From contig WJMA01000030.1 in assembly GCA_014728175.1 (NCBI GenBank), positions 1-33,308 of the forward strand: a stretch of 33,308 nt of DNA, written 5' to 3'. The first letter of the stretch is position 1; each line of letters starts with the position of its first letter. Both the position numbers and the translations under genes were made by a program. This DNA is from Candidatus Fermentibacterota bacterium. Lineage in GTDB: Bacteria > Fermentibacterota > Fermentibacteria > Fermentibacterales > JCC-6. Below are positions 1 to 33,308 of this stretch, piece after piece. The notes beneath the pieces were generated by a model, which did no database searches, was not told the origin of the DNA, and was given only the letters and a program-made list of their open reading frames with translations.

Positions 1-8
1 CCCGTACT

Positions 9-1136
9 CTACTCCAGTACGTGGATGTTTCTGGGTTCGCAGATCTCCTTCAACTCGTCCGGCCATACCGTGACCGTTACCTCGCCCAGGTGTGCGGTGC
101 GCAGGAGGTACATGTAGGTCCTGGCCTGACCGATGCCGCCGCCTATGGACAGCGGAATCTCGTCGTTGAGTATCGCCTGGTGGTATGGAAGCTCCAGGAA
201 ATGCTCCTGACCGGTTATCTCGAGCTGCTTCTTCATGGTCTCCTTGGTCACCCTGATCCCCATGGACGTAAGCTCGTGCCTGCGCTTGGTCACGGGGTTC
301 CATACCAAGATGTCACCGTTGAGGCCGTGCATGGGTCGGCCGTCCTCCGACACCGTCTCCGTGCACCAGTCGTCGTAGTCGGCGGCGCGCATCTCATGGG
401 GATAGCCGTCCTCCAGAACCCAGCCGATACCTATGATGAAGACCGCGGGGTACTCCTGAATTATCCTGGTCTCCCGCTCCTTGCGGGGGAGGTCGGGATA
501 CTTGGCCAGGATGTCCTCGGCGTGGATGAACTCCAGTTCCTCGGGAATCTCCGGATACTGCTCGTTGGCAAGCTCGGGAAACTCCTCCCGGACCAACTGC
601 CCGGCGCCCCTGATGACCTTCCAGATCTTCCTGACCGTATCCTTGAGGTAGTCCAGGTTGCGGTCCTCTGTGGCTATTACCTTCTCCCAGTCCCATTGAT
701 CGACGTAGGAGCTGTGGTCGTGATCGAGGAAGTAGTCCTTCCTGACCGCTCTCATGTCGGTGTTTATACCGTCTCCGACCTCACAACCGAATTGGGCCAG
801 TGCCGGCCTCTTCCACTTGGTGGCCGCCTGGACGATCTGCGCCCTGATGGGCTCGTCCAGACCGAGGCCGCAGTTGAACTCGATGGGGGTCCTGGAGCCG
901 TCGCGGTCGAGATAATCGTTGACCCCACTCTCCTTGCTCACGATCAGGGGGACCTGGACCATCTGGAGGTTGAGCTCCTCCGCAAGCCCTTTCTCAATGT
1001 AGTCCTTGATCATGTAGAGCGCTTTCATACGGTTCATCGGCGTCTGAAGCGGCTCGTAGTCGTCGGGAAGAATCTTCTCCACTTCCTCGTAGGTGCTTAC
1101 TCCTGGTCCGGCCAGGTCTGCCTTCTTGTCCCGCAT
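9..1136 (-). CDS. asnA: Aspartate-ammonia ligase (asparagine synthetase A)
   Basis: Makes asparagine from aspartate, ammonia and ATP in the cytoplasm; a class II aminoacyl-tRNA-synthetase-like fold. The family signature block around residues 125-155 contains TDMRAVRKDY followed by SSYVDQWDWEKVI, which closely matches E. coli AsnA. The C-terminal class II motif 3 is present as LSIGGGIGQAR. At 375 residues it is longer than the usual ~330, with the extra length mainly in an acidic middle section (about residues 190-270). The ATG at 1136 is preceded by a strong AGGAGGTG about 6 bases upstream. The gene is transcribed away from the YciB-like gene, with 282 bases between them. The call is secure; the reason for the insertion is unknown. 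Confidence 0.95.
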   Translation of the reverse strand: MRDKKADLAGPGVSTYEEVEKILPDDYEPLQTPMNRMKALYMIKDYIEKGLAEELNLQMVQVPLIVSKESGVNDYLDRDGSRTPIEFNCGLGLDEPIRAQIVQAATKWKRPALAQFGCEVGDGINTDMRAVRKDYFLDHDHSSYVDQWDWEKVIATEDRNLDYLKDTVRKIWKVIRGAGQLVREEFPELANEQYPEIPEELEFIHAEDILAKYPDLPRKERETRIIQEYPAVFIIGIGWVLEDGYPHEMRAADYDDWCTETVSEDGRPMHGLNGDILVWNPVTKRRHELTSMGIRVTKETMKKQLEITGQEHFLELPYHQAILNDEIPLSIGGGIGQARTYMYLLRTAHLGEVTVTVWPDELKEICEPRNIHVLE

Positions 1137-1369
1137 CCTTCACCTCCTGGTATTCGTGCGCCTGGCGGCGCGATTGAGGCAGAACATCTGATCACTCGTC
1201 TCAACCGGGCTGGGAGAAATACCGTCTCCTGCGTTGGCAAGCATATGCCTGAAGGAGGACTCCAAGCAGGGTTGAGAGCGGAAGATATACCAAATTCTGA
1301 AGTGGGGCAAGCCGGCAATTCGGCTTTCTCCGGGTAGCCCAGGGTACGGGCCGAACCTAGGTATGAATA

Positions 1370-1434
1370 GATTCTTCCCGACTACCGTAAGAGCGGATTC
1401 GAACCGGAGGGAGGTTGCTTGAGCGGGAAGAATC
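1370..1434. repeat. 11-bp inverted repeat bracketing SD and TTG start of the next gene
   Basis: GATTCTTCCCG (1370-1380) is an exact inverted match to CGGGAAGAATC (1424-1434). The 43-base interval between the arms contains the SD GGAGGGAGG (1406-1414) and the TTG start (1419). A near-exact direct repeat, CCCAGGGTA(C/T)GG, also lies at 1338-1349 and 1434-1445. In RNA the stem would place ribosome binding inside a loop closed by 11 base pairs, so a role in translation control is possible. The rest of 1137-1369 shows no ORF, tRNA or convincing promoter. Confidence 0.5.
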
Positions 1435-2264
1435 CCAGGGTATGGCCCAGGCTGGTCGTGCTGGCCGGTTTCCTGGTTGCCGATCTGTTGATGGAAGGCG
1501 CGGCGGCGGCCATTGTGGTATTCGGTCTGGGGGGGGTGGAGTTCGCCCTGTTGGTCCTGGTGCAGAGCGAAAGACACTACGACGTCCTGGCTGAGGGGGC
1601 GGCTCTCGCGGCCATAGTCCTAATCGGCGATTGGCTGTCGGGCGCCGGCTACGAGGGTGCTGGGTTCGCACTGATGGAGACGGTGCTGGGCGCGGTGCTG
1701 GCCGTATCGGCAGGAATGGAGAAACCTATCCTGGACAAACAGATGCGGCGGATGACCGGGCTGTCCATGGGAGGAAGGCTGGCCGCAAGGGCCTCCCTGG
1801 CTATAGGGCTGGTACTGGTTGCGCACAGCCTTTTCCTGTGGATGATCATCCTAGTGCGGGGAAGCGTGGGTCTTATCGCGGGGGTCGCCGGCTTCCTGCC
1901 CCTGTACTTGCTGGCGGTACTGTGGCTGCGCAGACGTCCGGTGGATACATCCTCAGCGACCCGGCTGGTACCCCGCGGGGAGGACGAGTTTCTGTTGGTT
2001 AGGGACGACAGGCCGTTGGCGAAGCTCCGCATGAGTGGCCAGAGGGTGGTGGACGTCGTCATCGATGATCTGCACGAAGGCGCTTCTCCGGACGAGTTGC
2101 TGGTCCATCTGGAACACAGCCTTGCCCGTAGAGGGGTGAGAACCCTCAGGCTGACCTCCTGGGGGAGGGATACTCTTCCCCTGGAGATGGCTGGATTTAC
2201 TAGAATAGGGGATAGCTGGCAGAAGGTGATTCCGATCGGACGGGGGAAGGGCGGACCCGGATGA
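1419..2264 (+). CDS. YciB/septation-protein-A-like membrane protein with C-terminal GNAT-like domain
   Basis: The first ~175 residues hold about five hydrophobic segments. The stretch with GAVLAVSAGMEKPILDKQM followed by a long helix resembles the YciB (IspZ, septation protein A) pattern of a glycine-rich helix, a KP-L motif and further helices. YciB itself acts at the inner membrane and affects cell-envelope integrity. After about residue 185 comes a soluble tail whose end (EMAGFTRIGDSWQKV) looks like the C-terminal strand of a GNAT acetyltransferase. No acetyl-CoA loop (Q/RxxGxG/A) is evident, so the tail may be degenerate. The start is TTG at 1419 with GGAGGGAGG five bases upstream. The stop overlaps the next start (ATGA), so the two genes are probably co-translated. 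The YciB assignment is by pattern only. Confidence 0.5.
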   Translation: MSGKNPRVWPRLVVLAGFLVADLLMEGAAAAIVVFGLGGVEFALLVLVQSERHYDVLAEGAALAAIVLIGDWLSGAGYEGAGFALMETVLGAVLAVSAGMEKPILDKQMRRMTGLSMGGRLAARASLAIGLVLVAHSLFLWMIILVRGSVGLIAGVAGFLPLYLLAVLWLRRRPVDTSSATRLVPRGEDEFLLVRDDRPLAKLRMSGQRVVDVVIDDLHEGASPDELLVHLEHSLARRGVRTLRLTSWGRDTLPLEMAGFTRIGDSWQKVIPIGRGKGGPG

Positions 2265-3490
2265 CCGAAACATCACCCAAAGAGGGAACCCCCGCGCTTC
2301 GTTACGTGATACCCTTCCTGATTGCCGCCCTGGTCGTCGTGCTTCTCTACAGCGTGCGGAGCGTATGGCACCCCATCGTGCTGCTGTTGGCCCTGCTGTT
2401 CCTGTGCTATCCGTACAGAGACAGCGTCCTGGTCAAGAGGCTTCTCCTCACCGCAAGCCTTCTGGTCTTCGTATGGGCCTTCCATCACGTAAGCGACATC
2501 CTTACTCCGCTGTTCGTAGCCATGGGACTGGCCTACGTTTTCTCCCCCATCGCGCAGTGGCTGGCCGGTAAAAGGGGCAAGTGGCGTCCGGTCAAGTTGC
2601 CCATGTCCGTGGTTAGCCTTTTGCTTACTCTGGCCATCCTGGTTTTTCTGGGCTTTCTGGGCGCGGAGACCGGCAGCCTTCTGGTCAACCAGGCTGACCA
2701 GTTGGCTACCCTGGTTACCGAGTCGGCCTCTTCGGTGGAGCAGAGACTCGCCGAGTCATTGCCCGAGGGCGATATAGCCACGGCCATCGTGGAGGGCATA
2801 GTGAATGCCATGGAGGAGATGGCCTCCAAAATACCCGATTTCTCCAGAATGCTTATAGACAAGCTGGGAACGGCCGCAGCCAGCGCTTTCGGAGTTCTGC
2901 TAACTCTGCTGTTTTTCTACTACCTGACGAAGGACCATGACAAGTTCATACCCACGTTCGGGGAACGTTACTTACCCGACTCTTTGAACAGGTTCCTGTC
3001 CGAGAGAATCGGGCGTATAAACAAGATACTCAGGAACTTTTTACACGGTTACATGATCACCAGCAGCATAGTGTTCGTACTTACCCTGGGGCTCCTTCTG
3101 GCCTTCCGGATCCAGATCGCGTTCATCCTGGCGCTGCTGGCGGGAATACTGAACATCGTGCCGATCCTGGGTTTCTGGATCACCACCATACTCATCCTGC
3201 TGGTCGCGCTGGCCACCGGCAATGACCTGCTTACCCTTTTCTTCCTATGGGCCGGCCTTGCATGCATCAACGTGCTGGAAGGCAACTTCCTGCAACCCCG
3301 CATAGTTGGAAGAAAGGTAGGGCTTCACCCGGTGGTGGTCATTCTGAGTATAGGGGTGTTCGGCAAGCTGCTGGGAGTGGTGGGAGTGTTCCTGGGCATC
3401 CCTCTCGCCGCGATACTGTCGCGGGAGTGGGAGCTGTTCCTGGAGAGGTCCAGGCACCATAGGAACCAGCAACCCCAGGAGGGCGGCTAA
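2261..3490 (+). CDS. AI-2E family transporter (PF01594-type permease)
   Basis: A polytopic inner-membrane protein of 409 residues. It has N-terminal helices, a long amphipathic soluble stretch (about residues 140-210), and a C-terminal block of helices. Family hallmarks are the FYYLTKDHDKFIP segment near residue 220, PILGFW near 300, and the NFLQPRIVGRKVGLHPVVVI motif near 340, followed by GVVGVFLGIPLAAIL. The family includes TqsA (AI-2 export) and Na+/H+ antiporter-like members, so the substrate cannot be read from sequence. The ATG overlaps the upstream TGA by four bases, forming a two-gene operon. It ends 16 bases from the convergent cyclic-nucleotide-binding gene, with no clear terminator between them. 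Confidence 0.9.
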   Translation: MTETSPKEGTPALRYVIPFLIAALVVVLLYSVRSVWHPIVLLLALLFLCYPYRDSVLVKRLLLTASLLVFVWAFHHVSDILTPLFVAMGLAYVFSPIAQWLAGKRGKWRPVKLPMSVVSLLLTLAILVFLGFLGAETGSLLVNQADQLATLVTESASSVEQRLAESLPEGDIATAIVEGIVNAMEEMASKIPDFSRMLIDKLGTAAASAFGVLLTLLFFYYLTKDHDKFIPTFGERYLPDSLNRFLSERIGRINKILRNFLHGYMITSSIVFVLTLGLLLAFRIQIAFILALLAGILNIVPILGFWITTILILLVALATGNDLLTLFFLWAGLACINVLEGNFLQPRIVGRKVGLHPVVVILSIGVFGKLLGVVGVFLGIPLAAILSREWELFLERSRHHRNQQPQEGG

Positions 3491-3506
3491 GATCCTCGCC
3501 CGGCTA

Positions 3507-4001
3507 TCAGCCTTCCTCGGGGCTGCCGAGCATCGATTGCTTGAGCCGTTCCGCCTTGTCCTTCAGCTCTCTGTTCATTACCGCGACCGTGGTGAAGGCC
3601 TCGTCGACGAACTTCAGCCTCTGAATTAGTACCTTGCAAAGGCCGTAGAGGAACCTGGCGGCGACGAAGGGTTCCTCCACCATGAACTGGACGAAGCGCT
3701 CCTTGCTCATCTTGTAAAGAACGCTGTCCTCGGAGGCGACCACGGTAGCCGAGCGAGGCCCCTCGTAGATGAAGGACATCTCGCCGAACACGTCGCCTTC
3801 CTTGAATATGGCCAGAGGTACCTTGTCCTCGTCCCACTCGTCTACGGCCTTGGCCGAGCCGGATTTTACCACGTAGAGATCGGTGGAGACCTCGTCCTTC
3901 TTAACTATGGTTTCCTCGTCCGCTACTTCTATCTCCTCGCAACCTTCGAAGAAAGTCTCTTTCTCCTGGGGTTTGAGAACCGAGAAGAAGAGGTTTCCCA
4001 T
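3507..4001 (-). CDS. Cyclic nucleotide-binding domain protein
   Basis: A stand-alone Crp/PKA-type cNMP-binding domain of about 164 residues with no helix-turn-helix, so not a classical Crp regulator. The phosphate-binding cassette is intact (GDVFGEMSF followed by GPRSATV), keeping the Glu that contacts ribose and the Arg that contacts phosphate. The C-terminal ~40 residues form a helical, charged tail. I chose ATG 4001 (MGNLFFSVL) because AAGGGGAG lies eight bases upstream. A TTG at 4025 would add eight residues but has a weaker SD. It probably reads cAMP or cGMP and acts on a partner protein. A class II cyclic-nucleotide phosphodiesterase is encoded at 30165-30929. It lies 94 bases downstream of the adaptor gene on the same strand. 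Confidence 0.85.
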   Translation of the reverse strand: MGNLFFSVLKPQEKETFFEGCEEIEVADEETIVKKDEVSTDLYVVKSGSAKAVDEWDEDKVPLAIFKEGDVFGEMSFIYEGPRSATVVASEDSVLYKMSKERFVQFMVEEPFVAARFLYGLCKVLIQRLKFVDEAFTTVAVMNRELKDKAERLKQSMLGSPEEG

Positions 4002-4095
4002 GTTCCAACTCCCCTTCCTGTCCAAAAAGCCTTTCGGTGCCGCTCAGATGAATATCGTACTCCAGTGGCGCACGTTCGGCAAGTACGTGGATTCG

Positions 4096-5181
4096 CTATT
4101 CCACTATCCTCACGCTGTCGCCGTCGGATACTCTGAACTGCCCCTCCACTACGACCAGGTCTCCGGGTCGGAGCCCGCTTTCTATATGAACCCGGCCCCG
4201 GTTGGATATGCCGGTGGCCACCTCGGAGACGGTTATCCGCCCTTCGCGCACCGTGGCCAGACCGAAGCCCGACTCGGTACGACGCAAGGCTATCTCGGGA
4301 ACCGTAAGGGCACTGTCGACGGTTCTAACCGCCACGGATACCATGCCGGTCATGCCCGGCATCAGATCGCCTGATTCGTTAGCGAAGGTGACCTCTACCG
4401 GGACCAGACCGGAGAGCGGGTCCACCGATCTGGCCGTGGCCGTGACCATTCCCGGATAGCTCTCTCCGTCGTAGGCGGTAACGGAGATGTAAGCGGGAAG
4501 ACCGATGGAAAGATCGGGCAGGTATCTCTCCGGGAGCAGCACCTCCGCTTCCAGGGCTCCGGCGTTGGCTATGGAAAGAAGCGGGCCGTTTCCGGCCAGG
4601 CTCCCCTCGCGGGCCCAGATTCTGCCAATGCGGCCGTCGAAGGGTGCGTCAATGGTTGCATTGGCCTGATTGCTGCCGGCCTGTTGAGCCGCAGCGTAAG
4701 CCTGCTCCAGACGGGCCCTCGCCGCCTCGTATGCGGTGCGGGCTCCGTCCAGCTGCTGCTCGCTTACCGCTCCAGCCTCGTACAGGCTCTGGGTTCTCTC
4801 CAGGGTGCGCTCCTGATTCTCCAGGTCGGCGCTGGCGGCAGCTATGGCGGCTCGAGCGCTGGACAATCCCGCTCGGACCTGCCGGTCGGTGGCCAGGCTG
4901 ACCAGGGTCTGTCCGACCCGTACCGAGTCGCCCTCCTCCACCAGGACTTCCTCTATTCTTCCGGGTATCGCCGGATAAACCAGAGCCTCCTCGGAGCCCT
5001 CCAGTCTTGCCGACGCCCTGGCTTCCTCACTTATAAGGGAGGGTTGGACCGTCTCCACCCTGACCGGGATCACGTCCTCCGCGCGGTCGGCGGGAACAGG
5101 CTCATCACAACCCAGAGCCATAAGGCCACATGTAGATACGATAAGCAGAGAGACAGGAACGTTCCCCAGGTAAGTGCCTAT
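4096..5181 (-). CDS. RND-type periplasmic adaptor (membrane fusion protein), probable lipoprotein
   Basis: A HlyD/AcrA-type adaptor that would bridge an inner-membrane pump and an outer-membrane channel. From the ATG at 5121 the protein shows a lipoyl half ([19 protein letters not shown]), an alpha-hairpin (about residues 80-145), the second lipoyl half ([19 protein letters not shown]), then beta-barrel and membrane-proximal domains ending in [19 protein letters not shown]. An ATG start would leave no export signal. Reading frame 5122-5181 is open and encodes a hydrophobic stretch ([18 protein letters not shown]) ending in a lipobox-like ALGC. The only codon there with a good SD (GAGGAGG, five bases away) is ATA at 5181, and a promoter lies just upstream, so I extend to 5181. 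ATG 5121 is the conservative alternative. No RND pump or TolC-like gene is adjacent. Confidence 0.85.
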
Positions 5182-5220
5182 GCCGGCCTCCTCTCTAACC
5201 CTTTTCGAGGCGGACGGAAT

Positions 5221-5248
5221 ACTATACGCACCGGAGCCCGCCCATCAA
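5221..5248 (-). promoter_or_regulatory. Sigma70-like promoter for the adaptor gene
   Basis: On the minus strand, TTGATG (5243-5248) and TATAGT (5221-5226) are separated by 16 bases. They match the -35 and -10 consensus at 4/6 and 5/6 positions. Transcription would start near 5214, leaving a ~33-base leader that contains GAGGAGG. This supports translation beginning near 5181 rather than at the ATG at 5121. Confidence 0.5.
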
Positions 5249-5355
5249 GCCCCGACGAATTCGTTGACTTGTTGCACAGCACCATTCATCTTAGCAAGCT
5301 GACTCATTTTCTGCTTCTTACGAAAAACACAACGTACCATACTAAAAGGGAGGTA

Positions 5356-5613
5356 ATGGAAACCGTGAACGGCGAGAGAGAGTACCCGTTTTGCGAGATC
5401 GACCCCGAGGAGTGCAAGGGGTGCCATCTATGCGTGTCCTCCTGTCCCGCGGAGGTTCTTGAGGTCTCCGACAATCTCAATTCCAAGGGCTTTCACTACG
5501 CGGAGTACAAGGGTAGTGGATGCATAGGTTGTGGGTTCTGCTTCTACATGTGTCCGGAGCCCGGTGCAATTACCGTCTACTTGAAGGACTACGAGCCGGG
5601 AAAGGCGGTGTAG
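5356..5613 (+). CDS. vorD: 2-oxoacid:ferredoxin oxidoreductase delta (ferredoxin) subunit
   Basis: An 85-residue 2[4Fe-4S] ferredoxin that carries electrons out of the oxidoreductase. Two complete cluster motifs are visible: [12 protein letters not shown] and [12 protein letters not shown], each CxxCxxCxxxCP. The start is ATG 5356, preceded by AAGGGAGG. The frame stays open far upstream, but that stretch is antisense to the adaptor gene and has no ferredoxin character. It is the first gene of a compact operon: vorB starts one base after its stop. I assign the Vor rather than the Por or Kor branch from vorB similarity, so the exact 2-oxoacid is inferred. Confidence 0.9.
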
Positions 5614-5614
5614 A

Positions 5615-6667
5615 ATGGCCAAGAAACTGCTGAAGGGAAACCATGCGGCGGTGTACGGAGCCGTGCTGGCGGGATGTGAGGCCTACTACGGATATCCCAT
5701 AACCCCGGCCAGCGAGATAGCCGAGATGGCGGCAACATTGATGCCCAAGCTGTGCAGGACGTTCCTGCAGGCAGAGAGCGAGGTTGCCGCCATGAACATG
5801 GTCTACGGGGCTTCCGGCTCCGGCAAGAGAGTGATGACCGCCAGCTCCGGCCCCGGGGTGAGTCTCAAGCAGGAGGCCATATCCTACTCCGCCGGATCTG
5901 CCCTTCCCTGCGTGATAGTGGACATAATGAGGGGTGGTCCCGGTCTGGGTAACATCGGTCCGGAACAGGGCGATTACAAGCAGGTGGTGCACGGCGGAGG
6001 CCACGGCAATTACAAGTGCATCGTCCTGGCCCCCAACTCCTGCCAGGAGATGTGCGATCTGACCATGCTGGCCTTCGAGCTGGCGGACAAGTATCGCAAC
6101 CCGGCTTTCGTTCTGACCGACGGAGTGATAGGCCAGATGATGGAGGCCGTGGAGATACCCCAGACCGTTGCCCAGTTGCCGGACAAGAGCGATTGGGCCG
6201 TGATGGGGACGGCCGAGTCCAAGAACCTGATAAACTCCATCTATCTCGATCATGACGAGCTGGAGGAATGGAACAGAAAGCTGCAGGAGAAGTACCGCTC
6301 CCTGGAGCAGAACGAGGTCAGGATCGAGGAGTACATGGTTGAAGACGCCGATTACGTGGGCATAGCCTACGGAAGCGCCAGCAGGGTCCTGAGGACCACG
6401 GTGGACACGGCGAGAAGTCAGGGCATGAAGATAGGCATGCTTCGTCCCATCACGTTGTACCCGTTCCCGGTCAAGGAGATCGCTGCTCTTCCGGACCGGG
6501 GTGTGAAGGGGGTCCTCACCGTCGAACTCTCCTGCGGCCAGATGGTCAACGACGTCAACCTGGCCCTGAAGGGCAAGATGAGGTCGGAGTTCTACGGTAG
6601 AATGGGAGGGAACGTGCCCTCCTCCAACGAGTTGCTCGAAAAGTTCAAAGAGTTGTTTGGGGTGTGA
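5615..6667 (+). CDS. vorB: 2-oxoacid (3-methyl-2-oxobutanoate):ferredoxin oxidoreductase alpha subunit
   Basis: The alpha/core subunit of a ferredoxin-dependent 2-oxoacid oxidoreductase. The complex oxidises the branched-chain 2-oxoacids from valine, leucine and isoleucine to acyl-CoA, CO2 and reduced ferredoxin. Typical motifs are [28 protein letters not shown] at the N-terminus (described here in two parts: [14 protein letters not shown], then [12 protein letters not shown]), [18 protein letters not shown], and [19 protein letters not shown] near residue 110. The C-terminal transketolase-like domain contains [12 protein letters not shown]. The length of 350 matches VorB/KorA proteins. The SD AAGGCGG lies within the end of vorD, and the next gene begins two bases after its stop. 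Confidence 0.92.
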
Positions 6668-6669
6668 CG

Positions 6670-8109
6670 ATGGCGAAGAAGACGGTACTCCGGAAACCCA
6701 AAGGATTCCTGGATGTCTACAAGCACAAGCCGGGAGCCGAGAAGGATCGTACGCACTACTGCCCCGGATGCGGCCATGGGATTCTGCACAAGCTGGTGGC
6801 CGAGGCGCTGGAGGACCTCGACGTAGTGGACCGGACCGTGCTGATGAGCCCTGTGGGCTGCAGCGTCTTCGCGTACTACTACTTCGACACCGGGCACTTC
6901 CAGGTTGCTCACGGAAGGGCTCCCGCGGTGGCCACGGCTGTATCCAGGGCGAATCCGGACGCCATAACCATAAGCTACCAGGGCGACGGCGACCTGGCCG
7001 CGATAGGCGGCAATAACATACTTCAGGCCGCTAACAGGGGTGAGAACTTCGTAGTGTTCTTCGTTAACAACGCCATATACGGCATGACCGGAGGACAGAT
7101 GGCCCCCACCACCCTGGAGGGCCAGAAGACGACCACCACCCCCTACGGTCGAAACCCCCTCACCGACGGGTATCCCATAAAGATGTGCGAGGTGATCTCG
7201 CAGCTTTACGCCCCGGTGTACGTGACCAGAACCTCGCTGCATGACAATGCCAACGTCCGCAAAACCCGGAACGCGGTCCGTAAGGCGATACAGAACGTGA
7301 AGGAGAAGAAGGGATTCTCGTTCGTAGAGGTTCTCGGCATGTGCCCCAGCGGGTGGAAGATGTCTTCCACAGACGCCCAGAGATGGATAGAGGAAGAGAT
7401 GATACCGGTCTTCCCCCTCGGGGTGTACAAGGACGTCACCGACGAGGACCGCAGCAGCATAGATCGTCCGACGCCCGTGCACGAAGTGGACCGGGTCCTG
7501 GAAGCCCTGGACGTTACAACGGAGAAGGCCGAGCTGCTGTCGAAGAGAGAGGTCGAGCCCCGGTACGCGAATCCTTCCATAAGGGCGTCCGGTTTCGGAG
7601 GCCAGGGAATCATGTCCATGGGGCAGGCCATAGCCCGGGTGGGCATGAAGTACGGCTACGAGGTTTCCTGGCTTCCCTCCTACGGCCCGGAGATGAGGGG
7701 AGGCACGGCCAATTGCTCCGTCAAGGTCCAGGAGAACAAGATCGGAGCCTGCGAGGCTACCGAACCCACGGTAATCATAGCCATGAACAGGCCCAGCCTG
7801 GAACGTTTCGAGAAGATACTCCAGCCCGATGGAACGATCATCTACAACAGCACGCTGATCGAGGTCGAGCCCACCAGAGAGGACGCGGAGGTATATCCCG
7901 TACCGATCACCGGCCTGGCCGATGACCTCGGCAACACCAGGGTTCAGAGCATGGTGGGAGTGGGGGCCTTCGCCGGGGTGACGGATCTTTTCGACCCCGA
8001 AGAGGTGATCAAGCTCCTGCCGGAGATGTTCGGAAGCAAGGCCTCTTTGATCGAGCTGAACGAGAAGGCCGTGCGGGCGGGTTACGAGTACGTGAAGGAG
8101 AACTTCTAG
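6670..8109 (+). CDS. 2-oxoacid:ferredoxin oxidoreductase beta (TPP) and gamma subunits fused
   Basis: Residues 1 to about 285 are the thiamine-diphosphate beta subunit. It has CPGCGHG (31-37), SPVGCSVF (60-67), and the TPP/Mg motif GDGDLAAIGGNN (105-116) followed by FVNNAIYGMTGGQ. Residues from about 300 to 479 are the gamma subunit, with ASGFGGQGIMSMGQAIA and YGPEMRGGTANCSV, the CoA-binding-type signature. In many organisms these are separate genes (vorA and vorC); here a short linker joins them. ATG 6670 is preferred over the overlapping GTG 6664, because GGGGTG lies upstream at a usable distance. This completes a three-gene D-B-(A-C) operon. The reduced ferredoxin would feed fermentation or respiration. 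Confidence 0.92.
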   Translation: MAKKTVLRKPKGFLDVYKHKPGAEKDRTHYCPGCGHGILHKLVAEALEDLDVVDRTVLMSPVGCSVFAYYYFDTGHFQVAHGRAPAVATAVSRANPDAITISYQGDGDLAAIGGNNILQAANRGENFVVFFVNNAIYGMTGGQMAPTTLEGQKTTTTPYGRNPLTDGYPIKMCEVISQLYAPVYVTRTSLHDNANVRKTRNAVRKAIQNVKEKKGFSFVEVLGMCPSGWKMSSTDAQRWIEEEMIPVFPLGVYKDVTDEDRSSIDRPTPVHEVDRVLEALDVTTEKAELLSKREVEPRYANPSIRASGFGGQGIMSMGQAIARVGMKYGYEVSWLPSYGPEMRGGTANCSVKVQENKIGACEATEPTVIIAMNRPSLERFEKILQPDGTIIYNSTLIEVEPTREDAEVYPVPITGLADDLGNTRVQSMVGVGAFAGVTDLFDPEEVIKLLPEMFGSKASLIELNEKAVRAGYEYVKENF

Positions 8110-8144
8110 CCGTAAATCCGACGCCACGAGAAAGGCGGTGACCC

Positions 8145-9242
8145 GTGGACAAATGCTACCTGTGTCCGTCCCTCGCCTCCGCCCTGGTGCTTCTGCTGGC
8201 TCTGTCCTCGTCGGCGGGGGCGTTCGGGTATGGTGACGCCACGGGCAACGGTTCGACATTACCTGGCATAGATCCCCTGTCGATGGGCATGGGGGGAGCC
8301 AGAGCGATAAATCCGGAAGGTCCCACCAGCATCTTCCTGAACCCTGCCCGCATGTCCTCCGGTGAGGGAACCGCGCTGTTTCTTGGAGGTGGTCCGGCCA
8401 TAGTCTCGGAGACCGTGGAGGACTCCACGGGCAAGTACAAGAGAAGCTACGCGGGTTTGGGCCAGATCTGCCTGGCGGCGGGAACGGGCCTGACCGGCGG
8501 GATATCCGGTGGATTGGGCGTGGCGCGGGTTACGGACCACACGTACGACGGGGTGAGATTCCTGGACGAGGACCCGGAAAATCCTGGGGTAGTCACGGAC
8601 ATAGAGTACTTCGACTCCGCCGGCGGCCTATGGGAGGCGGTGGGAGGCCTGGCCTTTCGCGCCACGGAATGGCTGGACGTGGGAGCCTCGGTCGGCGGAA
8701 GGTTCGGTTCATACGACTACACGTTCACCCACCAGGACCTGGTGGAGGGAACCAGCACCGATTCAACCGGAGGGTGGGACGAGAGCGGCCTATGTTGGCA
8801 CGCAGGGGCTTCGGCACGCTTCGAGTGGATAGCGCTGGGAACGTCCTACGCCGCCGGAGACGATCGCTATCCATCCCGCTTCGCCCTGGGTGGTCTCATC
8901 TACACCGATCCCGTCGGTAACCAGGCCCTGGGCCTGGAGTTCGAGGTGGCGTCCATCGGTGGTGACCGCTGCTATACCGGAAGGCTGGTTGGCCAGTTCA
9001 GTCTCAGCAAGTCGCTGCGCCTGCGTGCCGGCTGCTTCCTGATAGACAGGCCGGCGCTGTCCGAGTCGGAGAGCGTAGGTCTGGCGGGTGGGGGTAGAAT
9101 CGGTTGGGGAGACCTGGGGCTGGAATTCTCCCTGGCCTGGCTGACCGACAAGAGGGACGAGCCCATATTCAGATTAGAAAACGCCTATTACGTCTCCGAT
9201 AATCCCGCTCTGGTTGCGGTAGGTCTGGACTGGAGGATCTGA
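8145..9242 (+). CDS. Outer-membrane beta-barrel protein (PorV/FadL-like), paralog 1
   Basis: An N-terminal signal peptide (hydrophobic core ALVLLLALSSSAGAFG) is followed by a conserved opening: GYGDATG, MGMGGARAINPEGPTSIFLNPA. This layout is typical of FadL/PorV/UPF0164 barrels of FCB bacteria. The remainder alternates short amphipathic strands with glycine-rich turns, ending in VAVGLDWRI, as expected for the last strand of a barrel. The start is GTG 8145 with AAGGCGGTG just upstream. It follows the vor operon by 35 bases and may be read through from it. It is a paralog of 9863-10996: both share the GYG opening, the NPA block and an EAxxGxxF..GGRFGS(Y/T)DYT segment. Function is unknown; in T9SS bacteria, PorV relatives shuttle secreted cargo. 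Confidence 0.75.
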   Translation: MDKCYLCPSLASALVLLLALSSSAGAFGYGDATGNGSTLPGIDPLSMGMGGARAINPEGPTSIFLNPARMSSGEGTALFLGGGPAIVSETVEDSTGKYKRSYAGLGQICLAAGTGLTGGISGGLGVARVTDHTYDGVRFLDEDPENPGVVTDIEYFDSAGGLWEAVGGLAFRATEWLDVGASVGGRFGSYDYTFTHQDLVEGTSTDSTGGWDESGLCWHAGASARFEWIALGTSYAAGDDRYPSRFALGGLIYTDPVGNQALGLEFEVASIGGDRCYTGRLVGQFSLSKSLRLRAGCFLIDRPALSESESVGLAGGGRIGWGDLGLEFSLAWLTDKRDEPIFRLENAYYVSDNPALVAVGLDWRI

Positions 9243-9255
9243 CCGCCCGGCCGAC

Positions 9256-9702
9256 TCAGGATTCGTTCCGAAGATCGTACCTCTGGATCTCCTCTTGCTG
9301 GAAGAACAGGCCTATTTCCCTTTCCGCGGATTTCGACGAGTCCGACGCATGGACGATGTTGCAGGTTATGGAGATTGCGTAGTCGCCGCGAATGGTTCCC
9401 GGAGAAGCCTTTGACGGATCGGTAGGCCCGGCCATCGACCTGGCGATGGAGATGGCCTTCGGCCCTTCGATTACCGTAAGCACCACCGGCCCGCTGGTAA
9501 TGAAGCCGACCAGCTCTTCGTAGAAGCTCTTGCCCTCGTGCTCGGCGTAGTGCTCGGCCGCCTTGCTCCTGGACATCGTAGCCATCTTCAACCCGGCGAT
9601 TTTAAGCCCTCTTCGCTCGAACCTGGACAACAGATCTCCCACCAGACCTCTTCGGACTCCGTTCGGCTTGATTATCACCAGAGTACGCTCCAACGTAGCC
9701 AT
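9256..9702 (-). CDS. ndk: Nucleoside diphosphate kinase
   Basis: Transfers the gamma phosphate between nucleoside triphosphates and diphosphates through a phosphohistidine. The family opening RTLVIIKPNGV and the segment SMAGPTDPSKASPGTIRGDY are intact. The catalytic histidine is H118 in NIVHASDS; the usual GSDS here reads ASDS. The 148-residue length is normal. ATG 9702 has purine-rich AAGGGAAGG immediately upstream. It is convergent with the first barrel gene (14-base gap) and divergent from the second, so it sits alone between two paralogs. Confidence 0.96.
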   Translation of the reverse strand: MATLERTLVIIKPNGVRRGLVGDLLSRFERRGLKIAGLKMATMSRSKAAEHYAEHEGKSFYEELVGFITSGPVVLTVIEGPKAISIARSMAGPTDPSKASPGTIRGDYAISITCNIVHASDSSKSAEREIGLFFQQEEIQRYDLRNES

Positions 9703-9862
9703 CCTTCCCTTGCTTTCGGGTCTTGTGTTGTCTTGGGGTGTACCCGCATTCGGTCAGGCAATATCATAAGCCTTGCTCCTGGAGAAAGCATCTCCCGCAG
9801 CGGTTCTTGAAGAGTTCTCAATATCCGGCTTTTTGCGTTGCGGATCTCGAAGGGATTGCCAG

Positions 9863-10996
9863 ATGAATTCGAATCGTTACGGTGGACTCATGCTCCGGTT
9901 TTCGTTGCGCCTGGCGCTGGCCGTTGCTCCTCTCGTTCCGTTATTGGCTCTGCCGTCTCCCTGTAGCGGTTACGGTTACCACGACGCCCTGGGAATGGGA
10001 ACCCCGGTACCGGGAAGCACCGCCTTGGCAATAGCCGAGGGCGGCCCGTTGGCCGTGGGAATGGATGGGCCGTCCGCGCTGTTCAGCAATCCCGCCGGGC
10101 TTTCCCTGTACGACGGGGCTCTTTCGGTCCAGGCCAGCGGCGGTCTGCTCTGGTGGACGGAGCAGGTTACCGGTGATACCATGACCACCGTGCGTACGGG
10201 AAACCAGCTGGGAAACCTGGCCCTGGCGGTCGGATTTCCGCTGGGCGACGAGTTGATTGTCTCCACCGGCCTGGCCAAGGTCAGCACCAACTCCTACTTC
10301 GGTTCCCACGACATTCCCAGCGAACCCTACCAGCCCGGTGACGAGGACAGCATAGAGGTGGTCGAGTCTTCGGGCGGGCTGTGGGAAGCCCTGGCCGGGG
10401 TAAGAATGAGCCTGCCCAGGGGCTTCGTGGGGGGGCTTGCCCTGGGGGGACGGTTCGGAAGCACCGACTACACGTACACCAAGTCATCCTCCGTTCCCGG
10501 AAGCGGAACCGGGAAGACGGAGTACTGGGAATGGTCCGAGAGAGAGCTCTGCGTGCACGGAGGTCTACTGGCCGAGGGCGAGCTCGGCAGAATCGGGATC
10601 AGCTACGTCTCCGGCTCCGACCATTACTATTCCCGGCTGGCGGTGGGAGTGCAGTTCGTGGCCGAGAGAATAGGTAACACCGTGGTCGGGCTGGAAGGAG
10701 AGCTGGAATCTCCCTTCGACAAGAATCTGGTCACCGGAAGGTATTTTCTCAACGTCCCCCTGAGCTCCAGGATAGGAATGACCGGCGGATTGACCCTCAA
10801 CCAGAGCGAGACCGCGGACAAGGCCAGAGCCGGGTTCTCCTTCGGCGGGTCGGTTGAAACCATGGACACCAGGATGGAGCTGGGCGTCTCCTGGCAGTCG
10901 AACAAGAGGCCCGGAAGCACCTTCGAGTCGGAGGCCGCAGACTACGTGGACGACTCCGGCCTCATCTTCTCTCTGGGCTTGATGCGTTCGCTGTAG
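9863..10996 (+). CDS. Outer-membrane beta-barrel protein (PorV/FadL-like), paralog 2
   Basis: A signal peptide with the core RLALAVAPLVPLLALPSPCSG is followed by GYGYHDALGMGTPVPGSTALAI and GPSALFSNPAGLSLYDGAL (given as its parts). This parallels the opening of the barrel at 8145. The body shows alternating strands with glycine and aromatic residues, and it shares GGRFGSTDYTYT with its paralog. The closing strand is SLGLMRSL. I chose ATG 9863 (MNSNRYGG), with AAGGGA about eight bases upstream. The frame is open to 9773 but that part lacks a signal sequence. Probably outer membrane; a role in lipid uptake or cargo handling is only a guess. Confidence 0.72.
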   Translation: MNSNRYGGLMLRFSLRLALAVAPLVPLLALPSPCSGYGYHDALGMGTPVPGSTALAIAEGGPLAVGMDGPSALFSNPAGLSLYDGALSVQASGGLLWWTEQVTGDTMTTVRTGNQLGNLALAVGFPLGDELIVSTGLAKVSTNSYFGSHDIPSEPYQPGDEDSIEVVESSGGLWEALAGVRMSLPRGFVGGLALGGRFGSTDYTYTKSSSVPGSGTGKTEYWEWSERELCVHGGLLAEGELGRIGISYVSGSDHYYSRLAVGVQFVAERIGNTVVGLEGELESPFDKNLVTGRYFLNVPLSSRIGMTGGLTLNQSETADKARAGFSFGGSVETMDTRMELGVSWQSNKRPGSTFESEAADYVDDSGLIFSLGLMRSL

Positions 10997-11054
10997 CGTA
11001 TGCCGCCCTTCTAGCATGGTAGTCATGATGGATCGATCGAGAGGCTGTTGACGT

Positions 11055-14000
11055 ATGCCACTCTCCTGGGCCGTGCTGCTGTACGATGAGCAGAGCGGCG
11101 TGGTATCGATAAGTGGTGACGCGGAAAAGCTTCTCGGGGCATCGGCCGAGGCCCTGATTGGTTCGGAGGATCCTCTTTCCATCCTGCCGGAGTCCGTATC
11201 CAGGTTGATGGCTGAGAGCTCGCCCGGCGAGGTCCGTCCGATCACCGGGCGGGGTACGGAGGGAATCGTCCGAACCACCGATGAGGGCACGGAAGTGATC
11301 GTTCTGGGAAGCCCGGAAACTGCTGCCGGGGACCTCCAGCTGGTGGAGGATCTGGCCGCGGGAGTCGTCGGTGCGGATCCCAAAGGGGTGATCCATGTTT
11401 GGAACCGGGCGATGCAGGACATCTTCCATGTTCCCACCGATTACGCCATAGGAAAAAGGCTGGATGACGTTCTGAAACCCCCCCTTCTTTACGGCTGGGA
11501 CTCCATCGTGGCCCGGACCCTCGACGGCAAGCAGATGAAGGTGGAGTGCAGACCGGGACACGACCGAAGAATCGAGGCCAAGTTCGCCCGGGGAGGTCCG
11601 GGCGTGGTGGGCACCTTCCTGGATACGACGGAAAGCTTTCTTACCGAGAAACGACTGAGAACCAACAGACGTATGAACCAGGCCTACTTCCAGAGCATCG
11701 GCACCGGCCTGGTCCTGTTCGGCCCCGATTTTCGCATACTAATATCCAACAAGTCGTTCGGTAGGCTCTTCGGAGTGACCGACAGCCTGTTGGGCATGCC
11801 GCTGTACGAGGTTCTGCCCGACGAGAGCTTCGTGGGAATAGAAAGGTACGCCGGAGAGCTCTTCGACGGATCGGGCAAGGAGGTGGAGCCTGACCTGGTA
11901 TCCTTCCAGCTGCCGGACGGAAGCACCAGTCACGTGGTCCAGTCTCTTAAACCCCTGCAGTCGGAGTCCGGTGAGGTCTCGTACTGCGTAGGGATATTCG
12001 AGGACGCAACCCGAACCGTAGAGGCCGAGAGCAAGCTGCGGCTGTTCAGGGAGAGGATCGGCAAGGTCCCCGAAATGCTCCAGGCGCTGGAGAGGGAGTC
12101 TCTGTCCGAGGTATCCCGAGAGTTGTCTTTGGCTCTTCTGGACTATCTAAGCTGTAAGGCGGCGGCGGTCTACATAGCGGATCCCTACTCCGGCACCACC
12201 CTGTCCGGCAGCGCGGGCGACTGGAACACCGACCTTCCTACCGATTTCTCGGACCTGGACCTTCCGGCTTCCGTCTGGACACGTCTTCCCGGGAGCCTCC
12301 TTCGAGAACACGAGCTGGGCTCACTGGTCGATCACGTGGAAAGTTGTCTGGTTCTCCCGGTGGGATCGGGAAGCAGGAATACGGGCTTCATACTGGCCTC
12401 GGGATGCTTCGAGGAATCAACGAACGAGCTGTTCGGTCTGGGCAGAATGGCGGCAGAGCTGCTGCACCGAAGAATGACCGGCTCGCGCGAAAGCTCGGAG
12501 AAGGAACAGCTCGGATACGTCCTGCAGAAAACCACCGGGTTCATAGACGACGTGGTGAGCAGCCTGGACACTCCCCTGGCCGCGTTCAGCGGAGACTGGA
12601 AGATCATTTACTGGAACAGGGCGATGGCCAGGGCCACGGGAGTATCGGAGAAGGAAGCGTCCAGTCATCCTCAAAAGGCTGCGGATACGCTCTTCGAGCC
12701 CGCCGGCGGGGTGGGGTCGATCCGCCGCAGGATAGGCTCCGACTCGGCACCGGTGAGACCGATGACCTGGAATCTCACCTCGGCGGATGGCGAGAGCGGC
12801 TCCTACGCATGGAGGGTGATATCCACAAAGTCCCCCAGAAGCGATACGGTGGAGCCGGTAACCGTGGTCAGCGGCCTTCCTCTGGATCAGGAGGAGGGCC
12901 CGGGGAAGGTAGGTGTGACCTCCGAGCTTTATCAGGGAATAGCCGAGAGTGTGGTGGAGATGCTCTCGGCCGAGACCGAGTCCGACCTTACCGAGGCCGT
13001 GGCCGAGGCCCTACTGCATTCCACGAGGGCTTCCAGGGTGACGGTGACCCTGGAGACCGGAGCCAAAGCCACCAGGTCGCAGAGGACCACGGAGGATCGT
13101 CAGGAGCTCACCCGGTGGGAGATACCCCTGGAGAGGTCTGGAGCGAAGCTGGGCGTATGCGAGCTGGAGGGCGGAGAAAGGACCGACCTGGCCGACGAGA
13201 TAGCGCTGGTGGCGGGAGTTGCCGTATCCGGCTTCCGGCAGATGAGGCTGGGCTCGGAGATCATCGGAATGCAGGAGGAAGAGAGAGGGACCCAGATTCT
13301 CTCCGACCTGTCCGGGAACGTCATCTATTCGGTGCAGGGCGATCTCGGCAGCGTGGTCGAGGGAGGGCCGAACCGGGTGGAAGACCTGTTGGAGGGAACC
13401 GACCTCTCCATGATCGAAAGATGGATCGCCAAGGCCGTCGCCAGGGGAAGAACGGTGGCCAGTATGCATCTGGAATCCGGCAACGTGCGCCAGGTGGTGA
13501 TCACCTCCATGGGCCGCCGGGGCTCGGAGAAAGCGCTTCTGCTTTGGCAGGTGTACGAGGTTCGGCCGGAGGAACTGGGCTGCAGCCCCGAGGCTGTGCA
13601 GGGCCATCTGTACTCAATGCTGGCGGAGCTTTCGGATTCCCTCCGGGCCAACCTTCTGGCCGTCGGCAGGATTCTGGAGGGAGACGATCCGGTCAACAGC
13701 GCGGTCAACGCATCGGTCTACGAGTTCAGGGCCATGAGGAGAATACTCTTCGACCTCGGTCTGATCCATAACGCGCTCTCCGGTCCCACCGAGCAGGTGG
13801 AGGCGGAGGAGATACTGGATGCGGTTTCCAGGAGAGAGGTACGGAGGGGGAGAAGGCCGCCGGACATAGATATAGAGGGAGACCTGCCCCGGGTGGAGGG
13901 CAACAGGGACGTTCTGGTGGACCTCCTGGCCAGGATCAGCGAGCTGGTCCTTCTGACGGGCTCGGTTCTACTCACCGTTCGCCCCCGGTCCGGCTTCGCC

Positions 14001-14234
14001 TACGGTCCGGAGGCCAGCCTCTCGGGGGTGGGCCTGAGCATCAATTTCAAGGGGGGGATGGACGTCGCCATGCCGGTGGAAGCTTCCCGTATAGTCGAGG
14101 AGCTCCAGAGCGGAACCCTCAGTCCGGAGGCGGAGCTGGGGATCATGGCCTTGATAGCCGAGCTCTGCGGGGGGGAGCTGAAAGGCGATCCCGGGGAGCA
14201 TACCCTCGTACTGAATCTACCGGGCTCAGCCTAG
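11055..14234 (+). CDS. Multi-PAS/GAF sensor protein with degenerate histidine kinase core
   Basis: A 1059-residue soluble sensor. PAS-like domains sit near residues 95-195 (VVGADPKGVIHVWNRAM), 210-330 (ILISNKSFGRLFGV) and 510-610 (AAFSGDWKIIYWNRAMARATG), with another at about 755-840. GAF-like regions lie at about 345-480 and 630-750. The C-terminus has the order of a histidine kinase. LAELSDSLRANLLAV (856-870) aligns with the usual LANMSHELRTPLNAI, but the phospho-acceptor His is Asp861. DVLVDLLARISELV (952-965) replaces the N box and has no Asn. ELGIMALIAELCGGEL (from 1027) replaces the G2 box GLGLAIV. It is therefore probably a kinase-dead scaffold or regulator. No response regulator or transmembrane segment is evident. 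ATG 11055 has GAGAGG upstream. Confidence 0.8.
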   Translation: MPLSWAVLLYDEQSGVVSISGDAEKLLGASAEALIGSEDPLSILPESVSRLMAESSPGEVRPITGRGTEGIVRTTDEGTEVIVLGSPETAAGDLQLVEDLAAGVVGADPKGVIHVWNRAMQDIFHVPTDYAIGKRLDDVLKPPLLYGWDSIVARTLDGKQMKVECRPGHDRRIEAKFARGGPGVVGTFLDTTESFLTEKRLRTNRRMNQAYFQSIGTGLVLFGPDFRILISNKSFGRLFGVTDSLLGMPLYEVLPDESFVGIERYAGELFDGSGKEVEPDLVSFQLPDGSTSHVVQSLKPLQSESGEVSYCVGIFEDATRTVEAESKLRLFRERIGKVPEMLQALERESLSEVSRELSLALLDYLSCKAAAVYIADPYSGTTLSGSAGDWNTDLPTDFSDLDLPASVWTRLPGSLLREHELGSLVDHVESCLVLPVGSGSRNTGFILASGCFEESTNELFGLGRMAAELLHRRMTGSRESSEKEQLGYVLQKTTGFIDDVVSSLDTPLAAFSGDWKIIYWNRAMARATGVSEKEASSHPQKAADTLFEPAGGVGSIRRRIGSDSAPVRPMTWNLTSADGESGSYAWRVISTKSPRSDTVEPVTVVSGLPLDQEEGPGKVGVTSELYQGIAESVVEMLSAETESDLTEAVAEALLHSTRASRVTVTLETGAKATRSQRTTEDRQELTRWEIPLERSGAKLGVCELEGGERTDLADEIALVAGVAVSGFRQMRLGSEIIGMQEEERGTQILSDLSGNVIYSVQGDLGSVVEGGPNRVEDLLEGTDLSMIERWIAKAVARGRTVASMHLESGNVRQVVITSMGRRGSEKALLLWQVYEVRPEELGCSPEAVQGHLYSMLAELSDSLRANLLAVGRILEGDDPVNSAVNASVYEFRAMRRILFDLGLIHNALSGPTEQVEAEEILDAVSRREVRRGRRPPDIDIEGDLPRVEGNRDVLVDLLARISELVLLTGSVLLTVRPRSGFAYGPEASLSGVGLSINFKGGMDVAMPVEASRIVEELQSGTLSPEAELGIMALIAELCGGELKGDPGEHTLVLNLPGSA

Positions 14235-14247
14235 CCCCGTCGGGTCT

Positions 14248-14276
14248 TTACCCCCCCGCGGGGGATTCCTTATAGT
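14248..14276 (+). promoter_or_regulatory. Probable leuS promoter with GC palindrome in the spacer
   Basis: TTTACC (14248-14253) and TATAGT (14271-14276) are separated by 17 bases. The start point would fall near 14283, followed by AAGGAGGG at 14301-14308 and the TTG start at 14315. The spacer holds the perfect 12-bp palindrome CCCCCGCGGGGG (14253-14264). The palindrome could be an operator, or a weak terminator for the upstream sensor gene, although no T-tract follows it. Confidence 0.4.
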
Positions 14277-14314
14277 CAGCCTTCCCGAACCATATCCAAT
14301 AAGGAGGGAACAAG

Positions 14315-16771
14315 TTGAATCGCTATGACTTCCGTGCTATCGAGGACAGGTGGCGAGCCCGGTGGCGGAAGATGGATCTCTATCTGACCGGCACCGACCC
14401 GGACAGGGACCCCTTTTACTGCCTGGATTTCTTCCCCTATCCCTCCGGAGCCGGGCTATCCGTAGGTCATTGCAAGAACTACGTTCCCACCGACGTGATC
14501 AGCCGCAAGAAAAGGCAGGAAGGCTACAACGTGCTTCATCCCATGGGGTGGGACGCTTTCGGCCAACCCACGGAGGAGTACGCTATAAAAACCGGCGTTC
14601 ATCCCAGGGAGGTCACCGGACGCAACACCCGGACCTACAAGCGCCAGATGAAGCTGATCGAGACGGATTACGACTGGTCCCGGGAGATCGATTCCAGCGA
14701 CCCCGACTACTACAAGTGGACCCAGTACTTCTTCCTGCTTCTGTACGACCGGGGGCTCGCTTACCAGGACACCAGCTACCAGATGTGGTGTCCCAGGTGC
14801 CGGATAGTGCTCTCCAACGAGGAAGCCGCGGGTGGCCTCTGCTGGAGATGCGACGGCGAGGTTACCCGGAAGAGGATGAAACAGTGGTTCTTCAAGATCA
14901 CGGATTACTCGGAGAGGTTGTTGTCCGATCTGGACGACCTCGACTGGCCGGACAGCATAAAATCGATGCAGCGCAATTGGATAGGAAAATCGAAAGGGGC
15001 GGAGATAGACTTCACCGTCCACACCGCTTCCGGGGAGGAGATTCCACTTTCCGTCTTCACCACCAGGCTGGATACCATCTTCGGGGCCACCTTCTGCGTG
15101 GTGGCCCCGGAGTATTCCCGGCTGAGCGATCTGACCACGCCGGAACGGGCCGAGGAGGTGGAGGACTACGTAAGCAGGGCGAGGAAGAGAAGTGACCGAG
15201 ACCGGCTGGCCGTCTCGGAGAGAGAGAAGACCGGAGTGTTCACGGGAAGCTACGCCATCAACCCCTACAACGGGCGGGAGATCCCCGTATTCGTCGCGGA
15301 CTACGTCCTGGAGGGTTACGGGACGTCTGCTATAATGGCGGTTCCGGCCCACGATGATAGAGACTACGCCTTCGCTAAAAAGTTCGATCTGGATGTGGTG
15401 GAGGTGGTGGCGCCGGGAGGAGAGCCGCAGGGCGTGGAGGACGGAGCAACCATGGCGGACGGCCTTCTCATTAACAGCGGTTCCTTCGATGGGCTGGACT
15501 CACAAACCGCACGCGAGAGGATGGCCGAGCATGCCCGCCGGGAAGGGTTCGGCAGGGCGGAGGTAAGGTACAGGATCCGGGACTGGGTGGTCAGCAGGCA
15601 GCGCTACTGGGGAGCGCCCATCCCGATGGTGCACTGCGACCGCTGCGGACCGGTGCCGGACAGGGACCTGCCCGTGGAGCTTCCGGAGGTGGAGAGCTAC
15701 CAGCCCGACGAGACCGGCCGCTCACCCCTGGCTCGGGCGGAGGACTGGGTAGAGACCACCTGTCCCTCATGCGGAGAACCCGCATTGAGGGACACCAATA
15801 CCATGGCCTGCTTCGCCTGCTCTTCCTGGTACTTCCTCAGGTTCGCCTCCCCGCACGAGAAGGATCGTCCCTTCGATCCCCGGGCGGTCGAGTACTGGCT
15901 TCCGGTGGACCTGTACGTGGGAGGCGCGGAGCACGCGGTCATGCACCTCATATACGCCAGATTCTGGACCAAGGTTATGTACGACGCGGGCCTGATCGGC
16001 TTCCGGGAGCCCTTCCTGGTCCTTCGCAACCAGGGAATGATCCTGGGCGAGGACGGACAGAAGATGTCCAAGTCCAAGGGAAACGTGGTCACTCCCGACG
16101 AGATGGTGGAGAGGTACGGCGCGGATGCCCTCAGGCTGTACGTGCTGTTCATGGGCCCTTTCGAGGCCGATCTGGTCTGGAGCGAGGAGGGGATAGCCGG
16201 GGTATACAGGTTCCTGGGCAGGTTATGGAGCATCTGCTGCGAATGCCCCGAAGACCCCGGCGATGATAAGAGCCCTTCCCTGGCCTCTGAGGTGAGGCAC
16301 CACCTGGCAACCACCCTGATGAGGGTCACCCGGGACGTGGAATCTTTCAAGTTCAACACGGCGGTGGCCGCCCTGATGGAGTTCGTGAACTTCCTCTCCT
16401 CCCGACGGGAGGAATCTTCGACCGCCGCCTCGACCTGGAGGGGGGCCATTCGGGACCTCCTGACGGTAATGGCCCCCATGACCCCCTTCATAACCGAGGA
16501 ACTGTGGCACAGGCTGGGCTTTTCCGGGGAAACGGTTCACAGGCATCCGTGGCCGGAATGGTCGGAATCGGATCTGAAGCGGGATACCGTAGAGATGGTT
16601 GTTCAGGTGAGGGGCAGGATAAGGGCCCGAATCACGGTGGACGCGGACGCCTCGGAAGAGGAGATCAAACGAGCCGCCCTCCGCCATGAGAGGATCGCGT
16701 CGATACTGGACGGGAAGGAACCCGGACGGGTCATCGTGGTTCCCGGCAGCCTGGTCAACATCATTCCATAA
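14315..16771 (+). CDS. leuS: Leucyl-tRNA synthetase
   Basis: A class I synthetase charging tRNA-Leu. The N-terminal YPSGAGLSVGHCKNY holds the HIGH-type motif as SVGH (49-52), with the usual first His replaced by Ser. VLHPMGWDAFGQPTEEYAIK and KMSKS (583-587) are canonical. The CP1 editing domain is present, with TTRLDTIFGATF and SAIMAVPAHDDRDYAF including the Asp that limits leucine editing. A zinc site (CPRC...CWRC) lies near residue 165, and a second Cys cluster near 480. The length of 818 is normal for bacterial LeuS. The start is TTG 14315, six bases after AAGGAGGG. It converges on the C25 protease gene and shares a hairpin terminator with it. Confidence 0.97.
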   Translation: MNRYDFRAIEDRWRARWRKMDLYLTGTDPDRDPFYCLDFFPYPSGAGLSVGHCKNYVPTDVISRKKRQEGYNVLHPMGWDAFGQPTEEYAIKTGVHPREVTGRNTRTYKRQMKLIETDYDWSREIDSSDPDYYKWTQYFFLLLYDRGLAYQDTSYQMWCPRCRIVLSNEEAAGGLCWRCDGEVTRKRMKQWFFKITDYSERLLSDLDDLDWPDSIKSMQRNWIGKSKGAEIDFTVHTASGEEIPLSVFTTRLDTIFGATFCVVAPEYSRLSDLTTPERAEEVEDYVSRARKRSDRDRLAVSEREKTGVFTGSYAINPYNGREIPVFVADYVLEGYGTSAIMAVPAHDDRDYAFAKKFDLDVVEVVAPGGEPQGVEDGATMADGLLINSGSFDGLDSQTARERMAEHARREGFGRAEVRYRIRDWVVSRQRYWGAPIPMVHCDRCGPVPDRDLPVELPEVESYQPDETGRSPLARAEDWVETTCPSCGEPALRDTNTMACFACSSWYFLRFASPHEKDRPFDPRAVEYWLPVDLYVGGAEHAVMHLIYARFWTKVMYDAGLIGFREPFLVLRNQGMILGEDGQKMSKSKGNVVTPDEMVERYGADALRLYVLFMGPFEADLVWSEEGIAGVYRFLGRLWSICCECPEDPGDDKSPSLASEVRHHLATTLMRVTRDVESFKFNTAVAALMEFVNFLSSRREESSTAASTWRGAIRDLLTVMAPMTPFITEELWHRLGFSGETVHRHPWPEWSESDLKRDTVEMVVQVRGRIRARITVDADASEEEIKRAALRHERIASILDGKEPGRVIVVPGSLVNIIP

Positions 16772-16776
16772 AAGGA

Positions 16777-16806
16777 AAAGGGGCGAGTCTCTCGACCCGC
16801 CCCTTT
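16777..16806. terminator. Intrinsic terminator between leuS and the C25 protease gene
   Basis: The arms AAAGGGGCG (16777-16785) and CGCCCCTTT (16798-16806) form a nine-base-pair stem with a 12-base loop. On the minus strand the stem is followed by a T-rich run (TTTTCCTTTTA), so it works best for the protease transcript. On the plus strand the run is shorter, but the stem lies directly after the leuS stop and may serve both. Confidence 0.75.
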
Positions 16807-16823
16807 CCGACCTTGATCGGTCT

Positions 16824-19190
16824 TTAGCGTATCACCATCACACTGGCGACACCGGCGAAGGCATCGGTGGATACCCTGACCTTGTACAGGCCGGCGGGTA
16901 CCGCCTCGGCGCCCTCGGCGACGTTCCAGATGAGACTGTGATCGCCCTGGGCCATGTTGCCATCGGCCAGCGTGGCGACCTTGCGGCCGCTGAGATCGAA
17001 TATCTCGACCGTGACGTGGCCGGGCTGGGCCAGGGTGAACGGAACGGTAGCCGTGCTCAGAGCGGGGCTCGGGAACACGTTACCGACACCGTTGGTGTAA
17101 ACTCTCTCGCCTTCCTCGACCACGCCGACATCGCAATCGATGGTGCCCTCGTAGGGAAGGTGGTTGTGCTTGGTAGCGACCACCGTCATGGTGCCTGCGC
17201 TTTGAGGGTTGACGTACAGCGTGACCTCACCGGACGAGTCGGTGTAGCCCGTCTCGTACACCTCACCGCTCTGCCAGTCGCCCTTCTGCAGGCACACCAA
17301 TGCGTCCTGCACCGGAGCCTTGCTGTCGCTGACCGTGATGGTGACGTTGGTGGCCCCACCGACGTAGGACGGATGGCTCGCGGTCAACCTGGGCGCGTCC
17401 TCGGTGTACATGGATATCTCGGGATCACCGAGAAGATTGTACTCCTTGATACAGAAATCCATGTAGCTGTCGGAGGGCGGGCACAGGTTGTTCATGCTGG
17501 TGGAGTGCGCGGGGCCCAGCTGTATCGTGTTGCTTACCCAGTGCTCTTCGTAGAACTCCCTGCAGACGACCTCGCTCGGGCCCTGGCCCGGGTTGGAGGG
17601 CGTGCCCCAACCGTAACGGGCGTTGAACATGCCGAAGCCGGCTCCGCCTATGGAGTTGTTCCAGGCGTCGCCGCAGCACTCGTAGCTGTCGAGGTGACCT
17701 ATCAGGCAGGCGATCGAGTTCCAGATCGCCGGCAGGCCGCCGTCGGTGATGTTGGTCTGGTTCATTATGTCGTTGCGGGTGTAGCTGTCACCGTAGGAGG
17801 TGTACATCGACTGCTGCGAGCCGTGGCTGGCGTGGTAGACGTGATGAGGACCGTCGTCGATCATGTTGATGGTGATCGTGGAGCTGTTGTTGCCCCAGTC
17901 CTCGTAACACTTCTCCTCTTCCCAGCTGCTGTTGGGCACGTAGTCCGATATGTTCTCCGCGCCCGCGCTTCCGGGGCAGTAGGGAGACGTCCAAAGGATG
18001 CCCGTGGAGTAGCCGACGCGCATCTCTATGGGCGCGGTCTCGAAGTAGTCGGTTCCCTGAACGGCCTCGTAGGCCATCACCTTGTCTACGAACTCCGCGG
18101 CGTCGGACGAGCTGTTCACGCTGGCCCGGCCGGTCCAGATGTCAGGGTTCCAATCGATGTTGTCGCCGCTCTCGCCCCAGACACCGTTGCCGTTGCTGTC
18201 CCACTGGTCGGCGCCGGGGGCCGTGTCGTTGATGTCCACCCAGTACAGGTCGACCGGGGGATACTCGGTGTAACCGCCGGCGGAGATTATCACGTCACGT
18301 CCGGCGATCCTGTCGTCGTCACCGTAGATGAGAGCGAACTCGGCGCCCTCCTCTATCGCCTCCAGCAGGAATCCGCGGATGTCCTGCTGCAGGTCGAGGG
18401 TGTTGTAGTTGTTGTCCACCCAGGTCTCGGTGTAGACGTTGCAGGGTACGCCCTTCATGGTCTTCCAGTCGGCGATCTCCTGCGCGTAGGACTCGTAGGA
18501 GTCGTCGGTTATTATCACGTACTCGCCGTAAGCGAGTTCCCTCTTGTCCACGATGGCCGCGCCGGAGGCGGATACGCCCTCGGGGTTGGCGACCATGTTG
18601 CGAACTATGCTCTGGGCCCTCTGCTCGCTATCCGCCGACCTTCTCCTGACGGTCATAACCGACTCGTCGTACTCGTAGCTAACCTTGATCCTGAGATTGG
18701 ACAGGACCCGGATCTGACCATCGGCCGCGTTCCAACGCACGGGATAGACCGTGTAGGTAGCTATGGGTATTCCCATGAAGACGCTGGAGTTCTCGAGCTC
18801 GATGACTCTGTCGGGTACGGTCACGTCGCGCTCGTAGATATGGGGGTCGGGGGCGACGGGATGAATCTCCTGCTCGACCGAGATGGGGACCGGAGCCATG
18901 GCGGGCATGACCAGGTGCTTCCCGGGCAGAGTGGTGTACTCGGCCTCGAGAACCTCCATGTCGGTCGCCCTACATGCCGTGGGCAGAGCCACCCGAGCCT
19001 TCATTATTGGAAGACACGGGGCCCCCTCCTGGGTGATGTAGGAGACGCTGGGAACGTTGATTCTGGTGTAGGGCCCAGCCTCGTCCAGCACCACGGAGGA
19101 CTGGTCGAACGGGATGTCTACGACCAGCTCGGACGCCACAACGGGCATTGCCAGAAGCAACGTCAGAGCCAGGAAAGAAAGAATCCTCAT
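16824..19190 (-). CDS. Secreted gingipain-type (C25 family) cysteine protease with C-terminal sorting domain
   Basis: A 788-residue secreted endopeptidase. It has a signal peptide (1-20, ending VVAS), then an N-terminal prodomain-like region. The C25 catalytic region (about 215-600) starts at EYVIITDDSYESYAQEI and includes YGDDDRI. Predicted catalytic residues are His456 in VYHASHGS and Cys495 in SIACLIGHLD, with spacing like gingipain R. An Ig-like domain follows (about 600-690), and then a FlgD/T9SS type A-like C-terminal domain (about 705-788) with VEIFDLSGRKVATL and GLYKVRV, ending VMVIR. The same kind of tail ends the deiminase at 26121-27821. ATG 19190 has GGTGAGGTGG upstream. Many Asp residues suggest bound calcium. 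P1 specificity cannot be read from sequence. Confidence 0.88.
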   Translation of the reverse strand: MRILSFLALTLLLAMPVVASELVVDIPFDQSSVVLDEAGPYTRINVPSVSYITQEGAPCLPIMKARVALPTACRATDMEVLEAEYTTLPGKHLVMPAMAPVPISVEQEIHPVAPDPHIYERDVTVPDRVIELENSSVFMGIPIATYTVYPVRWNAADGQIRVLSNLRIKVSYEYDESVMTVRRRSADSEQRAQSIVRNMVANPEGVSASGAAIVDKRELAYGEYVIITDDSYESYAQEIADWKTMKGVPCNVYTETWVDNNYNTLDLQQDIRGFLLEAIEEGAEFALIYGDDDRIAGRDVIISAGGYTEYPPVDLYWVDINDTAPGADQWDSNGNGVWGESGDNIDWNPDIWTGRASVNSSSDAAEFVDKVMAYEAVQGTDYFETAPIEMRVGYSTGILWTSPYCPGSAGAENISDYVPNSSWEEEKCYEDWGNNSSTITINMIDDGPHHVYHASHGSQQSMYTSYGDSYTRNDIMNQTNITDGGLPAIWNSIACLIGHLDSYECCGDAWNNSIGGAGFGMFNARYGWGTPSNPGQGPSEVVCREFYEEHWVSNTIQLGPAHSTSMNNLCPPSDSYMDFCIKEYNLLGDPEISMYTEDAPRLTASHPSYVGGATNVTITVSDSKAPVQDALVCLQKGDWQSGEVYETGYTDSSGEVTLYVNPQSAGTMTVVATKHNHLPYEGTIDCDVGVVEEGERVYTNGVGNVFPSPALSTATVPFTLAQPGHVTVEIFDLSGRKVATLADGNMAQGDHSLIWNVAEGAEAVPAGLYKVRVSTDAFAGVASVMVIR

Positions 19191-19445
19191 ACCACCTCAC
19201 CTTTCCGTTTGGATAAATATACACCTCTGATCCGCATCCGAGGCGCTTGACGTCTCGGACGGACCGGAGCGAATGAAACAGGCCCTAGTGATGTACACGT
19301 AAGGTCTGTAATATCTTCTCTCACCCTTCCTAAAGTGGCTATAATTCTAACTCTAGTGGGTGTCAAGATAGGTGGACCAAAAGGTCCGTTTAGCTACTTG
19401 TTTAACACTTGGGGAGCTTCTCCGTTCCCCGGATCGGCGAGGGCG

Positions 19446-20084
19446 TTACCTGCTCAGAGCCTCGATAACCCTCTGCGCGGTGGCTCGGGCGGAAGTCGAG
19501 TCCGCTCGGGTAAGGGTATCCGTGAACAACGCGCTCCGGGGGCCCATGAGCAGTGAGATGGACACTCCATCGCCGGAGATCGACGCCGAATGGAGAAAGG
19601 TTTCGGCATCGAAGTAGGACTCGGCCATCTCGAAGGCAGCCTCGGGCGAGGTAACCCCACCGAGATGGATCGGCTCCGGTGAAACAACGAATCTCTGAGG
19701 GTCGAGGGCGCTTTCCAACTCGTCTAAGATCAGTTTGGAAAGATTCTTGCCGTTGTCTACAGGTAGTATCGATACCACGACGGTCGACGGTTCAGTACGA
19801 TCGGGTTCCAGATGGTTCCAGTCTATTCCCGTGGGCTCTATGCGGGAGGAGTCCACCAGCGCGGCATCTTCCGTCTTACCGCCGGAGCCCCTGTCCTCCA
19901 GGATGTCCCAGATGATAAGACCACCCACCAGAATGACCGCCCCCAGCGCCAAGTACTTGTTTATGTCCGTGCCCTCCGAGTAAGATTGCTGACCCGGGGG
20001 GGCGGCATCGGCGGACAGAAGCATGCTCGATACGAATATCAGCACCAGCAGAGAGCCCAGAGACCTGCGGTTTTTCTTGAACAG
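19446..20084 (-). CDS. Exported or membrane-anchored protein of unknown function, CTG start
   Basis: I do not recognise the family. Starting at CTG 20084 gives MFKKNRRSLGSLLVLIFVSSMLLSADA (basic FKKNRR, then a hydrophobic core), a textbook signal sequence. GGAGG lies six bases upstream, overlapping the end of the EF-G-like gene whose stop is one base away. The first ATG/GTG/TTG codon (GTG 20045) would cut the signal in half and has no SD. A second hydrophobic segment (KYLALGAVILVGGLIIWDIL) follows. The C-terminal ~110 residues (VVVSILPVDNGKNLSKLILD onward) have the alternating strand/helix pattern of CsgG/TolB-N/LpoB-like envelope domains; this is a weak resemblance. Co-transcribed and probably translationally coupled to the GTPase. 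Confidence 0.65.
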   Translation of the reverse strand: MFKKNRRSLGSLLVLIFVSSMLLSADAAPPGQQSYSEGTDINKYLALGAVILVGGLIIWDILEDRGSGGKTEDAALVDSSRIEPTGIDWNHLEPDRTEPSTVVVSILPVDNGKNLSKLILDELESALDPQRFVVSPEPIHLGGVTSPEAAFEMAESYFDAETFLHSASISGDGVSISLLMGPRSALFTDTLTRADSTSARATAQRVIEALSR

Positions 20085-20085
20085 G

Positions 20086-22140
20086 TCAGTCCTCCTCGTG
20101 CCTTGATTTCTGGTACTCCTCGTAAATCTTCTGCTGTACGTCCCGGGGTACCTGCTCGTAGTGAGAGAAGCTCTGCGAAAAGCTGCCCCTGGCCTGGGTG
20201 AGGGACCTCAGGCTGCTGGTGTACTGGTAGAGCTCCGCCTCCGGTGCCTTGACGTGAATTATCTGGAAGGAGCCTTCGGACTCCATGCCCTGGATCTTTC
20301 CCCGGCGGGAGTTGATGTCTCCCATCACGTCTCCCATGAATTCCTCGGGCACTGTAATAACCAGTTCCATGAGGGGCTCGAGGATGATGGGGTTGGCCTT
20401 GGACATGCATTCCTGGAAGCATTTGCTGGCGGCGATTTTAAAAGCCATGTCCGACGAGTCGACCGGATGTGAGGAACCGTCGTACACCACGGCCTTGATG
20501 TCCACGACCTGCGACCCCGAGAGGGGCCCCTTCTTGAGGGTCTCGGCGACGCCCTTTTCCACCGCCGGTATGAACTTGGTGGGTACCGAACCGCCGACCA
20601 CCTCGCTTTCGAAGACGAATCCTTCCCCCCTCCTGAGAGGTTCCAGCCTGAGGTAGACCTCCCCGTACTGGCCTCGGCCTCCGGTCTGTTTCTTGTGACG
20701 GTACCTGTTCTTGGCCTGCTTGGTGATGGTCTCGTGGTAGGCTATTCGGGGCTTGGATAGCGTGGCCTCCACCCCGGTCAGCTCCTTCAGCCTCTGTAGC
20801 ATGACCGAATGGTGCTGCTCTCCCATGGCCGCAACAGTGGTCTGGCCAATCTCCGGCTCGTTTCTAACCACGTAGGTCGGATCCTGGGCGGATAACTTGG
20901 ACAGACCGGTGCCCATTCGGTCCTCGTCGCCCCTGCTCTTGGGATGTATGGCCGCCCTGTGGACAGGCTCGGGGAACTCTATGGGCAGCAGGGAGACGGG
21001 GCTCTTGCGTTCGCAGAGTGTATCGTTGGTGGAAGTATCCTTGAGCTTGGCCACCGCGGCGATGTCCCCGGTGACCAGCCTGTCCGCCTCGCTGCGCTCG
21101 CCACCGCTCATTATGTAGTAGCTGTTGAGCTTTTCGGACTGGCTCTTCGCCGTGTTGTATACGTCGGCGGCCCCCTCCAGGGTTCCCCGGAGAACCCTTA
21201 CGTAGACCAACTCGCCCACGTGCTTGTCTATCTTGATGCTGAAGACCCTTGCGGTGAACGGCCCGTCGGGGCTTGGCTCCACCTCCACCTCGTTGCCATC
21301 GGGGTCCAGGGCCTTCTCGGGGGCTCTCTCCAGGGGAGAGGGCATCAGGGAGGCCAGCGTATCCAGAAGAAAGGGCTGGCCGGCCGGTGGAGCCGATGTA
21401 CCGCAGAGGAGGGGGAAGAATTCACCCGAGGACATGGCTCGTCCTACGCCCTGCTCGATCTGCTCCGGGGTCAGGTCGTCGTTCTCGAAGTAGGACTCCA
21501 TGAGCTCTTCGCTGGTCTCGGCCGCCGATTCCAGCAGCTCCTTCCTGAACCGGTCGTGGCTCTCCCTGGCCGCATCGGGGATCTCGGTCTCCTTCCCCTG
21601 CATGTCCACCGCCGACCCGGTGAGGACGTTGATCAATGCGCCTTCGGCGGGGAAGACCAGGGGCACTATGTGCTGGTGCAGGCTCTCCCTGATATCGGAC
21701 AGCAGCTCCTGGAAATCCTGGTTCTCCGAGTCCAGCTTGTTCACCCACAGGAAGACCGGTATGCCCGCCTCCCGGGCGAAGGACCATGTCTTCAGGGTTC
21801 CTACCTCCACGCCGCTTCCGGCGTCCAGCACCAGGACCGCCCCGTCGGAAACCGCGACGCAGCCTATGGTCTCGCCGTAGAAATCCGCCAGGCCCGGCGT
21901 ATCCAGGATCGTTATCCTGTGGTCCTTCCAGTGGCAGATTCCCTGGGAGAAGGACAGGCTGTGCTTCCTCTCCCTGCTCTCATTCGTGTAGTCGAAGAAG
22001 CTGGATCCATCATCCACCTTGCCCAGCCGCTCCACGTCTCCCGACTCGTACACCAGGGCGTCACATAGGCTGGTCTTTCCTACCGATCCGTGTCCAATCA
22101 CCGAAACGGTCCTGAGCATTCGGGGGTCGTACTTCTTCAA
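20086..22140 (-). CDS. EF-G-like translational GTPase (EF-G2-type)
   Basis: A 684-residue paralog of elongation factor G with the complete domain order. The G domain has P-loop GHGSVGKT (16-23), G3 DTPG (80-83) and G4 NKLD (134-137). Domain II, domain IV (around ILEPLMELVITVPEEFMG) and domain V, with ARGSFSQSFSHYEQVP, follow. After DTPG the residue is Leu84, whereas canonical EF-G and EF-Tu have the catalytic His (DTPGHVDF). This is common in the EF-G-like subfamily, which diverges from main EF-G, and it suggests altered GTP hydrolysis. The start is TTG 22140 with AAGGGGAG seven to eight bases upstream; an ATG at 22119 has no SD. An intrinsic terminator lies in its leader. The role (ribosome recycling, stress or hibernation) is unknown. 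Confidence 0.88.
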   Translation of the reverse strand: MKKYDPRMLRTVSVIGHGSVGKTSLCDALVYESGDVERLGKVDDGSSFFDYTNESRERKHSLSFSQGICHWKDHRITILDTPGLADFYGETIGCVAVSDGAVLVLDAGSGVEVGTLKTWSFAREAGIPVFLWVNKLDSENQDFQELLSDIRESLHQHIVPLVFPAEGALINVLTGSAVDMQGKETEIPDAARESHDRFRKELLESAAETSEELMESYFENDDLTPEQIEQGVGRAMSSGEFFPLLCGTSAPPAGQPFLLDTLASLMPSPLERAPEKALDPDGNEVEVEPSPDGPFTARVFSIKIDKHVGELVYVRVLRGTLEGAADVYNTAKSQSEKLNSYYIMSGGERSEADRLVTGDIAAVAKLKDTSTNDTLCERKSPVSLLPIEFPEPVHRAAIHPKSRGDEDRMGTGLSKLSAQDPTYVVRNEPEIGQTTVAAMGEQHHSVMLQRLKELTGVEATLSKPRIAYHETITKQAKNRYRHKKQTGGRGQYGEVYLRLEPLRRGEGFVFESEVVGGSVPTKFIPAVEKGVAETLKKGPLSGSQVVDIKAVVYDGSSHPVDSSDMAFKIAASKCFQECMSKANPIILEPLMELVITVPEEFMGDVMGDINSRRGKIQGMESEGSFQIIHVKAPEAELYQYTSSLRSLTQARGSFSQSFSHYEQVPRDVQQKIYEEYQKSRHEED

Positions 22141-22170
22141 CCTGCAGCTCCCCTTCTCTTTTAAAGATGC

Positions 22171-22201
22171 GAAACAAAAAGCCCTCGACCGCGATGGGCT
22201 T
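22171..22201 (-). terminator. Intrinsic terminator/attenuator in the leader of the EF-G-like gene
   Basis: Read on the minus strand, AAGCCC A UCG CGGU CGA GGGCUU forms a nine-pair stem with one bulge and a tetraloop, followed by UUUUUGUUUC. It ends about 30 bases before the TTG start and begins about 15 bases after the predicted transcription start. No minus-strand gene lies upstream to be terminated, so it probably acts on the EF-G-like transcript itself. Confidence 0.75.
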
Positions 22202-22220
22202 GGGTTATCGACAGTGTGCG

Positions 22221-22251
22221 ATTATCTACAGGAGGCTTTCTTTCCTGTCAA
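22221..22251 (-). promoter_or_regulatory. Strong promoter for the EF-G-like gene
   Basis: A perfect -35 TTGACA (minus strand, 22246-22251) is followed by TAGATAAT. The -10 is either GATAAT at 22221-22226 (19-base spacer, 5/6 match) or TAGATA at 22223-22228 (17-base spacer). The start point would be near 22215, immediately ahead of the terminator hairpin. Confidence 0.6.
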
Positions 22252-22343
22252 GCTGTTGGTATGTCCGTTCAGGGTGCTAGTTTGTATCCTTTGGTCGTTG
22301 AAGGGGACGATGCAAGCCACAGGTTCTGGACGGCGGGGGAGAG

Positions 22344-22676
22344 ATGTCCGTTATAAGGTTGCTGGCCACGGTAGTGGGTCTGTTGCTGTTTCTGGCTATC
22401 CTAAAAGCGCTGATCCGCTCCTTCACCGAGGGCTCCAGCAGAGAGGAACAATACAGGAAGCTACAGCGTGAGGAGCGGGGCAGCACTCGCAAGAGTGGCT
22501 CGGAATCCCCGAAATGCCCGATCTGCGGCGAGGAGACCGAGCCGCACGAGTATCCTCACATAAAGGTATATCGATGCATCAGATACCCCGAATGCAGGGG
22601 ATTCGTAAAGGCGCCCAGATCGGGGCGGCCCAAGTTCGCGTTGGACTGGGAGCGCAAGCGCCGCAAGGACCGCTGA
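22344..22676 (+). CDS. Small membrane protein with C-terminal zinc ribbon
   Basis: 110 residues. One N-terminal transmembrane helix (LLATVVGLLLFLAIL) is followed by a charged, probably helical linker. A four-cysteine ribbon, CPIC-x(n)-YRCIRYPEC, resembles the topoisomerase-type zinc finger (zf-C4). The tail is very basic (WERKRRKDR). The architecture suggests a membrane-tethered nucleic-acid- or protein-binding module with the ribbon in the cytoplasm, but no function is known. ATG 22344 follows GGGGGAGAG closely. It lies divergent to the EF-G-like gene and 79 bases before the flavoprotein operon. Confidence 0.75.
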   Translation: MSVIRLLATVVGLLLFLAILKALIRSFTEGSSREEQYRKLQREERGSTRKSGSESPKCPICGEETEPHEYPHIKVYRCIRYPECRGFVKAPRSGRPKFALDWERKRRKDR

Positions 22677-22755
22677 GAACGCTTGCAGCCCCGGGAATCA
22701 TTCCGTAGATTGGCTTTTCGATCCGGCATCCGTTGGTAACCCTGAAAGGCCTGCA

Positions 22756-24840
22756 GTGACTGCAGATTCCCAGCGGCGGAGAATAGAGAGACATCCCATC
22801 CTGGAACCGCTTTCCGGCGAGGAGGTGGATTTCACCTTCAACGGCAGGACCCTGAAGGGCAGAAGGGGCGAGGTGGTCTCGTCTGCGCTGTTCGCATCCG
22901 GCATTAGGATTTTCGGGCACCATCCCGAGGACGGAAGCTCCCAGGGGATGTTCTGCGCCAACGGGCAGTGCTCACAATGCTCGGTCCTGGTGAACGGGGT
23001 TCCGGTAAAGGGGTGCATAGTACCTCTCGAGGAGGGCATGGACGTCAGGAGCATGGACGGCCTTCCCCAGCTTCCGAACCAATCCTGCCCCCCGTATTCC
23101 CAACCCGTTGAGGTTGAGACGGACGTTCTGGTGCTGGGGGCCGGACCCTCCGGAATGGCGGCTGCCATCGAGCTGGGACGGGCCGGCGTGGACACCCTGA
23201 TCGTGGACGACAAGAGCGAGCCGGGAGGCAAGCTGGTCCTTCAGACCCACAAGTTCTTCGGCTCGGTAGAGGACTGCAGGGCCGGAACCAGAGGGATTCA
23301 CCTGGCCAGATGGCTCTACGATGAGCTCTCCGAGCACGACTCGGTTCAGCTGTGGCTGGACAGCATTGCCCTGGCGGTGTACAGCGACGGCAAGGTGGGC
23401 GTCCGTTGTCCCCGGGGGTATAGGCTGGTCGTTCCCCGCCACATCCTGGTGGCCACCGGGGCCAGGGAGCTGTCCCTATCGTTTCCCGGCAACGCGCTAC
23501 CCGGCGTTTACGGCGCGGGTGCCTTCCAGACCCTGGTCAACCGCGACCGGATAAGGTCCTCCGAGCGGCTGTTCGTGGTGGGAGGGGGAAACGTCGGCCT
23601 TATTGCGGCCTACCATGCCCTTCAGGCAGACATGACCGTGGTAGGGCTGGCCGAGGCTCTTCCCGAGTGCGGCGGCTACTACGTCCACGCCGACAAGATA
23701 CGGAGGCTGGGAGTGCCCATATACACCCGGCACACGGTGGTGGCGGCGCACGGAGAGGAACATCTGGAGGCGGTCACCATAGCCGAGGTGGATGACGAGT
23801 TCCATCCCCTACCGGGTACCGAGAGGAGCTTCCGGGTGGATACCCTGCTGGTGGCGGTGGGACTGGATCCGGTGGACGAGTTCGCCCGGAAGGCGGAGGA
23901 GTTCGGGATACCCGTGCTCAGTGCCGGCGATGCGGAGGAGATAGCCGAGGCCAGCGCGGCGATGTTCACCGGAAGAACGAGGGGCAGGCAGATAGCCTGC
24001 TCCCTCGGAGCCTCCGACCGGGAGTGCCCGTCGGACTGGCGGGAGAAGGCGGAGGTGCTCAAGCAACCCGGGGGAAAGGTCCATCCCTACCGGGTTCCAG
24101 AGCATTCGGAGGGAGTGTTTCCGGTTCTGCACTGCAACCAGGAGATCCCGTGCAATCCCTGTATCACATCCTGCCCTCTGGAGCTGATTCGTACAGAAGG
24201 GCATCCCATACTGGGAATTCCGGAGTTCGAGGGAAAGTGCTCGGGATGCCTGAGATGCGTGGCCATCTGCCCCGGCCTGGCCGTAACCCTGGTCGATTAC
24301 AGGAAGGATAATCAAAGGCCCGGGGTGGTGGTCCCCTTCGAGCTGGGAGAATGGAGGCTGCGCGAGGGAGAGAGCATGGATCTGACCGACATGAAGGGCG
24401 AGGTCCTGGGGAAGGGAATGCTGAGAAGGGTCACCAAAGCTCCCGGCAGCCCCCAGACCCTCCTGCTGCACCTGGATGTTGACGCCTCGTTCGCCAACCG
24501 GGTGGCCGGGGTAAGGGTGCAGGATCCGTCCCAGGTGGAGCCGCTTCCGGAGCCGCTTCCGGTTCCCATCGCCGACGATGCCGTCGCATGCCGCTGCGAG
24601 AGAGTCACCGCGGGCGAGATAAGAAGGCACCTTCGCGGCGGCGTAAGGGACCTCAACGAGCTCAAAGCATTAACCAGGGCCGGCTTCGGAGCCTGCGGCG
24701 GTAAGACCTGCAAGCCCCTGATCGCTCGTTTGTGCCGGGAGGAGGGCATACCTCCTGAGCAGCTGGAGGGTCTCACCGAAAGGCCATTGTTCGCCGAGAC
24801 CCGGCTGGGGTTCTTCTGTGGAGGGGCGGAGGACCGGTGA
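22756..24840 (+). CDS. Flavoprotein dehydrogenase alpha subunit with 2Fe-2S, 4Fe-4S and BFD-like domains
   Basis: A 694-residue relative of sarcosine oxidase alpha, HcnA/HcnB and dye-linked proline dehydrogenase alpha. In order: a plant-type [2Fe-2S] domain with Cys67, 72, 75 and 87 (CX4CX2CX11C); an FAD Rossmann motif VLGAGPSGMAAAIE (about 127); a second nucleotide-binding motif FVVGGGNVGL (about 275); two [4Fe-4S] motifs, CNQEIPCNPCITSCP and CSGCLRCVAICP; and a C-terminal BFD-like [2Fe-2S] domain (CRCERV...GGKTCK). In related complexes the parts are separate subunits, so this is a fusion. The start is GTG 22756 with GAAAGG upstream. It overlaps the beta subunit (GTGA). The substrate is probably an imino or N-methyl amino acid; its identity is not readable. 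Confidence 0.85.
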   Translation: MTADSQRRRIERHPILEPLSGEEVDFTFNGRTLKGRRGEVVSSALFASGIRIFGHHPEDGSSQGMFCANGQCSQCSVLVNGVPVKGCIVPLEEGMDVRSMDGLPQLPNQSCPPYSQPVEVETDVLVLGAGPSGMAAAIELGRAGVDTLIVDDKSEPGGKLVLQTHKFFGSVEDCRAGTRGIHLARWLYDELSEHDSVQLWLDSIALAVYSDGKVGVRCPRGYRLVVPRHILVATGARELSLSFPGNALPGVYGAGAFQTLVNRDRIRSSERLFVVGGGNVGLIAAYHALQADMTVVGLAEALPECGGYYVHADKIRRLGVPIYTRHTVVAAHGEEHLEAVTIAEVDDEFHPLPGTERSFRVDTLLVAVGLDPVDEFARKAEEFGIPVLSAGDAEEIAEASAAMFTGRTRGRQIACSLGASDRECPSDWREKAEVLKQPGGKVHPYRVPEHSEGVFPVLHCNQEIPCNPCITSCPLELIRTEGHPILGIPEFEGKCSGCLRCVAICPGLAVTLVDYRKDNQRPGVVVPFELGEWRLREGESMDLTDMKGEVLGKGMLRRVTKAPGSPQTLLLHLDVDASFANRVAGVRVQDPSQVEPLPEPLPVPIADDAVACRCERVTAGEIRRHLRGGVRDLNELKALTRAGFGACGGKTCKPLIARLCREEGIPPEQLEGLTERPLFAETRLGFFCGGAEDR

Positions 24841-25982
24841 GCTCCTACGACGTGGTGGTCATCGGTGCGGGGAGCGTGGGAACGCCTTTGTCCATGGAGC
24901 TGGCGGAGCGGGGCCTAAGGGTCCTGTGCCTGGACCGGGAGGCATCGGCGGGGCGGGGAAACAACCGCTGCGCCATAGGGGGGATAAGGGCTACCCACAG
25001 CGAGCCGGCCAAGGTATCGCTGTGCCTGAGGTCCCTGGAGGTCTTCGGGAGCTGGGAGGAAACCTACGGGGACGATATAGGCTGGAGGGAGGGCGGCTAC
25101 TGCTACGTCGCCTACGATGACCGGACCAGGTCCCTTCTGCGGGGCATAGTCAGCGACCAGCGCAAGGCGGGCCTGTCCATAACCTGGAACGACCCCTCGG
25201 TAATACTGGAGCTGGTACCGGGCATCAGGGAGGAGGGGTTGCTGGGAGGTACGTACTCCCCCCACGACGGCAGCGCGAATCCCATGCAGGCCTGCTACGC
25301 CTTCCACCGCAGAGCGGCGAACCTGGGAGCGGAGTTCGGCTTTGGGGAGACCGTCCTGGGTTTGGAAGCCGGCGAAAGCCGGGCCATGGTCCGTACCGAC
25401 CGGGGCGAGTACGAATGCGGAAGCGTAGTCAACTGCGCCGGCTCGCATGCCCGGGACCTGGGCAGTATGGTGGGAGTCGATTTGCCGGTGAATCCGGACA
25501 GTCACGAGGCGGGAATCACCGAGCCGGTCGAGATATTCTTCGGTCCCATGGTGGTGGACATACGCAAAGGGCCCGGGTCGGCGAACTACTACTTCTACCA
25601 GCATGCCACCGGGCAGGTGGTCTTCTGTATAACTCCCGATCCGGTTATTCCCGGAACGGACGACAGGGAGACGTCCGAGTTCTTACCCATGGTCAGCCGC
25701 AGGATGGTGGATCTCTATCCCCGCCTGGGCAATCTCAAGGTCAGGAGAACCTGGCGGGGATGCTACCCCCAGACGCCCGACGGCTCGCCCATACTGGGTC
25801 GGTGCGGCTCGGAGAGCCATTACGTGGCCGTCGGAATGTGCGGCCAGGGTTTCATGCTGGGTCCCGGCGTGGCCTCGTTGATGGCCAGGCTGATTACGGG
25901 GGAGTCCACATCGGATGACGCCGCGGTACTCCGGGAGCTGGGCCCGGACAGGGACTTCGGCTCGGAGGAAGCTCTCAAATAG
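24837..25982 (+). CDS. FAD-dependent amine/imino-acid dehydrogenase beta subunit (DAO family)
   Basis: A D-amino-acid-oxidase/GlpD-type flavoprotein of 381 residues, forming the substrate-oxidising half of the complex with 22756-24840. It shows the FAD motif VVVIGAGSVGTPLSMELA, the acidic ribose contact in LCLDRE, and NRCAIGGIRATHSEPAK, typical of sarcosine oxidase beta and HcnC. A C-terminal GRCGSESHYVAVGMCGQGFMLGPG (in parts) closes the FAD site. The GTG start sits within the stop of the alpha gene, implying translational coupling. Candidate substrates are proline, hydroxyproline, sarcosine or glycine; choosing between them needs a phylogeny. Confidence 0.86.
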   Translation: MSSYDVVVIGAGSVGTPLSMELAERGLRVLCLDREASAGRGNNRCAIGGIRATHSEPAKVSLCLRSLEVFGSWEETYGDDIGWREGGYCYVAYDDRTRSLLRGIVSDQRKAGLSITWNDPSVILELVPGIREEGLLGGTYSPHDGSANPMQACYAFHRRAANLGAEFGFGETVLGLEAGESRAMVRTDRGEYECGSVVNCAGSHARDLGSMVGVDLPVNPDSHEAGITEPVEIFFGPMVVDIRKGPGSANYYFYQHATGQVVFCITPDPVIPGTDDRETSEFLPMVSRRMVDLYPRLGNLKVRRTWRGCYPQTPDGSPILGRCGSESHYVAVGMCGQGFMLGPGVASLMARLITGESTSDDAAVLRELGPDRDFGSEEALK

Positions 25983-26120
25983 CCTCCCGTACGATCCGCC
26001 CTCAACCCCGGTGGATGGACAGACGTCTTCGAACCATGCATATCAAATCCGGTTATGGAATTCCCCGCCGCGTGCTTCTGGGGAAAGGATTATGGTTTTG
26101 GTCCGACGGGAGGATCTGCA

Positions 26121-27821
26121 ATGAGGCTGCTCGTTCTGACGGTTGCCGTGTTGACCACCGCTGCCTGGGCGGTGGATGTCGAAGGCGGAAGGGGAGAGCC
26201 ACTCCCCATAGGTTTCACCGAGGAGGAGCTCACCCGGCTGGACGAGATAGGGCTGGGCTCGCCGGAGCCCACCTCGCCTCCTCCCGACGGCACCCGCAAT
26301 CCCGGGGAGTTCGAGGCGGCCACCGGTGTTTTCATCGTCTACGACCCCTCCTCCTGGAGCTTCGGCGTACCCGACCAGCTGATGGTAGATCTGTCCAACG
26401 ACGACGAGCTGTGGGTAATCTGCGAGTCCGGCTCCCAGTCCTCGGCGGAGAGCGATCTGATTGCCGCGGGCGTCAACATGTCCAACGTAAGCTACCTCAA
26501 CGCTCCTCTGGACTCTTGGTGGATAAGGGATTACGGCCCGTGGTTCGTGCATTTGGAGGACGGCACCCAGGCCATCTTCAACTACGATTACAACCGTCCC
26601 CGCCCCAACGACAACGATATCCCTGTGGTCGTGGGTTCCGAATGGGGCCTGGACGTTTACACCTCCGAGGTGGTCCATACCGGAGGCAACTACATGTCCG
26701 GCGGTTTGGAGCAGGCCATGTCCACCGAGCTGGTCTACGACGAGAACGGAGGCAACCAGGACTGGGTGGACACCCAGATGGAGCTGTATCTGGGCATAGA
26801 TGACTACGTGACCATGGAGGATCCGCAGAGCAGCTACATAGATCACATCGACTGCTGGGGCAAGATCCTCAGCCCCACCAGGGTAATGGTCCTGGAGGTT
26901 CCTCCCAGTCATCCCGATTACTCGGGCCTGGAGTCGGTGGCGGACATGCTGGCCAACACCCAGAATCCCTACGGGACTTACTGGGACGTGTACAGGGTTT
27001 ACTCCAGCGGTACCGAAGGGTACTCCAACAGCCTTATAACCAACGACAACGTGTACATGCCCACCTGGAACACTTCCAACGATTCGCCGGCGATAATCGC
27101 CTACGAGGAGGCCCTTCCCGGCTACACGGTCCGGGGCTACTACTTCAGCGACTTCAGCAATACCGATGCCCTGCACTGCAGAACCAGGAACGTCATAGAC
27201 AGGTACATGCTCTGGATAAACCATTTGCCGGTGGACTCGCTCCAGTTGCCCGACTCACCGGTGGGGATCGACGCTCTGATACGGTGTCATCCCGATCACA
27301 GCCTGACCTCTACCACGGTGTACTATCGCGTCGGCACCAGCGGATCCTTCACCTCCCTTTCCATGGCCTCCACGGGAGCCGACAGCTTTCATGCCGACAT
27401 ACCCGGCCAGTCTCAGGGCAGCCTGATTCAGTACTACGTGGCGGCGTCGGACAACTCGGGACGGAACGAGAGACACCCCAGATTCGCGCCTGATACGTGG
27501 TGCCACGAGTACCAGGTGGAGCAGACCGGCAGCCACGAAGGACGGGAGGCCGTACCGGGAATCCGGATGGCCGACCCGGCGCCCAATCCCTTCGGCGACG
27601 TTACCAACCTAAGCGTCTCCCTGGCCTCCGGCTGCGACATGGAGCTGGCGGTCTACGATCTGTCGGGCAGGAAGATAGACGTCATCTACAGCGGGCACTC
27701 AGGCGCGGGGGCGCACGTCGTAAGCTGGAGCCCCTCCGCGGAGGTGCCCAACGGGGTCTACATGGTGAGGTTGAGCAGCGCGGACGGCGTGCTTACCAGA
27801 AGGGTAACCCTGATTCGCTGA
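26121..27821 (+). CDS. Secreted Porphyromonas-type peptidylarginine deiminase with Ig-like and sorting domains
   Basis: A 566-residue exported enzyme converting peptidyl-arginine to citrulline. The signal peptide MRLLVLTVAVLTTAAWAVD is followed by a short propeptide and the PAD_porph catalytic domain (about 70-365). It contains WWIRDYGPW (Asp137), YNRPRP (Arg159, Arg161), HTGGN (186-190), DHIDCW (His242, Asp244), Asn303 and ALHCRT (Cys353). Spacings match P. gingivalis PPAD (Asp130, Arg152/154, His236, Asp238, Asn297, Cys351, recalled from published structures). An Ig-like domain (about 375-475) and a FlgD/T9SS-type C-terminal domain (about 490-566, YDLSGRKID, ending VTLIR) complete the PPAD layout. 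ATG 26121 has GGGAGG seven bases upstream. An agmatine deiminase is unlikely, given the signal peptide and the added domains. Confidence 0.88.
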   Translation: MRLLVLTVAVLTTAAWAVDVEGGRGEPLPIGFTEEELTRLDEIGLGSPEPTSPPPDGTRNPGEFEAATGVFIVYDPSSWSFGVPDQLMVDLSNDDELWVICESGSQSSAESDLIAAGVNMSNVSYLNAPLDSWWIRDYGPWFVHLEDGTQAIFNYDYNRPRPNDNDIPVVVGSEWGLDVYTSEVVHTGGNYMSGGLEQAMSTELVYDENGGNQDWVDTQMELYLGIDDYVTMEDPQSSYIDHIDCWGKILSPTRVMVLEVPPSHPDYSGLESVADMLANTQNPYGTYWDVYRVYSSGTEGYSNSLITNDNVYMPTWNTSNDSPAIIAYEEALPGYTVRGYYFSDFSNTDALHCRTRNVIDRYMLWINHLPVDSLQLPDSPVGIDALIRCHPDHSLTSTTVYYRVGTSGSFTSLSMASTGADSFHADIPGQSQGSLIQYYVAASDNSGRNERHPRFAPDTWCHEYQVEQTGSHEGREAVPGIRMADPAPNPFGDVTNLSVSLASGCDMELAVYDLSGRKIDVIYSGHSGAGAHVVSWSPSAEVPNGVYMVRLSSADGVLTRRVTLIR

Positions 27822-27827
27822 GCGGGG

Positions 27828-28916
27828 TCAGACCTTGGCCAGATCGTAACTCCGACTGCCCAGGCCTATTCTCTCCGCCACGGACAGCTGGACCGTGCCG
27901 TCGGTGTCGGGCCACCGAATCCTGAACTTGTCCACGCCGGGGCCGGCTTCTTCTCCCAGGCCCGAGTCGGGAAGCGCCGGAGCGGCAGTTACCAGATCCA
28001 GGGAGGCCTGGTCGACGGCCACCGGATCGGCGGAGACCAGTATCCCTTGATCGGCCACCAGCGGACGTTCCTCCCCGGCCATGCAGTCGCAGTTGGGGGT
28101 TACTCTCGCCACCAGGTTCACGTACAGAACGGTTCGGCAGAGAACGGTCGCCGCCAGGGCGTACTCGGCCAGCCTTCGGTTAAAGGTACCGGAAGCCTGG
28201 TTCCAGCTCACCGAGAGGGCCCCGGTGGGGCAGCGCTGAAGGCATTCGCCACATCCTATGCAGGTTTCCGCGTCCAGGATGGCATGATCATCTACCTCGA
28301 TGGCCCCCACCGGGCAGTGGGTGGCGCATGCGCCGCAGGCTATGCACTTGTCCTCCCGAACCGTGGGCAGGACGTTGGAATGCATGAAGAGCTTCCCCCC
28401 CCGGGAGGCGCAACCCATGCCCAGGTTCTTTATCGCTCCCCCGAAACCGGCCAGCGCATGGCCCTTGAAATGGCTTACCACGATCATCCAGTCCACGTCG
28501 CCGAATCCCCTGGCCATCCGGGCTACCCGGGTGGAGCAGGACTCGGGCAGGGACACCTCGGTCTCATCGGTCCCCCTCAAGCCGTCCATCACCAGAAGGG
28601 GTGGAGTCTCGGGGGGGACGAAACCGTGCTCACGGGACAGCCGGACGTACTCCGGGGCGGTCATCCTGCTGCCTCGATAAAGGACGGTGGTGTCCATGAG
28701 GAAGGTCCTGCCCTCCGGAAGCTCCAGCGCTTTCAGCACATCCGAAAGCTCCGACGGGGTCAGGTGTGATCGGTTATCCTTCTCCCCCGGATGAATCTTC
28801 AACCCGATCAGATCCCTTTCCCGAAAGACCAGCTCGGATTTGAAGGGAGCCAGTAGATCGTCCATCCGGGCATCGCTCTCCCGGCCGTCCATCGGTAGAA
28901 ACCGTACCTCGCTCAT
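27828..28916 (-). CDS. DUF362 domain iron-sulfur protein
   Basis: 362 residues. An N-terminal DUF362 region contains VSHFKGHALAGFGGAIKNLGMGC (in parts, near residues 150-172), the family's most conserved stretch. Two [4Fe-4S] motifs follow, CIACGACATHCP and CIGCGECLQRCP (about 195-240). The C-terminal part carries DQGILVSADPVAVDQASLDLV, also typical. There is no signal peptide, so it is cytoplasmic. DUF362 ferredoxins are widespread in anaerobes, and their reaction is not settled. ATG 28916 has AAGGTGAG upstream. Its transcript converges on the deiminase gene with a six-base gap, and it shares a symmetric promoter region with alr. Confidence 0.88.
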   Translation of the reverse strand: MSEVRFLPMDGRESDARMDDLLAPFKSELVFRERDLIGLKIHPGEKDNRSHLTPSELSDVLKALELPEGRTFLMDTTVLYRGSRMTAPEYVRLSREHGFVPPETPPLLVMDGLRGTDETEVSLPESCSTRVARMARGFGDVDWMIVVSHFKGHALAGFGGAIKNLGMGCASRGGKLFMHSNVLPTVREDKCIACGACATHCPVGAIEVDDHAILDAETCIGCGECLQRCPTGALSVSWNQASGTFNRRLAEYALAATVLCRTVLYVNLVARVTPNCDCMAGEERPLVADQGILVSADPVAVDQASLDLVTAAPALPDSGLGEEAGPGVDKFRIRWPDTDGTVQLSVAERIGLGSRSYDLAKV

Positions 28917-28942
28917 CTCTCACCTTCCGGTTGGAGACAGAA

Positions 28943-28994
28943 AGCATAGAGGCTTTCCGGCTCGGTTGCAAAGCCCCCATGCCGAAAGTATGCT
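28943..28994. promoter_or_regulatory. Symmetric divergent promoters sharing one -35 hexamer
   Basis: The palindromic hexamer TTGCAA (28966-28971) is centred between two identical outward-facing -10 elements. TATGCT on the plus strand is at 28989-28994, and TATGCT on the minus strand reads as AGCATA at 28943-28948. Both spacers are exactly 17 bases. The minus promoter leaves a ~20-base leader with an SD before the DUF362 gene. The plus promoter would start transcription at or next to the alr ATG (29001). Confidence 0.5.
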
Positions 28995-29000
28995 TGTAAC

Positions 29001-30161
29001 ATGAGCAGCCTCGTATGGGTGGAGCTTGACAGCGACGCGGCGGAGAGCAACCTGACCGAGCTCAGAAGTTGCACGCCTACCGACCCTCTCTTCTGTGCCG
29101 TGGTAAAGAGCAACGCATACGGGCACGGCGTGAGGGAGATGGCCGGTCTGCTGGGAAGCGCAGACTGGTTCGCCGTAAACTCCCTGGACGAGGGCCTGGA
29201 GTTGCGCGGTTTCGGCGTGTCCAAACCCATTCTATTGCTGGGCCACGTGCCACTGAACAGGTTGGCCGAAGCCGTCGAGGCGGACCTCAGGCTCACCCTA
29301 TACAACGATGAATCCCTGGACGTACTCTCCAGGCTCTCCGGTTCGGACCGGAAAGCCATGGTCCATATCAAGGTGGAGACCGGGACCTGGCGGCAGGGCA
29401 TATTGCCCGAGCAGGCCGTGGATTTCGCCCTAAAGGCGATGTCCATTCCCAAAGTGGAGCTGGAGGGAGTCTCCACCCATTTCGCGAACATCGAGGACAC
29501 TTTGAACCACGATTACGCCCAGAGACAGCTCGCCGAGTTCCAGAGGGCCCTGGAACTGCTGGCCGAGGCCGGCGTGAACCCGCCTTTGAAGCACACCGCC
29601 TGCACCGCGGCCTCGATTTTGTTTCCCGACACGCATTTCTCCATGCTTCGCGCTGGTATCGGCTTGTACGGGCTTTGGCCATCCCGCGAGACCTATCTCT
29701 CCGCGCTCACCAGCGGCAGGCCCGTACCGGATCTTCGGCCCGTGATGACCTGGAAGACCAGGATTGCCCAGATCAAGGAGGTTCCGGAGGGGAGCTTCGT
29801 AGGGTACGGCTGCACCCACAGGACCACCAGGCCTACCCGGATAGGCGTTCTTCCCGTAGGCTACGCCGATGGTTACCGGAGAGCCCTGGGCAACAGGGCA
29901 CACGTGTTGATAGCCGGCAGGAGGGCTCCCGTGCTGGGCAGGGTGTGCATGAACCTGGTGATGGTGGATATCACCGACGTTCCGGATGTCCAACTGGAGG
30001 ACGAGGTGGTTCTTCTGGGCGGCAGCGGCTCGGAGGAGGTTACCGCGGAGATGCTGGCCGAGTGGGCGGGAACCATAAATTACGAGGTGGTAACCGCTGT
30101 CAGCCCGTTTTTGTCCAGGAGGGTAGTCAACAGTGCCCGAGCCCATCAGCCGGAGAGGTGA
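29001..30161 (+). CDS. alr: Alanine racemase
   Basis: A PLP enzyme interconverting L- and D-alanine for peptidoglycan. The PLP lysine is Lys36 in VVKSNAYGHG, and the catalytic tyrosine of the opposite face is Tyr269 in VGYGCTHRT. Other family segments are GVSTHFANIEDT, MLRAGIGLYGLWPS, PVGYADGYRRALGN and GRVCMNLVMVDITDV. The 386 residues are standard. ATG 29001 has no good SD, and the predicted promoter places the start point at the ATG, so a leaderless message is possible. It is the first gene of a five-gene operon. It is the only clear D-alanine supply gene in the window. Confidence 0.95.
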   Translation: MSSLVWVELDSDAAESNLTELRSCTPTDPLFCAVVKSNAYGHGVREMAGLLGSADWFAVNSLDEGLELRGFGVSKPILLLGHVPLNRLAEAVEADLRLTLYNDESLDVLSRLSGSDRKAMVHIKVETGTWRQGILPEQAVDFALKAMSIPKVELEGVSTHFANIEDTLNHDYAQRQLAEFQRALELLAEAGVNPPLKHTACTAASILFPDTHFSMLRAGIGLYGLWPSRETYLSALTSGRPVPDLRPVMTWKTRIAQIKEVPEGSFVGYGCTHRTTRPTRIGVLPVGYADGYRRALGNRAHVLIAGRRAPVLGRVCMNLVMVDITDVPDVQLEDEVVLLGGSGSEEVTAEMLAEWAGTINYEVVTAVSPFLSRRVVNSARAHQPER

Positions 30162-30164
30162 GGT

Positions 30165-30929
30165 TTGTTTCTGGAGATATTGGGCGCGGACGGCTCCAAG
30201 CAGGCCGGAAGCCATCTGGTTACCATGAGACTGGGATCTTCGGTACTGATAGACGCCGGCTCGGCCTCCAGCCTGACCAACACCGAGCAGCTGAGAACGG
30301 AGATGGTTCTGTTGACGCACGCCCATCTGGATCACGTTCTCGAGCTGGGGTTCATAGTGGACGCCACTGCCAGCCAGAGGGACCAGCCGCTGGTGGTCAA
30401 GGGAAGCAAGGCGGCGCTGGCGATCGTTATGGATCATTACATGAACGATCTCATCTGGCCCGATTTCACGAACATCTCCACCACCCACGGTCCGACCCTG
30501 GTGTACGAGGAGCTGGAAGAGCAGGAATGGATCGAGCTTCCCGGGGGCATTCACGCCCTGCCGGTGGCCGTGAACCACGGAGCGGGAGCCAGGGGCTTTT
30601 TGTTCAGATCGGATTCGTCCTGCATCGTCTACACCGGTGATACCGGTCCCACCAACAGTATCTGGGGGAGGGCCGCGGAGATGGATGACCTGAAAATGGT
30701 CATCGCGGAAACCTCTTTTCCGGACAGGCTGACCGACATCGCCGTGGCCAGCGACCACCTTACTCCCGAGCTGCTGGAGGGGGAGATGAAGAAGCTGGGC
30801 AGGCCCGACGTTCCCATATACGTGTTCCATCTCAAGCCGTGGTTCAGGCATGAGATCGAGAGGGACCTCAGAAGACGGTTCCAGGATCGCGCGGTTCTCC
30901 TGATGAGGGGAGACCGGTTCACCTTCTAA
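30165..30929 (+). CDS. Class II 3',5'-cyclic-nucleotide phosphodiesterase (metallo-beta-lactamase fold)
   Basis: 254 residues with the MBL metal motif THAHLDH (His52, His54, Asp56, His57). Two further features are specific to class II cyclic-nucleotide phosphodiesterases (yeast PDE1, Vibrio CpdP): VNHGAGARGFLF followed by YTGDTGPT, and AETSFPDRLTDIAVASDHLTP with the closing VFHLKPWFRHEIERDL (the last two given in parts). It would hydrolyse cAMP and/or cGMP. The start is TTG 30165, three bases after the alr stop, with GGAGAGG upstream. It pairs logically with the stand-alone cNMP-binding protein at 3507-4001. Confidence 0.85.
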   Translation: MFLEILGADGSKQAGSHLVTMRLGSSVLIDAGSASSLTNTEQLRTEMVLLTHAHLDHVLELGFIVDATASQRDQPLVVKGSKAALAIVMDHYMNDLIWPDFTNISTTHGPTLVYEELEEQEWIELPGGIHALPVAVNHGAGARGFLFRSDSSCIVYTGDTGPTNSIWGRAAEMDDLKMVIAETSFPDRLTDIAVASDHLTPELLEGEMKKLGRPDVPIYVFHLKPWFRHEIERDLRRRFQDRAVLLMRGDRFTF

Positions 30930-30953
30930 AGCCTCTTCGACCGGGGAGGACGT

Positions 30954-32111
30954 ATGTATCGATGCGCCCTGGATGGGCTTGAGCCGGGCGATCTGCCCGG
31001 TCGCAGAGTGGGCCTTCTTACCCATTACGCGGCAGTTACGTCCGGCCTGGAGCCGGCAGCCTCCGTCCTGCACCGCCTGGGGCTGCTGGCCTGTATATTC
31101 GGTCCCCAGCACGGTTACTGGGGCGAAACGCAGGACAACATGGTGGAATGGGAAGGATACGTTCATCCCGCGTACGACGTTCCGGTGCATAGCCTCTACG
31201 GCAGGAACCGAGCTCCCCGCCCCTCCACCCTGTCCGGGCTGGACTGCCTGGCGATAGATCTGCAGGACGTGGGAGCCAGATACTACACCTACGTGTACGC
31301 CATGGCTCTCTCGATGCGCGCCGCCGATCGGGCGGGATTGCCCGTAGTAGTGCTGGACCGGGCGAACCCGCTGGGGTTGACTGTGCTGGAAGGTGGGTTG
31401 CTGAACCCGGAGTTCGAATCGTACGTGGGTATGTATCCCCTTCCTATCCGTCACGGCCTGAGCGTGGGAGAGATGGCCCTTTACTTCGCCAGGCATGACC
31501 ACCTGGAGACTCCCACCGTTCTCAGGGCCGAGGATCCTCCGCTTTCCTACGACGACCGGTTGCGCCCCTGGGTGATGCCCTCCCCCAACATGCCCGCCCT
31601 CCGGACCACCCTGGTTTACCCCGGAGCCTGCCTTCTGGAGGCGACCAACATCTCGGAAGGCAGGGGAACGACCAGGCCGTTCGAGATCTTCGGCGCTCCG
31701 TGGCTGGACGGGATGGCGATGGCGTCCGACCTCCAGGGAACCGCGGCACTGCGGGGAGCCGTGCTCAGACCCCACCGGTTCATACCCACGTTCGGCAAGT
31801 ACGAGGGCCGGTTGTGCAGCGGGGCGCAGATCCACGTGACCGATCCTTCGTCCTTCCGGTCGGTCCGGGCCGTGAGCATGGTTCTCTCCTGGTGCTTCGC
31901 CCATTGCCCGGAGGCGGCCTGGAGGAAGCCTCCCTACGAGTACGAGGAGAAGAAGACGCCGATGGACGTGCTCGCCGGGGGAAGCTCGCTGCGTAAGGCC
32001 GTGGAATCGGGTGATGCAGAGAGCCTGACGGAGCTGACCGCCCCGCCCCTGGAAAGGTACCGGGAGGACGTCGAGGGATGTCTGCTCTACGAGAGGACCT
32101 TTAAGGAATGA
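30954..32111 (+). CDS. DUF1343/NamZ-family exo-beta-N-acetylmuramidase-like protein
   Basis: 385 residues with the full set of DUF1343 (YbbC) signatures: FGPQHGYWGETQDNM near residue 50, DLQDVGARYYTYVYAM near 102, and GACLLEATNISEGRGTTRP with FEIFGAPWLD near 225-250. Bacillus NamZ of this family removes MurNAc from the non-reducing end of peptidoglycan fragments. There is no signal peptide, so it would act on imported fragments in the cytoplasm. ATG 30954 follows GGGGAGG. Its stop overlaps the next gene (ATGA). Its place beside alr suggests wall turnover or recycling. Confidence 0.88.
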   Translation: MYRCALDGLEPGDLPGRRVGLLTHYAAVTSGLEPAASVLHRLGLLACIFGPQHGYWGETQDNMVEWEGYVHPAYDVPVHSLYGRNRAPRPSTLSGLDCLAIDLQDVGARYYTYVYAMALSMRAADRAGLPVVVLDRANPLGLTVLEGGLLNPEFESYVGMYPLPIRHGLSVGEMALYFARHDHLETPTVLRAEDPPLSYDDRLRPWVMPSPNMPALRTTLVYPGACLLEATNISEGRGTTRPFEIFGAPWLDGMAMASDLQGTAALRGAVLRPHRFIPTFGKYEGRLCSGAQIHVTDPSSFRSVRAVSMVLSWCFAHCPEAAWRKPPYEYEEKKTPMDVLAGGSSLRKAVESGDAESLTELTAPPLERYREDVEGCLLYERTFKE

Positions 32112-32887
32112 GAATAGGCCTGCTCAGCGGTATACACGGAAACCTCCCCGCCCTGGAGGCCTGCTGGTCGGAGTTGAGGAGCGCCGGAGCCGACGTTGTG
32201 ATCAGCCTGGGCAACCTGGTCCAGTACGGCCCCTTCCCCTCGGAGGTCCTGGAGTTCGTAAGGGAGAACTCCATCGATTCGGTGCAGGGCAACTGCGACC
32301 GGGCCGTCGCCAGGAGCAGGGATCACGACGGCAGCAGCTACCAGAACGTTCACTGGGAAAGCCTGGGCATGGAGGCCCTTAGATGGACCTCTTCGCAGCT
32401 GGGAGATGATGACCGGAGATTCTTGCGCAGGTTGCCGGACGAGCTCCGCTACGAGGTAGGTGGAACCCGCGTTCTCTGCGTGCACGGGCTGCCCGGCAGG
32501 ATAACCGAAGAAATCCACGGCCAGTTGCCGGGCGAGATCTACGACCTGCTGCTGCGCAGGAACGATTGCCACGTTCTGCTGACCGGGCACGGCAACCGGA
32601 TTCTGCTCGCCCAGCGCAGCACCGGCTGGATAGTCTCCCCGGGAAGCGTGGGCGGGGGAACGTTGCCCCAGGCGGCCTCCATGGCGGTACTCTCCCTGGA
32701 AGAGCGCCACCGCAGGTCCGTCAGCTGGTTCAGGGTGGAGTACGATTTTCAGAGATACGAGAGAGCTTATACCGAGGCAAACCTACCGGAGATATTCCTG
32801 CGTTGCATCAAGTTGGGACGGGATCCCGAGGGTCGTTGGCACGCAACCGAGCCGGTATGGAGGGAGAGATGGGCAAAACGATCGTAG
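32108..32887 (+). CDS. Degenerate calcineurin-like metallophosphoesterase (probable pseudo-enzyme)
   Basis: 259 residues with the fold-level pattern of the YfcE/DR1281-like phosphoesterases, but the metal ligands are replaced. The usual SDIHGN reads SGIHGN (Gly8 for Asp). GDLVxYGP reads GNLVQYGP (Asn36 for Asp). GNHD reads GNCD (Cys63 for His). GHTH reads GHGN. His10, Asn62 and the VHGLPG histidine remain. Two-metal catalysis therefore seems impossible, so a binding or regulatory role is more likely. The frame is intact and overlaps both neighbours (ATGA with namZ, 19 bases with the next gene), so it is maintained, not decaying. Ligand unknown. Confidence 0.8.
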   Translation: MRIGLLSGIHGNLPALEACWSELRSAGADVVISLGNLVQYGPFPSEVLEFVRENSIDSVQGNCDRAVARSRDHDGSSYQNVHWESLGMEALRWTSSQLGDDDRRFLRRLPDELRYEVGGTRVLCVHGLPGRITEEIHGQLPGEIYDLLLRRNDCHVLLTGHGNRILLAQRSTGWIVSPGSVGGGTLPQAASMAVLSLEERHRRSVSWFRVEYDFQRYERAYTEANLPEIFLRCIKLGRDPEGRWHATEPVWRERWAKRS

Positions 32888-33308
32888 AGAAAATACTATC
32901 GATGCACGGATGCCGGAGCCCGGTACCGGGAGAGGTGTGCTGGGTGGAGATAGACAACAGAACCGCCCGGGACTTTGCGGGGGCCAGCGTGGTTGCGGAC
33001 CTGGGGAAGCACGGGGGAGACGAGCCGATAGACGACCCCGGCAAGACCTTTTTCACCTTCGACTGCAACGTTCCGGCCAATACCCCCGCCTACGCCGAGA
33101 ACCAGCAGCGGATAAGAGATTTCGCCCGGGCCCGGGGGGTCCGGGTGTACGACATCGACGCCGGAATCGGATCCCACGTGTTGATCGAGGAGGGCCTGGC
33201 CGCCCCCGGCACCACCACGGTGGGAACGGACAGCCACCTAAACATAATGGGTGCGGTGGGGTCCTTCGGACAGGGAATGGGTGACATAGACGTGGCTTTC
33301 GCCATGAA
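32869..33308 (+). CDS. 3-isopropylmalate dehydratase/homoaconitase large subunit (LeuC-like), partial
   Basis: Only the first 146 codons are in the window; the frame is open to the right edge. MGKTIVEKILSMHG and the later DAGIGSHVLIEEGLAAPG, followed by TTVGTDSHLNIMGAVGSFG, are signatures of the LeuC/HacA branch of the aconitase superfamily. Most members use a [4Fe-4S] cluster whose cysteines lie further downstream. The TDSHLNIMGAVG variant suggests a group other than canonical E. coli LeuC, such as homoaconitase or 2,3-dimethylmalate dehydratase-like, so I give no symbol. ATG 32869 follows GGAGGGAG and overlaps the upstream gene by 19 bases. A small subunit would be expected next. Confidence 0.88.
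   Translation, partial: MGKTIVEKILSMHGCRSPVPGEVCWVEIDNRTARDFAGASVVADLGKHGGDEPIDDPGKTFFTFDCNVPANTPAYAENQQRIRDFARARGVRVYDIDAGIGSHVLIEEGLAAPGTTTVGTDSHLNIMGAVGSFGQGMGDIDVAFAM

What the first reader, a model, noticed from the sequence alone, without database searches (positions are those of the whole stretch)
26121..27821. PPAD-like secreted deiminase that keeps the arginine pair for C-terminal specificity
Domain order (signal, catalytic, Ig-like, sorting domain), total length (566 versus about 556) and catalytic residue spacing all match P. gingivalis PPAD. Arg159 and Arg161 sit 22 and 24 residues after Asp137, exactly as Arg152 and Arg154 do after Asp130 in PPAD, where they hold the substrate's C-terminal carboxylate. 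This predicts citrullination of C-terminal arginine in a bacterium unlikely to be an oral pathogen.
Basis: partly seen in the sequence, partly recalled or inferred. Interest (0 to 1): 0.65.

Follow-up and report, generated by a model that had tools for sequence, protein, structure and literature searches.

The report
PPAD-type secreted deiminase in Fermentibacterota
An uncultured environmental bacterium (phylum Fermentibacterota) encodes a secreted enzyme built like the citrullinating enzyme of the gum pathogen Porphyromonas gingivalis, arginine grip included, and related genes across three environmental phyla, sometimes beside a gingipain-like protease gene, suggest that this supposed oral virulence factor is an old and widespread extracellular enzyme.

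Summary
The gene at 26121-27821 encodes 566 aa: signal peptide, PAD_porph catalytic domain, Ig-like domain and type IX sorting tail. It matches P. gingivalis PPAD at E 9e-82. The AlphaFold model superposes on PPAD crystals (TM 0.94, 1.8 A), well ahead of agmatine deiminases (0.68-0.78). Asp137, Arg159, Arg161, Tyr239, His242, Asp244, Asn303 and Cys353 align with PPAD's catalytic and carboxylate-binding residues. A tree separates both enzymes from agmatine deiminases (100/100; AU p 0.0003 and 0.0016).

The host is a Fermentibacterota genome with SprA and many T9SS tails. The gene occurs in 23 of 24 good genomes of its phylum. Relatives with the arginine pair occur in Zixibacteria and Marinimicrobia, and P. 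gingivalis PPAD falls with the Marinimicrobia proteins. In ten Zixibacteria or Marinimicrobia contigs the adjacent co-oriented gene (3-200 nt away) encodes an R-gingipain-like protease that keeps RgpB's Arg-selecting Asp163. The window genome has no clear R-gingipain, so its supplier of C-terminal arginine is unknown.

Best reading: a surface exodeiminase converting C-terminal arginine of peptides to citrulline plus ammonia. Activity is untested. The protein is a new member of a known kind; the breadth of the family and the protease linkage are the newer parts.

The parts
26121..27821 (+). PPAD-type secreted deiminase gene, 566 aa
26109..26115 (+). ribosome-binding site ggaggat, supports the 26121 start over the in-frame ATG at 26055
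   Evidence: sequence read directly
26121..26171 (+). signal peptide, residues 1-17 (MRLLVLTVAVLTTAAWA)
   Evidence: sequence read directly; no signal-peptide predictor was available
26172..26267 (+). N-terminal stretch, residues 18-49, with LPIGFTEEE (28-36), invariant in the 17 rows of alignment A1; possible pro-segment
   Evidence: the role is inference
26268..27200 (+). guanidino-modifying catalytic domain, residues 50-360
26529..26531 (+). Asp137 = PPAD Asp130
26595..26603 (+). Arg159-Pro-Arg161 = PPAD Arg152-x-Arg154, which bind the substrate's C-terminal carboxylate in PPAD
   Evidence: PPAD role from PMC4893104 and PMC4487231
26835..26855 (+). Tyr239, His242, Asp244, Cys245 = PPAD Tyr233, His236, Asp238, Cys239 (Michaelis loop and catalytic residues)
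27027..27029 (+). Asn303 = PPAD Asn297
27177..27179 (+). Cys353 = PPAD nucleophile Cys351
27201..27494 (+). Ig-like domain, residues 361-458
   Evidence: PPAD match runs to residue 458
27582..27806 (+). T9SS type A sorting domain, residues 488-562
   Evidence: TIGR04183, 35.2 bits, cut-off 23; at least 30 further tail-like matches in the genome
16824..19190 (-). C25 (gingipain-family) secreted protease, 788 aa, T9SS-type tail; in the conserved block C25/EF-G/soxA-like/DAO/PPAD of the phylum; lacks RgpB's Asp163

Best explanation
The protein is a PPAD-family peptidylarginine exodeiminase. It is exported by the Sec pathway, then by the type IX system through its C-terminal sorting tail, to the surface or medium. 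There Asp137 and Asp244 hold the guanidinium of a peptide's last arginine, Arg159, Arg161 and Tyr239 grip the free C-terminal carboxylate and so exclude internal arginines, and Cys353 with His242 and Asn303 hydrolyses it to citrulline plus ammonia. Shown: homology, fold, residues, tail, presence of a SprA translocon, placement among PPAD-like enzymes. Inferred: catalysis, exo-specificity, location. The protease that supplies C-terminal arginine in this organism is not identified.
For: PDB sequence search: PPAD 9e-82, next family 6e-10. Fold: PPAD TM 0.94, rmsd 1.8 A over 425 columns, agmatine deiminases 0.68-0.78. All five catalytic residues, both carboxylate arginines, Tyr233 and gatekeeper Cys239 aligned. 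Tree and AU tests. Sorting tail and SprA at 417 bits, cut-off 200. Retention in 23 of 24 good genomes of the phylum. In other phyla PPAD relatives sit directly next to RgpB-like proteases that, by inference from Asp163, cut after Arg. Roles of R152, R154 and Y233 by mutants and crystals of PPAD (PMC4893104, PMC4487231).
Against: No activity data exist. In Zixibacteria relatives Tyr233 is mostly Gly (24 of 27), so the carboxylate grip varies within the family. The arginine pair also occurs in a single-domain Marinimicrobia group with an agmatine-deiminase-like active site, so the pair alone does not prove peptide specificity. No R-gingipain-like protease was found in Fermentibacterota (best 31-33% identity).
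Confidence: 0.83

Rival explanations
1. A secreted arginine- or agmatine-type deiminase: same fold and tail, but the arginine pair binds the carboxylate of free arginine, giving extracellular free-arginine or mixed deimination for ammonia, not peptide citrullination.
For: PPAD also turns over free arginine slowly (PMC4893104, PMC4487231). The pair alone would bind any alpha-carboxylate, and the single-domain Marinimicrobia group combines the pair with an agmatine-deiminase-like loop.
Against: Sequence, fold and tree place it with PPAD and away from agmatine deiminases; Arg154, which also holds the preceding peptide carbonyl in PPAD, is kept.
Confidence: 0.12
2. A PPAD-type exodeiminase (same chemistry as the best explanation) whose real targets are the cell's own T9SS surface proteins, as a maturation or regulation step, and not foreign or nutrient peptides. 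This overlaps with the best explanation and differs only in the biological substrate.
For: Phylum-wide retention, many T9SS substrates in the genome, no R-gingipain-like partner in the phylum.
Against: No known self substrate; in other phyla the partner gene is a protease.
Confidence: 0.2
3. A non-catalytic or decayed relative.
For: None found.
Against: Open frame in the relatives listed and catalytic residues invariant in the 31 Fermentibacterota rows, bar one row cut short at the Cys.
Confidence: 0.02

Closest known systems
Porphyromonas gingivalis peptidylarginine deiminase (PPAD, PDB 4yt9/4ytb/5ak7/6i0x)
   Same: Catalytic plus Ig-like domain superpose at 1.8 A; catalytic residues, R152/R154, Y233, C239 and the T9SS tail conserved.
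   Different: About 33% identity in the structural alignment; PPAD positions 231/232/235 are S/S/D here instead of G/E/N; host is an uncultured Fermentibacterota in which no R-gingipain-like protease was found.
Agmatine deiminases (TIGR03380, PDB 2jer, 2ewo, 6b10)
   Same: Same guanidino-modifying fold and Asp/His/Asp/Asn/Cys set.
   Different: No arginine pair (0/6), no Ig domain or sorting tail; the window protein scores 28 bits against a TIGR03380 cut-off of 382; separate clade 100/100.
Second secreted paralogue of Fermentibacterota, Zixibacteria and Marinimicrobia (L112-L116, L125-L129)
   Same: Secreted size, catalytic residues, 32-36% identity to the window protein in Fermentibacterota.
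   Different: The position of R154 is Y/L/T and the loop carries an insertion, so binding of the substrate's end should differ.

Membership tests
PPAD (Porphyromonas-type peptidylarginine deiminase) | PAD_porph catalytic domain with Asp130, His236, Asp238, Asn297, Cys351 | tested here: met
   D137, H242, D244, N303, C353
PPAD (Porphyromonas-type peptidylarginine deiminase) | Arg152, Arg154 and Tyr233 for the C-terminal carboxylate | tested here: met
   R159, R161, Y239
PPAD (Porphyromonas-type peptidylarginine deiminase) | Order signal, catalytic, Ig-like, T9SS tail | tested here: met
   signal peptide by eye only
PPAD (Porphyromonas-type peptidylarginine deiminase) | Groups with PPAD, not with agmatine deiminases | tested here: met
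   within the PPAD-like set the window protein lies in its own Fermentibacterota clade and PPAD with Marinimicrobia
PPAD (Porphyromonas-type peptidylarginine deiminase) | Deiminates C-terminal, not internal, arginine | not testable with these tools
   needs an enzyme assay
PPAD (Porphyromonas-type peptidylarginine deiminase) | Works with an Arg-specific gingipain of the same cell (a biological association, not a trait of the enzyme itself) | tested here: inconclusive
   no RgpB-like C25 found in the window genome or phylum, but another Arg-specific protease was not sought; the association is seen in Zixibacteria and Marinimicrobia relatives
Agmatine deiminase | Scores over the TIGR03380 cut-off and groups with agmatine deiminases | tested here: not met
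R-gingipain (for the neighbouring Zixibacteria/Marinimicrobia proteases) | C25 domain nearest RgpB, with His211, Cys244 and S1 Asp163 | tested here: met
   L017 protease: RgpB 1cvr 1.8e-83 (284 bits) versus Kgp 53 bits; Asp163 in 10/10, His and Cys in the 9 not cut by a contig end; activity untested

The most novel reading that the evidence does not exclude
PPAD and R-gingipain form an old 'cut after arginine, then citrullinate the new end' extracellular module of environmental FCB-group bacteria, encoded side by side in some Zixibacteria and Marinimicrobia, and P. gingivalis PPAD is a late host-associated member of that family and not a fusion assembled from an agmatine deiminase.
Probability: 0.55. 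Interest if true: 0.78.

Novelty: new member of a known kind. Interest (0 to 1): 0.58.

Why it matters
PPAD has been described as the only prokaryotic protein-citrullinating enzyme (PMC4487231) and as unique to pathogenic Porphyromonas (PMC6147916), and it is discussed as a trigger of rheumatoid arthritis. A complete PPAD architecture conserved through an environmental phylum, with relatives in further environmental phyla, would mean that protein citrullination is an ordinary extracellular chemistry of these bacteria, probably predating oral pathogens. It also gives a testable alternative to the proposed origin of PPAD by transfer of an agmatine deiminase followed by domain fusion. The adjacent RgpB-like gene supplies independent genomic evidence that protease and deiminase act as a pair.

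Tried and rejected
Centring genome searches on locus ids failed until handles were obtained. No Bacteroidota genomes beyond PDB PPAD could be reached, because the one genome-contig scan used window-specific patterns, so the position of PPAD among Bacteroidota is not resolved. Viral contigs gave nothing. The window's own C25 protease was considered as the arginine-cutting partner and set aside: it has no Asp163, about 17% identity to RgpB, and with 20 C25 genes in 2.6 Mb a C25 within 8 kb is expected in roughly one genome in eight by chance, although the block is conserved in the phylum. One own-genome C25 (L222) shows an Asp at the 163 column in a gapped alignment at 23% identity; inconclusive. 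Three own-genome C25 rows (L217, L228, L229) appear to have been read in a wrong frame by the longest-ORF rule and carry no weight. Papers: no text on Fermentibacteria with this enzyme; Cummings 2021 (PMC8826395) states that pPAD genes are more widespread than thought (supplementary figure S4, not readable here), so breadth of distribution is not claimed as wholly new.

Full report
Observation. The window is a whole contig (G000:C15, 33,308 bases) of a 2.6-Mb, 96% complete genome. The gene at 26121-27821 is open, 566 aa, with a clear ribosome-binding site. It has a hydrophobic signal sequence, a PAD_porph domain (6e-23), an Ig-like domain and a T9SS type A sorting domain (35.2 bits, cut-off 23).

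Relation to PPAD. phmmer against PDB gives PPAD at 9.2e-82 over residues 50-458; the best agmatine-deiminase-like chain is 6e-10. The AlphaFold model (pLDDT 80.5, 17-row alignment A1) matches PPAD crystals with target TM 0.94 and 1.8 A over 425 columns, agmatine deiminases with 0.68-0.78. Column by column: D130->D137, R152->R159, R154->R161, G182->G189, Y233->Y239, H236->H242, D238->D244, C239->C245, N297->N303, C351->C353. In PPAD R152 makes a double salt bridge to the substrate carboxylate and is indispensable, R154 and Y233 add to it, and a C-terminal extension would clash (PMC4487231; PMC4893104).

Relatives. The nearest named genomes are Candidatus Fermentibacter, Aegiribacteria and Sabulitectum; the gene is in 33 of 42 genomes of the phylum and 23 of 24 of those at least 90% complete and at most 5% contaminated. 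Relatives occur in 51 of 132 genomes of the Zixibacteria phylum, 82 of 245 of the Marinimicrobia phylum (some single-domain) and 3 of 58 of another phylum. The arginine pair is present in 31/31, 27/27 and 25/25 of the rows aligned from the first three phyla, in 8/8 of the single-domain group, and in 0/6 agmatine deiminases. A second paralogue lacks R154. Tyr233 is kept in Fermentibacterota (28/31) and Marinimicrobia (25/25) but is mostly Gly in Zixibacteria (24/27).

Tree. With 72 catalytic domains, agmatine deiminases separate at 100/100; P. gingivalis PPAD falls with 16 Marinimicrobia rows at 100/100; the window protein lies in the Fermentibacterota clade at 95/98. Holding PPAD or the window protein with agmatine deiminases is rejected (AU p 0.0016 and 0.0003). 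PPAD has a long branch and no other Bacteroidota were reachable, so its exact neighbours are provisional. The result does not favour the proposal that PPAD arose by transfer of a single-domain agmatine deiminase and later fusion (PMC4487231), because the catalytic-Ig architecture is already present in relatives of three environmental phyla (matches through residue 453 or beyond).

Export. The genome has a SprA translocon (417 bits, cut-off 200), PorU-like C25 proteins just below the curated cut-off and at least 30 tail-like matches. The Zixibacteria relatives examined often carry dockerin or other tails instead, so the way of display differs between phyla.

Neighbourhood. In Fermentibacterota the order C25 protease(-), EF-G(-), soxA-like, DAO, PPAD, and downstream DUF362(-), Alr, MBL, NamZ is conserved in pieces over several genera. 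The window's C25 protease (16824-19190, -) does not keep RgpB's Asp163, and the Fermentibacterota C25 domains reach only about 31-33% identity to the R-gingipain-like query.

Protease linkage elsewhere. In Zixibacteria L017, L020, L021, L208, L159, L162 the gene directly upstream of PPAD on the same strand, 50-200 nt away, is a gingipain; in L153 it is directly downstream (172 nt); in Marinimicrobia L179, L186 (76 nt) and L187 (3 nt) it is directly upstream. The L017 protease matches RgpB at 1.8e-83, 284 bits, Kgp at 53 bits, with pro-domain and C-terminal Ig domain. All ten keep Asp163; that this residue selects arginine in RgpB is established knowledge, not tested here. In seven genomes of this set (G043, G046, G094, G128, G235, G384, G386) 20 C25 domains that are not next to PPAD were sampled; none has the RgpB-like Asp163 (7/7 against 0/20, p 1e-6; related genomes, so not independent). 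RgpB-like proteases do occur away from PPAD in other genomes (G110, G134, G388, G390). Across 132 genomes of the Zixibacteria phylum, PPAD is in 51, RgpB-like in 50, both in 38 (expected 19; Fisher 5e-12 without correction for relatedness).

Conclusion. The window protein itself is a new member of a known kind. What lifts it is the phylum-wide retention and the recurrent gingipain-PPAD gene pair in environmental bacteria, for which no description was found in the papers searched; the paper library is partial.

Noticed in passing
L017 534-5717, L020 529-5715, L021 575-5797, L208, L159, L162, L153, L179, L186, L187: RgpB-like gingipain genes directly next to and co-oriented with the PPAD gene (3-200 nt) in Zixibacteria and Marinimicrobia, all with the S1 Asp163.
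   Followed up: yes
window 16824-19190 (-): 788-aa C25 protease with gingipain-type propeptide and T9SS-type tail; one of 20 C25 genes in this genome; specificity unknown.
   Followed up: partly
Marinimicrobia relatives L092-L111: Most carry Asn, Thr and Asp at PPAD positions 231, 232 and 235 (21, 20 and 24 of 25), the same residues as a published natural high-activity P. gingivalis variant (PMC10991804), which suggests that state may be ancestral.
   Followed up: partly
window 26202-26228 (protein residues 28-36): LPIGFTEEE near the N-terminus is invariant in all 17 rows of A1 and lies before the part of the protein that matches crystallised PPAD; possible pro-segment or latency element.
   Followed up: no
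L119-L124, L130, L131: Single-domain (434-448 aa) Marinimicrobia proteins with the NRPRP arginine pair but an agmatine-deiminase-like GHIDMF/GAIHCI active site; substrate unknown.
   Followed up: partly
L112-L116, L125-L129: Second secreted paralogue without Arg154 and with an insertion of up to about 120 residues in the carboxylate loop.
   Followed up: partly
window 22756-25982: soxA-like plus DAO flavoprotein pair, syntenic with PPAD across Fermentibacterota; might be an amino-acid or opine-type oxidase; link to citrulline unknown.
   Followed up: partly
L026 1326-1764 (G000:C63): C-terminal remnant of an agmatine-deiminase-like gene (145-aa frame, no N-terminal half) in the window's genome.
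   Followed up: partly
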